DNA of 64,000 nucleotides, taken from Fodinicola acaciae (GTDB taxonomy: Bacteria > Actinomycetota > Actinomycetes > Mycobacteriales > HKI-0501). Below the pieces are notes generated by a model. The model saw only the letters and a program-made list of their open reading frames with translations, was not told where the DNA came from and ran no database searches. The stretch spans positions 1,178,001 to 1,242,000 of the forward strand of contig NZ_WOTN01000003.1 in the NCBI RefSeq assembly GCF_010993745.1, read 5' to 3'. Both the position numbers and the translations under genes were made by a program. This document shows positions 1-64,000 of the stretch, in pieces. The stretch's first letter is position 1; each line of letters begins with the position of its first letter.

Positions 1-1
1 A

Positions 2-649
2 CTGACGCTCGGTGCGTCCGCGGAGCAGCCGGTCAACGTCGTCGGCATTGCCGCGAAACCGCCAGCCGGTGACGGACGCGTGTGGGACCTGCTGCATGAC
101 AAAGGTCTCCGGCTGCTGCCACCTCCGGTCACCGTCCCCGCGGACGGCAAGGCGGCGGCGTTCACCACCGAGCGCGGCGACCGGATCGAGGTCACCAACA
201 CACCTGGCCGTCGCTCCGGACCGCTGGACGGACTCGGTGCCATCGTCAGAGACGGATCCGACCCGGCCAGAGGGGTCGACCTCAGTCGCGGTGGCTGGGA
301 AGTCGACGAGGCTCCGGTGGACACGGTCGGAGCGATCAAGGCCGTCCGCGTACGCACCAGCCACGGCGTCCTGCTGATCGCGCTTGGCGGCACGACCACC
401 GGCGTCGCCGGCTACGCGATAGCCGATCCGGACGCCAGCCAGGTGCCGGCACCGGCGGCTATGAAGCACAAGGAGGTTCGCGGTGACCGGCATGCCATCG
501 TCATGTGGTCGTACGTGCCTGACGAACCCGAGCTGGGGATCAGCGCGCTCGTCGTGACCGGAAGGGGTGGTCAGCCGCCGTCGCTCACCATCAGCTTCGT
601 GTCCGTTCCTGACCTGAAGAAGGTGCTGGAGCTCCGGGACCTGCCGTGA
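2..649 (+). CDS. Hypothetical protein, 5' end outside window
   Basis: The frame is open from the first bases of the window and ends with TGA at 647-649, so this is the C-terminal 215 codons of a longer protein. An internal ATG at 80 exists, but the frame upstream of it has the same composition and no stop, so the gene most likely begins before base 1. The visible part is rich in Gly, Asp and Val, has no strong hydrophobic segment and no motif I recognise. It looks like an extracytoplasmic or beta-rich domain, which is only an impression. A 45-bp palindrome starts five bases after the stop and separates it from the convergent metB. Confidence 0.6.
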   Translation: MTLGASAEQPVNVVGIAAKPPAGDGRVWDLLHDKGLRLLPPPVTVPADGKAAAFTTERGDRIEVTNTPGRRSGPLDGLGAIVRDGSDPARGVDLSRGGWEVDEAPVDTVGAIKAVRVRTSHGVLLIALGGTTTGVAGYAIADPDASQVPAPAAMKHKEVRGDRHAIVMWSYVPDEPELGISALVVTGRGGQPPSLTISFVSVPDLKKVLELRDLP

Positions 650-653
650 ATGT

Positions 654-702
654 CCGCATGGCCGCCATGCTTGCGTTGGATGCAAGCATGGTGGCCATGC
701 GG
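654..702. repeat. Palindrome family 1, copy 1 (likely bidirectional terminator)
   Basis: Arms of 21 bp at 654-674 and 682-702 enclose a 7-nt loop; the only imperfect pair is a G-T wobble. It sits between the convergent stops of the partial gene (649) and metB (717). Near-identical copies occur at 11856-11902, 26141-26187 and 43632-43678, all beside stop codons. There is no T-tract. A terminator role is inferred from position. Confidence 0.75.
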
Positions 703-716
703 CCACGGGTACGGGT

Positions 717-1880
717 CTAGCCGAGGGCCTGGGTCAGGTCGGCGCGCAGATCCTCGACGCTCTCGATGCCGACCGACAGCCGGACGAGGTCGTCCGGCAC
801 CTCCAGCTCCGACCCGGCCACGCTGCTGTGCGTCATCAGGCCGGGATGCTCGATCAGCGACTCGACGCCACCCAGCGACTCGGCGAGCGTGAAGACCTTC
901 GCCTTGTCGCAGACGGCGACGGCGGCGTCCTGGCCACCGCGTACGCGGAAGCTCACCATCCCGCCAAACCGGCGCATCTGCTTGGCGGCGATCTCGTGGC
1001 CGGCGTGGTTTTCCAGTCCCGGATAGAAAACCTCGGTGACGGCCGGGTGGCTGACCAGCAGCTGCACGACACTCTCGGCGTTGGCGCAGTGCCGGTCCAT
1101 CCGTACGGCCAGGGTTTTCAGGCCACGCAAGGCAAGCCACGAGTCGAACGGGCCGGCCACCCCGCCCATCGACTTGAGGTGGAAGGCGATGTCGTCGGCC
1201 AGGTGCGCGTCGCGTACGACCACCGCGCCGCCGACCACATCGGAATGGCCGCCGATGTATTTGGTCGTCGAGTGCACGACCGCGTCCGCGCCGAGGTTGA
1301 GCGGCTGCTGCAGATACGGCGAGGCGAAGGTGTTGTCGACGACCAGCTGCGCGCCGGCCTCGTGCGCGACGCTCGCCAGGCCGGCGATGTCGGCGATCCC
1401 GAGCAGCGGGTTGGTCGGCGTCTCACACCAGATCAGCTTGGTCTCCGGCCGGATCGCCGCGCGTACGGCGGCCAGGTCGGACAGCGGCACCGGTGTGTAG
1501 TCCAGGCCCCACCGCCGCAGCACGCGGTCGACCAGCCGGAAGGTGCCGCCGTACGCGTCGTTGGGGATCAGGATGTGGTCGCCTGGCCGGCAGACCGCGC
1601 GCAGATACGTGTCGGTCGCGGCCATGCCGGACGCGAACGCGAATCCGCGCGTGCCGCCTTCCAGCGCGGCCAGACAGTCCTCCAGCGCCGCCCGCGTCGG
1701 GTTGCCGGCGCGGCTGTAGTCGTATCCGGCCGGCAGCTCGCCGACCGTCGGCTGCCGGAACGTGGAGGTCTGGAAGATCGGCGTGATCACCGCGCCGGTC
1801 GAGGGATCGGCGTCCTGCCCCGCGTGGATCGCCAACGTCTCGAACCCGTGCGCTGTTTCGGCGCCTTTGCCGTCGGTCAT
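717..1880 (-). CDS. metB: Cystathionine gamma-synthase (Cys/Met metabolism PLP enzyme)
   Basis: This 387-residue protein belongs to the Cys/Met-metabolism PLP family. The usual landmarks are present: YDYSRAGNPT near residue 55, the SGMAA phosphate-binding turn near 84, DNTFASPYLQ near 182, and the Schiff-base lysine K207 in STTKYIGGHSD. It would join an activated homoserine to cysteine to make cystathionine; cystathionine gamma-lyase is a close alternative that sequence alone does not exclude. The ATG at 1878-1880 overlaps the stop of the upstream YczE-like gene (ATGA), so the two are co-translated. A longer open frame runs upstream of this ATG but is the shadow of that neighbour. With cbs at 13.9 kb, the window encodes both arms of transsulfuration. 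Confidence 0.88.
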   Translation of the reverse strand: MTDGKGAETAHGFETLAIHAGQDADPSTGAVITPIFQTSTFRQPTVGELPAGYDYSRAGNPTRAALEDCLAALEGGTRGFAFASGMAATDTYLRAVCRPGDHILIPNDAYGGTFRLVDRVLRRWGLDYTPVPLSDLAAVRAAIRPETKLIWCETPTNPLLGIADIAGLASVAHEAGAQLVVDNTFASPYLQQPLNLGADAVVHSTTKYIGGHSDVVGGAVVVRDAHLADDIAFHLKSMGGVAGPFDSWLALRGLKTLAVRMDRHCANAESVVQLLVSHPAVTEVFYPGLENHAGHEIAAKQMRRFGGMVSFRVRGGQDAAVAVCDKAKVFTLAESLGGVESLIEHPGLMTHSSVAGSELEVPDDLVRLSVGIESVEDLRADLTQALG

Positions 1881-2515
1881 GACCGCAAGGCTACGACGGT
1901 GTCGGCTTCCCTGTCGGTCCGGACCTTCATCAGCGGCAGGAAGACGTGCACGAGTGGACCAATCGTGAGCGCGTAGAACAGCGTTCCGAAACCGACCGAG
2001 CCACCGAGCAGAAAGCCGACGACGAGCACGCTCACCTCGATGCACGTACGCACCAACCGGACGGATTTGCCAGTACGCGCAACCAAACCGGTCATCAGTC
2101 CGTCGCGCGGTCCCGGTCCCATGCCGGCGCCGACATAGCATCCGGTCGCGAAGCCGCACAACACCACGCCGGCGACCAGGAAAACGATCCGCAGCACCAG
2201 GTTTTGTGGCGTAGGAAGAAATGCCAGCGACGCGTCGACGGCGAGCCCGACGACGATGACGTTGGAGATCGTGCCGATCCCGGGCTTCTGCCGCAGCGGG
2301 ATCCAGCCGAGCATCACCACCGCGCCGACGATGATCGTGATGGCGCCGAAGCTCAGGCCGGTGTGCTTGACCAGGCCCTGGTGGAACACGTCCCACGGGT
2401 CCAGGCCGAGCTGCGCGCGGATCATCAGCGCCGAGCTCAGGCCGTAGAGATACAGGCCGACGAAGAGCTGGACGAACCGGCGGAGCCGGCGGTCAGGTGG
2501 CAGCATGTCGATCAT
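1877..2515 (-). CDS. YczE/YyaS/YitT-family integral membrane protein
   Basis: This 212-residue protein has about five hydrophobic segments and the family-typical stretch LGLDPWDVFHQGL near residue 36, followed by a glycine-rich GAGMGPGPRDGLM turn near residue 130. The family is of unknown biochemical function; in Bacillus and many actinobacteria its members are next to a MocR-type regulator, as here. The gene is divergent from that regulator (54 bp between starts) and overlaps metB by four bases. This suggests the regulator controls a membrane protein-metB unit. The start is the ATG at 2513-2515; an ATG three codons in is also possible. Confidence 0.75.
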   Translation of the reverse strand: MIDMLPPDRRLRRFVQLFVGLYLYGLSSALMIRAQLGLDPWDVFHQGLVKHTGLSFGAITIIVGAVVMLGWIPLRQKPGIGTISNVIVVGLAVDASLAFLPTPQNLVLRIVFLVAGVVLCGFATGCYVGAGMGPGPRDGLMTGLVARTGKSVRLVRTCIEVSVLVVGFLLGGSVGFGTLFYALTIGPLVHVFLPLMKVRTDREADTVVALRS

Positions 2516-2568
2516 TTTCGGCAGCCAATGGCCTCGGATTCGTGGGCCAAACGTGAGAGATTGGTCCG
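2516..2568. promoter_or_regulatory. Divergent promoter region, YczE-like gene / MocR regulator
   Basis: Only 53 bp separate the two divergent starts. The sequence carries CCAATGG, GGCCAA and TTGGTCC, that is, repeated TTGG/CCAA half-sites in both orientations. MocR regulators commonly bind such direct or inverted repeats next to their own gene. No clear -35/-10 pair could be assigned. Confidence 0.4.
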
Positions 2569-4020
2569 ATGGTGACAGGGGTCATGCTGAGCAAGGTGCT
2601 CGGCGACTGGTGGCACCGCGGCGACGGTCCGGCGCACCGGCAGCTGGCCGACCGCATCCAGGTGCTGGTGCTCGACGGACGGTTGCCGCTGCGTACGCGC
2701 CTGCCGGCGGAGCGGGAGCTGGCGTCCGCGCTCGGCCTGAGCCGCGGGACGGTGACGACCGCGTACGACGCGCTGCGCGAGTCGGGTTTCATCGGCAGCA
2801 AGCGCGGCGCCGGCAGCTGGGTCGAGCTGCCGGCACGGTCGCGCAACGACTCGCCCACCTGGGCCTTGACGCCGTACGGGCGAGACGGTGACCCGATCAT
2901 CGACATGGCGCACGCGGCACCCGGCGCACCGGCCGGCGACCTCTATCCGGCCGTACAGGCGGCGACCGCGCGGTTGCCGGAGTTCCTGCCCGGCAACGGA
3001 TATTTCGGTTCCGGCATCGAGCTGCTGCGTACGGCGATCGCCGACCGCTACACGCGGCGTGGCCTGCCGACGCGCGCCGACCAGATCATGGTGTGCGCCG
3101 GCGCGCAGCACGGCATCACGCTGGTCCTCGGCGCGGTCGCCGCGGCCGGCGACCGCGTACTCGTGGAGCATCCGGCCTATCCGGCGATCTTCGACGCCGT
3201 CCGGCAGGCCGGCTGTCGTACGGTGCCGGTCGCGCTGACCGCCGACGGCTGGGACCTCGACCTGATCGCCGCCACGATGGCGCAGACCGCGCCGCGGCTG
3301 GCATACGTGGTGCCCGACTTCCACAATCCGACCGGCGCCTGCATGCCGGCCGAGCAGCGGGCCGAGCTGGCGCGGCTGGCGCACCGGCGGCAGACGTTGC
3401 TGGTCGTCGACGAGTCGCTGGTCGAGCTGGGCCTCGACCATCCGGCGCCGCGGCCGGTCGGCGCCGACCTGCCGGCCTCGGTGCAGGACGTGCTCGTCCA
3501 CATCGGCTCGACCAGCAAGACCTTCTGGGGTGGCCTGCGGGTCGGCTGGATCCGCTGTCAGCCCGACCTGTTGCACCGGCTGGCGGTCGTACGCGCCAGC
3601 ACCGACCTCGGCAGTCCGGTGTTGGAGCAGCTGATCACGGTGGAGCTGCTCGGCAACGCCGACGACATCCTGGCCAGACGCTGCAAGGAGCTGGCCGAGT
3701 CGCGCGACCACCTGCGCTGGCTGCTCGGCGAGCGGTTTCCCGGCTGGTCGGTGCCGTGTCCGCCCGGCGGCCTCAACCTGTGGATCGACCTGCGCCGGCC
3801 GGTGTCGTCGATGCTCGCGCTCACCGCCGGCCGCTTCGGCCTCCGGCTGGCCGCCGGGCCGCGCTTCGGCGTCGACGGCGCGTTCGAAAACTGGCTTCGC
3901 CTGCCGTTCACCCTGTCGGCCACCGACACCGCCGCGGCCGTCGACCGGCTCGCCGCGGCCGCCGCCAGCATGGGCGGCGCGACCGCTCCGGTCGTGGCGC
4001 CACCGACCGGCGTTGTGTGA
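2569..4020 (+). CDS. MocR-family regulator: GntR winged helix fused to aminotransferase fold (YczR type)
   Basis: The 483-residue protein has an N-terminal GntR winged helix (about residues 20-90, with [19 protein letters not shown]) joined to a class I aminotransferase fold (about 115-460). The PLP lysine is K317 in [10 protein letters not shown], and a PDFHNPTG motif lies near residue 251. MocR proteins use PLP or a PLP adduct as a signal and usually act on a neighbouring divergent gene. Here that neighbour is the YczE-like membrane protein, matching the YczR-YczE pairing known from other bacteria. A second ATG at residue 6 is an alternative start. The effector is unknown; the metB linkage makes an amino-acid signal plausible. 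Confidence 0.83.
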
Positions 4021-4072
4021 CTGCGGAATCATGGGTGGTGGGTCGTGGTTGACTCAAGCGAGGAGGCACGAG

Positions 4073-4732
4073 ATGTTCGGATTTCGCCGCAGCACCATGG
4101 TCGACCCCGCCGACGCGCTGCCCGGCCGGCAGGAGCCGATCCCGGTGGCCGAGCGGCACGCCGTACTCGGCACGCCACTGACCGGCCCGTGGCCCGACGG
4201 CCTGCAGGTCATGGTCGTCGGCATGGGATGTTTCTGGGGCGCGGAGCGGATTTTCTGGCAGACGCCGGGGGTTTACTCCACCTCGGCCGGTTACGCCGGC
4301 GGCTTCACCCCCAACCCGACCTACGAGGAGGTCTGCTCCGGCCGCACCGGCCACGCCGAGGTCGTCCAGGTCGTCTTCGACCCGGCCAAGGTGTCGTACG
4401 AGCAACTGCTGAAGACCTTCTTCGAAAACCACGACCCGACGCAGGGAAACCGGCAGGGCAACGACGTGGGCTCGCAGTATCGCTCGGCGATCTACACCAC
4501 CACGCCTGAGCAGGAGCGGGTCGCGAAGGCCGTGCTGGAGGCTTTCCAGCCGGTCGTGACGAAGAACGGCTTCGGTCAGATCACCACCGAGATCAAGCCG
4601 CTGGATCACTACTACTTCGCTGAGGACTATCACCAGCAGTACTTGTCCGACGCGAAGAATCCGTACGGTTATTGCAACCACGGCCCCAACGGCATGTCCT
4701 GTCCGATCGGGGTCGCTCGCCTCGACAGCTAG
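4073..4732 (+). CDS. msrA: Peptide-methionine (S)-S-oxide reductase MsrA
   Basis: This 219-residue protein repairs methionine-S-sulfoxide in proteins. It has the MsrA catalytic motif [10 protein letters not shown] with the nucleophile C53, the substrate-pocket segment [11 protein letters not shown], and the C-terminal resolving region PYGYCNHG / MSCPIG. I chose the ATG at 4073 because a strong AGGAGG lies 6 bases upstream and the family begins close to here; a longer frame back to 4013 overlaps the preceding gene and has no ribosome site. It appears to be a single-gene unit followed by a 473-bp non-coding region. Confidence 0.93.
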
Positions 4733-4763
4733 CGACCCGGTTCTCACGACTCTGTGACCGGCG

Positions 4764-4870
4764 AGGCTCGACAGCCGATGACGTTGGTCCGCGAAGGTCG
4801 CCGACTCGTACGCGTCAGCCGAGCCTAGCCACAGCGTCGCCGATCAGACTCGACCGAGCAAGCGACGCGG
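4764..4870. repeat. Direct repeat unit, copy 1
   Basis: This ~107-bp unit begins AGGCTCGACAGCCGATGAC and ends GAGCAAGCGACGCGG. It matches the unit at 4960-5065 at most positions, with differences such as GTCGCC against GTCATC that occur twice in parallel within each copy. Confidence 0.7.
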
Positions 4871-4876
4871 TTTTCA

Positions 4877-4933
4877 CGAACTCGACGTTCTGGTCGTTTT
4901 CCAACGTTAAAAAGGACCAAAACGTCGAGTTCG
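4877..4933. repeat. Long hairpin, type 2, copy 1
   Basis: The 13-bp arms CGAACTCGACGTT (4877-4889) and AACGTCGAGTTCG (4921-4933) are perfectly complementary. After one mismatch the stem continues with TGGTC/GACCA, giving a stem of about 19 bp around an AT-rich loop. The same arm sequence forms a hairpin at 29430-29483. No open gene is interrupted. Confidence 0.65.
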
Positions 4934-4959
4934 CGCGCCGGCCGGCTCCACAGTCGCCA

Positions 4960-5065
4960 AGGCTCGACAGCCGATGACCTTGGTCCGCGAAGGTCATCGA
5001 CCCACACGCGCCAGCCGAGCCAGCCACAGCGTCATCGACCAGACTCGACCGAGCAAGCTACACGG
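4960..5065. repeat. Direct repeat unit, copy 2
   Basis: Second copy of the 4764-4870 unit, offset by 196 bp. It contains the perfect 9-bp inverted repeat GATGACCTT / AAGGTCATC around GGTCCGCG, which is disrupted in copy 1. Confidence 0.7.
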
Positions 5066-5205
5066 CCTTCGCGAGCTGACCTCACCGCGCGCGCCAAACT
5101 GTCGGTCCTCGGAATTGGCACCGGTGTGACAAGCCGCGATGGTCTGGGGGGCCGGTGACCGTACTCGGCGGTAAGGTGGCGGCCTGACGGCGGAGAGGTG
5201 AGGCG

Positions 5206-5658
5206 ATGAGCGGTTACCAGACGATCGTGGTCGGCACCGACGGGTCGGAGACCTCGCTGAAGGCGGTCGACCGGGCCGGTCAGATCGCCCGGGTCGGCAG
5301 CGCGACGAAGCTGGTCATCGTGTGTGCGTACGTGCCGGCCGAGCCGCGCGACGTGGACCGGGCGCAGGACATCCTCGGCGAGGACGCCTACCAGGTGGTC
5401 GGCTCGACACCGGCCGAGGACACGCTGCGTACGGCCGCCGACCGGGCAAAGGCGGCCGGCGCCGGGAACATCGAGACGGTGGCCGTGCGCGGCGAGCCGG
5501 TGCGGGTGCTGATGAGCGCGTCGAAGAAGCATCGCGCCGAGCTGCTGGTCGTCGGCAACCGCGGCCTGAACACGCTCGCCGGCCGCATCCTCGGGTCCGT
5601 ACCGTCGGCGGTCACCCATCGCGCGGAGTGCGATGTCCTCGTCGTCCACACCACCTGA
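5206..5658 (+). CDS. Universal stress protein (UspA domain)
   Basis: This 150-residue single-domain Usp begins with the typical strand-Asp pattern TIVVGTDGSETS and ends with the ATP-binding signature GNRG-(x9)-GSVPSAV near residues 117-133, followed by CDVLVVHT. Such proteins bind ATP and accumulate under stress or stationary phase. GAGAGGTGAGG lies just before the ATG. The last 26 bases overlap the start of the downstream cyclase, so translation of the two is probably coupled and the products are likely made together. Confidence 0.88.
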   Translation: MSGYQTIVVGTDGSETSLKAVDRAGQIARVGSATKLVIVCAYVPAEPRDVDRAQDILGEDAYQVVGSTPAEDTLRTAADRAKAAGAGNIETVAVRGEPVRVLMSASKKHRAELLVVGNRGLNTLAGRILGSVPSAVTHRAECDVLVVHTT

Positions 5659-6622
5659 CGCGGCGGCGGTCCTCGAACAGATCCTGCTCGGCGGTCCGGC
5701 GCACTACAACCGCCACCAGGTCGCCGACGCCGCACAGGTGCCGCTGGAGCGCGCGCAGCGGCTGTGGAAGGCGATGGGATTCGCGGACGTCGGCGACGAC
5801 GCGGAGATGTTCACCGACGCCGACATCGTGGCGCTGCGGGTGTGGGACTCGCTGGTACGCGGCCAGGACATCGACAGCCACGAGGAGATCACGCTGGCTC
5901 GCGCGCTGGCGCAGGCTTTCGCCCGGCTGGCCGAGTGGCAGGTGCAGCTCTTCCGCACGTTCATGGACCGCGACGACGACCTCGTCGACGGCGTACGGCT
6001 GGTCGAGGAGCTGATCCCGGTCGTCGAGCGCCTCCAGTCCTACGTCTGGCGCCGGCAGCTGACCGCCGCGATCGGCCGGGCGATGATGGAAAACGGCGAG
6101 GAGCTGGCGACCCGCGAGATGGTCGTCGGGTTTGCCGACATCGTCGGCTTCACCTCGCTCACCAGGCGGATCGGCAAGGCCGAGCTGGCGGCGCTGCTGG
6201 AGGACTTCGAGACCGACGCGGCGCTCGCGGTGACCGAGAACCACGGACGGATCGTCAAGAATATCGGCGATGAGGTGCTGTTCGTCGCCGACGACGCGGC
6301 CGACGCGGCCGAGATCGCGCTGCGGCTGACCGACCCCGAGCGCGAGGAGCGCGGCCTGCCGCAGCTGCGGATCGGCATGGCGTACGGCAACGTGCTGCTG
6401 CGCTTCGGCGACGTGTTCGGCTCGGTGGTCAACCTGGCCGCGCGGCTCACCTCGGTCGCGCGGCCGGGCACTGTGCTGATCGACCGCGAGATGGCGACCA
6501 CGCTGTCCGACAACGACACCTACAAGCTGCGGCCGCGGCGGCCGATCGCCGTACGTGGCTATCCGCACATGCGCTCGTGGGTGCTGCGCCGCAACGACTC
6601 CTGGCAGAGCCTCGCGGACTGA
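5633..6622 (+). CDS. Class III adenylate/guanylate cyclase with N-terminal regulatory domain
   Basis: The 329-residue protein has an alpha-helical N-terminal domain (about 1-150) and a class III catalytic domain (about 155-315). Both metal-binding aspartates are visible: D169 in GFADIVGFTSL and D213 in VKNIGDEVLF, with the usual ~44-residue spacing. There is no transmembrane segment, so it should be cytosolic. Domain order and length resemble the mycobacterial pH-sensing cyclase group (Rv1264-like); that comparison is from memory. It starts inside the universal stress gene (26-bp overlap), which implies coupled expression of a nucleotide-binding stress protein and a second-messenger enzyme. 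Confidence 0.87.
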   Translation: MSSSSTPPDAAAVLEQILLGGPAHYNRHQVADAAQVPLERAQRLWKAMGFADVGDDAEMFTDADIVALRVWDSLVRGQDIDSHEEITLARALAQAFARLAEWQVQLFRTFMDRDDDLVDGVRLVEELIPVVERLQSYVWRRQLTAAIGRAMMENGEELATREMVVGFADIVGFTSLTRRIGKAELAALLEDFETDAALAVTENHGRIVKNIGDEVLFVADDAADAAEIALRLTDPEREERGLPQLRIGMAYGNVLLRFGDVFGSVVNLAARLTSVARPGTVLIDREMATTLSDNDTYKLRPRRPIAVRGYPHMRSWVLRRNDSWQSLAD

Positions 6623-6807
6623 CCGGACAAGATCTTGCCGAGCGCGAGACCTGTGTCTGATTTGTCCCTTTATTCGGCTCGTACGGCCGAAAGGTTTCCG
6701 TGATCCGCCGTCACGGCCGTCCACAAGTGGCAGCGGATGTTGCATGCACCGTACGCTCGAAGTGCAATTCTTTTCGACGTTCACCCGAATGGAGGGAAAT
6801 CTTCTTC

Positions 6808-8115
6808 ATGACTGCGACCATCGGTGCCTCAGTCGCACCTGCCGACGTGCACCAGCGACTGGCCGAGCACGTGCTGACCGACGGCTTCAAACTGGTGTTG
6901 GACACGCGTGCGAGCCAGGGCTCGTGGATCGTCGACGCACGTACGGGTGAGCGTTATCTGGACATGTACACGTTCTTCGCGTCGGCTCCGCTGGGCCTCA
7001 ACCACCCCGGCGTGGTGGACGACCCGGAGTTCATGACGCTGCTGGCCGAGATCGCCGCCAACAAGCCGGCCAACCCCGACATCTACACCACGCACTACGC
7101 CGAGTTCGTCGAGACGTTCGCGCGCGTGCTCGGCGACCCCGCACTGCCGCACCTCTTCTTCGTTGAAGGTGGCGCGCTCGCGGTGGAAAACGCGCTGAAG
7201 GTCGCCTTCGACTGGAAGAGCCGCCGCAACGAGGCCGCAGGCCGCTCGCCGGAGCTGGGCACCAAGGTGTTGCACCTGCGGCACGCCTTCCACGGGCGCA
7301 GCGGCTACACCATGTCGCTGACCAACACCGACCCCGGCAAGACCGCGCGCTTCCCGCGGTTCGACTGGCCGCGCATCGACGTGCCGGCGACGCATTTCGG
7401 CGATGTCGAGCAGCTGGAGAAGGACGCGCTCGCGCAGGCCAGGGCCGCTTTCGAGGCCAACCCGCACGACATCGCGTGCTTCATCGCCGAGCCGATCCAG
7501 GGCGAAGGCGGCGACAACCACCTGCGCGCCGAGTTCCTGCTGGCGATGCAGGCACTGTGCCACGAGTACGACGCGCTGTTCGTGCTCGACGAGGTGCAGA
7601 CCGGTGTCGGCACGACCGGCAAGCCGTGGGCATACCAGCACTTCGACCTTGCGCCGGACATCGTCGCCTTCTCCAAGAAGGTGCAGGTCGGCGGCATCAT
7701 GGCCGGCCGGCGGGTGGACGAGGTGCCGGACAACGTGTTCGTGGTGAGCGGCCGGATCAACTCGACCTGGGGTGGCGGCCTGGTGGACATGGTCCGCTCG
7801 CGCCGCTACCTGGAGATCATCGAGCGCGAGGGCCTGTTCGCGCAGGCCGCCGAGCGTGGTGAGTTTTTCCTGGCAGAGCTGAAAAAGCTCGCCGACCGGC
7901 ACTCGATCGCCAATGTCCGCGGCCGTGGCCTGATGATCGCCTTCGACCTGGAGAGTGCGGCCGTACGCGACGACGTGCTCGGCCGCCTGCGCACCGATGA
8001 GCACCTGGTCGCGCTGCCGAGCGGCGAGCGGTCGATCCGCTTCCGGCCGGCGCTGACGGTGTCCGAGGACGAGCTCAAGTTTGCCTTGACGGCCCTCGAC
8101 AACGTCCTTCCATAG
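6808..8115 (+). CDS. lat: L-lysine 6-aminotransferase
   Basis: This 435-residue class III aminotransferase matches the actinobacterial L-lysine epsilon-aminotransferase type. It has FFVEGGALAVENALKVAFDWK, the long LHLRHAFHGRSGYTMSLTNT segment, the cofactor aspartate in LFVLDEVQTGVG and the lysine pair K290/K291 in FSKKVQVGG, one of which carries PLP. It transfers the epsilon-amino group of lysine to 2-oxoglutarate, giving an intermediate that cyclises to piperideine-6-carboxylate. In other actinomycetes this feeds lysine breakdown, persistence or beta-lactam precursors; no beta-lactam genes are seen here. The ATG at 6808 has a good GGAGGG upstream; a longer frame to 6700 is unlikely. A strong terminator follows. 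Confidence 0.9.
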   Translation: MTATIGASVAPADVHQRLAEHVLTDGFKLVLDTRASQGSWIVDARTGERYLDMYTFFASAPLGLNHPGVVDDPEFMTLLAEIAANKPANPDIYTTHYAEFVETFARVLGDPALPHLFFVEGGALAVENALKVAFDWKSRRNEAAGRSPELGTKVLHLRHAFHGRSGYTMSLTNTDPGKTARFPRFDWPRIDVPATHFGDVEQLEKDALAQARAAFEANPHDIACFIAEPIQGEGGDNHLRAEFLLAMQALCHEYDALFVLDEVQTGVGTTGKPWAYQHFDLAPDIVAFSKKVQVGGIMAGRRVDEVPDNVFVVSGRINSTWGGGLVDMVRSRRYLEIIEREGLFAQAAERGEFFLAELKKLADRHSIANVRGRGLMIAFDLESAAVRDDVLGRLRTDEHLVALPSGERSIRFRPALTVSEDELKFALTALDNVLP

Positions 8116-8125
8116 CCGGTTCTTG

Positions 8126-8174
8126 CCGCAACGCCCCGTTACTGTCACCAGCTGCCAGTAACGGGGGGTTGCGG
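8126..8174. terminator. Bidirectional terminator between lat and the lipase gene
   Basis: A 19-bp stem (8126-8144 with 8156-8174, one mismatch) encloses an 11-nt loop. It lies between the convergent stops of lat (8115) and the lipase (8179). There is no T-tract, which is common for actinobacterial terminators. Confidence 0.8.
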
Positions 8175-8178
8175 CCTT

Positions 8179-9414
8179 CTAGCTGTTCCGGATCCACCAG
8201 CAGTCGTTGACCGCCGGCAGGCCGGCAAACCGGGCCTTCAGGTACGGATAACCGGTCGCATACCAGGGCGCCACGCCGAGGCCGTGCTCGGCGAGCAGCG
8301 TCCAGTCGGCGTCCACGGTCGCGCCGCCGGCACACCATTCCTTCACGTTTCGCTTGTTCTGCGCGAAAGGCACGATCTCGTCGAGCTGTCCGTGTGAGTT
8401 GAAGACAGGTGCCTTCGGTGCCTGCGACCCCATGCTCTGCCGCGTGGTGACCGCGACGATTTCCGGCTCGACAAACAGATCCGGCGAGGTCGTGTACGCG
8501 TTGATGTCACGGAACGGCAGCTCGGCCACCAGCTGCGCGGCACAGGCGTTCTCATAGCGCTGGTAGAGCGTGCGGCCTTTGTCGTTAAGGAATTTCCGCA
8601 GCTGCGGATACTGCTTGAGGATGCCGATAATGCCACCGGCGGCCAGGCCGGCCGCGGCCTTTCCTGGGCCGGTCAGCCATTTCACCACGTCGAGCAGCTT
8701 CGCCGGCGTGCCACCGCCGGCCGTGCCGACATAGTTGAGCTCCGGCGCGTACGTCCCCTGCAGCTCACCGGCCCAGCCGGTCGCCAGTCCCCCGCCGGAG
8801 TAACCGAAAGTCGCCACCTTGGTGCGCGGATCCAAGCCAGCGGTGGAAAAGTTCAGCGCGGCGCGGATCCCGTCGAGTACGCCGTGACCGGCCATCCGGC
8901 CGACGCCGAACATTCCTTGCGGTCCCTCGTAATCCGGCACCACCACGGCCCAGCCGAGGGCGAGCGCCGGCCCGACGGCCAGCGGGTCGGCCAGCGGCTC
9001 GCCGAGGCCGGCGAAGATGCCGTTGCGCCACGCGTACGACGGTGCGCAGTCGATGCCGACCGAGTCTTCCGCGCTCTGGTAGGAAAGCAGCGGCCGCGTG
9101 CCGGCGCCGGTCCACGGCGCCGCTGGTACGAGCACGGTGGCGACCGTCGCGGTGGCCGCGTCCTCGCCGTCGTTCGTACGATAGAGCACCTGCCACGCGC
9201 GCACCGCCGGCAGTTGGCCGATCGCAGTTTGCGGCGCGATCTGCCGCGATCTGATGACCGCACCCGGAGCGTACGAGCCGACATCCGAGGGCACCGCATA
9301 GAACGGGTCCTGGCTCGGTGGCGCGATGGCCGCCCCGGCCGGCGCGGCGGCGGTCAGTCCGGCCACGAAGACGAGTGCGGCGAGCAGCAGCGACAGGCGG
9401 GATCTCTGGACCAC
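8179..9414 (-). CDS. Secreted lipase of the LIP (secretory lipase) family
   Basis: The 411-residue protein starts with a signal peptide (basic MVQRSR, hydrophobic core, AGAA cleavage region near residue 29). The mature part is an alpha/beta hydrolase with the nucleophile elbow GYSGG (S206), followed by FNSHGQLDEIVPF near the acidic residue and a late AEHGLG that supplies the likely histidine. The family hydrolyses triacylglycerols outside the cell. The start is a GTG at 9412-9414 with AGGAGG five bases upstream; an overlapping ATG is out of frame. The divergent TetR gene begins 95 bp away and is the probable regulator. Confidence 0.83.
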   Translation of the reverse strand: MVQRSRLSLLLAALVFVAGLTAAAPAGAAIAPPSQDPFYAVPSDVGSYAPGAVIRSRQIAPQTAIGQLPAVRAWQVLYRTNDGEDAATATVATVLVPAAPWTGAGTRPLLSYQSAEDSVGIDCAPSYAWRNGIFAGLGEPLADPLAVGPALALGWAVVVPDYEGPQGMFGVGRMAGHGVLDGIRAALNFSTAGLDPRTKVATFGYSGGGLATGWAGELQGTYAPELNYVGTAGGGTPAKLLDVVKWLTGPGKAAAGLAAGGIIGILKQYPQLRKFLNDKGRTLYQRYENACAAQLVAELPFRDINAYTTSPDLFVEPEIVAVTTRQSMGSQAPKAPVFNSHGQLDEIVPFAQNKRNVKEWCAGGATVDADWTLLAEHGLGVAPWYATGYPYLKARFAGLPAVNDCWWIRNS

Positions 9415-9443
9415 ATGGGCCTCCTGTGAGGTGGGTCACCGGG

Positions 9444-9509
9444 AACCTACTGGCAGGTAGCATGCCGCTTTGCCAGAAATATTTCAAGTGCTCGATTTAT
9501 TATTGTCAC
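9444..9509. promoter_or_regulatory. Candidate operator between lipase and TetR genes
   Basis: The divergent intergenic region carries CTGGCA (9450-9455) and TGCCAG (9471-9476) as an inverted repeat, plus the smaller inverted repeat CTAC-N6-GTAG at 9447-9460. TetR regulators usually bind such palindromes beside their gene. The assignment is by position only. Confidence 0.4.
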
Positions 9510-10112
9510 GTGGCTGAGCAAAAACGGCGTACGCAGGCCGAACGCCGCGCGGCGACCAACGCGAGCCTGCTCGACGGCACGATCTCGGCGCTGTCCGAGC
9601 TCGGCTACGCGCGCGCGACGGTCAAGGAAATCAGCGCCAGAGCGGGTGTTTCGGCCGGCGCGCTGTTCGGTCACTACGCGACGCTGACCGACCTCATGCT
9701 GGCCGCCGCCGAGGAGGTCGCGCGCCGACAGATCCAGCGGTTCACCGACTATGTCGCCGAGCTGCCGGAGGCCGACCCGGTCGCGGTGCTGCCGCGCGTA
9801 CGCGCCGGCGCGCGCGATCCGATCAACGCGGTCTGGATCGAGCTGCTGGTCGCCGCCCGCACCGATCCGGTGCTCCGCGAGCGCCTCAAGCCGGTCGCCG
9901 GCGCGTTCGCCGAGGCGATGCTCGAGGCGAGCAAGCAGGTGCCGGTGCTGCGCGCGCTGCCGGACGACAAGCGACTCGCGGTCGTCGCACACGTCATCCA
10001 CTACTTCGACGGCGAGGCGTTGTCGGCGGTGCTCTATCCGGACGTGGATTTCGACCAGCGGCGGATGGACATGATCGCGACGATGCTCCAGGCATACGTA
10101 CGCGCGGAGTAA
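9510..10112 (+). CDS. TetR/AcrR-family transcriptional regulator
   Basis: The 200-residue protein has an N-terminal TetR helix-turn-helix (residues about 10-60: KEISARAGVSAGALFGHYATLTDLM) and a C-terminal ligand-binding helical domain. I start it at the GTG at 9510 because the family begins a few residues before the RRTQAERRA segment; the open frame runs back to 9318 inside the lipase gene, which is implausible. No clear ribosome site precedes this GTG, so it may be leaderless. It is divergent from the secreted lipase and probably represses it. Confidence 0.8.
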   Translation: MAEQKRRTQAERRAATNASLLDGTISALSELGYARATVKEISARAGVSAGALFGHYATLTDLMLAAAEEVARRQIQRFTDYVAELPEADPVAVLPRVRAGARDPINAVWIELLVAARTDPVLRERLKPVAGAFAEAMLEASKQVPVLRALPDDKRLAVVAHVIHYFDGEALSAVLYPDVDFDQRRMDMIATMLQAYVRAE

Positions 10113-10161
10113 AATCTCACAGCCTGGAAGCGCCGGCCGGCGAAGCGAGCATGATGGCGCC

Positions 10162-10743
10162 ATGGACGAAAAACGCTTGCGGCAGCTGGAATCGCTCTAC
10201 GAAGAAGGTCGCCAGCACGACGAGAAACAGCCCGACCGGCTCAAGCGCCGCCGCAATGTCGACCCCGGCGCGGCCGCGTTCCTGGTCACCCTGATCCGCG
10301 CGATCCCGGCGCCCCGGGTGCTGGAAATCGGCACGTCCAACGGATATTCGACGATCTGGCTGGCCGACGCGTGCGCCGCGGTCGGTGGCCAGGTGACCAC
10401 AGTGGACACCGAGACCCAGGCGGGTGCCAGGGACAACCTCGAAAAAGCCGGCCTGGCCGAGCACGTCACCTTCGTCGCCGGCGACGGTGGCGAGTTTTTA
10501 CGCGGCTTGGCGGAAAACAGCGTCGACCTGCTGTTCCTGGACGCGGAACGGACGGAATACCCGGGCTGGTGGCCACATCCGCTGCGGGTGATCCGGCCCG
10601 GTGGCATCCTGGTCGCCGACAACGCGCTGTCGCATCCGGCCGAGATCGCTCCGCTCCAGGAACTGCTGGAAAACGAGCCGAGCTGCTATTCGACGCTGGT
10701 GCCGGTCGGCTCCGGCGAGCTGGTCGCCGTGCTCGACAGATAG
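10162..10743 (+). CDS. SAM-dependent O-methyltransferase (class I, OMT family 3-like)
   Basis: The 193-residue protein has the class I methyltransferase motif I LEIGTSNGYSTIWLA (about residues 52-66), an acidic end of strand 2 in VTTVDTE, and LLFLDAERTEYPGWW as motif II, where metal-dependent O-methyltransferases place their aspartate. A loop near LVADNALSH also fits that family. The methyl acceptor cannot be told from sequence. Its last 58 bases overlap the convergent deaminase-family gene, an unusually long tail-to-tail overlap. Confidence 0.78.
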   Translation: MDEKRLRQLESLYEEGRQHDEKQPDRLKRRRNVDPGAAAFLVTLIRAIPAPRVLEIGTSNGYSTIWLADACAAVGGQVTTVDTETQAGARDNLEKAGLAEHVTFVAGDGGEFLRGLAENSVDLLFLDAERTEYPGWWPHPLRVIRPGGILVADNALSHPAEIAPLQELLENEPSCYSTLVPVGSGELVAVLDR

Positions 10744-11744
10744 CCGTCGATCTCGCCGCCGATCCGCTTTTTCACCGCCTCAGGCGCGAAAGACGCGTCG
10801 ACCGCCGCCTTGGCCAGCGCGGCCAGACCGGCCTCGTCGAGGTCGAGCAGCCGCGCCGCGACGGCGTACTCGTTGGTCAGCGTCGTGCCGAACATCGGCG
10901 GGTCGTCGGAGTTGATCGTCACGCGCAGGCCGGCCTCGACCATCCGCGGCAACGGATGCGTCTCGTACGAGTCGACGACACGGGTGCGTACGTTGGAGGT
11001 CGGCGACACCTCCAGTGGGATCTGTTTCTCGGCAAGGAAATCGACCAGCTTCGGATCCTCCATGCAGTGTGTGCCATGGCCGATCCGCTCCGCCTTGAGC
11101 AGGTTGATCGCGTCCCAGATCGTCGGCGCGCCGGTCGACTCTCCGGCGTGTGGCGCCGAATGCAGGCCGGCGGCGATCGCCTGGTCGAACCACGACTGGT
11201 AAAAACCGCGCGGCTGGCCGATTTCCGGCCCGCCCAGGCCAAAAGCGACCAGACCATCCGGCCGTACGCCGGTCGCCGCGTGCAGCGTGAGATCGGCCGC
11301 CGGCGCGCCGTACTCCCCCGGGATGTCGAAAATCCACCGCATCTCCAAGCCAAACTCGGTGGCCGCCTTGGCGCGTACGTCCTCGATGACCTCGCAGACC
11401 TGCTCCGGCGAGATGCCGGCCAAATGGTGGGTGTACGGCGTAACCTGCAGCTCGACGTAACGCACCTGCTGCGCGGCGAGGTCGCGCGCGATCTCGTACG
11501 TGAGCAGGTGCAGGTCGTCGGTGGTGCGGATGAGCGCCACGACGGCCTGGTAGATCTCGATGAAATGGGCGAAGTCGCTGAACGTGAAATAGTCGGCGAG
11601 CGCTGCCGGGTCGGCCGGCACGGTCGTGCTGCCGGCGTGCCGCGCGGCCAGCTCGGCGACGATCCGCGGCGACGCCGACCCGACGTGGTGGACGTGCAGC
11701 TCGGCCTTCGGCAGGCCGGCGATGAAGGCGTTCAGATCTGTCAT
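10686..11744 (-). CDS. Adenosine deaminase-family amidohydrolase
   Basis: The 352-residue protein is a metal-dependent deaminase of the adenosine deaminase family. The metal ligands sit in ELHVHHVGS (N-terminal HxH), SAPHAGESTG and IGHGTH, and the late aspartates in NSDDPPMFG. The HVHH-VGS variant of the first motif, instead of HLHLEG, is typical of an actinobacterial subgroup; some members of that subgroup act on aminodeoxyfutalosine in menaquinone synthesis, so the substrate may not be adenosine. The last ~20 residues form a Ser/Thr/Pro tail that overlaps the convergent methyltransferase gene. The start is an ATG at 11742-11744. Confidence 0.8.
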   Translation of the reverse strand: MTDLNAFIAGLPKAELHVHHVGSASPRIVAELAARHAGSTTVPADPAALADYFTFSDFAHFIEIYQAVVALIRTTDDLHLLTYEIARDLAAQQVRYVELQVTPYTHHLAGISPEQVCEVIEDVRAKAATEFGLEMRWIFDIPGEYGAPAADLTLHAATGVRPDGLVAFGLGGPEIGQPRGFYQSWFDQAIAAGLHSAPHAGESTGAPTIWDAINLLKAERIGHGTHCMEDPKLVDFLAEKQIPLEVSPTSNVRTRVVDSYETHPLPRMVEAGLRVTINSDDPPMFGTTLTNEYAVAARLLDLDEAGLAALAKAAVDASFAPEAVKKRIGGEIDGYLSSTATSSPEPTGTSVE

Positions 11745-11855
11745 GGCGAGACATTAACACTGTCGTGTCAATCTTGACCACGACTTTGACCAGCGCCGAT
11801 CCGCCGTGGCGACGAGCTGCGCGTATGCCTTGACATCACCCCGTCAGCCCATGGC

Positions 11856-11902
11856 CGCATGGCCACCATGCGTGCGTTCGACGCACGCATGGTGGCCATG
11901 CG
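11856..11902. repeat. Palindrome family 1, copy 2
   Basis: Perfect 22-bp arms (11856-11877 and 11881-11902) enclose the loop TCG. It lies 4 bp past the stop of the secreted protein gene (11907) and upstream of the deaminase-family gene, so it follows one minus-strand gene and precedes another. Confidence 0.8.
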
Positions 11903-11906
11903 AACC

Positions 11907-12392
11907 TCAGCCGGTCGTCTGTGTGCAGGCCGACTTCGCGCGATAGCAGTCGGCGTAGCCGGTGGCGCCGTGCGTGGAGTCGAGCGCGCCGACCCAGACC
12001 AGCGTGATGCCACCGGAGACGGCACTGCCGTCCAGCGGGATGTTGCCGATGCCGTACGTCAGGCCGTGCGCGCTGCTGTAGCCGCAGTACAGATCGGATC
12101 CGGTCGGCCGTTCCTCGTCGTCGATCATCCGGTCACCCTGGAAACCGGTCGCGGTCACGTAGCCGCACTCGTGCGGCGCGACCCAGACCTGGACGTTGGT
12201 CAGCGTGACCGACCGGTTGGACCAGGACAGGCCGCCGGTCACGATCAACGCCGTCGCACCGGCGCCGCCGCTGTGTACGGCCTTGGCCACGAAGGAGGTC
12301 GGCGACGCGTGCGCCGCGGTGCCTGTCCCGAACAACGCCGCCATGACCAACCCGATGACAACAAGAGCATGCAGAATTCGTCGCTTCAGCAC
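11907..12392 (-). CDS. Small secreted protein, unknown function
   Basis: The 161-residue protein starts with a signal peptide (VLKRRILHALVVIGL..., cleavage expected after AAHA near residue 29). The mature part is Gly/Thr-rich with four cysteines (ECGY, LYCGY, ADCYRAKSAC) that could form two disulfides, and beta-strand-like repeats. No family is recognised. I chose the GTG at 12390-12392 because GGAAGG lies just upstream and the signal peptide begins there; the frame extends to 12431. It follows the DUF397 gene on the same strand with a 16-bp gap, so it may be co-transcribed with the XRE-DUF397 pair. Confidence 0.65.
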   Translation of the reverse strand: MLKRRILHALVVIGLVMAALFGTGTAAHASPTSFVAKAVHSGGAGATALIVTGGLSWSNRSVTLTNVQVWVAPHECGYVTATGFQGDRMIDDEERPTGSDLYCGYSSAHGLTYGIGNIPLDGSAVSGGITLVWVGALDSTHGATGYADCYRAKSACTQTTG

Positions 12393-12408
12393 GGAAATGC
12401 CTTCCGCT

Positions 12409-12642
12409 TCACCCTGCCCGCACCGGATCATGCCAGACAGGGCGGCGTGTGGGCTCGCCTAGCCCGAACCGGCCCGCTTTGATCTCACCGAGGGCGGCGC
12501 GCCAGTTGTCATGCGAGAAAAGAAGAACAGGACTGGCGTCGCGCAACTTGCTGTCCCGTACGCCAATAGCTAACGACGAATTGGCAACTTCGACGCAACC
12601 ATTAGGAGTTTCGGACCGCGTCGACTTTCGCCAACCTCGCAC
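12409..12642 (-). CDS. DUF397 domain protein
   Basis: The 77-residue protein carries the DUF397 pattern: WRKS near the start, CVEVA, the central VRDSK, then WRA-LGEIKAGRFG. These small proteins are almost always encoded next to an XRE/DUF5753 regulator and are proposed to act as its partner in development or specialised metabolism. The GTG start directly abuts the TGA of the XRE gene, and the AAGGAG that ends the XRE gene serves as its ribosome site, so translation is coupled. The C-terminus after residue ~60 is an unusual Pro/Arg-rich tail. Confidence 0.85.
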   Translation of the reverse strand: MRGWRKSTRSETPNGCVEVANSSLAIGVRDSKLRDASPVLLFSHDNWRAALGEIKAGRFGLGEPTRRPVWHDPVRAG

Positions 12643-13497
12643 TCACAACTCCTTCATCACCCTCTCGATCATCTCGCGCGAGTCCTGCGGATCGAGGGCC
12701 TGAACCCGCAGCCTGGCAAGGATATCCCGATACGTTTCAATCTCCGCCGGCTGCTCGAAGTAGCGAACGCCTACGCGCGTCTCCGCGTACACGACTCCCG
12801 GATCGACGACCAAGTCGCTCGGCAGCGAGAAATAGGTGAATGTGCCGTCCAACGCCGGATGTGCACCTTTGGCGAATGGCATGACCTGAATCTCGACGTT
12901 TGGCATGTCGGCCAACCTAATCAGGCGTTCCAGCTGTTCACGCATGGTGATCGGACCGCCGACCATCCGCCTGATAGTCGCCTCGTCGAGGATGGTCCAG
13001 ATCCTTGGCGGGTTCTCCCGCTCAACCGTTTTCTGCCTGGCCATGCGAAAATTCACACGGCGGACGACCTCATCATCGGACATCGTCGGACTGCCGCCAC
13101 GCATGATCGCGGCGGCGTACGCGCGCGTTTGGAACAGGCCAGGCACAACGACGGCGTGATACTCCTCGATCTTGGCCGACGCGGACTCAAGTCCGAAGTA
13201 CAGATCGAATTCGTCCGCATGACTCAGGCCGATCCACCAGTCGCGACCTCTTTTGGCCTGGCGCAGCATGTTCCGGTAGAACTCGACCTTCTCCGGATGG
13301 CCGTACCAGGTCAGCAACAGCTCCAGGTCGCCAGGCGAGGGCAGGTTGCGCATCGTCTCGATGTGGCCGATCTGCGCCGAGGTCTTGCCGAGCCGTTCGG
13401 CCGCCTCCGGGCGCGTCCGGCCGGCCTCCTCGCGGAGCCGCTTCAGCTCGTACGCGATCAGGCGCTTGAGGACTGTCGGCGAGTACGTGTCGGACAC
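12643..13497 (-). CDS. XRE-family regulator with C-terminal DUF5753
   Basis: The 284-residue protein has an N-terminal helix-turn-helix (about residues 10-70: RTRPEAAERLGKTSAQIGHIE) and a DUF5753 domain (about 85-280) recognised by the VVPGLFQTRAYAAA motif and the later FTYFSLP / VVYAET strands. Such proteins pair with DUF397 proteins, here the next gene. The GTG at 13495-13497 has GGAG upstream; the frame is open to 13539 but that extension is Cys/Gln-rich and unlikely. A small gene on the opposite strand begins 75 bp away. Confidence 0.85.
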   Translation of the reverse strand: MSDTYSPTVLKRLIAYELKRLREEAGRTRPEAAERLGKTSAQIGHIETMRNLPSPGDLELLLTWYGHPEKVEFYRNMLRQAKRGRDWWIGLSHADEFDLYFGLESASAKIEEYHAVVVPGLFQTRAYAAAIMRGGSPTMSDDEVVRRVNFRMARQKTVERENPPRIWTILDEATIRRMVGGPITMREQLERLIRLADMPNVEIQVMPFAKGAHPALDGTFTYFSLPSDLVVDPGVVYAETRVGVRYFEQPAEIETYRDILARLRVQALDPQDSREMIERVMKEL

Positions 13498-13571
13498 CTG
13501 ACGCTCCGTCGTTTGTTGCGCACAACATACTTGACGCACTCAGCGTTGCCGACAAGTATACGGAGGGTTGG

Positions 13572-13793
13572 ATGTTCACTCATTTGCGGTGCCGGCGGAC
13601 GGACGAACCGGAAGGGATCCGCGAGGCCGCGCAGTCGCTCGCACCGCTGGCCGCCATGGATCCCGACGACCTCGACAAGACGCTGCGCGTCAACCTCGTC
13701 CTGCTCGCCAACCACATGTGCAAGCTCGACGACGCCGAGAAAGCCGCCTGGCGAGCCGTCACCCGCATCCGCACGCATCTCGGCTCGACCTGA
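13572..13793 (+). CDS. Small hypothetical protein next to XRE/DUF397 pair
   Basis: The 73-residue protein has a strong GGAGGG four bases before its ATG. It is predicted soluble and helical, with alternating acidic and basic stretches (DPDDLDKTLRV, KLDDAEKAAWRAV). I do not recognise the family. It is divergent from the XRE regulator with a shared 74-bp promoter region and is followed by a stem-loop terminator. Coding is supported by the ribosome site, codon use and genomic setting rather than by homology. Confidence 0.55.
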   Translation: MFTHLRCRRTDEPEGIREAAQSLAPLAAMDPDDLDKTLRVNLVLLANHMCKLDDAEKAAWRAVTRIRTHLGST

Positions 13794-13796
13794 CCG

Positions 13797-13854
13797 CGAG
13801 GGTGACGTCTTGACGGTCAGGCCGGCCGCGACGGCCGTCGAAACGTCACCCTCG
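13797..13854. terminator. Stem-loop terminator (type 3, copy 1) between small gene and cbs
   Basis: 20-bp arms (13797-13816 and 13835-13854) pair with only two adjacent mismatches around an 18-nt loop. It separates the convergent stops at 13793 and 13862. The arms resemble those of the stem-loop at 24713-24769 (GAGGGTGACGT..TTG.CGG type). Confidence 0.75.
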
Positions 13855-13861
13855 ACGGGGT

Positions 13862-15229
13862 TTACTCGTGGGTCAGGTAGCCCAGGAGGTCCTGGCGGGT
13901 GAGTACGCTGCGCGGCTGGCCGCCGTCGTGCACCAGCGCGGCGTCGGCTGTCTCCAGTGCGTGCACCGCCGCCGAGACCGGCTCGCCGACGCCGATCATC
14001 GGCAGGGCCTTGGACATGTGCATCTGCAGGCCGTCGGCGAGCGCGGCGCGGCCGTTGAACAGTGCGTCCATCAGGTCACGCTCGACGACCGTGCCGACCA
14101 CCTCGGCGGCCATCACCGGCGGCTCCTGGCTGACGACCGGCAGCTGCGACACGCCATACTCGCGCAGGATGTCGATCGCCTCGCGGACCGTCTCGGTGGG
14201 GTGTACGTGCACCAGCTCCGGCAGCTTCCCGCTCTTACGCGCGAGCACATCGCCGACCGTCGTGCCGACACCGCTCGCGAGGAAACCGTAGTCGGCCATC
14301 CAGTCGTCGTTGAAGATCTTCGACAGATAGCCGCGGCCGCCGTCCGGCAGCAGCACCACGACCACGTCGTCCGGACCGGCCTCGCGCGCCACCTCCAGCG
14401 CGGCGACCACGGCCATGCCGCACGAACCGCCGACCAGCAGGCCCTCCTCACGGGCCAGCCGGCGCGTCATCAGGAACGAGTCGCGATCGGAGACCGGCCG
14501 GATCTCGTCCGGGATCGACGGGTCGTACGCGGTCGGCCAGAAGTCCTCGCCGACGCCTTCGACCAGATACGGCCGGCCGCTGCCGCCGGAGTAGACCGAG
14601 CCCTCCGGGTCAGCGCCGACCACGCGTACGCGACCCTCGGAGACCTCCTTGAGATAACGGCCGGTGCCGCTGATCGTGCCGCCGGTGCCGACGCCGGCGA
14701 CGAAATGCGTGACGCGGCCGTCGGTGTCCTTCCAGATCTCCGGACCGGTCGACAGATAGTGCGACTGCGGGCCCTCCGGATTCGAGTACTGGTCCGGTTT
14801 CCAGGCGTCCGGGATCTCCCGCAGCAGCCGGTTGGAGACGTTGTAGTAGGACTCCGGGTTCTCCGGCGCGACCGCGGTCGGCGCGACGACCACCTCGGCG
14901 CCGTACGCGCGCAGCGTGTTGATCTTGTCAGCGCTCACCTTGTCGGGACACACGAACACGCACTTGTAGCCCTTGCGCTGCGCCACGATGGCCAGGCCGA
15001 CGCCGGTGTTCCCGCTGGTTGGCTCGACGATGGTGCCGCCGGGCTTGAGCTCGCCGGACGCCTCGGCCGCCTCGATCATCCGCAACGCGATCCGGTCCTT
15101 CACGCTGCCGCCGGGGTTGAAATACTCCACCTTCGCCAGCACCGTCGCGGAGATGCCGTCGGTGACGCTGGAAAGCTTGACCAACGGCGTGTTGCCGACC
15201 AGGTCGATGAGAGAGTCGTAGACGCGCAC
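13862..15229 (-). CDS. cbs: Cystathionine beta-synthase
   Basis: The 455-residue protein condenses serine and homocysteine to cystathionine. The PLP domain (about 1-320) shows K44 in GGSVKDRIA, the phosphate loop GVGTGGTISGTG, the substrate loop TSGNTG and the serine loop GGSCGMA. A C-terminal pair of CBS domains follows (about 335-455, with HPTETVREAIDILREYGVSQLPVV). The GTG at 15227 is chosen because VYDSLIDLVGNTPLV is the family N-terminus; upstream in-frame codons lack a ribosome site. Together with metB at 0.7 kb it gives the cell transsulfuration, but the genes are 12 kb apart. Confidence 0.92.
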   Translation of the reverse strand: MRVYDSLIDLVGNTPLVKLSSVTDGISATVLAKVEYFNPGGSVKDRIALRMIEAAEASGELKPGGTIVEPTSGNTGVGLAIVAQRKGYKCVFVCPDKVSADKINTLRAYGAEVVVAPTAVAPENPESYYNVSNRLLREIPDAWKPDQYSNPEGPQSHYLSTGPEIWKDTDGRVTHFVAGVGTGGTISGTGRYLKEVSEGRVRVVGADPEGSVYSGGSGRPYLVEGVGEDFWPTAYDPSIPDEIRPVSDRDSFLMTRRLAREEGLLVGGSCGMAVVAALEVAREAGPDDVVVVLLPDGGRGYLSKIFNDDWMADYGFLASGVGTTVGDVLARKSGKLPELVHVHPTETVREAIDILREYGVSQLPVVSQEPPVMAAEVVGTVVERDLMDALFNGRAALADGLQMHMSKALPMIGVGEPVSAAVHALETADAALVHDGGQPRSVLTRQDLLGYLTHE

Positions 15230-15420
15230 GACGAAACGCACCTTTCGGTGAAATACGCGGGACCGGCCACTATGCCGGGACGACCGCTGCCTCCAGAGTA
15301 ACCGTCCAGGTGTGGCCACCTGCGGTTACGGCACATACGGCGCATCACAGACCGGTGTCGATTGACCCGTTTACAACGTTGCACTACACCTTTCGTCAAG
15401 GCGTGTTTACTGGAGGCCAG

Positions 15421-16824
15421 ATGAAGCTGCTCTACAGCGCATTAGCTCTCGCACTGGTGGTCGCCGGCCTGGTGGCGCCGGCGCCGGCCGCGGCGGCAGG
15501 GAGACCCGTGTTTCGCAATCCGATCAACGGCAGCGCCGACCCGACGATGACGGTCTACCGCGGCCGCTACTACCTGGCGACCACACAGGGCGACCGGCTC
15601 TCGGTCTGGTCGTCACGCAGCATCGGCGGCCTGCTCAACGCTCAGGAGCACGTCATCTGGCGCGGCGCCGACGACGATCCGAGCCGCGGCACCCAGATCT
15701 GGGCTCCGGCGCTCTACAAGTTTGGCAAGCACTGGTACGTCTACTACACGGCCAGCGACGGCGTCGACGCCAACCACCGGATGTACGTGCTGGAGTCGAC
15801 CGGCGACGATCCGCTGGGGCCGTATCATTTCAAGGCGAAAATCGCCGACCAGGGTGTCTACGCGATCGACGGTGAGCCGTTTGTCCACAATGGACAGATG
15901 TACTTCAGCTGGACCAGCCCCGGTCGCGGCTATCCGACGGGTCCGCAGCAGATCTACGCGCTGAAGATGACAAATCCGTGGACCGCGGTCGGCACTCCGG
16001 TCGCGCTGCCGGTGGACAACGGCGGTTGCGGATCGGTACGCGAAGGACCGACCAGCCTCCGGCACGGCAACCGGCTTTTCCTGACGTACTCGACCTGCGA
16101 CACCGGCCTGCCGGACTACCAGCTCTGGATGATCTCCATCAGGAACGGTGCCGATCCGCTGGTTGCCAGCAACTGGACCAAACATCCGGCGCCGCTGCTC
16201 AAGCGCAACGACGCGGCCGGCGTCTACGGACCGGGCCACCATTCGTTTTTCACGTCACCGGACGGCCGGCAGGACTGGATCGCCTATCACGCCAAGAACA
16301 GCTCGGCCTACACCTACGACTGGCGGACGACACGCGCGCAACAGGTGCACTGGAACGCCGACGGCACGCCATACATCGATCCGCCGGTGGCACTCGGCCA
16401 GGACGTGGCCGTGCCGTCCGGCGATCCGGGCGCCGGCTCGTATGTCATCAACGACACCGATGCCGCGGTTTCCTATGCCGGCAACTGGAACTCCGGCAAC
16501 GGCTGCGGCGTGCAGTGCTTCCGCGGCGACGACCACTGGAGCAACAACGCCGGCGACACCGCGACTTTCCGTTTCAACGGCACGCAAATCGCGCTGCTGA
16601 GCGTACGCGACACCGGCAACGGCATCGCTGCCATCTCGATCGACGGCGGGCCGGAGGTGAAGGTCGACTACTACGCCAACCCGCGCACCGGCCAGGCGCC
16701 AAACTACATCAGCCCGAAGCTGAGCCGCGGCCAGCACACGCTGACCGTGCGCGTGACCGGTGAGAAGGCGCCGCAGTCCGGCGCGGCATACATCAGCATC
16801 GACCGCGCGGAGGTCTGGGCATAG
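15421..16824 (+). CDS. Secreted glycoside hydrolase family 43-like enzyme with C-terminal beta domain
   Basis: The 467-residue protein has a signal peptide ending at AAAAG (near residue 26). The catalytic five-bladed propeller (about 30-325) shows the family 43 acids: D40 in SADPTM as base, the aspartate in YAIDGEPFVHNG, and the glutamate in VREGPTSL. A C-terminal domain (about 345-467) with WSNNAGDTATFRFNGT and YISIDRAEVWA looks like a carbohydrate-binding or jelly-roll module. Family 43 enzymes release arabinose or xylose from plant polysaccharides. GGAGGCC precedes the ATG by a few bases. The exact substrate is not determined. Confidence 0.8.
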   Translation: MKLLYSALALALVVAGLVAPAPAAAAGRPVFRNPINGSADPTMTVYRGRYYLATTQGDRLSVWSSRSIGGLLNAQEHVIWRGADDDPSRGTQIWAPALYKFGKHWYVYYTASDGVDANHRMYVLESTGDDPLGPYHFKAKIADQGVYAIDGEPFVHNGQMYFSWTSPGRGYPTGPQQIYALKMTNPWTAVGTPVALPVDNGGCGSVREGPTSLRHGNRLFLTYSTCDTGLPDYQLWMISIRNGADPLVASNWTKHPAPLLKRNDAAGVYGPGHHSFFTSPDGRQDWIAYHAKNSSAYTYDWRTTRAQQVHWNADGTPYIDPPVALGQDVAVPSGDPGAGSYVINDTDAAVSYAGNWNSGNGCGVQCFRGDDHWSNNAGDTATFRFNGTQIALLSVRDTGNGIAAISIDGGPEVKVDYYANPRTGQAPNYISPKLSRGQHTLTVRVTGEKAPQSGAAYISIDRAEVWA

Positions 16825-16844
16825 CGGCGAAGCACGTTCCGGGA

Positions 16845-16877
16845 TGGACGGGGGATCGCGTACGATCCCTTCGTCCA
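16845..16877. terminator. Stem-loop between the GH43 gene and the amidase gene
   Basis: The core GGGATCG-CGTA-CGATCCC (16852-16869) is flanked by further pairing TGGACG / CGTCCA with a small asymmetry. It lies 20 bp after the GH43 stop and 22 bp before the amidase start, so it probably insulates the two genes. Confidence 0.55.
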
Positions 16878-16899
16878 TTTCGGCATTTGACGGCGGGAT

Positions 16900-18816
16900 G
16901 TGGTGCGGATGCGGCGCTTTCTTGGCACGGTCGTCCTCGGTCTGGCCCTGCTGACACCGGTGCCGGCCACCGCCGCACCGGTCGACCGCCAGCAGGATTT
17001 CGCCGCCGCCGCTGAGAAATACGGCGTGCCGGTGTCGGTGTTGCTCGGCGTCTCGTATCTGGAGTCGCGCTGGGACGACCACCGCGGATCGCCGAGCTCG
17101 GCGGGCGGTTTCGGACCGATGAACCTCACCGACGCGCGTTACGTCGTCGCGCACGCGCCGGCCGGCAACGAGTTCGCCGATGATCCGCGCGGCGACGAAC
17201 GCCGGCCGAGCGGACCACTTCCGGACACCGGCACGCCGGCACTCGACGCGCCGTCGATGCGCACGTTGCCGGAAGCGGCCACCCTGACCGGTCTCGACCC
17301 GGCCGCACTGCGTACGGACCCGGCCGCCAACATCGCCGGCGCCGCCGCGCTTTTGGCGCGCTATCAGCACGATCTCGGCTTCTCCGGCGCCGAGCCCGGC
17401 GACTGGTATGGCGCGGTCGCGCGATATTCCGGCGCGACGACCGGCACCGGAGCGCGACAGTTCGCCGACCAGGTCTTCGACCTGATCCGCACCGGTGCGA
17501 GCCGACAGACCAACGACGGCCAGCACGTTTCGTTGGCTGGCACCGACCTACGGCCGGCGACCGGCCAGCTGGCCGCACTGCGGCTCGCCTCGACGACCTC
17601 CACGACCACCGAGTGTCCGTCCACTGTGGACTGTGACTTCGCGCCAGCCGCGTACACGCAAACCGGTGCGTCCAAAGAGCAATATGGCAACTACGACTGG
17701 GCTCACCGGCCGGCCAACCTGAAGATCCAGTACATCGTCATCCACGACCAGGAGGGCTACTACAACGGCACGGTGAGCTGGTTCCAGAACCCGGCGGCGA
17801 AAACCTCGTCGACCTACGTGATGCGCTCCAGCGACGGTCACATCACCCAGATGGTGAAGACCTCCGACCTCGCCTGGCACGCCGGAAACTGGTATCTCAA
17901 CATGCATTCGGTCGGCATCGAGCACGAGGGTTTCGCGGCCGCCGGCGCCACCTGGTACACCGAGGCGATGTATCGCCAGTCGGCCAAGCTCGTGCGCTAT
18001 CTCGCGCAGCGCTTCGATATTCCGCTGGACCGGCGGCACATTCTGGCGCACGGCAACGTGCCCGCGCTGGTGCCGGCGAAAATTCCGGGCATGCACTGGG
18101 ATCCGGGACCGTACTGGGATTGGAACCACTACATGGACCTGCTGCACGCGACGCCGCGGCCGGCTCGTTTCGGTGGCCTGCTGACGATTTCCCCGGACTT
18201 CGCGACCAACCAGCCGCCGGTCACCGGCTGCGACAAGTCGGGCAGCGGCAACCCGTGCCCGCCGCAGGCGTCGAATGTCGTCTACCTGCGCGAATCTCCG
18301 TCCGCCGACGCGCCGCTGGTCACCGACACCGGCCTCGGTGCCGGCGCGTACGACATCGCCGACTGGGGTGCGCGCGCCGAGGCCGGCCAGCAGTTCGCGT
18401 CGGCCGGCCGGTCCGGCGACTGGAGCGCGATCTGGTATCTGGGCCGCAAAGCCTGGTTCCTCGACCCCCGCAAGGCGCCGACCGCCTACGCCTCGGCCGG
18501 CTTCACCGTGACGCCGCGGCATGGCCTGTCATCCATCCAGGTCTTCGGCGCGGCCTATCCGGAACCGGCCGCGTACAACGGAAATCCGGTGCCGGCGCAG
18601 CCGGTGACGCCGCTGCCGTACGCGATCGCGGCCGGCCAGCGATACGCGCTCGGCGAGTGGCGCGTGCCGACGGATTACTACTACGCGCCGACGATCGACG
18701 CGTCGTATCCCGGCGACCACACGGTCGTACGCGGGAAGACGCGTTATCTGGAGATCCAGTTCAACCACCGGGTCGCGTTCGTCAAGGCATCCGACGTCAC
18801 GCTTCTCCCCTACTGA
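16900..18816 (+). CDS. Secreted N-acetylmuramoyl-L-alanine amidase (Amidase_2) with extra N-terminal domain
   Basis: The 638-residue protein has a signal peptide (cleavage near ATAAP, residue 26). Residues about 30-210 form a helical domain resembling a lytic transglycosylase/lysozyme-like fold (ESRWDDHRGSPSSAGGFGPMN). The amidase_2 domain follows (about 275-420) with zinc-type histidines in IVIHDQEG, GIEHEG and ILAHGNV and the PGMHWDPGPYWDW end. The last ~200 residues look like SH3-type repeats (VVYLRESPSADAPLV). It would cut cell-wall peptide from glycan. GTG at 16900 or 16903 or ATG at 16909 could be the start. Its last 7 bases overlap the next gene tail-to-tail. Confidence 0.82.
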   Translation: MVRMRRFLGTVVLGLALLTPVPATAAPVDRQQDFAAAAEKYGVPVSVLLGVSYLESRWDDHRGSPSSAGGFGPMNLTDARYVVAHAPAGNEFADDPRGDERRPSGPLPDTGTPALDAPSMRTLPEAATLTGLDPAALRTDPAANIAGAAALLARYQHDLGFSGAEPGDWYGAVARYSGATTGTGARQFADQVFDLIRTGASRQTNDGQHVSLAGTDLRPATGQLAALRLASTTSTTTECPSTVDCDFAPAAYTQTGASKEQYGNYDWAHRPANLKIQYIVIHDQEGYYNGTVSWFQNPAAKTSSTYVMRSSDGHITQMVKTSDLAWHAGNWYLNMHSVGIEHEGFAAAGATWYTEAMYRQSAKLVRYLAQRFDIPLDRRHILAHGNVPALVPAKIPGMHWDPGPYWDWNHYMDLLHATPRPARFGGLLTISPDFATNQPPVTGCDKSGSGNPCPPQASNVVYLRESPSADAPLVTDTGLGAGAYDIADWGARAEAGQQFASAGRSGDWSAIWYLGRKAWFLDPRKAPTAYASAGFTVTPRHGLSSIQVFGAAYPEPAAYNGNPVPAQPVTPLPYAIAAGQRYALGEWRVPTDYYYAPTIDASYPGDHTVVRGKTRYLEIQFNHRVAFVKASDVTLLPY

Positions 18817-19181
18817 AACCGCCGGTCAGGTGTTCGTCGCCGTCGTGGCGCCGGTTGGCGCTGCGGCGGCGAGCCACCGGGCGGCCGGCTGCCCGCGCGC
18901 GGCCGGGCCGCCTGCCGGCGTACGCGCGGACGCGGCTCGACGGGGCGCCTCGGCAGCGGCATCGTCCGCTCGCGGCGCCAGGCCGCCAGGATGAGCCGCA
19001 GCGTCGCCTGAGCGGCGCGGCGGCGCTCACGACGGCGTGACCAGACCGCCGGCAGCACGACGCCGACGACCAGCAGCAGGAGAACGGCGCCGAGAATGGC
19101 GATGACCAGCCAGACCGCACCCTGCAGGGCGGTGAGCACGGTGGCCAGGTTGCCGATGAACCGCTGAGCCCAGCGTTGCAT
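18810..19181 (-). CDS. Small membrane protein with basic C-terminal tail
   Basis: The 123-residue protein has one or two hydrophobic segments (about residues 15-45: TALQGAVWLVIAILGAVLLLLVV...) followed by a very Arg/Pro-rich tail. GAAAGGG lies 8 bases before the ATG. No family is recognised. The basic low-complexity tail could bind nucleic acid or acidic lipid, which is speculation. The gene is convergent with the amidase gene. Confidence 0.5.
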   Translation of the reverse strand: MQRWAQRFIGNLATVLTALQGAVWLVIAILGAVLLLLVVGVVLPAVWSRRRERRRAAQATLRLILAAWRRERTMPLPRRPVEPRPRVRRQAARPRAGSRPPGGSPPQRQPAPRRRRTPDRRFQ

Positions 19182-19328
19182 GCCGTGACCCTTTCGAAGT
19201 GGTCCGTCGCGGGACCCCGAGCGGTAGGGCGTCGTCTCGTCATGAACCTGCTGGCAAGGACCCCCGCAACCCCCAGGTGCCCCCTACGCACCTTCCGCTA
19301 ACTTTGCGGCAACCGTAGCAGAGCGGCG

Positions 19329-19364
19329 TGCACATGCCAATGCACAGGCCGATGCACGTGCAGC
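19329..19364. repeat. Three tandem ~12-bp repeats with TGCAC cores
   Basis: TGCAC occurs at 19329, 19341 and 19353, exactly 12 bp apart, within the units TGCACATGCCAA, TGCACAGGCCGA and TGCACGTGCAGC. They lie in the divergent region between the small membrane protein and the next gene and could be a regulator-binding array. Confidence 0.5.
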
Positions 19365-19418
19365 TACCGACGGTCACCCACGTACGCGCACGAAGATCAC
19401 TGATTACACGAATCGACT

Positions 19419-19435
19419 GTCAAGTCTCCCTTGAC
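19419..19435. promoter_or_regulatory. Inverted repeat GTCAAG-N5-CTTGAC upstream of the 19450 gene
   Basis: A perfect 6-bp inverted repeat ends 14 bp before the GTG start at 19450. Its position suggests an operator overlapping the transcription start region. The binding protein is unknown; the downstream gene product itself has a helix-turn-helix-like segment and could be the candidate. Confidence 0.4.
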
Positions 19436-19449
19436 GCTACAGTGGTCGC

Positions 19450-20019
19450 GTGGACGATCGCGATCTTGACGGTCCGGCCGACGCGGCGCTGCCTCGTGCG
19501 GCGCTGGCCCGGCTGGCGCTGAGTGCCGCCGCGAAGGAGGTCGCCGACCGCGCGATGTGGTTGGTGCCGGTGCCGGCCGAGCCACCGCCGGACGCCAGGC
19601 ACGTGGAGGAGGCCGCGCGCCTGGTCACCGCGGCGCAGGCCGTCCTGACCCAGGCGGTCGTACACGCGCGCGAGAGCGGTGCCAGCTGGTCGTCGGTCAG
19701 CTCGGCGCTCAACGTCACCCGCCAGGCGGCGCACCTCCGGTTCTCCGACGCGGTCAGCCGCTGGCGGGCGGCGCTCGACCAGCCGTGGACGACCGACGAC
19801 GACGGCATGCGCTGCGAGCTGCCCAAAGGCGCCGACCTGCCGGACCAGCACATGCGCGCGCTGGACCTGTGGTGCCACCGGCACATCAACCCCGAAATCG
19901 AGGCGAGGCAAGGCTTTCCGGTGCCACTCGGCAGTGGCGCGCACATGGTCTCCGACAACCTGCCGCAGCACACCGAGGAAACGCGGCGAGCGACCGCCGA
20001 GCGATTCCGTCGATCCTAG
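19450..20019 (+). CDS. Conserved hypothetical protein with helix-turn-helix-like segment
   Basis: The 189-residue protein starts at GTG 19450. Residues about 80-110 (GASWSSVSSALNVTRQAAHLRFSDAV) look like the helix-turn-helix used by several actinobacterial small DNA-binding proteins, preceded by a helical region. The C-terminal half contains WCHRHINPEIEARQG and has no recognisable domain. There is no clear ribosome site, so the transcript may be leaderless. An inverted repeat lies immediately upstream. Function unknown. Confidence 0.6.
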   Translation: MDDRDLDGPADAALPRAALARLALSAAAKEVADRAMWLVPVPAEPPPDARHVEEAARLVTAAQAVLTQAVVHARESGASWSSVSSALNVTRQAAHLRFSDAVSRWRAALDQPWTTDDDGMRCELPKGADLPDQHMRALDLWCHRHINPEIEARQGFPVPLGSGAHMVSDNLPQHTEETRRATAERFRRS

Positions 20020-20544
20020 GGCGGTTTCGTGCGGGGCGGCGACAGCCGAGCCCAAACACCGCCTGGCGCGATCTCAAGGGAGGGGCACCGGGACGCCAAA
20101 CGATCGACTGGAGCGCGCCTACGTGCGTAATACTTGTTTAACAAGACATCAAACCGGGCATTTATTCTCGCCCGGCAGTCACAACAGCATTATCAGCCTC
20201 ACTAGTCACACCCGCCACAACCTCCGGCAGCCGCGATGACATGAAGGCCCCGTTACGTGCGTCCAGCGCACGTAACTCGACCCTCACACCATCTGTGAAC
20301 CCCACATACTGGACCTGCCCGCCACCCACCGAGACGCCACGGCACCGCCGGCGCCCCAGCCACAATCCCGGTCCACCCACCTCGAGAACCGCACCCGCCG
20401 CACCCAACCCAACCACCACCCAAACCCTCGCGCGTCCCTCCCCTTGAGGTCGCCCTCCGCGCAGGAGCGCCCGCCGCGCAGGCGATAACCCCACCCGCCC
20501 AGCGCACCAATCGGGAAGGCGCAACCACCCCCAAAACACAACAA
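20020..20544. other. 525-bp intergenic region with a hairpin and a C-rich tract
   Basis: I find no convincing gene. Around 20290-20440 the plus strand is extremely rich in CCACC-type tracts. Open frames through it on either strand have low-complexity Pro/Thr/Arg or Gly/Arg translations and no ribosome site. A perfect hairpin lies at 20252-20276. The region is downstream of both flanking genes, which are convergent. Confidence 0.5.
20252..20276. repeat. Hairpin sharing the apical core of palindrome family 1
   Basis: GTTACGTGCG / CGCACGTAAC (10-bp perfect arms) surround TCCAG. The 15-mer GTGCGTCCAGCGCAC is the exact reverse complement of the apex of the family 1 copy at 43632-43678. The upstream AAGGCCCC has no matching right arm, so this may be a decayed longer palindrome. 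Confidence 0.55.
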
Positions 20545-21378
20545 TTAAGCTCGTTGCGTGCCGAGTACACGCAGAAGGTCCAGCGCCTGTTCGGCGCTGC
20601 TGCCCGGCTCGGCGGAGTTGACGATCAGCCGCTGGCCGGCGTCCGGCAGCATGAAGACCTCGCAGTCCAGCTGGATCTCCCCCACCTCGGGATGGACGAA
20701 CGTCTTGGTCTGCGACCGGCGTACGGACACCTCGTGCTCGTCCCACAGCCGCGCGAAGTCGGCGCTGCCGGCGCGCAACCGGCGTACCAGCTCGGGACCG
20801 CGCGGGTCACCCGGATGCGCGGCCACGGCGGCGCGCAGGTCGGAGACGTGGCTGCGCGCGTTGTAGTCGCGGTCGCGCATGACCAGGCTGGCCTGCCCGT
20901 CCGGCGGACAGAAGAACATCAGGTGCATGTTGCGATCTGCGTCCGGCAGCTGCGAATAGTCGCGGCCGAGCGCGGCGAAGACCGGCGTCCAGGCGAGTAC
21001 GTAACCGAGGTCGTCGCAGACGATCGCGGCCACGTCGGAGAGCCGGTCGAGCATCCGCAGCACGCCGGGCCGTACGTGGCTGGACGGCGCACCGAGCCGC
21101 GGCGCCTCCTCGCCGACCAGGTGAAACAGGTGGTCGCGCTCGTCCTCGGTGAGCCGCAGCGCGCGAGCCAGCGAGGTGAGCAGCTGGCGGGACGGACGCG
21201 GCCCGCGGGCCTGCTCCAGCCGCGTGTAGTAGTCGCACGACATGCCGGCCAGGTTGGCGACCTCCTCGCGGCGCAGTCCTGGTGTCCGACGGCGGCGTCC
21301 GACCGGCAGGCCGACCGCGACCGGCTGCAGCACGGCCCGGCGTCTGCGCAGGAAATCGGCCAGAGAGGCAGCGTCCAT
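20545..21378 (-). CDS. XRE regulator with MmyB-like ligand-binding domain
   Basis: The 277-residue protein has a helix-turn-helix (residues about 10-75, TPGLRREEVANLAGMSCDYYTRLEQARG, highly typical of this actinobacterial group) and a C-terminal MmyB-like PAS-type domain (about 105-270, ending in VHPEVGEIQLDCEVFMLPDAGQ). These regulators usually control a divergent oxidoreductase gene, and here an NAD-dependent epimerase-like gene is divergent with starts 101 bp apart. The ATG at 21376-21378 starts just before the conserved N-terminus; the frame is open further upstream without a good start. Confidence 0.85.
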   Translation of the reverse strand: MDAASLADFLRRRRAVLQPVAVGLPVGRRRRTPGLRREEVANLAGMSCDYYTRLEQARGPRPSRQLLTSLARALRLTEDERDHLFHLVGEEAPRLGAPSSHVRPGVLRMLDRLSDVAAIVCDDLGYVLAWTPVFAALGRDYSQLPDADRNMHLMFFCPPDGQASLVMRDRDYNARSHVSDLRAAVAAHPGDPRGPELVRRLRAGSADFARLWDEHEVSVRRSQTKTFVHPEVGEIQLDCEVFMLPDAGQRLIVNSAEPGSSAEQALDLLRVLGTQRA

Positions 21379-21479
21379 GGCACCATCCTGGCGCGGCCGC
21401 GACGGCTCAGCCAGGGATCGCCGGTCCCAGCCTTGGCGGGTCTCTACCGGGCCGCGCGGAAGGCGGCGATGGTCGAGGC

Positions 21480-22316
21480 ATGACAACTCTGATCACCGGT
21501 GCCACCGGCAAGGTCGGCAGCCGGTTCGCGCGGCGGATGCTCGCGGCCGCCGAGCCGGTCCGGCTTTTCGTACGCGACAAGGAAAAGGCACTCGCCGGCG
21601 CGGACGTCGTCGTCGGCGACCTGCGTGACGCGGCGGCCGTACGCGACGCGGTCGACGGCGTGTCGGCGGTCGTACACATCGCGAGCTCGTTCCGGTCGTG
21701 GGACGCCGACCAACTCGTCGAGGTCGACATCGCCGGCACCGAACAACTCGCGCGCGCGGCGCTGGAGGCCGGCGTGACGCGGTTTGTCTACACCAGCACC
21801 AACCTCGTCTACGACGGCTGCGACTACGGCCGGCCGGCGACCGAGGACGACCCGGTCGGCACCGACCTGTTCGCGTATCCGGCCGCGAAGGCCGAGGCCG
21901 AGCGGCGGTTGCGGGCGATGGCCGGCCTCGACCTGCGGATCGTACGGCTGCCGTTCGTCTACGGCGACGGCGATCCGCACGTGGCCGACGCGGCGGCGAT
22001 GCTCGGCAGCTGGCCGCCGTACCAGCGGCTCACCACCGCGCACCACGCCGACGTGGCGCAGGCTCTGATGCGAGCGCTGCGCGCGGAAGGCGTCGGCGGA
22101 CGTACGTACAACCTGGCCGACGACGCGCCGATGACGGCCTATGAGGTCTTCGCCCTGCACGGACTGGCGCTGCCTGACCGGGCAGAAAACGCCGACCGTT
22201 CGGCCGATCCGTCGCCGTGGCTACACACCGTGAGCACCGCGCGGATCCGCCGTGAGCTCGGATACCGGCCGCTCTATCCGACCGTCGCGAGCGCCGCCGA
22301 GGCCGGAGCGGTTTAG
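21480..22316 (+). CDS. NAD(P)-dependent epimerase/dehydratase-family (extended SDR) protein
   Basis: The 278-residue protein begins with the Rossmann motif TLITGATGKVGSRFARR and has the SDR catalytic pair in FAYPAAKAEAE (YxxxK), the central VYTSTNLVYDG strand and the LPFVYG segment. It is probably an NAD(P)-dependent oxidoreductase on a small sugar or ketone; substrate unknown. GGCGGCGATGGTCGAGGC before the ATG offers only a weak ribosome site. It is divergent from the MmyB-type regulator, its likely controller. Confidence 0.82.
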   Translation: MTTLITGATGKVGSRFARRMLAAAEPVRLFVRDKEKALAGADVVVGDLRDAAAVRDAVDGVSAVVHIASSFRSWDADQLVEVDIAGTEQLARAALEAGVTRFVYTSTNLVYDGCDYGRPATEDDPVGTDLFAYPAAKAEAERRLRAMAGLDLRIVRLPFVYGDGDPHVADAAAMLGSWPPYQRLTTAHHADVAQALMRALRAEGVGGRTYNLADDAPMTAYEVFALHGLALPDRAENADRSADPSPWLHTVSTARIRRELGYRPLYPTVASAAEAGAV

Positions 22317-22438
22317 CTCCTATCGCCCGCGTCACCGCCAGCTTTACTGCCGCGACACGCATAAATGACTGATCATTGTGGCACTCACGTAGTTCACTTG
22401 AGGGTGATCACAGCGACAGGCAGAAGGGTGGCGGGGTG

Positions 22439-23425
22439 ATGAGCAGAGCGCGGACGGCACGCCGGATCGCCACCGCCGCCGCGTATGGCGGCGGTGTGGG
22501 GTTACTCGGTGTCGGCATGTACGGACTGTTGATGGCCGAGGCGAGCTGGGCTCGCAAGGTCATCCAGCCGCTGCCGTACGGCGGACCGCCCAGTGCCGAC
22601 GGCGTCTATGGCGCCGATCTGCCGGGTGAGCCGCTGGTGCTGGCCGTGCTCGGCGACTCGACCTCGGTCGGCTATGGCGTGGAGCGGGTCGAGGACACGC
22701 CCGGCGCCGTACTCGCCGGCGGCCTGTCCAAGCAGGTGCGGCGGCCGGTGCGGGTCGTCAGCGCCGGTGTCATCGGCGCGGTGTCGGCCGACCTGGCCGT
22801 CCAGGTCGAGCGGGTGCTGCCGGACCGGCCGGATGTCGCGATGATCCTGATCGGCGGCAACGACGTGACGACGCGCGCGCGTACGGCCGAGGCCGTAGGA
22901 CACCTCGACCAGGCCGTACGTGCCCTGGCCGCGGTCGGCTGTCGGTCCGTCGTCGGCACCTGTCCCGACCTGGGCACCATCGAGCCGATCTATCCGCCGC
23001 TGCGCTGGGTCGCGCGGCTGGACAGCCGGCGGCTGGCCGCCGCGCAGACGATCGCGGTGGTCGAGGCCGGCGGGCGTACGGTCTCGCTCGGCGACCTGCT
23101 CGGTCCGCAGTTCGTACGCGCGCGCGACCGGATGTTCTCGCCGGACCGCTTCCATCCGTCCGCCGAGGGCTATGCGCTCGCCGTCGCGGCGATGCTGCCG
23201 GCGGTCGTCGCGAGCGTGCTGGGCACCGAGCCGGCCGCCGACGGCGTCATGCCGCTGCCGAAGGCCGCCGTACAGGCCGTGGCCACCGCCGGCACCGAGG
23301 TCTCCGGCGCCGGCGTCGCCGGCTCCGACGACCGCCGCGACCTGTGGGGCCAGCTGCGTCAACGTATCCGCCTGCCGCGCTTCGGCTCCGCCGCGACACC
23401 GGCCCCCGAAGCCGCCCGCGTCTGA
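22439..23425 (+). CDS. SGNH/GDSL-type hydrolase, membrane-anchored
   Basis: The 328-residue protein has an N-terminal hydrophobic anchor (about residues 10-35) and an SGNH esterase domain: block I VLGDSTSVGYG (nucleophile Ser), block III GGNDVT, and block V DRFHPSAEGY with the catalytic Asp-x-x-His. The final ~80 residues are low-complexity. It is likely an extracytoplasmic esterase or acyl hydrolase. An adjacent GTG at 22436 could also start; GGTGGCGGGG precedes both. Confidence 0.82.
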   Translation: MSRARTARRIATAAAYGGGVGLLGVGMYGLLMAEASWARKVIQPLPYGGPPSADGVYGADLPGEPLVLAVLGDSTSVGYGVERVEDTPGAVLAGGLSKQVRRPVRVVSAGVIGAVSADLAVQVERVLPDRPDVAMILIGGNDVTTRARTAEAVGHLDQAVRALAAVGCRSVVGTCPDLGTIEPIYPPLRWVARLDSRRLAAAQTIAVVEAGGRTVSLGDLLGPQFVRARDRMFSPDRFHPSAEGYALAVAAMLPAVVASVLGTEPAADGVMPLPKAAVQAVATAGTEVSGAGVAGSDDRRDLWGQLRQRIRLPRFGSAATPAPEAARV

Positions 23426-23489
23426 GGTTTTGCCGCAACGCCTCATTTCCGAGCGTGACTTGAGCGGCCGCGCGAGTTACTTTCGAGTA

Positions 23490-24704
23490 ATGACTGAAGC
23501 CGTGATCGTCGCCACCGCTCGTTCGCCGATCGGCCGGGCCGGCAAGGGGTCCATGACCGAGGTGCGGCCGGACGACCTCACCGCCACCATCGTCAGGACC
23601 GCGCTGGACAAGGTGCCCCAGCTCGACCCGTCCACCATCGACGACCTGATGCTCGGCTGCGGCCTGCCCGGTGGCGAGCAGGGCTTCAACATGGCGCGTG
23701 TGGTGGCGGTCAAGCTCGGCTATGACTCGCTGCCCGGCACCACGGTGACGCGCTATTGCTCCTCCAGCCTGCAGACGACCCGGATGGCCTTCCACGCCAT
23801 CAAGGCCGGCGAGGGCGACGCGTTCATCTCGGCCGGCGTCGAGATGGTCTCGCGGTTTGCCAAGGGCAGCTCCGACTCGTGGCCGGACACGCACAACCCG
23901 GAGTTCGCCGAGGCCGAGGCACGCACGGCCAGGACCGCCGAAGGCGGCTCCGACTGGCATGACCCGCGCGAGGACGGCAAGGTGCCGGACATCTACATCG
24001 CGATGGGCCAGACCGCGGAAAACCTGGCGCGGCTCAAGAACGTCAGCCGCGAGGAGATGGACGAGTTCGGCGTACGCTCGCAAAACCTCGCCGAGAAGGC
24101 CATCAAGGACGGCTTCTGGTCGCGCGAGATCACCCCGATCACGCTGCCCAACGGCAACGTCATGGACCGCGACGACGGCCCGCGGCCGGGCGTGACGCTG
24201 GAAGGCGTGTCCGGCCTGAAGCCGGTGTTCCGTCCGGATGGCCGGGTCACCGCCGGCAACTGCTGTCCGCTCAACGACGGCGCCGCGGCGGTCGTCGTCA
24301 TGAGCGACACCAAGGCGCGCCAGCTCGGCATCAAGCCGCTGGCCAGGATCGTCGCGACCGGCGTGTCCGGCCTGTCGCCGGAGATCATGGGCTACGGACC
24401 CGTCGAGGCCTCACGCCAGGCGCTCAAGCGGGCCGGCCTGACCATCGACGACATCGACCTCGTGGAGATCAACGAGGCCTTCGCCGCGCAGGTCATCCCG
24501 TCGTACAAAGACCTCGGCGTTCCGCTGGAGAAGCTCAACGTCAACGGCGGCGCGATCGCGGTCGGCCACCCCTTCGGCATGACCGGCGCGCGGATCACCA
24601 CGACGCTGCTCAACTCGCTGGAGTTCCACGACAAGCGGCTCGGCCTGGAGACCATGTGCGTCGGCGGCGGCCAGGGAATGGCCCTCATTATCGAGCGGCT
24701 GTAG
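23490..24704 (+). CDS. Acetyl-CoA acyltransferase (thiolase)
   Basis: The 404-residue thiolase has all catalytic residues: C90 in TRYCSSSLQTT, H360 in AVGHPFGMTG and C390 in CVGGGQGMA, plus the NEAFAAQ motif. It cleaves 3-ketoacyl-CoA in fatty-acid breakdown, or condenses acetyl-CoA in the other direction; its length and the RYCSSSLQT segment fit the FadA-type degradative group. No beta-oxidation partner lies next to it, so it may act with an enzyme encoded elsewhere. A stem-loop terminator follows. Confidence 0.9.
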   Translation: MTEAVIVATARSPIGRAGKGSMTEVRPDDLTATIVRTALDKVPQLDPSTIDDLMLGCGLPGGEQGFNMARVVAVKLGYDSLPGTTVTRYCSSSLQTTRMAFHAIKAGEGDAFISAGVEMVSRFAKGSSDSWPDTHNPEFAEAEARTARTAEGGSDWHDPREDGKVPDIYIAMGQTAENLARLKNVSREEMDEFGVRSQNLAEKAIKDGFWSREITPITLPNGNVMDRDDGPRPGVTLEGVSGLKPVFRPDGRVTAGNCCPLNDGAAAVVVMSDTKARQLGIKPLARIVATGVSGLSPEIMGYGPVEASRQALKRAGLTIDDIDLVEINEAFAAQVIPSYKDLGVPLEKLNVNGGAIAVGHPFGMTGARITTTLLNSLEFHDKRLGLETMCVGGGQGMALIIERL

Positions 24705-24712
24705 AACCACCG

Positions 24713-24769
24713 CGAAGGTGACGTTTTGCCGGTCTTTTCGTACGCTTTCGCCGGCAAACGGCACCCTCG
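24713..24769. terminator. Stem-loop terminator (type 3, copy 2) after the thiolase gene
   Basis: Arms 24713-24732 and 24751-24769 pair over about 19 bp with a few mismatches around an 18-nt loop. The arm sequence (GAAGGTGACGTTTTGCCGG type) closely resembles the terminator at 13797-13854, indicating a repeated terminator sequence. Confidence 0.7.
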
Positions 24770-24865
24770 GCGCGGGCTGGCCGCTAGCGGCCGCCGACCT
24801 CAACGAAATGTCACGGCGTGGCGCGCACACTCCTCTCGGAAGTTTCTTTCCGGAGGGAGATCATC

Positions 24866-26104
24866 ATGGCCAGATTCCGACTACTCGCCGCCGCCGCGGC
24901 GGCTGTCACGGTGGCTGTCACGGTGGCTGCCGGCCTGGTCGGCGCCACCCCGGCCGCGGCCGCGCCGGCCGACGGTGTGGTGTTCAACGACCCCACCGAC
25001 GCGACGCACAAGTACGACATCCAGAACCACATCATCGACCTGATCCACGGCGCGCCGGCCGGCTCGACGATCCGGCTGACGATCTACCTGTTCGCCTCCT
25101 CGGCATACCGTGACGCGCTCATCCAGGCGCACGCGAACGGGGTGAACGTACAGTTCGTCGCCGACTCGGCCGAGGCGAAGCCGACCGCGACGACGTGGCA
25201 CCAGCTGGAGGACGCGCTCGGCACCGACAAGTCCAAGCCGTCCTACGCCATCACCTGCGGCGCCGGGCACGGCTGCGTCGACCCCGACTCCGGCATCAAC
25301 CACAACAAGTTCGCGCTGTTCTCCAGCACCGGCGGCAAGGACAAGGTCTTCGTCCAGTCGTCGGCCAACATGAACTCGCACGACGACGGCAAAGGCAACA
25401 GCGGCATCAACGCGTGGAACAACGCCGTCACGATGGTCGACGAGCCGGCGATCTACGACGCGTACGTGGCCAGGTTCAACGCGATGCGCGACCAGGTGCA
25501 CTCCACGCCGTACTCCTCGACCGACGGCACCAACGCCAAGGTCTATTTCTTCCCGCGGTCGTCCGGCAGCACGATCCTCGGCATCCTCGACAATGTGGAC
25601 TGTACGAAGAAAAACACCAGTGGCGGCTGGGGACCTGACCACCTCACGTCCATTCACGTGGCAATGTACAAGCTGTCCGACGTCGACGTGGCGAAGAAGC
25701 TGTGGAGCCTGGACGACCAAGGTTGCGTGGTGCACGTCGTACGCACCAACGTCGGCGCTTCCGACGACACGGCGATTTCCGCGCTGGAGAAATGCGACCG
25801 GCACAACGGCGTCACCGTCGACTCGATCCACGGCCGGGTCAATGACGACAACGACGAGAACGACACCGAGAAGGTCGGTTTCCTGCACTCGAAGTACCTG
25901 GTGATCGACGGTTACTACGACGGCGCGGCCAACCAGCGGGTGGCGTGGACCGGCAGCTACAACTACACCACCGGAGCGCTGCGCAGCAACGACGAGACGC
26001 TGCTGAAGATCCGCGGCCACTCCGACATCATCGACGCCTTCCAGGCCAACTTCGCGACCGTGGCCGCGCACAAGGACTACTCGAAACAAGCCGGCACCTG
26101 CTGA
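24866..26104 (+). CDS. Secreted phospholipase D-like (HKD) protein
   Basis: The 412-residue protein has a signal peptide containing an exact 12-bp tandem repeat (GTGGCTGTCACG type) and a likely cleavage after AAAAP. The two HKD half-sites are NHNKF near residue 152 and LHSKYLVIDG near residue 347, each with H-x-K and the second with the downstream aspartate. Residues between them include NAWNNAVTMVDE and YNYTTGALRSNDE. It would hydrolyse a phosphodiester outside the cell, perhaps phospholipid or DNA. GGAGGGAGA precedes the ATG. A family 1 palindrome follows the stop. Confidence 0.85.
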   Translation: MARFRLLAAAAAAVTVAVTVAAGLVGATPAAAAPADGVVFNDPTDATHKYDIQNHIIDLIHGAPAGSTIRLTIYLFASSAYRDALIQAHANGVNVQFVADSAEAKPTATTWHQLEDALGTDKSKPSYAITCGAGHGCVDPDSGINHNKFALFSSTGGKDKVFVQSSANMNSHDDGKGNSGINAWNNAVTMVDEPAIYDAYVARFNAMRDQVHSTPYSSTDGTNAKVYFFPRSSGSTILGILDNVDCTKKNTSGGWGPDHLTSIHVAMYKLSDVDVAKKLWSLDDQGCVVHVVRTNVGASDDTAISALEKCDRHNGVTVDSIHGRVNDDNDENDTEKVGFLHSKYLVIDGYYDGAANQRVAWTGSYNYTTGALRSNDETLLKIRGHSDIIDAFQANFATVAAHKDYSKQAGTC

Positions 26105-26140
26105 CCGCCCGCAGGCCTGCGGACTTTGCGGCGGATTGTT

Positions 26141-26187
26141 CGCATGGCCACCATGCGTGCACTGGACGCACGCATGGTGGCCATGCG
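26141..26187. repeat. Palindrome family 1, copy 3
   Basis: Perfect 20-bp arms (26141-26160 and 26168-26187) flank a 7-nt loop ACTGGAC. It lies between the convergent stops of the phospholipase D-like gene (26104) and the next minus-strand gene (26191), three bases from the latter. Confidence 0.8.
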
Positions 26188-26190
26188 GAC

Positions 26191-26490
26191 TTAGCGGCGG
26201 ATCGAGTGGACGATCTCCACGGCGCGGCGCAGCGTCTGGTCGGAGGCCTCCGCGCGCAGCAGGTCGTCGACCAGCACCGCGAGCTGCATCGGCAGCACCT
26301 CGTCGTTGTCCGGCGGCGGCAGCTCGCGGCGGCTGATGCCTTCGGCGTCGGCGTCCAGGTCCGCCAGCTCCTGCAGGGCCGCGTGCATCCGCTCGGCGTA
26401 CGGCCGCCACCGCCGCGCCGACCAGCCGGCCGTCGCGTTGAGCAGCCGGTCGGTCTCGGCGCGCAGCCGCTGGCCAACCGGTCGGGTCAC
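26191..26490 (-). CDS. Small hypothetical protein coupled to Bax inhibitor-1 gene
   Basis: The 99-residue protein starts at a GTG that overlaps the TGA of the upstream Bax inhibitor-1 gene (GTGA), so it is translationally coupled. It is predicted all-helical and soluble (ETDRLLNATAGWSARRWRPYAERMHAALQELADLD). No family is recognised. An overlapping longer frame on the same strand runs into the upstream gene but is a shadow. Confidence 0.6.
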   Translation of the reverse strand: MTRPVGQRLRAETDRLLNATAGWSARRWRPYAERMHAALQELADLDADAEGISRRELPPPDNDEVLPMQLAVLVDDLLRAEASDQTLRRAVEIVHSIRR

Positions 26491-27323
26491 CGCCTGGCGT
26501 AACCGAACAGCCGGAGCAGCTCCAGGTAGAGCCAGATCAGGCCGACCAGGATGCCGAAGGACGCATACCAGGCAAAGCGCCGCTCGACGCCGCGCGCGAC
26601 GCCGTCCTCGACGACCGCGAAGTCCAGGATGAAGGTGAGCGCGGCGAGGCCGACGCAGACCAGGCTGAACACGATCGGCAGCCAGCCGACCGGCTGTCCC
26701 GGCGCCGCACGCAGGCCGAGGTCGATGCCGAACAGGCCGAGGCCGAGGTTGACCAGCATCAGCACGACGACACCGATGACCGCACCGGTGACCCACCGTA
26801 CGAACCGCGGCGTGGCGCGCAGGATGCGGAACCGATAGAGCAGCGTCATGCCGCCGAACACCGCGAGCGTGGCGACCACCGCCTGCAGCACGATGCCGGA
26901 GTAGAGGTTTTCGAAGACCCGGCTGAACACACCGAGCAGTGCGCCTTCGACCACCGCGTACGCGATGATCGGCACCGGGTTGGTGATCCGGCCGAAGGAG
27001 ATGACCAGGCCGAGCACCAAGCCGATGACCACTGCGCCGACCAGCGCGAAGGTGGACACCGCCGGCGGCAGCAGGATCCAGGCGGCGGCCGCGGTGACGA
27101 CCGTGATCGCCAGCAGGCCGAGCGTACGGATCACCACGTCCTCGACCGTCATGGCGGCCAGGGAGCGCGTGCCGGGCTGGGCGATAGTGCCGCCGTACGG
27201 GTAACCCTGGCCGGCCGGTTGTCCATAACCGTAGCCCTGGCCGTAACCCTGGCCGACCGGGTTGCTCACCCCGCGGCGCTCACCCCAGGGGTCCCGTCCG
27301 AACGCGGGATTGCTGCTGTTCAC
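26487..27323 (-). CDS. Bax inhibitor-1/YccA-family membrane protein
   Basis: The 278-residue protein has a Gly/Tyr/Gln-rich cytosolic N-terminus with repeated GYGQ units (about 20-45) and seven hydrophobic segments from residue 70 on. The family-typical GALLGVFSRVFE and the late LDFAVVEDGVARGVERRFAWYASFGILVGLIWLYLE region are clear. Bacterial members are thought to act as pH-sensitive calcium leak channels. The GTG start has GGAGG six bases upstream. The downstream small gene overlaps by four bases. Confidence 0.85.
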   Translation of the reverse strand: MNSSNPAFGRDPWGERRGVSNPVGQGYGQGYGYGQPAGQGYPYGGTIAQPGTRSLAAMTVEDVVIRTLGLLAITVVTAAAAWILLPPAVSTFALVGAVVIGLVLGLVISFGRITNPVPIIAYAVVEGALLGVFSRVFENLYSGIVLQAVVATLAVFGGMTLLYRFRILRATPRFVRWVTGAVIGVVVLMLVNLGLGLFGIDLGLRAAPGQPVGWLPIVFSLVCVGLAALTFILDFAVVEDGVARGVERRFAWYASFGILVGLIWLYLELLRLFGYARR

Positions 27324-27428
27324 CGTGTCCTCCCCACGTCACGTCCCGTCTGCCACCGAGAATAGCGGCCAAACCGGGCCGATGACTGCTCCGTCAGGAT
27401 GATCCTGGCCAGACGTTCGTCCTGCGTA

Positions 27429-27490
27429 CGGCCAAGGTTACTTTGCTAACCGGACGTGCGGTTATCGGCGAGGTAACCTATCGTGTGGTT
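27429..27490. promoter_or_regulatory. Repeated GGTTA/TAACC sites upstream of the CGNR gene
   Basis: Within 60 bp before the start there are AGGTTAC, CTAACCGG, CGGTTATC, AGGTAACCT and TGGTTATG. TAACC-N8-GGTTA forms an inverted repeat. They could be operators for the downstream zinc-finger regulator. By position only. Confidence 0.4.
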
Positions 27491-28018
27491 ATGGAGCGTG
27501 AGTGGGTCTGGTATGGCGGGCGGCTGAGCATCGACTTCGTCAACACCCGCAAGCAGCGCTATGCGGCCGGTCGCGAGCTGCTGCTTTCCTCCGCCGATCT
27601 CGACGACTGGCTGGCGACGGCCGGTCTGAGAGGCCACGCACCGCTGGCGGAGGCGACCGAGTTACGGGAGGCGATCGACGCCGGCGTACGGTCAGTCGTC
27701 GCCCACACCGCCTTTCCCGCCGCCACGCGGAAAACCATCAACCACTGGCTCGCTCGCACTGAGCCGCCGCACCTGGAGATGCGGGCCGGTGCACCGGTTC
27801 TGCGTACGCACACCGGTCCACTCAGCCGGATCGCACTGGACGCCGCCGAGCTTTTCGGCACGGACACGCGCAACCGGCTGCGGATCTGTGCCGGCTCCGA
27901 CTGCAGCGGCCGGTTCGTCGACCTGTCCGCCGGCCAGCGCCGGCGCTGGTGCGTGATGGCAGTCTGCGGCAACCGCGCGAAGGCCGCGCAACACCGGCGC
28001 ACCAAGGGATCCACATGA
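27491..28018 (+). CDS. CGNR zinc-finger (ABATE) domain regulator
   Basis: The 175-residue protein has the ABATE N-terminal domain beginning WVWYGGRLSIDFVNT and a C-terminal CGNR zinc finger with C-(x3)-C ... WC-(x4)-CGNRAKAAQHRRT (about residues 137-170). The motif is thought to bind DNA and these proteins are predicted stress-linked regulators. Its stop overlaps the ATG of the EamA transporter gene (ATGA), so it probably controls its own operon including this exporter. Confidence 0.83.
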   Translation: MEREWVWYGGRLSIDFVNTRKQRYAAGRELLLSSADLDDWLATAGLRGHAPLAEATELREAIDAGVRSVVAHTAFPAATRKTINHWLARTEPPHLEMRAGAPVLRTHTGPLSRIALDAAELFGTDTRNRLRICAGSDCSGRFVDLSAGQRRRWCVMAVCGNRAKAAQHRRTKGST

Positions 28019-28866
28019 CCGGCCGCCGGCTTTCCGGGATATCGCTGATGTTGGGCTCGGCGGTGTCCTTCAGCACGGTCGGCCTTTTCACCCGCGCGGT
28101 GACCGCGCCGCTGCCGGACGTCCTGTTCATCCGCGGCCTGTCCGGCGCCGCCGCGATCTGGCTCGTGGCAAGGCTTTTCACGACGCAGCGATGGACCGAC
28201 CGGGGCAACTTCTCCTGGCCGGCGCTGGCCGTCGCCGCGCTTTTCACGCTCGGCATGACCAGCCTGGTCGTCGCGTACCGGATCGGCTCGGTCGTCAACG
28301 TCTCGGTCGTCTATGCCACCATCCCGCTGGTCATCGGCCTCTTCCAGATGCTGTTCCGCGGTCGCCGGCCGTCCTGGATTTTCTGGCTGTGCGGCGGATC
28401 CGTGGTCGCCGGCGTCGCGATCATGACCGGCCGCGGCGTGAGTGCCGGCGATGTTCTCGGCATGGCGCTGGCGTTTTTCATGACCCTCTGCGTCGCGGCC
28501 ATCATCCTCGTCTCGCGGGCTCATCCGGACACGCCGATGCTGCCGGCGTCGGCTTTCGCCTGCGTCGCGAGCAGCCTCGCCGCGGCTCCTTTCGTCACCA
28601 GTTTCGCCTTTGGCTGGAACGAAATCCTGCTGTGTACGCTGTTCGGTGTCGTGACGTTGGGACTCGGGCGGGTTTTCCTGGTGCTCGGCTCCAGCCGCGT
28701 ACCATCACGGGACGCCGCACTCATCGACGTACTCGACGCGCCGATCACACCGCTGTGGACCTGGGCCATCCTCAACGAGGCACCGACCATCCCCGGCGCC
28801 ATCGGCGGCGGTGTCGTCATACTCGCCGTCGCCGCCGGCATCCGCTTCGACCGCAACCAATCCTGA
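28015..28866 (+). CDS. EamA/DMT-family transporter
   Basis: The 283-residue membrane protein has ten hydrophobic segments arranged as two EamA repeats (about 5-135 and 150-280). A FIRGLSGAAA motif near residue 38 and APITPLWTW near residue 243 are typical of the drug/metabolite transporter superfamily. It probably exports a small metabolite. Translation is coupled to the CGNR regulator gene. A 12-bp perfect palindrome GGGACCGGTCCC follows the stop at 28870-28881. Confidence 0.83.
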   Translation: MTGRRLSGISLMLGSAVSFSTVGLFTRAVTAPLPDVLFIRGLSGAAAIWLVARLFTTQRWTDRGNFSWPALAVAALFTLGMTSLVVAYRIGSVVNVSVVYATIPLVIGLFQMLFRGRRPSWIFWLCGGSVVAGVAIMTGRGVSAGDVLGMALAFFMTLCVAAIILVSRAHPDTPMLPASAFACVASSLAAAPFVTSFAFGWNEILLCTLFGVVTLGLGRVFLVLGSSRVPSRDAALIDVLDAPITPLWTWAILNEAPTIPGAIGGGVVILAVAAGIRFDRNQS

Positions 28867-28931
28867 GCCGGGACCGGTCCCAAGTGCCTCTTCCTACGAT
28901 GCTGCCACTGCCGACATCGAGGGACCTCCAC

Positions 28932-29273
28932 ATGACTGAGCAGACACCGACGCCGGATCCGACACCGGCCGGGCCGCGTCCGATCCATGGAACGCCGAAA
29001 TCTCAGGGAATCTGGAGCATCGTGCTCGGCGTCGGCCTGTGCATGTGCGGCGTCAGTGCCGCCAACTCGCGCACCGGTGGCCCGCTCAGTGCTTTGTTGC
29101 CTCTGCTGATCTTCACCGGGCCACTCATCGGTGTCGCTCTGGCGATAGCCGGCATCGTCGGCGCGAGGAAAGCCGGCATGTCCAACACCCTGCCGACTGT
29201 CGCGCTGGTGATCTCGGCGGCTTTGTTGCTGATCTACACTGCGACCGGAGTGGCTCTCGTGGCCACCAGATAG
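28932..29273 (+). CDS. Small membrane protein (two to three TM segments)
   Basis: The 113-residue protein has a Pro/Thr-rich cytosolic start (about residues 1-25) and three hydrophobic segments (about 28-45, 50-75 and 88-110). GAGGGACC lies just before the ATG. It resembles actinobacterial DUF4190-like small membrane proteins in layout, but I cannot assign a family firmly. It is followed by the MITE-like element. Confidence 0.6.
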   Translation: MTEQTPTPDPTPAGPRPIHGTPKSQGIWSIVLGVGLCMCGVSAANSRTGGPLSALLPLLIFTGPLIGVALAIAGIVGARKAGMSNTLPTVALVISAALLLIYTATGVALVATR

Positions 29274-29324
29274 GAGCCGCGTCGCGTGGACGCCCAGCCT
29301 GGTCGCAAAGCGTCCTTACGCGCG

Positions 29325-29663
29325 CTGGACGCCAATGCCAGGAACTTTAAGGTCGTCCGGATCGCTTCTCCTGGTTTGGTGTGACTCGTAGTGACCGGGT
29401 TGCCGGTGAGAACGCGCCTTGGGTTAGCGAACTCGACGTTGTCGACTGTTCCTTCGGCGTGTCGAGGTCCGCAACGTCGAGTTGGTGAGTCCGGAACTCG
29501 GCGGGCGGGACTGTCGGTGACCACGCACGGGATGCTCCGTTGCCATCACCAGACGGCCCGACGACCTAACAATGAGGGCATCTACCAGCGCTTCCGTATT
29601 ACGCAACCGACGACAAACCGACCTAACCGAGGCCGACATCAAGTTCCTGGCATTGGCGCTGGA
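29325..29663. mobile_element. MITE-like element with 18-bp terminal inverted repeats
   Basis: Perfect 18-bp inverted repeats CGCCAATGCCAGGAACTT (29330-29347) and its complement (29641-29658) bound a 329-bp non-coding segment. The pentamer CTGGA occurs directly outside each end (29325-29329 and 29659-29663), as expected for a target duplication. Beyond the right CTGGA the sequence matches the right arm of family 1 palindromes, whose loop is CTGGA. There is no transposase, so any movement must have been in trans. Confidence 0.55.
29430..29483. repeat. Long hairpin, type 2, copy 2
   Basis: AACTCGACGTTG (29430-29441) and CAACGTCGAGTT (29472-29483) are perfect complements, with further TCGAC/GTCGA pairing inside. 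The arms match those of the hairpin at 4877-4933. It lies near the centre of the MITE-like segment. Confidence 0.6.
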
Positions 29664-29705
29664 CGCACACATGGGGCCATGCGCGTTTCGGCCGTACGAC
29701 GTGGG

Positions 29706-30497
29706 TCAGTTGTCGGAGTTGGCCATCGTGACCGGCTCGTCGGCGATCGGCGGCCGCGGCTCAGGTACGGACACGTTGGCGGCCTGGTCGATGAGCTTGC
29801 GAAACAGTTCGAGATACGCCGCGCCGCGGTCGGTCGCGGTCATCCGGTCGATCAGCCGCTCCGCGTCCAGGAGCCGCTTCGCGTCCGCCGCCTGTGCGGC
29901 GTAGTGGTTGAGTTGGCTGAGCGCCTGCGAAAACACGCTCAGATATGTGCGGTGCACGAAGAAACCCAAGGTGCCCCCGACCGAGCCCATCGCGAGCAGC
30001 ACGGTGCGCGTCTCGGTGTCGGTGACGATGAGACCGGCCGAGAACCAGGCGAGCATCCACCCGAAGCACACACCCATGGCGGTTTGCGACGACCGGAAAG
30101 AAGCGCGAGCCTGATGTGTCGCGATGTCGTGATAATGATCCAGCTGTTGCCGGCTGCGTTCGATCCGCGCGGGCAGATCGCCTCCGGTTTCGGTCCGGCC
30201 GTACGGCGCGTGCCGATAGTCGGAATAGTCGCTGTGCACGGCCTCGTCGAGCTCGCGAAGACCCGTTCGTTGCTTGTGGATCACGACCACCACGGCGACG
30301 CATCCGCCGATCGACAGCAGCAGGAACGCACCGAGCCAGGCGGCCGGCGGGATGGCGGAAAGCCTGCCGGCGAACGCGCCGGGAAGCGCGGCGAACAGGC
30401 TTCCCGCGGCCAGCGCGGCGCCACCTGTCGCCGCTATTGACGCGCAGATGGCTAACCATCTGACGATATTGGACCGGCGCGGTTGGGTTGGCGCCAT
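29706..30497 (-). CDS. Membrane protein, possibly with a TRADD-N-associated-type membrane domain
   Basis: The 263-residue protein has two N-terminal hydrophobic segments (about 13-40 and 50-75), a cytosolic helix region, then another pair (about 150-200, FRSSQTAMGVCFGWMLAWFSAGL...) followed by a helical tail. The YHDIATHQARASFRSSQTAM and HRTYLSVFSQALSQLNHY pattern resembles the membrane module described beside bacterial TRADD-N-like domains in predicted conflict or signalling systems. That identification is from memory and tentative. The ATG at 30495 has GAGG upstream. The next gene upstream is another small membrane protein. Confidence 0.55.
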   Translation of the reverse strand: MAPTQPRRSNIVRWLAICASIAATGGAALAAGSLFAALPGAFAGRLSAIPPAAWLGAFLLLSIGGCVAVVVVIHKQRTGLRELDEAVHSDYSDYRHAPYGRTETGGDLPARIERSRQQLDHYHDIATHQARASFRSSQTAMGVCFGWMLAWFSAGLIVTDTETRTVLLAMGSVGGTLGFFVHRTYLSVFSQALSQLNHYAAQAADAKRLLDAERLIDRMTATDRGAAYLELFRKLIDQAANVSVPEPRPPIADEPVTMANSDN

Positions 30498-30661
30498 TGG
30501 GCTTTCCTCTTTTCGATCGTGTGAGGGCTCCCCGTACCCAACCGGAGAGTTTGCACCATCGTGGCGAGGTCTTCCAAATTCATGCGGATGCGATCCGCGC
30601 ATGCGCCAGGCGACCAGTTGTTTTTACTTTTACGTTGCCTGCCAAGGATTTCTTGACACGG

Positions 30662-30862
30662 CTATCGATCGGCCGGCAAGAAAGAAAGGACAACCAGAGT
30701 CAACGTGCCGAGCGCGCAGACCGCGAATCCGATAATGAAAGCAATTCCGACGCCGCTTGGCGCCAGCGCCGCGAACGTGCCGGACAGAAGCATGCCGAGC
30801 ATTCCGATGCCGGCAAGGCCTCCCAGCTTGAGCCGTCGATGAGCGCTTCGCTGGTCGATCAC
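30662..30862 (-). CDS. Small two-TM membrane protein
   Basis: The 66-residue protein starts at a GTG with GGGAGG seven bases upstream and has two hydrophobic hairpin segments (about 15-35 and 38-62) joined by SGV. No family is recognised. It precedes the larger membrane protein gene on the same strand, 164 bp apart, so shared transcription is possible but not shown. Confidence 0.5.
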   Translation of the reverse strand: MIDQRSAHRRLKLGGLAGIGMLGMLLSGTFAALAPSGVGIAFIIGFAVCALGTLTLVVLSFLPADR

Positions 30863-31005
30863 TCGCGAACCTCCCGATCCCCAGCAGTGATATTTACTCG
30901 TACGCCGGCCGAATATACGGCGCCCGTATGATTCACTTACCTGACACGCAAATCCGCCGGCCACTCAGCCGACCGACGAAATCCGCCGCGGTCAGCATGA
31001 TCTGA

Positions 31006-31047
31006 CATCAATTGATGATAGGCAAATCCGTCACTGACTGTGATGTC
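31006..31047. promoter_or_regulatory. Candidate operator upstream of the XRE/DUF5753 gene
   Basis: A 12-bp perfect palindrome CATCAATTGATG (31006-31017) is embedded in a wider inverted repeat GACATCA (31004-31010) / TGATGTC (31041-31047). It is AT-richer than its surroundings and 66-110 bp before the start at 31114. Autoregulation by the XRE protein is the simplest guess. Confidence 0.4.
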
Positions 31048-31113
31048 TGAAGATGAGCTCACACGCACGTGCAGGACATCATAACTACGTAGCGTTAGCT
31101 GAAGTGGCAGCAC

Positions 31114-31992
31114 ATGCGTCAAGATCGACTGATGCCACGCTTCAGTCCGCCGACGCCACGCTCGCGCCGTCTCGGCCGCGCGTTGAAGAAGCTGCGTACG
31201 GCGCGGGAACGCGACCTCAGCCTGGAGAAGGCGGCCGCGCTGATCGCCTCCTCGCCGGCCCGGCTCAGCCGCATCGAGTCCGGCGAGATCAAGGCCAGGC
31301 CAGGTGACGTCATGGAGATTCTGGTGGCCTACGAGCTGTCCGTGGACAGCGAGCCCGGCGCGTCGCTCATCGAGATGGCCCGCCAACTGCGAGAAACGGC
31401 CTGGTGGAGCCACCTCGACCAGCTGCCGAACAAATACGTCACGTTCATCGCGTACGAGGCCGAGGCGGCACTCCTGCGCAACTTCGAGCCACTGCTCGTT
31501 CCCGGCCTGCTCCAAACCGAGGACTACGCGCGCGCGGTCAGCAGCGTCGGGCGGGAGGCGGACGAGCCGGGGATCGATCAGCGCGTCACCACCCGGCTGC
31601 GACGACAACAGGTGTTGCACCGCCGGCCTGCGCCGCTCAAGTTCCACGCCATCGTCTCCGAGGCGGCGTTGCACTGCGAGGTCGGCGATCGAGACGTGCT
31701 GCGACAACAACTCAGGCACATCGCGAACGTGTCACGCCTGTCGAACGTCACGGTCCAGGTCCTGCCGTTCGCGGCCGGCGCCGAGCTGGCGGACCGTCAC
31801 GGCTTCGCGATCCTGACCTTCGAGCGCGAGGACCCCACGCTCGGCTACACCGAGATGCTGACCGGACAACAGCTTCTGAGCGGGGCCCAGGAGGTCGCGC
31901 GGCTCGACGCGACGTACGACCATCTGCGCAAACTGGCGCTGTCACCGGCCGAGTCCGCCTCGCTGATCAGGAAGCGCGCCGACCAGATCTGA
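31114..31992 (+). CDS. XRE-family regulator with DUF5753, no DUF397 partner
   Basis: The 292-residue protein has a helix-turn-helix (about 20-75, LSLEKAAALIASSPARLSRIESGEI) and a DUF5753 domain (about 95-285) with LLVPGLLQTEDYARAV and the later FAILTFE segment. Unlike the copy at 12.6 kb, no DUF397 gene follows; instead a 161-bp hairpin and tRNA-Leu lie downstream. An ATG at 31132 is a second possible start. Its target is unknown. Confidence 0.82.
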   Translation: MRQDRLMPRFSPPTPRSRRLGRALKKLRTARERDLSLEKAAALIASSPARLSRIESGEIKARPGDVMEILVAYELSVDSEPGASLIEMARQLRETAWWSHLDQLPNKYVTFIAYEAEAALLRNFEPLLVPGLLQTEDYARAVSSVGREADEPGIDQRVTTRLRRQQVLHRRPAPLKFHAIVSEAALHCEVGDRDVLRQQLRHIANVSRLSNVTVQVLPFAAGAELADRHGFAILTFEREDPTLGYTEMLTGQQLLSGAQEVARLDATYDHLRKLALSPAESASLIRKRADQI

Positions 31993-32153
31993 GAGACTGT
32001 TGGGGAACTGAGGTGCGCGAGAGTCGAGATCCAAACGTCGTCCTGCCGGTGCCGGACGGAAGCCCAAATAGCAGCACTATGGTGGGGTTTCGTCCGGTGC
32101 CGGCAGGCGGCGTTTGGGCTCGGCTGTCGCGTGCCTCAGTTCCCAACAGTCTC
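31993..32153. repeat. 161-bp imperfect palindrome (long hairpin)
   Basis: The arms begin GAGACTGTTGGGG and end CCCAACAGTCTC and pair over about 70 positions around a ~17-nt loop. Most arm differences are of the kind that still pair as G-U in RNA (for example TG on the left against CA in the right-arm complement). It begins immediately after the XRE gene stop and ends 12 bp before tRNA-Leu. It could be a structured transcript, a strong terminator for both sides, or a MITE-type insertion. Confidence 0.7.
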
Positions 32154-32165
32154 CGAGAGGGCGGG

Positions 32166-32248
32166 TGCCCGGGGCGGGAGTCGAACCCGCACGCCTGTCA
32201 AGGCAGTCGTGTTTAAGACGACCGTGTCTGCCGTTCCACCACCCGGGC
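32166..32248 (-). tRNA. tRNA-Leu, anticodon UAA
   Basis: On the minus strand the sequence folds as an 83-nt class II tRNA: acceptor GCCCGGG with CCCGGGC, anticodon loop CTTAAAC (anticodon TAA), a variable arm (TGCCTTGACAGGCG region) and the T-loop GGTTCGACTCC. The 3' CCA is not encoded (A then CCC). It is a single tRNA gene; nothing suggests it serves as an attachment site here. Confidence 0.96.
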
Positions 32249-32296
32249 CTCGCCGTTACGTTACGCGATCGACCGGTGCCGTGGGGTCATAACCGG

Positions 32297-33691
32297 TCAC
32301 CTTGTGACGGCCGCCTCTCGAGTGTGCTCCGGAACACGCGGCGCCGGGGGCATCCCGGCGAGCGAGTCCGGCGTGGCGGCCACGGTGAACTCGGCACGCG
32401 GGCTGTGCAGCTGGCCGAGCGCCACCACCTCGCGTTTGAGGAACAGCGCCAGCGTCCAGTCGGCGATCACTCGGATCTTGCGGTTGAGCGTCGGCACGCG
32501 GCTCATGTGGTACGTGCGGTGCAGGAACCAGGCGACCACGCCTTTGAACTTCAGGCCGAACAGCCGCGCGGCCCCCTTGTGCAGGCCGAGGCTCGCGACC
32601 GACCCGACGTACTTGTGCTTGTACGGCCGCGGCACCGCACCGTGGATGACCAGCGCGATGTTGGAGCCGAGCCGGGTCGCCTGGCGTACCGCGTGCTGCG
32701 CGTTCGGTGCGCAGGTGGCGGCCGGGTCGGGGTCGGCGAGGTCGGGCACCGCGGCGTTGTCGCCGGCCGCCCAGGCACCCGGCACGATCGCGCCGGTGGC
32801 GTCGACGACCTGCATCTGCGCGTTGGCGGTGATCCGGCCGCGGTTGTCGAGCGGGAAGTCGGTGTGCCGCAGCACCGGGTTGGCCTTCACACCGGCGGTC
32901 CACACGATCGTGCCGGCCTCGAATGCCTCGCCGTCGGACAGCTTCACCAGGCCGTCGACGCACGAGTCGAGCCGCGTGTTGAGCCGCAGGTCCATGCCGC
33001 GGTCGATCAGCCGCTGCACGGTGTACGCACCCATTTCGTGGCCGACCTCGGGCAGGATCCGCTGCGCGGCCTCGACCAGCACCCAGCGCATGTCGCTCTG
33101 CGACAGCTCCGGGTAGTAGCGGACCGCGTCGCGCGCCATGTCCTCCAGCTCGGCCATCGCCTCGATGCCGGCGTAGCCGCCGCCGACGAAGACGAAGGTC
33201 AGCGCGCGGCGCCGCTCGTCCGGGTCGTCGGTGCTGGCGGCCGCGTCGAGCTGGCCGAGGACGTGGTTGCGCAGGTAGATCGCCTCACCGATGGTCTTGA
33301 AACCGACCGCGTTCTCTTTCAGGCCGGGGATCGGCAGCGTACGCGAGATGGAGCCGGCGGCCAGCACGATCTGGTCGTACCTGATCTCGCGCGGCTGACC
33401 GGCGGCCGGCCGCACGACGGCCGTACGACGCTCGTGGTCGACGCCGACGACCGAGCCGGTCACGACCGTGCTGTGCCGCAGCACCTTGCGCAGCGGCGCG
33501 ACGACGTGCCGCGGCGAGATGTTGCCGGCCGCCGCCTCGGGCAGGAACGGCTGGTAGGTCATGTGCGGCTGCGGGTCGACGACGATGATCTCGGCTTCCC
33601 GGCGGGAGAGTTTCTTCTGCAGGCGCAAGGCGGTGTACATGCCCACGTAACCGCCACCGACGATGAGAATCCGTGACCGTCCATTTCTCAT
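32297..33691 (-). CDS. ndh: Type II NADH:quinone oxidoreductase (NDH-2)
   Basis: The 464-residue protein has two dinucleotide-binding folds: ILIVGGGYVGMYTALRLQ near residue 8 for FAD and FVFVGGGYAGIEAMAELE near residue 165 for NADH. The LAAGSISRTLPIPG and WAAGDNAAVPD segments are typical. A C-terminal amphipathic region (about 370-430) probably docks it on the inner membrane face. It feeds electrons from NADH to quinone without proton pumping. The ATG at 33689 is the natural family start; no obvious ribosome site precedes it. Confidence 0.88.
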   Translation of the reverse strand: MRNGRSRILIVGGGYVGMYTALRLQKKLSRREAEIIVVDPQPHMTYQPFLPEAAAGNISPRHVVAPLRKVLRHSTVVTGSVVGVDHERRTAVVRPAAGQPREIRYDQIVLAAGSISRTLPIPGLKENAVGFKTIGEAIYLRNHVLGQLDAAASTDDPDERRRALTFVFVGGGYAGIEAMAELEDMARDAVRYYPELSQSDMRWVLVEAAQRILPEVGHEMGAYTVQRLIDRGMDLRLNTRLDSCVDGLVKLSDGEAFEAGTIVWTAGVKANPVLRHTDFPLDNRGRITANAQMQVVDATGAIVPGAWAAGDNAAVPDLADPDPAATCAPNAQHAVRQATRLGSNIALVIHGAVPRPYKHKYVGSVASLGLHKGAARLFGLKFKGVVAWFLHRTYHMSRVPTLNRKIRVIADWTLALFLKREVVALGQLHSPRAEFTVAATPDSLAGMPPAPRVPEHTREAAVTR

Positions 33692-33778
33692 GACTCGAGC
33701 GTACGTCCAGGTCAGGCGGCCGGAGACCAATAGCGATGGCGGTCATACGTAACGGCCGACACATGTCCTGCGACACCT

Positions 33779-34546
33779 TCAGCCGGCGGCGATTTTGGCC
33801 GCTCGCTGGAAAACTCCGTCCATCATCGGCTCGGTGAGCCGGCCGGTGAAGGTGTTCTGCTGGCTCGGGTGGAAACAGCCCAGAACGGTGATCCCGGACA
33901 CGTCGAATTCCACCCCGTGGCCGAATTTCGGCCGCGGCTTCGGTGCTTTTATCGCCAGCGCCTCCAAAGCCGGCCACAATGCGGCCCAGCCGAAGCCGCC
34001 GAGCACGACGATCACCTTGAGCGTCGGCCGGAGCAGCGCCAGCTCGCGCACCAGCCACGGCTGGCAGCTGTCGCGCTCGGCCGGCGTCGGCTTGTTTTCC
34101 GGCGGCGCACATCGTACGGCCGCGACGACCCGCGTATCGATCAGCGCGAGGCCGTCGCCGGCATCGACGGACAGGGCCTGGTTTGCCAGGCCGGTGCGGT
34201 GCATCGACGCGAACAGCCAGTCGCCGGAGCGGTCGCCGGTGAAGACCCGACCCGTACGGTTGGCGCCGTGCGCCGCGGGCGCGAGGCCGAGCACGGCGAT
34301 CCGCGCGTCGGCCGGCCCGAAGCCAGGCGCCGGCCGGCCCCAGTAGGTCTCGGTGGCGAAGGACGCGCGCTTCTCGACCGCGACTTTTTCTCGCCAGGCA
34401 ACCAATCGCGGGCACGCGCGGCAGCAGGCGACGGCATCGTCGAGGTCGTCGAGGCTTTCCGCCGTGCCGGCCAGCCTGCGTACGCCCGCCGGCGACTTCG
34501 CGACCGGCACGGCGCGCTCCGGCGCACTCAGATAGCGCAGCTCCAC
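33779..34546 (-). CDS. udgB: Uracil-DNA glycosylase, family 5 (UdgB-type) with Fe-S cluster
   Basis: The 255-residue protein has the iron-sulfur-type cysteines in CCRACPRLVAWRE near residue 39, motif A GLAPAAHGANRTGRVFTGD (about 87-105, with the family 5 lack of an acidic catalytic residue) and motif B HPSQQNTFTG near residue 228. It removes uracil and other deaminated bases from DNA. The GTG at 34544 matches the family N-terminus; the frame is open slightly further upstream. Confidence 0.83.
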   Translation of the reverse strand: MELRYLSAPERAVPVAKSPAGVRRLAGTAESLDDLDDAVACCRACPRLVAWREKVAVEKRASFATETYWGRPAPGFGPADARIAVLGLAPAAHGANRTGRVFTGDRSGDWLFASMHRTGLANQALSVDAGDGLALIDTRVVAAVRCAPPENKPTPAERDSCQPWLVRELALLRPTLKVIVVLGGFGWAALWPALEALAIKAPKPRPKFGHGVEFDVSGITVLGCFHPSQQNTFTGRLTEPMMDGVFQRAAKIAAG

Positions 34547-34678
34547 GCACCCATCTTGCCGCAACGTTGGCCAGCTGGGTCGTGAGGGAGCATGGCGGTG
34601 CATGATTTTCCAACAGAAAGCCGAAAACCGTCGATCGAGTGATTCGGATCAGCGTTCGCGGATGGTAGTATTTCGTAC

Positions 34679-35400
34679 ATGAGTACGAGCGTGGACACTG
34701 CGGTCGAGCAGGTCCGCGCGTTGGGTGACGATCAGGTGAAGGCGTTTGTGCGGCAGGCGTGCCAGGCGCATCTGCGCTCGTACGCGGAATTGGGTCGCGG
34801 CGGTGGCGGCGTTGGAAAACCGTGGCATCGCCGCCGCCGACGGGTTCCCGGTGCGGTCAGTCCCGGCCACGTACGGGAAATCATCGCGGCGATGTCGGTC
34901 GTGCCGGTGGAGTGGCCCGACCGAGACGGCATCGAAGCCTCACTGGCCACCCTGGCGCGGTCGGCTCACCCCGAGGACGTCAAAAGAGCTGGGGAAAGTG
35001 ATCGCGGACCGGGTCGAGCAGGAAACCGCCGTCCAGCTGAACGCGTTCACGTCCGCCTTCGCCCGGCCCCGCGACACCACCGACACCCGCAGCACCGAAC
35101 GCCGCCAAGGCGACGCCCGCCATCCGCCGAGCGTTGATCCTGCGCGACGGCGGCCGCGCCTTCCCCGGCTGCGACCGCCCACCGCACTGGTGCGACGCAC
35201 GTCATGTGACGCCGTGGGAGTTCGGCGGGCAAACCACACCGCACAACATGACGCTGCTGTGCCTTGCCCACCACCAAATCCTGCACCACAACCAATGGAC
35301 AATCCAGATGCTCAACGGCGTACCGTACTTCGTCCCACCCGCCTCCATCGACCCGACACAGACACCGATACGCCACACCCGCTATTCAATGCGCTGCTAA
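34679..35400 (+). pseudogene. Broken DUF222/HNH endonuclease (13E12 repeat family) gene
   Basis: The N-terminal part starts at ATG 34679 (EQVRALGDDQVKAFV...), shifts frame to give VAAVAALENRGIAAADGF (about 34800), returns for SVVPVEWPDRDGIEASLATL, shifts again for GKVIADRVEQETAVQLNAF, and ends with the HNH module CDRPPHWCDARHVTPWEFGGQTTPHNMTLLC in a further frame (35134-35400). The middle of the usual protein is missing and the first HNH histidine pair reads RH instead of HH. These are typical decay signs; the gene is certainly not functional as a full-length protein. Confidence 0.8.
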
Positions 35401-35593
35401 GCCGCCGTACGCGCCGCACACAGAGAACACCCGCCCGACGGCAGGTCACTTTCGTTCGCCCAGACCGAAAACGACCCGCGACGGTTCTCGATCCGACGTC
35501 ACCAGCCGGCACCCCTGGCGGACTCGTACGCCAGCACAGCGGCCACCGCCGGCTCGCCGCCAGGCCCACGTCACGAACCTGAAATGGATGTCT

Positions 35594-35654
35594 GTTGTTG
35601 ATCACGGGATTCTCACGCACACCAAAGGTGCGTGAGAATGCCGTGATCAACAAC
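35594..35654. terminator. 27-bp stem hairpin downstream of the HNH pseudogene
   Basis: Arms 35594-35620 and 35628-35654 pair with a single mismatch around the 7-nt loop ACCAAAG. It lies in the 372-bp gap between the pseudogene and the convergent beta-family gene. No other copy is seen in the window. Confidence 0.7.
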
Positions 35655-35708
35655 CCGGACACGCCCGGCCGTACCGGCAGCTGCCGCCGGTCGGCCGGGG
35701 CGAGCAGG

Positions 35709-35757
35709 GCAAGGCCCCCGTACGGGCAAGGGGGTTGACGGCGTACGGGGGCCTTGC
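35709..35757. terminator. 15-bp stem terminator before the beta-family gene's stop
   Basis: GCAAGGCCCCCGTAC (35709-35723) and its perfect complement (35743-35757) enclose a 19-nt loop. It is 15 bp past the stop of the minus-strand beta-family gene at 35773 and is likely its terminator. Confidence 0.75.
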
Positions 35758-35772
35758 GTCGAGGGGCTCCGG

Positions 35773-36888
35773 TCAGGCGACCAGAGCGGCGGTGCGGCTG
35801 GAGTCGGCGAGGTGTGCGCAGTGGTGTGAGGTGCCGATGGCGATCCACCTGGTCACCGTGCCGACGTTTTGTACGGTCCCGTTGGCGCAGCCGGCCAGCT
35901 CGGCATCACCCCAGGAATAGCGCGGGCCGGCGTACTCACTCTGCCGCGACAGCTCGTTGGCGATCTCCCGGAACTTCGTCGCTCCCCCGCCGCGGACGAT
36001 CTTTCCGTTGTCGTCGCGCGGAAGTTGCCGGCTGAGATAGAGCGAGCCGTGCGCGGCCGTGTAGAACAGATACGGGTTGGTGGTGACCGGTCCGGCCAGC
36101 TGTTGGTCGGCCTGCAGCGGATGGACCACCCCGAAGTCGCCATAGCGCAGCTCACCGGACAGCGAGCTCGCGCACGCCGACCACAACTGCCGTTCGTAGC
36201 GCGGCTTGATGATGGTCTGCGACACGAACCGGCGCGCGGGCACCGAGCCGGACACCAGCGTCACCGAGCGCACCGGCAGCTCCTGGTGTACGGCGGCGAC
36301 GAGGTCACACACCAGGTCGACGCGGCGCTCCTGCACGGAGTCGACATAGCCGGCGTCGACCAGCACGTCCAGGCGCTGCGGCGGGATCTCCAGCGCGGCC
36401 GACTGGCGAGCCAGCTCGGCGGCCCAGTCGTACGCCGGCCGGCGCGTCAGGCCCTCGATCCGCAGCGCGGCGCCGCGGCCGTCGCGCTTGTCGGCGCGGC
36501 GCGCGGCCTCGGCATCGGCCGTGTCCAGGTCGCGGCCGGCGGCGAACACCGGCGTCAGCGTCGGCAGCTCAGCCGTGCCGAACTTCTCCTCGACCGAGTC
36601 GCGCACCTCGTTGTCGAGGAAGTCGTATGCCCCCATCGGCTCGGCACGCAGCGGATGACCGGCCGGAATCCGCGACAGGTCCACCATCAGCGGCCGGCCG
36701 AAGCCGGCCAGCGCCGTCGCGGCGGCCACGAAAGCCGCCATCAGCCGGCTCTCCGGCACCAACCGCGGCAGCACCACCGCGACCGGCTGGATCGCCGTCG
36801 CCTCCGGCCGGCTCAGATGCGACAACGCGGTCAGCTCGCCGAGCTTGCTGTGCGCGGTCAGCACGACCCGGAAGTCGGGTAAAGCCAT
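35773..36888 (-). CDS. T4 beta-family protein
   Basis: The 371-residue protein resembles the Beta_protein family named for a phage T4 product: a TIM-barrel-like repeat of strands (VAVVLPRLVP, LMVDLSRIP, LDVLVDAGYVDS, SVTLVSGSVPA), a conserved YGDFGVVHPL near residue 265 and a C-terminal RYSWGDAELAGCANG...GTVTRWIAIGTSHHCAHL segment. Function is not established; members occur in phages and in bacterial accessory regions, sometimes near defence genes. GAGGAG lies 5 bases before the ATG. It stands alone here, flanked by hairpins. Confidence 0.7.
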   Translation of the reverse strand: MALPDFRVVLTAHSKLGELTALSHLSRPEATAIQPVAVVLPRLVPESRLMAAFVAAATALAGFGRPLMVDLSRIPAGHPLRAEPMGAYDFLDNEVRDSVEEKFGTAELPTLTPVFAAGRDLDTADAEAARRADKRDGRGAALRIEGLTRRPAYDWAAELARQSAALEIPPQRLDVLVDAGYVDSVQERRVDLVCDLVAAVHQELPVRSVTLVSGSVPARRFVSQTIIKPRYERQLWSACASSLSGELRYGDFGVVHPLQADQQLAGPVTTNPYLFYTAAHGSLYLSRQLPRDDNGKIVRGGGATKFREIANELSRQSEYAGPRYSWGDAELAGCANGTVQNVGTVTRWIAIGTSHHCAHLADSSRTAALVA

Positions 36889-37026
36889 GGCATCTCCTCA
36901 CGCCAGTCCGATCGTCTGGCTGCCATAGCCATTACCTCGATCGTACATATGTTCGAAGATCGAGGCAACGTCTCCCGCGACTTTTCCGCGTCGAGAAAAT
37001 GGCCTTCTAGCTGCGCAAACGCGCGA

Positions 37027-37551
37027 TCATGCAGCTCGCGCCACGGCCAGTCCACGGAGCAGCTCGAGGCTGCGCGCCCAGGCCGTACGAGCCGCGTCGG
37101 AGTGATAGGCGCGCGGGCAGTCGTCGTTGAAGAAGCCGGCGACGGCGTCATAGGCGTATGCGCGGCAGCTGCCGCCGGCGTCGGCGATCTGGCGCTGGAT
37201 CGAGGTGTCGCCGTCCACCTGGTGCAGCACCACCGAGACACCGCGGAAGCGGCTCCAGACCAGGTCCGCCGGCCGCGGATAGAAGCTGACGACCGCGGCC
37301 GGCCGGAGCTCGGCGGCGGCCGGCAGCGTACGGTCGCCGAAGCCGAGGATGCCGAGCCGGCCGGTGCTCTCGGGCAGCTCGAGCAGCCGTCGCGCGGCGT
37401 CCGCCGGGCCGGTTTTCGGCACCAGCGCGAGGAAACCCTCGGCGGCCAGCCGGTCGGCGACGCTCATCAGGTGGCCGGTCAGGCCGTCGCCGACCACCAG
37501 CACCGCGGGGCCCGAGCCGGACTCGGGAATGGCCAGATATCCGCTGCTCAT
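37027..37551 (-). CDS. Dienelactone hydrolase-like protein with altered nucleophile site
   Basis: The 174-residue protein is shorter than typical dienelactone hydrolases (~230). It keeps the strand order (AVLVVGDGLTGHL, ALVPKTG, LGILGFGDR, AAVVSFYPRP, VVLHQVDGD, AYAYDAVAGFFND) and a late histidine in AYHSDAA. At the nucleophile elbow the family G-x-C/S-x-G reads GFGDR, so the catalytic residue appears lost. It may be a non-enzymatic binding protein or use another residue. The start is ATG 37549. Confidence 0.6.
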   Translation of the reverse strand: MSSGYLAIPESGSGPAVLVVGDGLTGHLMSVADRLAAEGFLALVPKTGPADAARRLLELPESTGRLGILGFGDRTLPAAAELRPAAVVSFYPRPADLVWSRFRGVSVVLHQVDGDTSIQRQIADAGGSCRAYAYDAVAGFFNDDCPRAYHSDAARTAWARSLELLRGLAVARAA

Positions 37552-37724
37552 GGCAGCCCCTTTCGGCGGAGACGACCCGACGACGACATGGCCTGCCTCA
37601 GGGGTGGCGAGACAGGTCGTGGTCCGGCGACCTAATCACACGGGACAGCGCCGAGTAAAGACGCCAATACGCTAAATCACAGTTGGCCCGCCGATTTTCG
37701 AGGCCGTGGTCACACTTTCTCGAT

Positions 37725-38954
37725 TCACCAGTCGTGCACGGTGCCGTCCGCGAGCCGGTTGAAAGGCAGATAGGCGGCCGCGTACGGATAGCTCGCGGCA
37801 GCCTTCTCGTCGAGCGTCACGCCGATGCCGGGCTCCTCACCGGGGTGCAGAAATCCGTCCCGGAACGTGAAAGTCTGCTGGAAGACCTCGTTGGTCGCGG
37901 GCGCGTGCTGCATGTACTCCTGGATGCCGAAATTGTGGATCGCCAGGTCCAGGTGCAGGGCCGCGGCCATGCCGACCGGCGAGATGTCGGTCGGACCGTG
38001 GATGCCGGACTTGATCTGGTACTGCGCGGCGAAATCCAGCAGTTTGCGCATCGCGGTGACGCCGCCGGTGTGGGTGACCGCGGATCGTACGTAGTCGATG
38101 AGCTGTTCCTGGATCAGCGTCTGATAATCCCAGACGGTGTTGAAAACCTCGCCGATCGCCAACGGTGTCGTGGTGTGATGGCGTACGAGCCGCAGCGCCG
38201 CCTGGTTTTCCGCCGGAGTGCAGTCCTCCAGCCAGAACAGGTCATAGGGCTCCAGCGCCTTGCCGAGTTTCGCCGCCTGGATCGGGGTCATCCGGTGATG
38301 GCCGTCGTGCAGCAACGGCAGCTCCGGACCGAATTCGTTGCGTACGGCCTCGAAAACCGTCGGCAGATGGCGCAGGTAGGCGCGCGTGTCCCAGTCTTCT
38401 TCCGGCGGAAATGCCTGCCGCTGCGCCGGTTCGTAGTCATAGCGCTTGCCGTCGACCGACGGCTGCGACGCCACGCCGTACACGGATTTGAGGCCTGGCA
38501 CCGAAGTCTGCACGCGGATCGCGGTGTAACCCATCTCGCGGTGTGCGCGGATGGAGTCGAAAAGCTCGTCCAGCGTACGACCGCTCGCGTGGCCGTATGC
38601 CTGGATGCCGTTGCGCGACGCGCCACCGAGCAGCTGATAGAGCGGCATGCCGGCGGTTTTCGCCTTGATGTCCCACAAAGCCACGTCGACCGCGGCGATC
38701 GCGGCCATCGTGACCGGTCCGCGCCGCCAGTATGCCGAGCGGTAGAGAAACTGCCAGGTGTCTTCGATCCGTCCGGCGTCGTGGCCGAGCAACAGCGGCA
38801 CGACGTGGTCGGACAAGTACGCGGCGACCGACAGCTCGCGTCCGTTGAGCGTCGCGTCGCCAAGACCGGTGACGCCGTCCTCGGTGGTCACCTTCAGCGT
38901 CACGAAGTTGCGGCCGGGACTGGTGACGATCACCTCGGCGGTGCGGATTTTCAT
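37725..38954 (-). CDS. manD: D-mannonate dehydratase (enolase superfamily, ManD/RspA type)
   Basis: The 409-residue protein belongs to the mannonate dehydratase group of the enolase superfamily. The metal ligands lie in [16 protein letters not shown] and IGEVFNT, and the group-specific RVQTSVPGL and YGHASGRT segments are present. It removes water from D-mannonate to give 2-keto-3-deoxy-D-gluconate. The ATG overlaps the stop of the upstream dehydrogenase gene (ATGA). A longer frame continues upstream but is a shadow. It is last in the idnD-like, dehydrogenase, manD operon. Confidence 0.87.
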
Positions 38955-40273
38955 TGCTTCACAGACCTTTCCTCCAGGTCGGCGGCGGCGTCGGCGATGG
39001 CCGCGGCCAGTGTCGCGTGGTCGTCGCGCTCGGCGGCGAGGTGGCGTACGACCGCGAGCGCGCCAGCGGCCAGGTCGTGCCGCGCCGTGGCCGCCAGCTG
39101 TGCCGCACCAGGATCGTCGGTGGTCACGTAGCCGTTTCGCAGGCGTACCAACCAAGCCGCCAGAAGCAGCGCCGACCCGAGCGGCACGCCGGTGTGTTGT
39201 CGCAGGATCGGCGCGACCCGTACGCGCAACTTCTCCGAACCGTCCAACGCGATCTTGGTCAGCTGGTGCTCGATCCGCGGATTTCCCCAGCGCAGCAACA
39301 GATCCCATTTCGCCTGCTCGATCTCGGCGTCGCCGAACGGCAGCATGACCGTGGCCTCCGACCACAGCTGCCCGACCGCCTCGCGGCACACCGGATCGCT
39401 GACCGCGTCGAAAACCGTGGCATGGCCGCGAGCGAGGCCAAGATAGGCCAGCATCGAGTGACCGGCGTTGAGCAGGAAGAGCTTGCGCATCTCGTACGGC
39501 GTGACGTCGTCGACGAAACGTGCTCCGGCGACCTCCCAATCCGGTCGGCCGCACGGAAAGTCGCCGGCCAGGACCCAGTCGGTGAACGGCTCGGCGACCA
39601 CCGGCGCCTGGTCGGGCCAGCCGGTCAGCCGCTCGGCGATCGCCAGGTCGGTGGGCTCCACGGCCGGCGTGATCCGGTCGACCATGGTGGAAACAAAGGA
39701 AACATCCCGCGAGATCCAGGCGGTGAGCCCGCCGTCGACGAGATCGGCGAAGTCGAGCACCGCCCGTCGCGTCGCCTCGCCGTTGCCAGGAAGGTTGTCG
39801 CAGCTGACGATCGCGATCGGACGGCCGCCGTCGCGGTGCCGCGCGCGCAGTCCGTCGACCAGCCGAGCCACCGCCGTACGCGGTGATTCCTCAGCGATGA
39901 CGGCCTTCACGTCAGCGCGTACGTCGTCGGCCTCGGTGTCCAGGCGACCGTCGGAACGTAACCGATAACCGGCCTCGGTGACGGTCAGGGTCACCAGCGC
40001 GGTCTGCGGCGCGGCCAGGAATCGCGTCCACAGCTGGCGATCCGCTCCATCCGCGGCGACCGCGATGCTCGACACGTGTTCGGCCCGGTCGCCGCCGGAC
40101 TCGCGTACGAGCAAGGTAAAAGCGCCGTCCTGCGCCGCGAGTGCGCGCGCGGCATCCGGCTTTCGGCCGGTGAAACTCGCGTATCGCCAGCTGTCGCCGC
40201 CGGCCCTGTTGGCCACTTCGGTGTACCAGGCCTGGTGCGAGCGGTGGAAGACGCCGAGACCGAGATGGACCAT
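38951..40273 (-). CDS. Mannitol dehydrogenase-family protein (fructuronate reductase/mannonate oxidoreductase type)
   Basis: The 440-residue protein has the family start [17 protein letters not shown], the ...SCDNLPGNG segment near residue 160, [11 protein letters not shown], and the catalytic [16 protein letters not shown] near residue 265. Given its neighbours it most likely interconverts D-fructuronate and D-mannonate with NADH. The ATG at 40271 leaves an 11-bp gap to the upstream dehydrogenase gene; homologues often have ~10 more N-terminal residues, but no start codon exists upstream here, so the enzyme is slightly short at its N-terminus. Confidence 0.85.
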
Positions 40274-40284
40274 CCGTGGAGTGG

Positions 40285-41295
40285 TTATGGCGAACTCCGT
40301 TCGCGAGTGAAGTCGAGCAACACCTTGCCGGCTCCGCCGACCCGGTCGCGCGCGACCGCGAAGGCCTTTTCCGCTTCGTCCACGTCGAAAACATGCGTCA
40401 GCAGCGGCGACACGTCCAGCCCGTCGGCGAGCAGCCTTACGGCGTCGGCGATCTCGGTGTCGAACCGAAACGACCCGAGATAGCTGATTTCCCGGCTGAT
40501 CAGCGGCGAAAGATCGACGTTGGCGCCACCGGCCGGCAGGTTTCCGACCTGCACGAGGGTCGCGCGGCGCGGCAGCCAGCGGATGACGTTGGTCAGGCCG
40601 GCCGGCGAACCGGACGCCTCGAAGGCGACCTCCACCTCCGGCAGCTCCGCGGCTGTCGAGGCGTCGATGGTTTCGTGTGCTCCTAATGCTTTCGCGATCC
40701 GCAGCGGCGCCTCGGCTATGTCGGCGGCGTACACGCGCTCGGCGCCGGCATGCCGCGCGGCCGCCACGACCAACGCGCCGATCGGACCGGCACCGTTGAC
40801 GAGTACGGACTTCCCGGTCAGGTCGCCGGCGCGGCCTACGGCATGAATGGCGACACCGAGCGGCTCGCAGACCGCCGCCGAACGCAGGTCGACCGAGGCC
40901 GGCAGCGGCCGGATCTGGTTGACCGGCACGATTTTCCGCCGTACGAAGCCGCCGTCGGTGTGCGGATCGTAAGCCGCGCTGCCGAGATAACGCATCCGCT
41001 CACAAAGATGCGCGAGTTTTCCGCGGCAATAACGGCATTCTCCGCAGGACGTGCCAGGATGGACGGTGACCGGCTCACCGGTCGCGGCGATCCGGCCGGC
41101 AAGCTCGTGGCCGAGGATCATCGGATGCCGCAGCACGCTCGTGCCGGCCGCGCCATGTGCGACATAATGCAGGTCAGAGCCGCAAATTCCGCCGTAGTCG
41201 ACCTCGACGACGACCGACTCCGGCGGGCACCGGCCGGGCTCGTCGACGGTGTCCACGCGCAGGTCACTGACGCCGTGGACGACGACCGCCTTCAT
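40285..41295 (-). CDS. Zinc-dependent polyol/sugar-acid dehydrogenase (L-gulonate/L-idonate 5-dehydrogenase type)
   Basis: The 336-residue medium-chain dehydrogenase has the catalytic zinc site (GICGSDLHYV and GHELAG), the structural zinc cysteines in CGECRYCRGKLAHLC (about 84-98) and the Rossmann motif VLVNGAGPIGALV. It resembles L-idonate and L-gulonate 5-dehydrogenases (RspB/LgoD-like). In this operon the product D-fructuronate or a similar 5-keto acid would go to the next two enzymes. GGAGTGCG precedes the ATG. The promoter carries TTGACA and a 14-bp palindrome shared with the transporter gene. Confidence 0.83.
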   Translation of the reverse strand: MKAVVVHGVSDLRVDTVDEPGRCPPESVVVEVDYGGICGSDLHYVAHGAAGTSVLRHPMILGHELAGRIAATGEPVTVHPGTSCGECRYCRGKLAHLCERMRYLGSAAYDPHTDGGFVRRKIVPVNQIRPLPASVDLRSAAVCEPLGVAIHAVGRAGDLTGKSVLVNGAGPIGALVVAAARHAGAERVYAADIAEAPLRIAKALGAHETIDASTAAELPEVEVAFEASGSPAGLTNVIRWLPRRATLVQVGNLPAGGANVDLSPLISREISYLGSFRFDTEIADAVRLLADGLDVSPLLTHVFDVDEAEKAFAVARDRVGGAGKVLLDFTRERSSP

Positions 41296-41323
41296 CGCAC
41301 TCCTTCCGTTGCGGCCATCGAAC

Positions 41324-41337
41324 ACTGCCATGGCAGT
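41324..41337. promoter_or_regulatory. Operator palindrome ACTGCCATGGCAGT in the dehydrogenase/gntR divergent promoter
   Basis: A perfect 14-bp palindrome. Read on the minus strand it follows TTGACA by two bases, exactly as in the promoter of the MFS gene. It lies between the divergent dehydrogenase (41295) and gntR (41380) genes. Binding by the GntR protein is inferred from the repeated site and its placement. Confidence 0.8.
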
Positions 41338-41379
41338 CATGTCAACGGTGTCTTCCGCCAGCCGGATCGCTCGCGCATA

Positions 41380-42132
41380 ATGGCCGGCGTGACCAGGGCT
41401 GGGGCGAGCGGACCGCGGGCGTCGGCGCGCGACGTTGCGTACCAGGCGATCCGCAACTCGATCATCACCGGCGTCGACGAGCCCGGCGCCCTGCTGTCGG
41501 AAAACGAGCGCGCACTGTCGCTCGGGCTGAGCCGTACGCCGGTGCGCGAGGCGCTGCTGCTGCTGGCGCACGAAGGCCTGGTCGAGGTGCGGCCACAGAG
41601 CGGCACCTACGTGAGCGCGATCGACCCGTCGCTGGTGCGCCAGGCGCAGTTCATCCGCGAGGCGGTCGAGACCGCGTCGCTGGCCCAGTGCGCGGCGAAT
41701 TTCACCGCGGAGCACGAAAAAGAGCTGCGCCGGATCCTCGACGCGCAGGACCGCTGCACTGGCAACCGCGAGGACTTCTATCCGCTCGACGAGGAGTTTC
41801 ACCGTACGCTGCTGGACATCGCCGGCCACGGCACCGCCTGGCTCACCGTGTCCGGCGCGAAGGCGCACCTGGACCGCGTACGGTACATCGGCCTGCAGGG
41901 TCACCGGCCGATCCACGAGTTCGCTGCCGACCACCGCCGGGTCTTCGAGATGCTGGTGGCCGGCGAGCTCGCGCAGGCACAGCGTGAGCTGCGCACGCAC
42001 CTGCGCTATGTGCTGGCCGACCTGGAGGCCATCCAGCTGGAGCTGCCGGAGCATTTCTTCACCGGCGAGGCACCGAGCGCACGCCGGGTCGCGCGGCCAC
42101 CTCGGCGGAACAAGACCACGTCACGTGGTTGA
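41380..42132 (+). CDS. GntR-family regulator, FadR subgroup
   Basis: The 250-residue protein has a winged helix (about 18-85, with ALSLGLSRTPVREALLLLAHEGLVEV) and an all-helical FadR-type FCD domain (about 95-235) with the metal/ligand residues in DEEFHRTLLDIAGH and HLRYVLADLEA. It should respond to a sugar acid or its catabolite. It is divergent from the dehydrogenase operon and followed by the MFS gene; the palindrome ACTGCCATGGCAGT occurs before both. ATG 41380 or GTG 41389 could start it. The Arg-rich C-terminal tail is unusual. Confidence 0.87.
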   Translation: MAGVTRAGASGPRASARDVAYQAIRNSIITGVDEPGALLSENERALSLGLSRTPVREALLLLAHEGLVEVRPQSGTYVSAIDPSLVRQAQFIREAVETASLAQCAANFTAEHEKELRRILDAQDRCTGNREDFYPLDEEFHRTLLDIAGHGTAWLTVSGAKAHLDRVRYIGLQGHRPIHEFAADHRRVFEMLVAGELAQAQRELRTHLRYVLADLEAIQLELPEHFFTGEAPSARRVARPPRRNKTTSRG

Positions 42133-42158
42133 CATCACTGCCATGGCAGTGCTGGAAT
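42129..42158 (+). promoter_or_regulatory. Promoter and operator of the MFS transporter gene
   Basis: TTGACA (42129-42134) and TGGAAT (42153-42158) are 18 bp apart. The 16-bp palindrome CACTGCCATGGCAGTG (42136-42151) fills the spacer, so a bound repressor would block RNA polymerase. A further half-site ATGGCAGT is at 42173-42180. The core and the TTGACA spacing match the site at 41324-41337. Confidence 0.78.
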
Positions 42159-42197
42159 GCTCCGCGTCTTGGATGGCAGTTGTGCGGAGGCCCTTAG

Positions 42198-43619
42198 ATG
42201 GCTATGTCACAAGCCGAGTTGCGTACGCTTTCCGACCAGGCGGCGCAGCGGGTGATGAACCAACCCGGCACGGTCAGCGGAAGCCGCGCCGGCTGGATGA
42301 TGATCTCCACGATCCTCATCGAGGCGTGGGATCTCTACTCGATCTCCTTCCTGCTGATCTTCATCAAGAAGGACTTCGGCAGCGACCCGCTGCTGATCGG
42401 CCTCGCCTCCGGCGCGGTGCAGCTCGGCGCGCTGCTCGGCTGCCTGGCTGGTGGCTGGATCGCCGACAAGTTCGGCCGTAAGAAGGTCTTCATCACCACG
42501 ATGATCCTGTTTGTGGTGCTGGCGCTGGCGCAGGGCTTCGTCACCAACATGTGGGAACTGATCATCATCCGGTTCCTGCTCGGTTTCCCGCTCGGCAGCG
42601 ACATTTCCTCCGGTTACGCGTACATCATGGAGGCGATGCCGCGCGGCAAGCGCGAGGTGATGGGCAACCGCTGGCAGGGCATGTTTGGCATCGGCGAGGT
42701 CATCGCGATCGCCATTATCACCCTGCTTTTTCTCACCGGAATGGACCACGAGCTGCTCTGGCGGGTCGGCCTGGCGCTCGGCGCCGTACCGGCACTGGCC
42801 CTGCTGATCGGCCGGCTGAACATCTCCGACACCGCGCTTTCGCTTATCCAGCGCGGAAAGTTCCGAAAAGCCAAACAGGTGTCGGAGCAGATGTTCGGCG
42901 ACTCGCTGGACATGCTGCCGGACCAGGACTTCCACCTCGAGCGGCCGCGTACGCGTGACTTCCTGAAGAGCATCTGGTCGGACGAGACGCGGCGGAAGGC
43001 CAGCATTTTCGCCTGGATCTCCAATGCCTGCCAGGGTGCCGAGTTTGGCGCGTTTGGCTTCTATCTGCCGACGATCCTGGTGGTGGTCGGCATTTCGAAG
43101 AACGACGTGGTCGCGACGAACGTGTTCACGCTCGGGATCTATTGCATCGCCGCGGTCTCCGGCTTCGTCGGGCCGGCGATCACCCCGAAGATCGGCCACC
43201 GCGGCATTTCGCAGTGGGGATACGGAATCGCCTTCGTTTCGTTGCTGCTGGCCGCGGTCGCGCTCTGGCTTGACCTCGGGATCCTGCTGCTGGTCGCCGC
43301 CGCGCTGATGATGTGGGGCCATTACTGGGACGCGTCCAACGGCATGACGATCACCTCGATGGTCGCACCGACCCGTTACAAGGGTACCGCGTCGGGTTTC
43401 GGCTATCTGTTCGTGAAGTTCGCCGCCTTCGTGACGCTGCTGCTGTTTCCGATCCTGCTGGCCGCGACCGGCCCGGCGCTGGCCACCGCGATCGTCTCGG
43501 TCATCTCGCTGGCCGGTTTCCTCGCGGCGCGTTTCATCCTGCCGGAGGTCTACGGCTATGTGGAGACCGAAAGCGGCGGCCTGACCGCCGAGACCCGTAC
43601 GGGCCAGGCCACCGCCTAG
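42198..43619 (+). CDS. MFS transporter, sugar-acid porter type
   Basis: The 473-residue protein has twelve hydrophobic segments and the MFS signature GGWIADKFGRKKVF after segment 2, with an acidic/aromatic EAWDLYSISF in segment 1 and RFLLGFPLGSD later. A central hydrophilic loop (about 220-265) separates the halves. It would import the sugar acid used by the adjacent dehydrogenase-dehydratase operon, with which it shares an operator. GGAGG precedes the start; ATG 42204 is an alternative. A family 1 palindrome follows. Confidence 0.85.
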   Translation: MAMSQAELRTLSDQAAQRVMNQPGTVSGSRAGWMMISTILIEAWDLYSISFLLIFIKKDFGSDPLLIGLASGAVQLGALLGCLAGGWIADKFGRKKVFITTMILFVVLALAQGFVTNMWELIIIRFLLGFPLGSDISSGYAYIMEAMPRGKREVMGNRWQGMFGIGEVIAIAIITLLFLTGMDHELLWRVGLALGAVPALALLIGRLNISDTALSLIQRGKFRKAKQVSEQMFGDSLDMLPDQDFHLERPRTRDFLKSIWSDETRRKASIFAWISNACQGAEFGAFGFYLPTILVVVGISKNDVVATNVFTLGIYCIAAVSGFVGPAITPKIGHRGISQWGYGIAFVSLLLAAVALWLDLGILLLVAAALMMWGHYWDASNGMTITSMVAPTRYKGTASGFGYLFVKFAAFVTLLLFPILLAATGPALATAIVSVISLAGFLAARFILPEVYGYVETESGGLTAETRTGQATA

Positions 43620-43631
43620 TACTACAGGTTT

Positions 43632-43678
43632 CGCATGGCCACCATGCGTGCGCTGGACGCACGCATGGTGGCCATGCG
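43632..43678. repeat. Palindrome family 1, copy 4
   Basis: Perfect 21-bp arms (43632-43652 and 43658-43678) surround the loop CTGGA. It lies between the convergent stops of the MFS gene (43619) and ppx (43684), five bases from the latter. Confidence 0.8.
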
Positions 43679-43683
43679 CGCAT

Positions 43684-44616
43684 TTACGCCAGTGCGTACG
43701 CGATGCCGTCGAGGATGTCGTGCTCGCTGGCGACCACCGACGCCGCCCCGACCTCGGCCATGAGTACGCGCAGGACGGTCGCGCCGCCGCCGATGACGTC
43801 GACGCGGCCGGGATGCATGACCGGCAGCGCGGCGCGTTCGGCGCGGGTGGCGGCCAGCAGCATCGACGTGACCTCGGCGACCTGCTCGTAGGTCGCCGTC
43901 GCGTGGTGGATCCGCGTCGCGTCGTAGGCCGGCAGGCCGAGCGCGATGGCGACGACCGTGGACACGGTGCCGGCGAGACCGACGAGCGTACGCGCCTGCG
44001 CCACCGGCACGGTCTGTCGTGCCTCGGCGATGGCGGCCACCACGTCGGCCTCGGCGGCGGCGATCTGCGCGGCGGTCGGCGGGTCGTCGTGCAGGTGGCG
44101 CTCGGTCAGCCGTACGCAGCCCACGTTGACCGACTTCGCGGCGGTGACGGTGTCGACGCCGAGCACCAGCTCGGTCGAGCCGCCACCGATGTCGGCGATC
44201 AGATACGGCGGCTGGCCGATGTTGGGCGGCAGGTCGCGTACGGCGCCGGCGAAGGACAGCCGGGCCTCCTGGTCGCCGGTGATGACCTCCGGGTCGACGC
44301 CGAGCACCGACCGCACCATCGCGGCGAAATCGTCGGCGTTGCCGGCGTCCCGGCTCGCCGAGGTGGCCACCATCCGGATCCGTTCGGCGCCTAGCCGGGA
44401 GATTTCCTCGGCATAGTCGCGCAAAGCCGTCTCGGTGCGGGCGATCGCGGCCGGCGCGAGCATCCCCGTACGGTCGACGCCTTCGCCGAGCCGGACGATC
44501 CGCATCTGCCGGGTCACGTCCGACAGCAACGCCCCGTTGAGGCCGACGTTTTCCACGTCCGCGACCAAAAGCCGGATCGAGTTGGTGCCGCAGTCGATCG
44601 CCGCCACGCGGGTCAT
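43684..44616 (-). CDS. ppx: Exopolyphosphatase/GppA phosphatase (Ppx2-type)
   Basis: The 310-residue protein has the ASKHA phosphate motifs AAIDCGTNSIRLLVADV near the start, the central YLIADIGGGSTELVLG near residue 130 and VGLAGTVSTVVAIALG. It hydrolyses inorganic polyphosphate or pppGpp; short single-module actinobacterial versions are often called Ppx2. It is the last gene of the conserved eno, ftsB-like, DUF501, ppx run, 33 bp after the DUF501 gene. GGAGG precedes its ATG. Confidence 0.88.
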   Translation of the reverse strand: MTRVAAIDCGTNSIRLLVADVENVGLNGALLSDVTRQMRIVRLGEGVDRTGMLAPAAIARTETALRDYAEEISRLGAERIRMVATSASRDAGNADDFAAMVRSVLGVDPEVITGDQEARLSFAGAVRDLPPNIGQPPYLIADIGGGSTELVLGVDTVTAAKSVNVGCVRLTERHLHDDPPTAAQIAAAEADVVAAIAEARQTVPVAQARTLVGLAGTVSTVVAIALGLPAYDATRIHHATATYEQVAEVTSMLLAATRAERAALPVMHPGRVDVIGGGATVLRVLMAEVGAASVVASEHDILDGIAYALA

Positions 44617-44649
44617 CGGGTTTCCTCCGCACTGTCCACAGTGGACGTT

Positions 44650-45138
44650 TCAGGCACAGTCCGGGCCGGGCCACCGGTCGGCGATCGCCTCGATCGCCTC
44701 GTCGCCGAACGGGTTGACGCCGGGACCGGCGGCCAGCGCGTGCGCCACGAGTACGTGCAGGCACTTCACCCGCTTTGGCATGCCACCGGCGGAAATCCCG
44801 TGGATCTCCGGTACGTCGCCGAGCTCGTAGCGGCGCGCCAGATAGCTCTCGTGCGCTCGCCGGTAAGCCGCCGCCAGCTCGTCGTCGACGGCCAGCCGGT
44901 CGGTCATCTCCCGCATGATGCCGGATGACTCGAGCGTGCTCACCGCGGTCACCGCGTGCGGACAGGTCAGGTAGTAGAGCGTCGGAAACGGCGTGCCGTC
45001 GGACAGCCGCGGGCTGGTCTCGACCACGCCCGGATGTCCGGCGGGACAACGAAAAACCACCGCACGCGCGCCGCGCGGCGGGCGGCCGAGCTGGTCGCCG
45101 ACCACCGCCAGGTCGGCCGCGCTGATCGGCGCGGTCAC
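44650..45138 (-). CDS. DUF501 domain protein
   Basis: The 162-residue protein has the DUF501 signatures RCPAGHPGVVETSPRL near residue 30, PTLYYLTCPHAVTAVSTLESSG near residue 51 and the cysteine-containing KRVKCLHVLVAHALAAG near residue 122. Function unknown, but it is nearly always located between the ftsB-like gene and ppx downstream of eno in actinobacteria. Its GTG overlaps the TGA of the ftsB-like gene. Confidence 0.9.
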   Translation of the reverse strand: MTAPISAADLAVVGDQLGRPPRGARAVVFRCPAGHPGVVETSPRLSDGTPFPTLYYLTCPHAVTAVSTLESSGIMREMTDRLAVDDELAAAYRRAHESYLARRYELGDVPEIHGISAGGMPKRVKCLHVLVAHALAAGPGVNPFGDEAIEAIADRWPGPDCA

Positions 45139-45707
45139 TTGGCGTGGTCCGCGCCGGCGATGCTGCCGGCGAGTTTTCCGTACCAGGGACCGGATCCGCT
45201 CGTGCCGCCAGCGCCACCGGCCGACTGGCCGGCCGGCGCGGCGCCGCCGACCACCACGAACGTCGTGTCGCCCGGCGTCACATACTGCAGCCGCTCACGC
45301 GCCTGCGCACGCACGTACGCCGGGTCGTTCCACCGGTCTTTTTCCTGCTGCAACTGGTTGATCCGCTTCTGTTGCGCGGCCTGCGACTGTTCCAGTTGGG
45401 CGATCTGGCTGCGCTGGGACAGATATTTCTGCACCGGATAGGCGAGCGTCAGCACCAGCAGGCACACCACGACCGCGAGGATCGCCGACCGGCCGGTGAG
45501 CCGGCCGCCGCGCCGCGGCAGCTCGCCGGCCGAGCTGGGGCTGGTCCGCCGCTGCCGCGCCGGCCGGGCCATGGACGGCACCCGGCCGGTGGTGCGCTGC
45601 TGCTCGTCGGCGCGACCGCGTCCGGACCGCGGGCCGGGCGGCTGCTGGCTGCCTGGCGTACGGCGGCTGGTGCCGGTGGTCCGGCGGCCCGGGCGCGGCT
45701 GCGTCAT
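45135..45707 (-). CDS. FtsB/DivIC septum-formation initiator family protein
   Basis: The 190-residue protein has a long Arg/Pro/Ser-rich cytosolic N-terminus (about 1-70), a single transmembrane helix (about 74-93), then an extracytoplasmic coiled coil (QIAQLEQSQAAQQKRINQLQQEKDRWNDPAYVRAQARERLQYV) and a Gly-rich end. This is the DivIC/FtsB layout of a divisome stabiliser that works with FtsL and FtsQ. It lies 8 bp after eno, as in other actinobacteria. Confidence 0.88.
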   Translation of the reverse strand: MTQPRPGRRTTGTSRRTPGSQQPPGPRSGRGRADEQQRTTGRVPSMARPARQRRTSPSSAGELPRRGGRLTGRSAILAVVVCLLVLTLAYPVQKYLSQRSQIAQLEQSQAAQQKRINQLQQEKDRWNDPAYVRAQARERLQYVTPGDTTFVVVGGAAPAGQSAGGAGGTSGSGPWYGKLAGSIAGADHAK

Positions 45708-45715
45708 GCCTGCTC

Positions 45716-47104
<1,389 letters not shown>

Positions 47105-47158
47105 TCACCTGGATGGCCCGGGGCTGTGTCGGACACACCCGTTCCAAGATCAACTTCT

Positions 47159-47172
47159 ATGTTTGCAAACAT
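47159..47172. promoter_or_regulatory. 14-bp palindrome ATGTTTGCAAACAT near the element's left border
   Basis: A perfect AT-rich palindrome 61 bp before the recombinase start. It may belong to the attachment site or be a regulator site. No second copy is seen at the right end. Confidence 0.35.
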
Positions 47173-47185
47173 TCCCCACGAACCC

Positions 47186-47213
47186 ACCCCCCACCCTAGC
47201 GGGGGTCTTTTTT
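47186..47213 (+). terminator. Intrinsic terminator with T-tract just before the recombinase gene
   Basis: ACCCCC / GGGGGT (47186-47191 and 47201-47206) form a stem followed by TCTTTTTT. A T-tailed terminator is rare in this window. It ends 20 bp before the recombinase ATG, so it would stop transcription entering from outside the element. Confidence 0.7.
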
Positions 47214-47232
47214 GTGACTCATACTGGCTGAC

Positions 47233-48780
47233 ATGGGACGGAAGACGGACGTTAACGCAGGTCAGGACCCCGAGCAACCGCCGGTTCTCGACTCCTACGG
47301 CCGGTTGAGCAAGGTCCCGGAGACTGGGGAGCTGGAGAAGGTCGAGACGCAATGGGCGGACAACCGCAAGGTGATCGAACGTCTAGGCGGCGTGCTCGGT
47401 GAGGAACTGTCCGACGGAATGTCGGCTTGGCGGAAAGGCGCGAAGCGGCCAGGATGGGAGCGGCTGCTCGAGCGGGTGAAGTCCGGCGAGTCGCAGGGAA
47501 TCGTCGTCTGGCATACAGACCGGTTGTTCCGCCAGCCGCGCGACCTTGAAGCGCTGATTGACTTGGCGGACAAGGGGTTCACCGTCGCATCCGCGCATGG
47601 CGCGCGGGACCTGTCCGACCCGGATGACCGGTTCATCCTGCGTATCGAGGTGGCGCACGCTGCGCGGTCCAGCGATGACACGTCGCGGCGGATTAAGCGG
47701 CGGTTTGCGACCTTTCGCGAGCAGGGCCGGCCGTCGACAGGCGGCGCGCGACCGTTCGGCTTTCCAGGGCTGGAACCATTGCCGCGCGGCGCGGACGGCA
47801 AGCCCATACCGCTGGAAGAGGGCGAAGAACGCCAGCAGGTGCCTGACCACATAGTGGAAGCTGAGCGGGAAGCGATTCGGGAGAACGCCAAGCAGTTGAT
47901 CGCAGGTGTATCGCTGGGCGCGCGAACCAGGGCGTGGAATGAGGCGGGTATCCGTACGGTCGCCGGCCGGGAGTGGACGCCGGAGATGATGCGGAAAACG
48001 ATGATGCGTCCGGCCCTGGGCGGACACATCGTGTACGAGGGCAAGGTGGTCGGCAAGATCCCCGGCAAGCCGATCCTGGACAAGCGCACCTACGACCGGC
48101 TGCAAGCGTTGTTTGCCGGCCGGAAACGCGGCCGTGTGGCGGGCGAGGTTGGGCAGCGGTACGTAGGCAGCGGAATTCTCCGCTGCGGCAACGACGGGTG
48201 CGGAATCAAGTTGACCGGTCACGCGAAAGGTCCGGGCGTCTACGAGGACGGTTCGCCGCGCTCAGCGTACTGCTGCTACACGGATCGGCGGGGATGCGGC
48301 AAGGTCCAGATCGACCGGTACAAGACAGACAAGGAGCTGCGTCTCTTCACCATCGCGCGCCTGTCTGATCCTCGGCATGCGTCCACGTTGACAGCTGTAC
48401 GGTCGCGGGTGTCCGAGCGGCTGGCGTGGCTCAACGCAGAAATCAAGACGATTAGCGATCTCCAGAAGGGACTAGCCGCGAAGCTGGGGCGTCGGCAGAT
48501 CACCGAGGAAGCGTTTGACGAAGGCAATCGACCCCTCGCCGAAGACCTAGCGAAGTACACGGAGGAGCGCGACGGGTTAGACGCCAAGACGCCAATCGGA
48601 ACCGCTGGCGTCGCCGATCCCGATCAGTTGGCGGCTGAGTGGGATAACGCGGACGTGAGCCATCGCCGCGCGATGCTCCTACAGGCGATCGGCCGCGACC
48701 GGTTAGTGGTCAGGCCGCGACAGGCTAAGGGTCGGCCCCGGTTCGACCGTGATCGTATACGACTGCTTGAGAGCAAATGA
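47233..48780 (+). CDS. Large serine recombinase (site-specific integrase)
   Basis: The 515-residue protein has an N-terminal resolvase domain with the nucleophile S26 in SYGRLSK, the arginines in DGMSAWRKGAKRPGW and VVWHTDRLFRQPRDL, a recombinase domain (about 180-330, GRPSTGGARPFGF ... GIRTVAGREWTPEMMRKTM), a zinc ribbon with cysteine pairs CGNDGC and CCYTDRRGCG, and a coiled-coil C-terminus. Such enzymes insert and excise elements without long homology. Only 20 bp separates it from a terminator, so its promoter must be inside that gap or it is read through in the circular form. No strong ribosome site is visible. Confidence 0.92.
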   Translation: MGRKTDVNAGQDPEQPPVLDSYGRLSKVPETGELEKVETQWADNRKVIERLGGVLGEELSDGMSAWRKGAKRPGWERLLERVKSGESQGIVVWHTDRLFRQPRDLEALIDLADKGFTVASAHGARDLSDPDDRFILRIEVAHAARSSDDTSRRIKRRFATFREQGRPSTGGARPFGFPGLEPLPRGADGKPIPLEEGEERQQVPDHIVEAEREAIRENAKQLIAGVSLGARTRAWNEAGIRTVAGREWTPEMMRKTMMRPALGGHIVYEGKVVGKIPGKPILDKRTYDRLQALFAGRKRGRVAGEVGQRYVGSGILRCGNDGCGIKLTGHAKGPGVYEDGSPRSAYCCYTDRRGCGKVQIDRYKTDKELRLFTIARLSDPRHASTLTAVRSRVSERLAWLNAEIKTISDLQKGLAAKLGRRQITEEAFDEGNRPLAEDLAKYTEERDGLDAKTPIGTAGVADPDQLAAEWDNADVSHRRAMLLQAIGRDRLVVRPRQAKGRPRFDRDRIRLLESK

Positions 48781-48882
48781 CCTTTCAAGCAGCGCTGGAC
48801 CGTAGACCGACGCAACACAGGTCCGGCGTCCGTGCGGAGTACGACGTCAGCAGTTCGCTGGCACGCGGTATCGAGGCCGGCT

Positions 48883-49995
48883 TTATGGCGCTTGTCGATT
48901 CTGCTCTGCTTGGTAGCGTTCCTCTGCGGCATTTACGCTCTCATCGCCCGCTGCAAACGCTTTGTATCCAGCCGTGACTAGCTCCTGGACGGCCTTCATG
49001 GCGACCAAGTCCCTGGGATCTATTGGAGCGAGTGCACATACGTGCGTGGAGAAACACTGGGCGACTGACCCGAGCGCCATACCAGCAGGCTCGGCAAGCC
49101 CGATATTGGTACGGCCGTAGAGGTAGCCGACCTTGTCCCCTCGTCGCATAACGTTCAGGATCGCGTCTTTAGCGTCGGAGTGAATGTGATGGCTAGCCAA
49201 TTTGTAGTAAGTGCGCAAGTGCGAGACTCCGGCGATTTTCTCGAGATCCGAGAATCGCGGCGACTTCTTTCCACCGATACCCGCCGCCCAGCCGTAGGAC
49301 GTTGCATACTCTGGTCCATATTTCGAGATTACTTCGTCGCGTAGTCTTTTGAGTTCCGCCATCTCGCTGTCACTAAACTTCTCCTCTCCGAGTTTGGCGG
49401 CGTCTCTTTGATATATGAGTGCGTCCGAATAATTAAGGACATAGTGATGCTCAATGTAGCGCCTCGGCAGGTCTTCAAAGCCTTCCTTGCTGGAGTATTC
49501 GCCGAGTACGATCGCGGTAACGGCGATCTCGTGTAGCGTTCGGCAACGAGCCAAGCCGCCCATGGCAAAGCCTCCAGAAAGAAGGTGATGAACTTCGAAA
49601 GCCACTCGGCAGCACCGGGCGTTGAGCCCCGCCAACGCTTCTACCAACGGACCACCCGTTTCTCGTGATTTCCTGTCAGTCAGTTCGGCTCCGCATTCGT
49701 AGTACACACTGGCTACGGCGTAGAGGATGTCAAGACCATCGCCCCAATGCCTCCGCAATCGTGTCTCGAATCGCTGGTTATCTCGGCGATGCCTTTTATG
49801 GTTAGCCTTGTTGTCTATTATCGTTCTCGCAACGCGGGGTCCACTGGAATCCAATTGTTCCATATATATCTTTAGCGCCGTCGTGGCCGCCACATCTGGG
49901 AGCAAGCCACCGCGGATTAAACGCTCAGTCGTTTGCGCAAGTAATTCCAACGCACCTTCTTCTGAGAACGGGTCATGCATATGTCTGCGAGCCAT
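48883..49995 (-). CDS. DUF5677 domain protein (cargo)
   Basis: The 370-residue protein contains the DUF5677 pattern GLARCRTLHEIAVTAIVLGEY near residue 150, followed by the LPRRYIEHHYVLNYSDALIYQ helix and a later YGPEYATSYGWAAG segment. It is predicted helical and soluble. The family's activity is unknown; members are frequent in accessory regions and have been noted near defence genes. The local sequence is clearly less GC-rich than the rest of the window and contains no CGTACG, so it is probably a late addition to the element. Confidence 0.7.
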   Translation of the reverse strand: MARRHMHDPFSEEGALELLAQTTERLIRGGLLPDVAATTALKIYMEQLDSSGPRVARTIIDNKANHKRHRRDNQRFETRLRRHWGDGLDILYAVASVYYECGAELTDRKSRETGGPLVEALAGLNARCCRVAFEVHHLLSGGFAMGGLARCRTLHEIAVTAIVLGEYSSKEGFEDLPRRYIEHHYVLNYSDALIYQRDAAKLGEEKFSDSEMAELKRLRDEVISKYGPEYATSYGWAAGIGGKKSPRFSDLEKIAGVSHLRTYYKLASHHIHSDAKDAILNVMRRGDKVGYLYGRTNIGLAEPAGMALGSVAQCFSTHVCALAPIDPRDLVAMKAVQELVTAGYKAFAAGDESVNAAEERYQAEQNRQAP

Positions 49996-50200
49996 CGGAT
50001 AATGCTACAATGTCCTCGGCCCAAAATAGGTGACTTCCGGCTCGGCTGACCATCCGAGCCTCCCGAAGTAGCAGATCATTTAGAAGCGTGTCAACTGATC
50101 GGCCGATCTCGGATGCTGCACAAGTCGCCATCAGCGGCTTTGTTTCGACCGTAAGCTCTGGCATTACATGGTTCAGGCCGCCCGCGACGGCCGAACGTAG

Positions 50201-50497
50201 CTACGGTGACCGGCCGGCTTGTCGTTCGCCACCCGCATCCGACAAATCGGGGCGCACATCCGTGCTTACGGGTTCGTTGAAGGCCGACGATGGTTGACGA
50301 CTCAGCCAGCCTAATCGCCAATCCGCCTTCCAAAGGCATGCATATGCCCGGATGATGCTCGGTCGTTCGATAGGTGTCGAGCCGCGTAATGCGATGACGA
50401 GCCCGATGACCTTCAGTAAGCCACCAACGGCCGTGGCGACGGCAACTGCGATGAGAGGCAAGAACAACTCTGGACGTGCCACGATGAGATCCCACAT
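50201..50497 (-). CDS. Small single-TM membrane protein, hypothetical
   Basis: The 98-residue protein starts at ATG 50495-50497 with GAGGAG eight bases upstream. It has one strong hydrophobic segment (about 10-40: LFLPLIAVAVATAVGGLLKVIGLVIAL) and a polar tail ending in a Gly/Ser/Asp-rich stretch. The frame is open upstream to 50740 but those codons lack protein-like features. Function unknown; small membrane proteins in such elements may act in exclusion or spread. Confidence 0.5.
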   Translation of the reverse strand: MWDLIVARPELFLPLIAVAVATAVGGLLKVIGLVIALRGSTPIERPSIIRAYACLWKADWRLGWLSRQPSSAFNEPVSTDVRPDLSDAGGERQAGRSP

Positions 50498-50950
50498 ACC
50501 CCGGCTCCTCAATGGGACTGAGCCGAGGATGTAGGGCAGCCTCGGCTCAGCCAGCGCACAGCGCTGCTGAACAGAGGTCCTGCCCGCCGACCCGGTAAGG
50601 AACTCGTTGAACATGTCGCGAATAGGTGGTGCAGGGTCTTGCGCGCGCGGCATGACGTAGCTAACCAGGTCCGGGTCGGTGGACCACTGCTCCGCCGTGC
50701 CAGGCAGCCAGATGTGGTGGACTGCTACCACCGCATGCACTCATCCTGGCTGGGTTTACGCGACGAGATCAATACATCTCTTCGCACCGCCGCGCTCTCC
50801 ACTTTGCACTGTATCGCATGTCAAGGATGTGGCCATCTCGTTCCCTGGGCCGATCGATACGAGAGGAATCGTCAGCTATAAGTAGGGCCGGTGCCGACCA
50901 CGGTGGGTTGGCACCGGCCGCCGCCGGACGTACGCCGGAAGAGGCGGGCG
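50498..50950. other. 453-bp gap between small membrane gene and the transfer operon end
   Basis: I see no supported gene. The only clear structure is the hairpin at 50886-50919. Several frames are open but have no ribosome site and no protein-like pattern. Confidence 0.5.
50886..50919. terminator. Stem-loop terminator at the end of the minus-strand transfer operon
   Basis: GGCCGGTGCC (50886-50895) pairs perfectly with GGCACCGGCC (50910-50919) around a 14-nt loop. It is 31 bp past the TAA at 50951, so it probably ends transcription of the translocase operon. Confidence 0.7.
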
Positions 50951-51247
50951 TTAGGCGAGCTTGTCCTTTCGATTTTCTTGCGCGCGACGGTAGTCATCGA
51001 TGCTGTCCAGAATGGTGGCTACGGCGTGGATCTGTTCGTCGGTCAGCGGCGGGAGTGTGGCGCAGATCTTGGCCCAGTGCTGGAAAGCCTCGGTATCGGC
51101 AATCGATTCGCTTTCCAGCTTGGGATTCGGGTTGCCCCTCCCGCTGGTCGCCGCTCGGTGCGGCGCCTGCTGTCGACTACGTCGTCTTTGCTGCGTTCCT
51201 TTGCTGTCGGGTGCCTCCCTGGGGTCGGATGGTGGCGTGCTCGTGGG
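50951..51247 (-). CDS. Small ORF with no canonical start, in frame with the upstream gene's TGA
   Basis: After the TGA at 51248-51250 of the upstream gene, the same frame stays open for 98 codons and ends at TAA 50951. It is protein-like: a Ser/Pro/Arg-rich start (PPSDPREAPDSKGTQQRRRS) and a folded-looking acidic end (ESIADTEAFQHWAKICATLPPLTDEQIHAVATILDSIDD, written here only in part as motifs). There is no ATG or GTG in frame. A GTG overlapping the TGA is in another frame and gives only 24 codons. Options are TGA readthrough, a non-standard start (CTG at the LESES segment), or a mutation that split one gene. Confidence 0.5.
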   Translation of the reverse strand, partial: PTSTPPSDPREAPDSKGTQQRRRSRQQAPHRAATSGRGNPNPKLESESIADTEAFQHWAKICATLPPLTDEQIHAVATILDSIDDYRRAQENRKDKLA

Positions 51248-51526
51248 TCACCTCCTCCGGTCGTCGTGCAGGCGCGCGGCGTTGTGCGCTTGGCGGATGC
51301 GGCGTGCGTAGTTCAGGACGTGGCGGCCGGTGCGGAGCCGGCGGCCGGTGCCTTGGCAGGGTGGGCATTCGCGCATGGACAGGCCGAAGGTGGAGCGCAC
51401 GCGGCCGGTGCCTTGGCAGCGTCCGCAGTGTTTGAACGGCCGGCTGTGACAGGTGCGGATGTAACCGAGCGTGATCAGCACCGGTGCGAGGATGATCGCG
51501 ATAGTAAGGAGCGTGGTCAGGGTCAA
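51248..51526 (-). CDS. Small membrane protein with DnaJ-like cysteine repeats
   Basis: The 92-residue protein has one N-terminal hydrophobic segment (about 5-25) and two CxxCxGTGR motifs (HCGRCQGTGR near residue 35 and CPPCQGTGR near residue 55) like half of a DnaJ zinc centre. It starts at TTG 51524-51526 with CTGGAGG upstream; the ATG-less frame is open further back but without features. Proteins of this layout are common in actinomycete conjugative elements near the translocase; function unknown. It ends with RRR-TGA, and the same frame continues open beyond the stop. Confidence 0.65.
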   Translation of the reverse strand: MTLTTLLTIAIILAPVLITLGYIRTCHSRPFKHCGRCQGTGRVRSTFGLSMRECPPCQGTGRRLRTGRHVLNYARRIRQAHNAARLHDDRRR

Positions 51527-51620
51527 GATTCGCCTCCAGGGCGGGTTTTCGGGGCTAGTCCGCGGTTGTCTGCTATCCGCTAAACCGCAGGCCAGCATGG
51601 GTTTTGGGTGCTAGCAGGGG

Positions 51621-51656
51621 TGCTATCGATAGCAGTCGGGGCTGCTATCGATAGCA
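51621..51656. repeat. Two tandem 14-bp palindromes TGCTATCGATAGCA
   Basis: Identical copies at 51621-51634 and 51643-51656 are separated by 8 bp, so their centres are 22 bp apart (about two helix turns). A shorter palindrome TGCTAGCA lies at 51609-51616. They are between the translocase stop (51670) and the start of the next gene, and could be an operator, a partition-like site or a translocase-recognition site. Confidence 0.7.
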
Positions 51657-51669
51657 CCCGATCTGTGGG

Positions 51670-53913
51670 CTACTCGGCCGGTTTGCGGTCACGTTGCGCG
51701 ATGGCAGCGACGACGTCATCGCGGTCCGGGCCGCGACGGTTGGTCATCACGCCGTCAATGCGCCGGCCGATCTGTCCGACCGTGACGCCGTACGGCTTGA
51801 GAGCAGCGGTGAGCTGTTCGGGCTTCCATCCGCCGTACACATCGGCGCGGAGCTGGGCCAGCCGGTCGATGAGGGTTTCGTTCCACTCCCGCTCGACGCC
51901 GGACGGCCACACGGTCATCAGATCCCGCAGCACGTCGTACCCCGGCCCGACTTGCCGCTGTGCGGGTTCGGTCGGCAGCGTGCCGGCGACGGCCCGCAGC
52001 GCCACGGCGCGCGCCACGACCGCCTCAGCGGCGGCCTGGTCCACGTCGTATGCGTGCGCCGGGGCCGGCTTGCCCATGCCGACCGTGATGCCCCAGCCCG
52101 GCTCCTCCGGCCCGAACTCGGTAGCCCGGTACCCGTTCCGGTACATAGAGGTCCCGAGGATCATGTCGTTGGCTATCTGATCCGCCACGGCAAGACAGAA
52201 CCGGGTGTTGACATTGCGGGTGATCCCCGGCGGCAGGCTGTCCTTGTCCGGGATCTGCGTTCCCAGCAGCAGGGTGACGCCAAGGGCGCGACCGAGTTTG
52301 ATGATCTTTTCCAGCAGTTCTCCGGCTTTCTTGCCGTAGACCGGATGCGTGATCAACTCCTGAATCTCATCGATATCCACCACGAGCGGATGCAGCCCGG
52401 AGCCTTTCAGCGACGCCAGCTCCGGGGTGACTTTGTTCTCCGGAGCCATGCCTTTGGCGGCATAGAAGGCGATCCGCTTCGACCGGTGCTGGCACTCGCC
52501 GTAGAGCCAGTGCACCATGTCGTGGCAGCCGGCGACGGTCTCGTCATCGAATCCGCTGCCATACTCGGTGAGCACCGGCTCGAGGACCCTGAAATCACCC
52601 GTTCCTTTCAGGTCATAGCACCGAATCTCCACCCGAGGATCAAGCGCGGCGGCCAGAATCGGAATCCGCAACGCGCGAGACTTGCCGGAGCCCGGCATAC
52701 CGCCGAACAGCCAGTTACGGGCGATCAGGTGCCCATAGATGGGCCGCAAACGCGGGTCGGTGGCGAACGGGAACGGCTCGAAGACATCCACCTTGGGGCC
52801 ATGCAGCAGCGGCCACGGCGGCGCCTTCATCGCCGACGCCGGCTCATGTCCGACCCACAACCGCAACCGGCCGGTGTGCGCACGATCCGGCTCCGGCCAC
52901 ACCTGGTCCAGCGGCAACCGCAACGCGGACGCCAGCCGGCCACGCCGCGCGATCACGTCAGCGGCCTCCACGCCGTACGGCAGATCCACCACGGCCATAT
53001 GTCCGGGGCCGTCGCGATGGATCTCCACCGGGAACGTGATCGCACCGGGATCTTTGGACACGGCCTGGTTGATGCCAGCCAGCTGGATACTGGTCAAGCC
53101 ACGACGCACCAACTCCGCAGTCAGCTTGCGATAGCGCGGGCTATTCGCGACCCGATCGACGATCGGCTTGTCGGTCGGCCGGCCGGAGCGCGCGAACAGC
53201 AACGCCATGATGGTGTAGAAAACCCACCGCGCCACGTCCGGAATCGGCACGTACAGGAACACCAGACCGGCGATGAACGCGGCGAGAGTGCCGGCAACCA
53301 CGATGACCCAGCGAAACCGCGACTGGTCGGCGCGGCGCTGGTCCAGCCGCAGCCAGGTGGCCGGGTCGTTGTGGTCGGCGGCCCACTGCCGAAGAGCCCA
53401 GTTCCCCTCCTCAGCGGTGGCCCACCGCAGCATCCGGCTCAACAGTCGGAACGCACCGACCGGCGCGTACACCGCGATTTTGGCCGCGTACTTGGGAATC
53501 CGGACCGCGTGATACCCGGCCAGGTAGAGCGTGTCCTTGATGGCCCACCGTACGGCGGCGGCCAGGTCAGCGCGGGACAGCAGCCACGGCGGAATGATCG
53601 GCCTACGTGTACGCCTGCGCTCGCGCCATTTCCTGCCTGCCCAACGAGAGCCGACGTGGACCGGCTCGTCCGGCGGGTCGACGGGCGGACCGAGCACCAT
53701 CGGCGCTATCTCGACCGATTCCCGGTCCGCCGCGTCGTCGGCCACCTCCGAGTCGTCCGGGTCGTCGTCGCGGCCGGGCTGCCGCTGCGCCGGAATCAGC
53801 TCCTTGCCGTTGGTCCGGCGGCGGATGGCATCCAGGTCCAGGACTTCCGCGCCATCACCGTCAAACGGATTGAAGTCGTGGCTGTCGCCGTCGTCGGGCG
53901 GTCGGGTATCCAT
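51670..53913 (-). CDS. FtsK/SpoIIIE-type DNA translocase (TraB/TraSA-like)
   Basis: The 747-residue protein has an acidic N-terminus, one or two transmembrane segments (about 200-240: WVIVVAGTLAAFIAGLVFLYVPI), and an FtsK ATPase domain (about 370-640) with Walker A GGMPGSGKSRA and Walker B LVVDIDEIQEL. The C-terminus (about 680-747) looks like a winged-helix DNA-binding end. Such proteins move double-stranded plasmid or element DNA between mycelial cells. ATG 53911-53913 overlaps the stop of the upstream gene by one base (TGATG). Confidence 0.9.
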   Translation of the reverse strand: MDTRPPDDGDSHDFNPFDGDGAEVLDLDAIRRRTNGKELIPAQRQPGRDDDPDDSEVADDAADRESVEIAPMVLGPPVDPPDEPVHVGSRWAGRKWRERRRTRRPIIPPWLLSRADLAAAVRWAIKDTLYLAGYHAVRIPKYAAKIAVYAPVGAFRLLSRMLRWATAEEGNWALRQWAADHNDPATWLRLDQRRADQSRFRWVIVVAGTLAAFIAGLVFLYVPIPDVARWVFYTIMALLFARSGRPTDKPIVDRVANSPRYRKLTAELVRRGLTSIQLAGINQAVSKDPGAITFPVEIHRDGPGHMAVVDLPYGVEAADVIARRGRLASALRLPLDQVWPEPDRAHTGRLRLWVGHEPASAMKAPPWPLLHGPKVDVFEPFPFATDPRLRPIYGHLIARNWLFGGMPGSGKSRALRIPILAAALDPRVEIRCYDLKGTGDFRVLEPVLTEYGSGFDDETVAGCHDMVHWLYGECQHRSKRIAFYAAKGMAPENKVTPELASLKGSGLHPLVVDIDEIQELITHPVYGKKAGELLEKIIKLGRALGVTLLLGTQIPDKDSLPPGITRNVNTRFCLAVADQIANDMILGTSMYRNGYRATEFGPEEPGWGITVGMGKPAPAHAYDVDQAAAEAVVARAVALRAVAGTLPTEPAQRQVGPGYDVLRDLMTVWPSGVEREWNETLIDRLAQLRADVYGGWKPEQLTAALKPYGVTVGQIGRRIDGVMTNRRGPDRDDVVAAIAQRDRKPAE

Positions 53914-54281
53914 CAGCACCACCCCCCGTCGATGCGGCCGGATTCGTACCGGTCCTCAGACACGGGCTCCTCGTCCGGGGCCTCCCACAGGTCGGCCGGC
54001 TCGTCCGGGTCGGCGCAGTACTGGAAGTCCGTGAAATAGGTGTCGGGGTAGTCCGGCGGCCAGTTGTCAGCCAGCCGGTGCCCATCCGGCGGATGCGGCA
54101 GCTCGTCCACGAGGTACGCGAGCGGATTGGGTTCGCCGTCCAGGTCGGCGCAGATGGTGGCGTAGCCGGCAGCGATAAGGTTCGCGTGCTCTTGGCGAAG
54201 CAGCCAGTACGCGACCTGCAAGCCGGTGTTCGGGCCAGTGTCGTGGGATTCGGTCGTGGGGTGCGTGTGTTTGGTGTTCAT
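53913..54281 (-). CDS. Hypothetical acidic protein upstream of the translocase gene
   Basis: The 122-residue protein is strongly acidic and Pro/Asp-rich (PDEPADLWEAPDEEP). It has a helical segment near residues 22-45 (LQVAYWLLRQEHANLIAAGYATI). No family is recognised. AAAGGAAA precedes the ATG, and its stop overlaps the translocase start by one base, so it is co-translated with that gene and may be an accessory factor for transfer. Confidence 0.65.
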   Translation of the reverse strand: MNTKHTHPTTESHDTGPNTGLQVAYWLLRQEHANLIAAGYATICADLDGEPNPLAYLVDELPHPPDGHRLADNWPPDYPDTYFTDFQYCADPDEPADLWEAPDEEPVSEDRYESGRIDGGWC

Positions 54282-54489
54282 AGGGTTTCCTTTCCGGTAG
54301 GGGTAATGGCGCCTGCCTTTCCGCCCCGGTGTGAGGCTCGTCGCGGATGAGGTACGTCAGGGTCGGTGTTGCGCGGCTGGTGCGTGATAGGCCATCGCCT
54401 CCAAGAATTGGTTTTCCAACGGCTCCACCCTTTCTCGCCCGTAGGCGTCGAGATTCGTTGACGTGTAAAGAGAAATTGGCTTGGGATCG

Positions 54490-54684
54490 CTAACCGCGGC
54501 GGTTGATTTCGTGGACGAGCCCGGCCAGTACCGACCCGACGATCGGCGCGACGGCGGGCCAGGACGCGACCGCGAATCCGAACAGCAGCACCACGGCCGC
54601 ATGCCACCACTTCAGGCCGCCTTTCCAGCAGAGCAGGACGACGACGATGAGCAGGACGACCACGACGGGGAGCGTGATTGCCAT
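54490..54684 (-). CDS. Small two-TM spread-type protein
   Basis: The 64-residue protein is mostly hydrophobic with two helices (about 3-20 and 27-55) and the motif CWKGGLKWWHAAVVLLFGF, common in small proteins of actinomycete conjugative elements. It starts 7 bp after the DUF2637 gene with AGGAGG upstream and is presumably part of the plasmid-spread functions. Confidence 0.72.
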   Translation of the reverse strand: MAITLPVVVVLLIVVVLLCWKGGLKWWHAAVVLLFGFAVASWPAVAPIVGSVLAGLVHEINRRG

Positions 54685-54691
54685 CTATTTC

Positions 54692-55642
54692 TCACCTCCT
54701 CTCCGCTGGCGCTGATTCTTTTGGCGTCGGTCGGGCGCCGATGGTCAGCAGTGCCAGACCGGCCACGACCATCAGGCCATCGACAGCTAGCGGGCCGATG
54801 TGCGCGGAGATCGGGTCTTCGCCGTAGGCGATGAGCAGCCCGGCCATGTGTCGATAGGAGACGATCGCGGCGACGGTGGCCACGATGGTCACCCCGCCGT
54901 ACCGAGCGGTGGCCCACCACGGACCGGACTGCCACCGCACCCGTGTCAGGACCTCCACGGCGAGGAACAGCGCGACCGGCCACCACGCGGCGGCCAGTAC
55001 GGCGCCGACCGGCGGATGCCAGCCGGCCGGTGCGCCAGCCGGCGGCAGGAATGAATGCGCGATGTTCGCTGCCACCGACATGACCACGCCGGCCGCCAAC
55101 CCGATCACGGCAGACAGTGACGCTCCCGGCCGCTGCTCGGCCCGTACCGGATCGGCGGTGCCGGTAGGCGTGGGATCGGCGGCAGCCGCAGCGGCAGCAT
55201 CCGCAGCCTTTTGCGGGCTGTCGTTGCCGTCCTCGGCGTTCCGCGTTGCCGGCGGATGTTCCGCCAGCGCTTCCGCGTGCTCCTGTTCGGCGGTCGCGGA
55301 CTGGTCCGCTGCGGCCAGTTCCGCCTTTGCGGCACGGATCTGCGAGCGTCCCCAACTGCTGGACCTGCCGCACATCCGGCCCAGCTCGTTGCCGGTCAAC
55401 GGCTGGCCTTCCGCGACAGATCGCAGGTAGGCGCGACGCGCGGTGACCGTTGCCGGCTCGTCCGGCTCGCCAGTGGAAGCCGCGACGGCGCCAACCCGCT
55501 CGTGCTCCTTGCCGGCAGCAGAGTGCGACATTGCCGGAGCGTCCGCGCTGCCGCTCGGCGGTTCCGCTTGGCTGCCGGCGACAACCGGCCTCGTCGCACC
55601 AGTAGCCGTATCGACTGTCAGCGTGTCGGCGGTGGAAGTCAT
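54692..55642 (-). CDS. DUF2637/SpdB-type membrane protein
   Basis: The 316-residue protein has a Thr/Ala/Ser-rich N-terminus, a helix-turn-helix-like stretch (about 66-105: GNELGRMCGRSSSWGRSQIRAAKAEL), an Ala/Glu-rich linker and four C-terminal transmembrane segments (about 175-300), with YRHMAGLLIAYGEDPISAHIGPLAVDGLMV typical of DUF2637. SpdB-like proteins help spread of conjugative elements along mycelium. Its ATG overlaps the stop of the previous gene (ATGA). Confidence 0.8.
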   Translation of the reverse strand: MTSTADTLTVDTATGATRPVVAGSQAEPPSGSADAPAMSHSAAGKEHERVGAVAASTGEPDEPATVTARRAYLRSVAEGQPLTGNELGRMCGRSSSWGRSQIRAAKAELAAADQSATAEQEHAEALAEHPPATRNAEDGNDSPQKAADAAAAAAADPTPTGTADPVRAEQRPGASLSAVIGLAAGVVMSVAANIAHSFLPPAGAPAGWHPPVGAVLAAAWWPVALFLAVEVLTRVRWQSGPWWATARYGGVTIVATVAAIVSYRHMAGLLIAYGEDPISAHIGPLAVDGLMVVAGLALLTIGARPTPKESAPAERR

Positions 55643-56088
55643 GACGCCTCCAGCCGGCAGGTGAAGGCGCCGATGGACAGCCCCAGCGCTGCCGCCAGCA
55701 GTTCCGCCACCTTGTCGTACTCGGCCGGCGGCATACCGAACTTCTGGTTGGTCTGATTGAGGTGCCGCTGGCCGGCGGCCCAGCGCTGCCACCGTTCCGC
55801 GACAGCCGCCACCGTGTCGCCGGCCGCTGCCGCTACCTGCTCCACCGTCGCGCCGGCCAGCAGCGCGCGATGCATCGTGATCGGTGACCACCTCACCAGC
55901 CACGACACCAGCGTGCTCATGACCGCCAGCTCTTCCAGCTCCTCGGCCACCGAGCGGTAGCCGGCCAGCTCCCATGCCGTACGGTCACCCCAGAGTTGAG
56001 CCAACTTGAACGGCGACATGCCGTCCACGGCGTCCAGGTTCAGCGGTGGCCGGCCAACGATCCCCCGCGTATCTCCGGTGTTCGTCAT
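55639..56088 (-). CDS. Hypothetical helical protein of the transfer operon
   Basis: The 149-residue protein is predicted helical, with a motif MSPFKLAQLWGDRTAWELAGYRSVAEEL near residue 24 and an HTH-like TVEQVAAAAGDTVAAVAERWQRW near residue 80. GGAGCAG lies upstream of its ATG at 56086. It is the first gene of the minus-strand operon leading to the translocase and could be a DNA-binding accessory protein. I do not recognise the family. Confidence 0.65.
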   Translation of the reverse strand: MTNTGDTRGIVGRPPLNLDAVDGMSPFKLAQLWGDRTAWELAGYRSVAEELEELAVMSTLVSWLVRWSPITMHRALLAGATVEQVAAAAGDTVAAVAERWQRWAAGQRHLNQTNQKFGMPPAEYDKVAELLAAALGLSIGAFTCRLEAS

Positions 56089-56438
56089 CGCGTCTGCTCC
56101 TTCCGCTGTCGACTGCTGTGCTGATGGCGCCGGTACAACCGGCGACAGCTGCACTTGATGCATTGGCCCAGCTCGCTGCCGATCCAGACCTCTGTGGCGA
56201 CCGCTCCACACCTGCATCCCGGACCGGTCAGCCCGAACGGCACTCGCCGTCCACAGACCACTCGTCACCGCCTCTCCGGGCCGCTCCGCGACCCGCTCCA
56301 CTAGGCTGACCATCAGCCTGTAGGTATATGTTGCGGGTACTAATATGACGGCTGGACAGCAGCTTGTCAAGCACTTAGGGTGTCAACTTGCAGGTACAGG
56401 TGTGGCCGTACTATAGTTCGGTTATCCGACACTCTTAG
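56089..56438. promoter_or_regulatory. 350-bp divergent control region of the transfer operon and GntR gene
   Basis: No gene is supported. The region has an inverted repeat CGCCGG-TACAA-CCGGCG (56128-56144) and several related motifs near the GntR side: CTTGTCAAG (56363-56371), TGTCAACTTGCAGG (56381-56394) and CTGTAGG (56320-56326). TTGCAG (56388-56393) and TATAGT (56412-56417), 18 bp apart, form a plausible promoter for the GntR gene. Confidence 0.55.
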
Positions 56439-57323
56439 GTGGCTCTGACAGTCGGAGGGGAGACGCGAGTTGCAATGGCTCCGCGAAACGACGAAAACAC
56501 GGCGGTAAGCAGCACAAACGCTACGAGCGCCGCGCGTACGTCCAAGCTTGCACAGGTCAGCGACGCGCTACGGGAGCAGATTCTTAGCGGTGCGCTTCCT
56601 CCGGCCGCGCTGCTGCCCAGTGAGCTGGAGATCGCCACACGGTTCGGCGTGTCCCGCAATACCGCGCAGAAGGCCCTAGCCGCGCTCAAGGGCGAGGGGC
56701 TGATCACCATTCACAAGGGGCGCGGGTCGTTCGTCCGTCGTCGCTCTGACCAGCCGGCGCACACCTACAAGCGCGCTATCACCCACCACCCCGACCACGA
56801 CCCCGCAGACGGCCCCGGTGAGGGCGCCGGTTTCGCGGACAGCGACGTCGACTCGCCGGAATGGCGGCTGGTCGAAGAGGCTGCCACGTACCACATGGAG
56901 GCCACGGCGGGGCTCGCGCTGGACATGGCCGTACCCCGGTATACGCAGCTTTTCGTGTGTGACCGGCTGTTGGTCAACGATGCCGATCAGCGTGTCGGGC
57001 ACCGGTTGTATGTGCCGTTCTCCGTGGCCGCGCATGTACGTCCGCTGGAGGAAAACCCGTTTCGGATGCCGGGAGAGCTGTACGACATCTTGTCGGCGGC
57101 CGACTATCAGCTCAACTGGCGTGAGTACGTCCGCGCGGTCATGCCCACTCCGGACGACGGTAAGGCGCTGCATATTCCAGCGAGCACACCCATGCTGATC
57201 ACTGTCCGCGTCACCTACGACGGCATGAGCGGACAGACCCTCGCGCTCGAGCAGACACGCCGCTCCGCCGATGACGCACAGCTCATGTACTGGCTCAGCG
57301 CATCACCGGGCGCCGGCGACTAG
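56439..57323 (+). CDS. GntR/UTRA regulator (KorSA-like transfer repressor)
   Basis: The 294-residue protein has a GntR winged helix (about 36-100: LREQILSGALPPAALLPSELEIATRFGVSRNTAQKAL..., written in part) and a UTRA-type C-terminal domain (about 145-285). In actinomycete elements a GntR protein of this kind represses transfer and its own gene. It is divergent from the translocase operon. GTG 56439 fits the promoter at 56388-56417; an ATG at 56475 is an alternative. CTTGCAGG and TGTCAAG motifs occur both upstream and just downstream of the gene. Confidence 0.85.
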   Translation: MALTVGGETRVAMAPRNDENTAVSSTNATSAARTSKLAQVSDALREQILSGALPPAALLPSELEIATRFGVSRNTAQKALAALKGEGLITIHKGRGSFVRRRSDQPAHTYKRAITHHPDHDPADGPGEGAGFADSDVDSPEWRLVEEAATYHMEATAGLALDMAVPRYTQLFVCDRLLVNDADQRVGHRLYVPFSVAAHVRPLEENPFRMPGELYDILSAADYQLNWREYVRAVMPTPDDGKALHIPASTPMLITVRVTYDGMSGQTLALEQTRRSADDAQLMYWLSASPGAGD

Positions 57324-57346
57324 CCCGACAACCTCACGACACAGCA

Positions 57347-57376
57347 GGAACCTGTCAAGTTTCCTTGCAGGCAAGG
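57347..57376. promoter_or_regulatory. Repeated TGTCAAG and CCTTGC-AG-GCAAGG after the GntR gene
   Basis: CCTGTCAAGTTTCCTTGCAGG overlaps the palindrome CCTTGCAGGCAAGG (57363-57376). The same TGTCAA and CTTGCAGG words occur in the GntR promoter region, so the regulator may also bind here, between its own stop and the convergent small genes. Confidence 0.4.
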
Positions 57377-57391
57377 GGAAAGCTTAGGCTG

Positions 57392-57850
57392 TTACGATTC
57401 CGCGGTTGCCTCTCGGATGAGCGTTTCAATCTCGTCCGGGCTGATGATCGTCTGCGCGACGTACGCGGCTTCCTGGGCGGCCTCGTCGGCATCCCTGTCC
57501 AGCGCGCTCGCAAAAACTTCGTACGCGCGGGCCGCCATCCGGTGCCGTGTCAACTCCGCCTGTTTCTGCGCCGGCCACGGTTTGCCGGCCTCGTCCAGGG
57601 CATCGCGCTCGTCCCGCAGCGCCTCGTACTGGTCCTGAGAGGCGTCCTGAGCATCGGCCAGCCAGTTGGTGAGGTCGCTGGCGCCGAACTGCTCGGCAGC
57701 GATTGCCTGTACGACATGAAACGCGCCGTCGACCGGCACGCGGTCAGCGATCATGGTCACGATGGCGGACGCCACGCGGCGCTGAGCATCGGGTCCGGCG
57801 GCTGTCAACCGCTCGGAGAGCCGTGGATTGATGCCCTGGTAGGACCTCAT
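57392..57850 (-). CDS. Hypothetical helical protein
   Basis: The 152-residue protein is predicted almost entirely helical, rich in Ala, Glu and Asp (DASQDQYEALRDERDALDEAGKPWPAQKQAEL). No family is recognised. Its ATG overlaps the stop of the previous gene (ATGA). It is the last of three or four minus-strand genes that run towards the GntR gene. An in-frame extension to 58006 is open but overlaps the upstream gene. Confidence 0.6.
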   Translation of the reverse strand: MRSYQGINPRLSERLTAAGPDAQRRVASAIVTMIADRVPVDGAFHVVQAIAAEQFGASDLTNWLADAQDASQDQYEALRDERDALDEAGKPWPAQKQAELTRHRMAARAYEVFASALDRDADEAAQEAAYVAQTIISPDEIETLIREATAES

Positions 57851-58497
57851 CGCTTCGGCCTTCCTGATCGACGTACGTCCAGCTGAGCCTGCGGTCCCAA
57901 CGGCCGCAGATCCGGCCCGGATGGGTTCGGCGGCTCGTAGTCCGGCGGTGGCGGCTCCAGTCTGGTCAACGCCTTGGTGCCCTCGGCACCCAGCTCCGGC
58001 TGGCACTTGCGCCAGCAGATCGGATAGCTCGCGGCTACCGACTCCAGCCGTACTCCGTCCATCTCGACCGGCTCTCCCCGTCTCTTTCGCTCTTCGTTGA
58101 TCGCACGGATTTGCCTTACCGTGCGCACAATTCTCTGTTCCGCATCCAGGTTGTCCGAGACGGTAGCCGCGTACAACTCGCGCGGGTGCCGCAGGTCACG
58201 GACGCTCTTGGGCATCGCGCCATCGCCGGAGATCGAGAGCATGACATACCGCTCACCGGAGTTGTCCACCAGGATTCCGACCGCCATACACGGCGTACGG
58301 CGCGGCGGCCGGACCGGCACAGCTGCCTGCAACTGCGGCAGCCGGCGCAGCGCGTACCGTTCAAACGCGCCACGCCGTTGCTGATCCTCCAGCTCCCGCT
58401 GTGCCCACTCCGGCCGTAGCTCCGAAGGGATGTCGCGGAACCATCCGCCGTACTCGTCGCCCACTTCCGGGCTCCTCTCCGCCGGCATGCGGCGCAT
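57847..58497 (-). CDS. Hypothetical protein of the element
   Basis: The 216-residue protein has a mixed core (MAVGILVDNSGERYVMLSISGD near residue 73) and a basic helical segment (EQRIVRTVRQIRAINEERKRRGEP), ending in a Pro-rich tail (LEPPPPDYEPPNPSGPD). No family is recognised. It is 9 bp downstream of the next gene and overlaps the following one by four bases, so all are co-transcribed. Confidence 0.6.
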   Translation of the reverse strand: MRRMPAERSPEVGDEYGGWFRDIPSELRPEWAQRELEDQQRRGAFERYALRRLPQLQAAVPVRPPRRTPCMAVGILVDNSGERYVMLSISGDGAMPKSVRDLRHPRELYAATVSDNLDAEQRIVRTVRQIRAINEERKRRGEPVEMDGVRLESVAASYPICWRKCQPELGAEGTKALTRLEPPPPDYEPPNPSGPDLRPLGPQAQLDVRRSGRPKR

Positions 58498-58506
58498 GCC
58501 GCTTGA

Positions 58507-58854
58507 CTAGGCCGCATGGCGGTTCCCATCCGGATCGGGTGGCTCAGACGGCGGCCCGGACTGCGCTTCCTGTGCCCGGAATCCCGCGCGGCGCGCCAGG
58601 TCCATCAGCCGCCGTACCTTGCACGGCGCCAGTACGACGCGGACAACAGGAACGCCCTTGCTCGCGCAGGGCACGATGTCCTCTACGTCCAGCGCCATGC
58701 CGCCGAGCACGACGGTTTGCCACAGGTCAGCCGCCATCTGGTCAGCGACCTTCCAAACCTCCAGCACGCTTTCCGCACCGTTAGGCTGGATCGACTCCAG
58801 GACGGCTTCGGTCCAGTCGTCGGCACGCCGGCCGTAGTCTGTCGGCTCTTCCAT
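58507..58854 (-). CDS. Hypothetical small protein of the element
   Basis: The 115-residue protein has a helical half (TEAVLESIQPNGAESVLEVWKVADQMAADLWQTVVLGG) and a short strand-rich part (GVPVVRVVLAPCKVRRLMDLARRAGF). GGAGG lies 6-7 bases before the ATG at 58852. No family is recognised. It is the first gene after the hairpin at 58924-58960. Confidence 0.6.
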   Translation of the reverse strand: MEEPTDYGRRADDWTEAVLESIQPNGAESVLEVWKVADQMAADLWQTVVLGGMALDVEDIVPCASKGVPVVRVVLAPCKVRRLMDLARRAGFRAQEAQSGPPSEPPDPDGNRHAA

Positions 58855-58923
58855 CGCGTGATCACCTCCTCAGTCGTTGTCGACCAGAGGTGCCCCCACA
58901 CGCGCCCTTGTTCAGGCACGCCA

Positions 58924-58960
58924 CGGAAACCTCCGGTACGGTCAGTACCGGAGGTTTCCG
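58924..58960. terminator. 16-bp perfect hairpin between two gene blocks of the element
   Basis: CGGAAACCTCCGGTAC (58924-58939) and its exact complement (58945-58960) enclose GGTCA. It lies in the 276-bp gap between the replication block (59131 and upstream) and the 58507-58854 gene. It is probably a terminator; a replication-origin stem-loop is also possible because the replication genes end here. Confidence 0.65.
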
Positions 58961-59130
58961 GACCTCCAGCCGGACCACCCTGCACCGCGCAAGGATCGGG
59001 GTGGTCCGGCCTTCGTTCCCGCCACGTGTTCCACCCTGTGGCGAGAGACCAGCCCAACGGCTGGCCGTCTTACAGCCCGGCAGCTCGCTGCGCGCCTTCA
59101 CAGCAACGGCCGCCGGGAGTCCTCATCTCA

Positions 59131-59430
59131 CTAACCGACCCCCGTTTCCTTGCCATACGGGAAAAGGGACGAGGGTGCCGGACGGACACGGCCGACTCTC
59201 GGCACCGATGCAGGCTCGTCATCGCCGACGTTGTCAACCTCGATAGCGATCACGTCCAGCACTGCCTGCAAAGCCGATACCTTGCCAGCCAGAAAATCCA
59301 TCCGCCGCTGATCACGGGTCCGCTTGGTGTCTTCCAACATCACGGCTGCGTCGACGCGCGACTGATCGACCTGCCGCCGGACCTCTGCCAATCCGCGGAG
59401 GTGATTTTCCCTGGAACGATCGGAATTCAT
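59131..59430 (-). CDS. Hypothetical coiled-coil protein
   Basis: The 99-residue protein is helical with an early basic/acidic heptad-like stretch (EVRRQVDQSRVDAAVMLEDTKRTRDQRRMDFLAGKVSALQAVLDV, written in part) and a Pro-containing tail. Its ATG overlaps the stop of the Prim-Pol-like gene (ATGA), so it is co-translated with that gene and may assist replication. No family is recognised. Confidence 0.6.
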   Translation of the reverse strand: MNSDRSRENHLRGLAEVRRQVDQSRVDAAVMLEDTKRTRDQRRMDFLAGKVSALQAVLDVIAIEVDNVGDDEPASVPRVGRVRPAPSSLFPYGKETGVG

Positions 59431-60026
59431 GGCCAGATCACGTCCCCGAGCGGCGGCGGAAGCATCCCCGCGACGGCGTACAACAACGCCTGATGAACCA
59501 TCGACGCATTAGCCGGCCGCCACTTGACCACCGTTGGCGACACCAGCCAGTACGCGTCACCGTGCGACGTCCGCGACGGTGGGACGGCCACACATTCCTG
59601 CACGCCGTGCCGCACCACGCCGGTGCAGGTCAACGCAACCGGCAATTCGATGCCGGGCGCCACAACAAAGTGCCATCGGCCGCCGGAGCTGATGGCGGTA
59701 GCGGTCGAGAGCAGTAGCCAGCGATGCGCGATGGCGCCTACGGCGGCCGGCGCGTCAATAACGTCCAGGACGTCACCGGTAGCCAGCCCAACGGCATATG
59801 GCAGCCGCGACCACCAACCCGCGACGACGTACGCATCCGTCGTCGGCTGAAGTCCATCGGCGCTGACAACAGCGCCACCACGTAGGCCCCGCTCGCCGTA
59901 TTCCCACTCTCGCAAGGGAATGACCGGCCAGCCGTTGACCGCGTATCGCAACGCCCAGCTGCGCACCTTCGACAACCGATGCCGCGTCCGCAGACGCCGA
60001 ACGACGGTCGCCACCGACGCCGTCAT
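59427..60026 (-). CDS. Prim-Pol-type bifunctional DNA primase/polymerase-like protein
   Basis: The 199-residue protein matches the N-terminal Prim-Pol layout found in actinomycete elements: YAVNGWPVIPLREWEYGERGL near the start, AYVVAGWWSRLPYAVGLATGDVLDVID near residue 66 (metal-binding acidic residues) and SGGRWHFVVAPG near residue 113. It is short and lacks a helicase part, as in RepPP-type replication proteins of AICEs. It overlaps the gene before and the gene after it by four bases. A role in replication of the excised circle is inferred. Confidence 0.72.
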   Translation of the reverse strand: MTASVATVVRRLRTRHRLSKVRSWALRYAVNGWPVIPLREWEYGERGLRGGAVVSADGLQPTTDAYVVAGWWSRLPYAVGLATGDVLDVIDAPAAVGAIAHRWLLLSTATAISSGGRWHFVVAPGIELPVALTCTGVVRHGVQECVAVPPSRTSHGDAYWLVSPTVVKWRPANASMVHQALLYAVAGMLPPPLGDVIWP

Positions 60027-60544
60027 CGCTGGCCCCGCATACTCTCGGCGTGGCGACCCTGGCCAGCCTCCAAATAGTCCACGGCCGCCGCGACGACAGC
60101 GGCGATCCGCTGCTGTCGCACCGGCCCGTGCTCAGCGGCTTGCACCCACAATGCAGCATGCCGGCGCTGACCAACCATCGGAAGCACTTCCAGATCAAGG
60201 CCAGCGTCCCGCAGCGCGGCGGCCAGATCAGCCGGCACCCGGAACGGTCGAAGCGTCGGAACGGCAAGGATTGCCTGCCACCAGCCCGGCATGCTCGACG
60301 CACCCGTACGCCAGTCGTTGTCCAACGGTGTCGCCACCGTCGCCTCATCAAAGCCAAGAAGGCGAAGACGACCACGCAACCCGTTCGGGTACGTCACGTT
60401 CACCGGCCGCCGCACCGGAACATCCGTAAGCCGATTCCGCAAGACAAAAACCGTCCGGCCGTCTGTGGTCTCGGTGCGCATCCACACCCGACCGACGACC
60501 TGGGTCGACAGCGTCTCGCCCATCGTGCTTGTCGTCGCGGTCAT
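60023..60544 (-). CDS. Hypothetical protein coupled to the Prim-Pol gene
   Basis: The 173-residue protein has a beta-rich first half (GRVWMRTETTDGRTVFVLRNRLTD, VNVTYPNGLRGRLRLLGFD) and a helical second half. No family is recognised. ATG 60542-60544 overlaps the stop of the radical-SAM-like gene and its own stop overlaps the Prim-Pol start, so the three form a tightly coupled unit. Confidence 0.62.
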   Translation of the reverse strand: MTATTSTMGETLSTQVVGRVWMRTETTDGRTVFVLRNRLTDVPVRRPVNVTYPNGLRGRLRLLGFDEATVATPLDNDWRTGASSMPGWWQAILAVPTLRPFRVPADLAAALRDAGLDLEVLPMVGQRRHAALWVQAAEHGPVRQQRIAAVVAAAVDYLEAGQGRHAESMRGQR

Positions 60545-61707
60545 CGGCGCGGCCCCTCGAGCGGCTGCCCCGCGTATGACTCGTACCAAAGCGACCGGTA
60601 ACAACGCCACGGTTCCGGCACGAGATTGTTGGCCGCATCGACCATGACGCTCTCCACAATTCGCCGCGCATTCAGGAAATACGAGAATTCGTCCGCCTCT
60701 GGCGTATGCAGCCCGTCCATGACGGGCGTGTGTGCCTGGAAGACCTGGAGCGATGGGAAAAGTGTCACCTGCGGCAGCATCGCCGACAGAAAAGGCTCCA
60801 TGTCCTTGGTGGAATCCAGGCCAACGATGTAGGTAAACGACGTGTCCAGGCCGGCTTCCCGCGCGTCTGCCAGCAGCGCAGGCATCAGTTCCGGCAGCAG
60901 ATCGGCTTTTGTCTTCTTCAGAATCAAATTTCTACGAGTGACACAATCGGCCGTAAGGAAAAGCCCGAACGGGCCGACGTGCTCAGCAAGCCAGCGAAAT
61001 GCTTCACGCGACCGCACAACGGACGACAGCAAGACGATACGAGCGTCGATACGCCGCGAGCGCAATACCTTGCGCAGGACCATCATCGCCTCGAGCGCGG
61101 CATCCTCTGACTCGTAGCAGGCGGTGGAAACGGTGATCTCGTGCAGATCACGCAGCGACCCGCCGTGCGGCAACTGCTGTCGCAAACCGTCCAGCAGTAA
61201 GTGCAACTCATCCTCGGTGTCCAACCGTGGATCGGCCGTAGGCTCCAACGAAGTCGGGCAGGGTGCGCAGCCGGTGCATTTGGACCGGCTGGCCGGATTG
61301 ATCGTCGCGGCCCGCCACGCCGTGCCGTCCCAGCACCGGAGGTAGCCAGAGACGGCGTCATCGACATCCGTACGTACGGCGGCCCCGACCAGCTCAGCTC
61401 CGGCGAACAGTTGTCCACTATCCGCGAGAGTGAACGGCGAGTCAGGCCGGCCGGCGGCGATGACAATCGTCCGTGCCTGCGCGCCGACCGGCACGGAGAC
61501 CTGCAAGCGGACCCGAGCACCCAGGCGGGTCTGGAGACCGTACAGGTTCAGCGCCAACAGAACCGCATCCGTACGCGGAACTCCGAACCTGTCGGCGGCA
61601 TCGTGCCAGCCATCCATAGCGGCCAGCTGAGAAGCGACCGCCGAAGACTTCCAGCCGGTACGACAAACCTCCCCTGACGTACGAGGTGACGCCACGTGCT
61701 GGCTCAT
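60541..61707 (-). CDS. Radical-SAM-like protein with CX2CX2C motif
   Basis: The 388-residue protein has a strand-helix barrel in its second half (LHEITVSTACYESEDAAL, ARIVLLSSVVRS, FGLFLTADCVTRRNLILKKTKADL, FTYIVGLDSTKDM) resembling radical-SAM TIM barrels of the lipoyl/biotin-synthase type. The only cysteine cluster is SKCTGCAPCP (C144, C147, C150), CX2CX2C rather than CX3CX2C. Similar proteins recur in actinomycete elements next to replication genes; what they do is unknown. It has GGGGAGG before its ATG and is divergent from the XRE gene. Confidence 0.65.
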   Translation of the reverse strand: MSQHVASPRTSGEVCRTGWKSSAVASQLAAMDGWHDAADRFGVPRTDAVLLALNLYGLQTRLGARVRLQVSVPVGAQARTIVIAAGRPDSPFTLADSGQLFAGAELVGAAVRTDVDDAVSGYLRCWDGTAWRAATINPASRSKCTGCAPCPTSLEPTADPRLDTEDELHLLLDGLRQQLPHGGSLRDLHEITVSTACYESEDAALEAMMVLRKVLRSRRIDARIVLLSSVVRSREAFRWLAEHVGPFGLFLTADCVTRRNLILKKTKADLLPELMPALLADAREAGLDTSFTYIVGLDSTKDMEPFLSAMLPQVTLFPSLQVFQAHTPVMDGLHTPEADEFSYFLNARRIVESVMVDAANNLVPEPWRCYRSLWYESYAGQPLEGPRR

Positions 61708-61785
61708 GCCTGCTGCCTCCCCGGTTCGAATGGCCTTCTCGGGTTATGAGACAACTGTCCGTTACAGACCGTGGCCAAGCCACCG

Positions 61786-61828
61786 CGTACAACGGTGATC
61801 TCCTGCGACGGGATCTCCCCGTTGTACG
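61786..61828. promoter_or_regulatory. Inverted repeat operator between radical-SAM-like and XRE genes
   Basis: CGTACAACGG (61786-61795) and CCGTTGTACG (61819-61828) are perfect 10-bp complements 23 bp apart. They lie in the 180-bp divergent region and would suit a dimeric XRE regulator controlling both the replication block and its own gene. Confidence 0.6.
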
Positions 61829-61887
61829 GGGAGGTTCTGTACTGTGGAGATGGCTCCGGAACAGCACGCGAGCGGAGGAGGCGTGAC

Positions 61888-62946
61888 GTGGGTCGGAAGC
61901 CGCGCAGCCTGCGGCAAGAACAGCAGCAGCTAGCCGACGAGATGCGTAGTCGTGGCTGTGCGTGGCCTGAGATCGCAGGCAAGTTTCGCGAGACGTACAA
62001 CGTCAACGCACGCGCGGCGTTCCGTCTCGCTCATGGCTGGAGTCAGCGAGAAGCGTCCGACCAGTGGAACGCTCGATGGCCGGCGGACCCCAAGACGCTC
62101 AAGAACTTCTCGTACTGGGAGACGTGGCCGGCAGCATCCGGCTACGAGCCGTCGCTTGCCGTACTGACGCGTCTCGCCGAACTGTATGAATGCAGCGTTG
62201 CCGATCTGCTCGTCGATGGCCCGGACTTCCGTGCCCGTGACTCGGTCAACAACGCTTATGAGAACCTAGCCGCTGTGCCCGCACTTTTGGATGGCCTCCA
62301 AGGAGAATCGCGCGCCGACGACCAGGCCGGCTCTGCCGACCTTGCAAAGTGGGCACTGCGCCTTGAGGAGATGGACATGGCCGAGATAACCCAGACGGCA
62401 GCCGTTTGGGCGCAACGCCTGGAGTCGACGGGAATTGACCGACGTGCGTTGTTGCTCAAGCTCGCCGCAGGAATCAGCGTCGCCGCCACAACACCAGCAC
62501 TCGCGCCGGAGCCGGCTGCTGCCGCAACGGGCACCGGACAAAACCGCTACGAGGGAGTCTGGCTGAGCCGGTACGTCTACCACAGCTCAACCGCGACAGA
62601 GGACCTGGTAGGCGAGCACTACGTCGTACTTCGCAGCGATGGAACGGATCTCATCGGCGAAAGCCTTCCCCACACGAGTGGTTCTAAGCTTCGCCTTGAG
62701 CTGTCCGTCGACGGCCCTATCGTCAGCGGCACGTGGACAGAACACACCTCGCCGACCGGCCACTACAAAGGTGCTGTATACCACGGAACACTGCAAATGA
62801 TGGTCGACCCATTGGGACGCAGCATGGAGGGCCAGTGGGTCGGTTTTGGCAAGAAATTCAAGGTAAATAACGGCGAGTGGTCGCTGACGTGGGTCGACGG
62901 CAACCTAACGAAACGAGCCATACAGAAATACCACCTAGCCGTATAA
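61888..62946 (+). CDS. XRE-type regulator with C-terminal beta-barrel domain
   Basis: The 352-residue protein has an unusual N-terminal HTH region (about 5-110: MRSRGCAWPEIAGKFRETYNVNARAAFRLAHGWSQREASDQW... then LTRLAELYECSVADLLVDG), a linker with an Ala-rich segment (RRALLLKLAAGISVAATTPALAPEPAAAA) and a C-terminal ~125-residue beta-rich domain (YEGVWLSRYVYHSS ... GEWSLTWVDGNLTKRAI) that looks lipocalin-like. It has GGAGGAGG before the GTG at 61888. It probably senses a ligand and controls the element's divergent replication genes. Confidence 0.72.
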   Translation: MGRKPRSLRQEQQQLADEMRSRGCAWPEIAGKFRETYNVNARAAFRLAHGWSQREASDQWNARWPADPKTLKNFSYWETWPAASGYEPSLAVLTRLAELYECSVADLLVDGPDFRARDSVNNAYENLAAVPALLDGLQGESRADDQAGSADLAKWALRLEEMDMAEITQTAAVWAQRLESTGIDRRALLLKLAAGISVAATTPALAPEPAAAATGTGQNRYEGVWLSRYVYHSSTATEDLVGEHYVVLRSDGTDLIGESLPHTSGSKLRLELSVDGPIVSGTWTEHTSPTGHYKGAVYHGTLQMMVDPLGRSMEGQWVGFGKKFKVNNGEWSLTWVDGNLTKRAIQKYHLAV

Positions 62947-62953
62947 CGTGGCC

Positions 62954-63847
62954 CTACAGTCCCGCGATAACTGCCACAACCGTGGACCCACGCACGAATC
63001 TCCCGCGCGCAGCGAGCGCAAACACGCCGTACATCATCTTGGCCTCGTAGATCCAATCAAGCCTGATCCCGTGGCGACGCTCAAAGTCATCGATGAAATC
63101 GTCCAACTCTGGAGTCCGCTTCGCGTAACCGCGGAAGTGGAATTCCGTTTCAATCGACCAATTTTGGGTAGCGTGTCCGAGTGCGGACCTCTGAAGTTGG
63201 ACCACATCATCCGTGAGGAAATCGCCGCCTTTCAGTGCAGAGAAACCAATCGCCTGTTGCGACGACTGTAGACCGGCGGCGATGCCGGCGAGTGTTCCGC
63301 CCGTACCCACTGAGCAGCAGATTACGTCAAAATCGCTGTCGATCTCGGCCGGCAACTCCGCACAGCCCTTGACCGCCAAGTCGTTACTGCCGCCTTCCGG
63401 CAGGAGGTAGAAGCGGCCGAATCGTTCATGGAGATCTTCGATGACGTTCGGTTCTGTCTTCTGCCGGTACGTCCTGCGATCGAGATAGGCCAGCTTCATG
63501 CCGTGATCAACGGCGAACTGTAACGCCGGATTCAACGGAAGGTGCTCCTCACCGCGAATGACGCCGACCGTGTCGAAGCCGAACAGTGCACCGGCCGCCG
63601 CAGTCGCGCGGATGTGGTTGGAGTACGCACCACCGAACGTCAGCAAGGACCGATAGCCGCCGGTCCGCGCAGCCTCGAGGTTGTACTTCAGCTTCCGCCA
63701 CTTGTTGCCGGGCAAGTCAGGATGAATCAGATCATCACGCTTGAGGAGGAGGCGTACGCCAGTGACCGTCATCCGGTCGTCGTTGATCTCCTCGACTGGC
63801 GACGGCATGCGTAGCCCCAGCTGCGTGACCACCTCATCACCGTCCAC
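62954..63847 (-). CDS. PLP-dependent ACC deaminase/D-cysteine desulfhydrase-family protein
   Basis: The 297-residue protein has the PLP lysine in LPGNKWRKLKYNLEAAR, the substrate loop GGAYSNHIRATAAAG and the phosphate loop GTGGTLAGIAAG of this fold-type II family. It would deaminate ACC or desulfurate D-cysteine. GTG 63845 has GGGAG upstream; the frame is open to 63979. The last bases come only 8 bp after the convergent XRE gene. It may be element cargo or the first chromosomal gene beyond the right border. Confidence 0.75.
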   Translation of the reverse strand: MDGDEVVTQLGLRMPSPVEEINDDRMTVTGVRLLLKRDDLIHPDLPGNKWRKLKYNLEAARTGGYRSLLTFGGAYSNHIRATAAAGALFGFDTVGVIRGEEHLPLNPALQFAVDHGMKLAYLDRRTYRQKTEPNVIEDLHERFGRFYLLPEGGSNDLAVKGCAELPAEIDSDFDVICCSVGTGGTLAGIAAGLQSSQQAIGFSALKGGDFLTDDVVQLQRSALGHATQNWSIETEFHFRGYAKRTPELDDFIDDFERRHGIRLDWIYEAKMMYGVFALAARGRFVRGSTVVAVIAGL

Positions 63848-63942
63848 AAGGCCATACTCCCACCAGTACGGCGACGACCTGGCACAACGCGGCCTGACAT
63901 CTCCGGACAGTCGGCCATACGTCGCCGTGTGAGGATAAGGAT

Positions 63943-64000
63943 ATGAACGGGAAGGCGACACACCCAGTGAGCGACCCAACCAGCGACCCTCCGAGCACAG
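63943..64000 (+). CDS. Start of a gene running off the window
   Basis: ATG 63943 follows AAGGA closely and opens a frame of 19 codons (MNGKATHPVSDPTSDPPST) to the end of the window; GTG 63967 (VSDPTSDPPST) is an alternative start. Nothing can be said of function. It is divergent from the PLP-enzyme gene. Confidence 0.45.
   Translation, partial: MNGKATHPVSDPTSDPPST

Follow-up and report, generated by a model that had tools for sequence, protein, structure and literature searches.

The window analysed here, a 64-kb stretch of an 8.86 Mb host genome (G000:C3:1178001-1242000), carries a 323-bp segment which very probably is a MITE of a clade within the IS4 subgroup of insertion sequences (IS), presumably moved by a transposase of the type encoded by the full-length relatives L165 and L241 into the centre of a palindrome that would have been recognised by way of its dyad symmetry. 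This reading has direct support in the ends of the segment, its target duplication, the other copies, the autonomous relatives with the same ends, the length of the stagger and the type of target. The original prediction had proposed an insertion with target duplication into a hairpin loop, and this is supported by the copies, the full-length relatives and the uninterrupted palindromes at sites corresponding to one insertion (L230), with the duplication corrected to 11 bp.

In the mechanism which we propose, the MITE would be a short passenger with IS4-subgroup ends that encodes no transposase; an enzyme of the L165/L241 kind, presumably acting in trans, would excise it and join it with an 11-bp stagger into a long intergenic palindrome at its centre, the 11-bp tip then being duplicated by repair. 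The target would be recognised through dyad symmetry, in the form either of an extruded hairpin tip or of a symmetric RNNYYNRRNKY core with inverted arms, the latter of which would be read by a transposase dimer. The palindromes may act as 3'-end signals, which would make an insertion into them nearly harmless.

Boundaries and coding content of the element

The element and its edges were placed as follows.

29333-29655, no strand assigned: MITE-like element of 323 bp, delimited by terminal repeats, an 11-bp direct repeat and relatives in the same genome
29333-29347, + strand: left terminal inverted repeat CAATGCCAGGAACTT, 0 mismatches against the right repeat and the same as the ends of the L165 and L241 IS
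29641-29655, - strand: right terminal inverted repeat, exact pair of the left repeat
29322-29332, + strand: palindrome tip GCGCTGGACGC as duplicated at the target, left copy of 11 bp, 11/11 match
29656-29666, + strand: right copy of the 11-bp target duplication, 11/11 match

The segment had been described as bounded by perfect 18-bp terminal inverted repeats, with a 5-bp target duplication, CTGGA, at its outer edges. The inverted repeats (29330-29347 and 29641-29658) are indeed exact over 18 bp, and a search of the window for the 18-mer that tolerated as many as 3 mismatches gave 2 matches where 0.01 would be expected, a count of 2 being reached by 0/100 shuffles; chance origin of the pair is negligible. 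The pentamer CTGGA is likewise directly repeated (29325-29329 and 29659-29663), but it is the middle of an 11-bp repeat which constitutes the entire tip of the local palindrome, the flanks having only 1 matching base when read as 10 or 12 bp as opposed to 11/11 at 11 bp. Since the flank duplication is 11 bp long, the first 3 bases of each 18-mer (CGC/GCG) belong to the target and the terminal repeat proper is 15 bp; the target tip is partly symmetric (GCG...CGC), so that three target bases pass for inverted-repeat sequence. The element accordingly measures 323 bp rather than the 329 bp first assigned to it. Its description as non-coding was retained: the ORFs of at least 80 aa which overlap it all extend beyond its edges, a Pfam scan of four overlapping ORFs returned no match, an Rfam search of 29000-30000 at E 0.5 returned no family, and the element is apparently non-coding on this evidence.

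The interrupted palindrome and its neighbouring genes

The flanking arms, the adjacent genes and a palindrome inside the element are listed below.

29301-29324, + strand: palindrome arm to the left of the insertion, closest in the catalogue to GGTAGTAAGGCCTCCTTACGTGCG, score 14 against a null maximum of 13 of 1500
29664-29687, - strand: palindrome arm to the right of the insertion, family 1-like and closest to ACCCGCATGGCCACCATGCGTGCG, score 17 against the catalogued arms
28932-29273, + strand: probable left gene, 113 aa, start chosen by the analyst, no Pfam match, reads toward the element
29706-30602, - strand: right gene, 298 aa, no Pfam match, reads toward the element
29430-29483, no strand assigned: internal imperfect palindrome AACTCGACGTTGTCGAC...AACGTCGAGTT, arms 29430-29446 and 29467-29483, score 11 against a maximum of 9 in 60 shuffles

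Palindromes whose tip is GTGCG-YYNRR-CGCAC are numerous in the host genome, and their arms fall into several classes; a pattern with a 6-base loop in place of the 5-base loop yielded nothing useful. The arm catalogue comprised 36 palindromes (38 tips were fetched from the first places of the listing, L095 and L096 being left out), among which, compared arm by arm, L101, L107 and L109 are perfect over 22 bases, and the null consisted of 1500 random 24-mers of the window, the best of which scored 13. The left arm in the window is closest to the right arm of L084 (14) and the right arm to a family 1 arm (17). By this comparison both flanks are palindrome arms, of different arm classes. The assignment of the right flank to a family 1 palindrome, as its right arm, is upheld by a score above the null maximum, while that of a decayed family 1 palindrome as a whole applies to the right side alone, the left arm being of another class and the two arms failing to pair with one another (score 6, shuffle p 0.55).

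That the two arms are of different classes would suit a rearrangement (inversion or split) of an ancestral palindrome in which no transposition took place, yet we consider this extremely improbable in view of the related copies elsewhere, the exact 11-bp direct repeat and the autonomous relatives with identical ends; the related suggestion that the 18-mers are parts of one split ancestral palindrome is very unlikely as other copies exist and the tip is direct, not inverted. Recombination between two copies may have left the chimeric arms as its trace, but this assumption does not seem necessary, as the host genome also has solo palindromes whose two arms are unlike; those which join two unlike arm classes without interruption include L076, L078, L084, L104 and L105.

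The gap that holds the element is convergent with either choice of left gene, as the crude gene caller which was employed skipped 28932-29273 and took the next + strand gene, ending at 28866. According to this caller, none of 16 palindromes lies between divergent genes (9 tandem, 7 convergent) compared with 10/46 divergent among neighbours in the window, and 2/21 insertions for which both neighbours were called lie in divergent gaps (L032 and L165).

The middle of the element (29427-29489) resembles a dispersed palindromic repeat, AACTCGACGTTGTCGAC...AACGTCGAGTT, which is present in many places in the host genome and in G001, one other genome of the genus, C2:87295 and C4:679164 in the host and C21:13819 and C45:25743 in G001 being examples; similar stretches stand by themselves in both genomes.

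Further copies in the host genome

Other copies in the genome had been named as a check of the insertion, and a DNA search detected at least seven further copies or fragments, two of which have both ends (L032 and L033); one-ended copies are L031, L034, L036, L046 and L047. Most of the further copies have an end that abuts a palindrome arm. The tips around L032 are GCATCCGGCGC and GCACCCGGCGC and those around L033 GCACCAGGCGC and GCACGAGGCGC, agreeing at 10/11 positions each, and both elements are situated inside another arm class, CGCAGGGACTCCC, whose arms pair with scores of 17 and 15 (p 0.0003). When compared with the catalogued arms, 9 of the 11 testable flanks, from 8 copies, beat all 1500 random controls; the flank of L034 is marginal (p 0.075), and L046 has an end with no palindrome around it by the arm-catalogue test. 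The host copies have inner blocks in common and differ by absent stretches.

As a palindrome half directly precedes an end in several loci (e.g. L047 and L036), arms and ends appear to travel together, which would be expected if the arms belonged to the element, that is, if there were one long transposon with hairpin ends of which the solo palindromes are internal deletions. We regard this as highly improbable: the tip between arm and end is direct rather than inverted (most clearly in the window copy, L033, L230, L234, L165 and L256), the palindromes around these same ends differ between two lineages, and an uninterrupted palindrome occupies the orthologous L230 place in six relatives. The model of a long unit with terminal inverted repeats that include the arms was rejected on the orientation of the tip and the sites without insertion.

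Two further arrangements were observed in the host genome. At about 1450-1900 of L114 (C3:441469), a family 1 left arm is followed by the end-like sequence TTATGCCAGGAACTT and then by a long G/T-rich stretch; this is possibly a further diverged copy of the element. A fragment of a MITE of the window type is adjoined at L035 (C1:3050960-3051050) by a repeat of another kind, the ends of which are GGGGTCTGTTTCGAAGTCCCAC; this suggests nested or clustered insertions.

Autonomous relatives and their transposase

The ends of the window element resemble those of IS4. A search for PF13006 in 200 genomes produced matches in 24, and in the genome of the window 0 matches were obtained among the 24 of 30 candidates scored, while the L165 protein had none there at E 1e-30 among the 3 of 14 candidates scored; judged by these searches, the transposase driving the window MITE may have been lost from its genome, never have been present or have been missed.

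A full-length transposon with the same ends, which the original prediction had put forward as a thing to look for, was found in two genomes of the same order but of another family (G054 and G513), the ends being identical to the 15-mers of the window element and the lengths 1636 and 1655 bp. The copy in G054 (L165) has the ends CAATGCCAGGAACTTAAGG and CAATGCCAGGAACTTAGG and an 11-bp repeat, ACGCTTAAGGT, and occupies the middle of CGTGAAGGCCTCCTTCCCTAC-GCTTAAG-GTAGGGAAGGAGGCCTTCACG, a palindrome read with a single copy of the repeat. G513 contains six full IS copies (L241-L244, L255 and L256) that are 99.9-100% identical in DNA and have the same 15-bp ends. Direct repeats are 11 bp in L165, L241-L244 and L256, and 10 bp in L255.

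The 513-aa protein of L165 matches the Nterm_IS4 (PF13006) and DDE_Tnp_1 (PF01609) domains above cut-off and is classed by an NCBIfam equivalog as a transposase of the IS4 family, and that of L241 matches the same two Pfam families above cut-off. The two transposases are 67% identical. Against other IS4-family proteins, L241 reaches at most 38% over long alignments among those fetched (short fragments up to 44%) and L165 31-44% over partial or long alignments (44% over 242 residues), and in a tree of 27 rows L165 and L241 form one branch with a support of 100/100 and a length of 1.31.

The IS4 subgroup is characterised by ends of the pattern -AATR--------WTW----, a length of 1400-1650 bp, direct repeats of 10-13 bp and the YREK motif, with strong target specificity in some members (PMC2266710). 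L165 and L241 resemble it in these features and differ as a long separate branch: the motif Y(2)R(3)E(6)K is present in both (YARRWVAETGIRELK and YARRWTAETGIKEIK), their ends CAATGCCAGGAACTTAAG and CAATGCCAGGAACTTAGG fit the pattern, the 1636-bp length is inside the typical range and the 1655-bp length 5 bp above it. DDE domains, YREK motif, ends and repeat length all place L165 and L241 in the subgroup. The right end of the window element has one departure from the end pattern, a G at position 16. The host MITE is 323 bp long, possesses the 15-bp ends of L165/L241 and occurs in several copies with duplications (window, L032 and L033); in BLAST comparisons, host MITEs and IS have only stretches of less than 40 bp at their ends in common.

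The exact end pattern is present in 18 of 390 genomes of the relatives' family (16 in genus g33, one in g95 and one in g62), with 0 matches for a reversed control among the genomes listed, and in 3/150 sampled genomes of the order, namely that of the window and two of g33. In a plasmid collection, none of the 100 records obtained by tblastn with the L165 transposase reached 60% identity, and none of the 31 obtained by blastn with the L241 IS covered 80% of it. An exact end pattern with an internal GTC, searched across genome contigs, returned 5 matches in unrelated phyla that were judged by eye to be due to chance; this pattern could not detect L165, whose left end continues AAGGCTGG.

Target sites across thirty elements

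Thirty elements with both ends were compared, i.e. 20 MITEs and 7 IS copies from the relatives' family and 3 elements of the host; among 43 end matches in the relatives' family, an element was included only if the fetched DNA also contained its second end, and L246 (no true pair) and L216 (an ortholog of L210) were dropped from 32 rows. At a spacing of exactly 11 bp, 19/30 have at least 9 of 11 flanking bases matching and 11/30 do not. In fourteen elements the flanking arms pair with a p of about 0.0003, and 16/30 do not reach p 0.001: pairing is at p about 0.015-0.06 for L210, L220, L221, L229, L232 and L238, and no pairing was detected by the shuffle test for L205, L211, L214, L218, L222, L225, L227 and L255. 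The last of these is an IS copy whose repeat measures 10 bp and which has a palindrome arm at one flank but not at the other. Certain pairs of ends may be false, those of L214, L227 and L239 having 3 mismatches in the second end and that of L229 having 3 in the first. In the control, made up of 20 further elements of the IS4 family in the order (L162 among them), exact 10-bp duplications were present in 18/20 and arm pairing at p 0.001 in 0/20, with only L162 below 0.05 (p 0.011).

The duplicated 11-mers agree in base classes and not in bases, and as aligned sequences their loose consensus is RNNYYNRRNKY: R at position 1, YY at positions 4-5 and G/T at position 10 are found in 19/19, RR at positions 7-8 in 17/19 and 15/19, and Y at position 11 in 18/19, some sites repeating one 11-mer and the 19 thus not being independent targets. 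The constancy of R1, YY4-5 and G/T at 10 would be explained by a pure preference for this 11-bp sequence, which palindrome tips merely happen to carry, and elements outside palindromes (L205, L211 and L221) also largely fit the consensus. The consensus is so common in the 64-kb window (365 occurrences on one strand and 378 on the other) that it cannot alone direct an element to palindrome centres, and the pairing of arms in 14/30 elements as against 0/20 in the control argues in the same direction; we therefore hold a pure sequence preference to be unlikely. The arms look unlike between the two lineages (GCATGGCCACCATGC versus GTGAAGGCCTCC). Symmetry is thus the common factor of the targets, and what is read may also be a symmetric loose consensus within inverted arms.

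Sites without the insertion

Evidence on the order of events comes from L230 (G054), a 295-bp MITE which has ACCTTGAGAGT on both sides and lies between convergent frames. Of 80 genomes of the genus, 70 have a match to its left gene, and from these 70 genomes 30 loci were fetched, 19 with both genes (one being the filled site) and 11 lacking the right gene in the fetched DNA. Among the 18 relatives with both genes, six have an unbroken palindrome of the same kind with a single tip (L266, L267, L268, L271, L280 and L282), two have a different element in the same tip (L275 and L276) and nine have another palindrome or sequence; L278 is not resolvable. For this element family, insertion into a pre-existing palindrome is established from the L230 site. 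An empty site in a close strain had been suggested as a check; these six relatives provide it for L230, and none was found for the window copy itself in G001, a 74% complete genome in which the right neighbour gene had no match.

The different element noted above belongs to a second family with ends CAGGGTCCMGGCRAAGTCG, located in the same kind of tip in L275, L276 and L212/L262 (g33); L276 includes both of its ends, with flanks ACCTTGAGAGT and ACCCTGAAAGC. Transposons of different kinds apparently have these tips as a common hotspot. Among strains, the orthologous L230 site (L265-L283) is occupied by no fewer than three unlike palindromes (GTGAAGGCCTCC.., CATGAAGGCCCCC.. and GTGAGTGGTAA..), and palindromes at an orthologous gene end seem to replace one another.

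Relation to known systems

IS1397 is a REP-targeting insertion sequence which, like ISPpu9/10, ISPsy8 and ISPa11, is of another IS family, and IS1111 has a transposase of a different family. Insertion of an IS4-family element at the axis of a REP is already known from ISRm22 (subgroup IS4Sa) of Sinorhizobium meliloti, nine copies of which are reported in REP, at the axis of palindromy (PMC1525189); it is thus an IS4-family element that enters a palindrome axis, as elements of the window type do. As described there, ISRm22 is a full IS with 6-bp repeats, perfect in 6/9 copies, and one consensus REP, and this description sets it apart from the window clade with its 11-bp repeats, MITEs and several unlike palindromes. 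In the same text, ISPpu9/10, ISPsy8 and ISPa11 are REP-targeting IS, ISPsy8 being placed at the symmetry axis of a predicted hairpin, and are given 2-bp, 3-bp or no direct repeats as opposed to 11 bp in the window clade (PMC1525189). A mobile element inside a palindromic or miniature element is also represented by IS1111 in REP of QMITE2 in Coxiella burnetii and by the BOX/RUP/SPRITE nests of Streptococcus pneumoniae, and the accessible part of the review in question describes no MITE with the ends of a palindrome-targeting IS (PMC10969869). The literature searched contained nothing on the L165/L241 clade, its MITEs or the use of several unlike actinobacterial palindromes, nor any IS4-family element in actinobacterial palindromes, absences that one library cannot prove.

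These elements bear on the question of how the shape or symmetry of DNA, rather than its sequence, is recognised by a transposase. Here a single element family, in two bacterial families, enters the centres of palindromes that are alike in symmetry and little in sequence, and it represents a natural experiment in which the same ends and the same 11-bp staggered joining are combined with many hairpins and with orthologous sites lacking the insertion. The near-identical IS copies of G513, together with the many MITEs, offer a system in which to study how a transposon finds hairpins.

Palindromes inside the MITEs

An internal inverted repeat exceeds all 60 shuffles in 16/23 MITEs, with a score of at least 18 in 13, and that of the window element, with a score of 11, belongs to the weakest of these; in the two full IS types examined, internal repeats are only weak (scores 10 and 9). 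The 23 MITEs fall into five sequence clusters, with 16 MITEs in one of them, so that the 16 internal palindromes are not independent events, and the host cluster has only end stretches in common with the others. Several g33 MITEs have the internal tip GACTCAGAGTC or its complement GACTCTGAGTC, an 11-mer which is also duplicated around 4/6 of the G513 IS copies, and a solo palindrome of this kind is present at the L269 site.

We tentatively raise the possibility, itself rather doubtful, that the MITEs are passengers which swap terminators, entering the tip of a 3'-end hairpin and bringing a complete hairpin of the host type that replaces the broken terminator. If true, this would explain both the harmlessness of insertion and the replacement of palindromes at orthologous gene ends, and would make the MITEs carriers that spread palindromes; the layout of a palindrome within a MITE within a palindrome would be a testable route for hairpin replacement at gene ends.

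Other repeats in the window

Four family 1 palindromes are found in the window (654-702, 11856-11902, 26138-26190 and 43632-43678), those at 26138 and 43632 being called between convergent genes and that at 11856 as tandem. A near-perfect palindrome with 27-bp arms, GTTGTTGATCACGGGATTCTCACGCAC-ACCAAAG-..., is situated at 35594-35654 and is unlike family 1, and 4759-5077 is a tandem pair of units of about 195 bp (D2 and D4) that are 84-87% identical.
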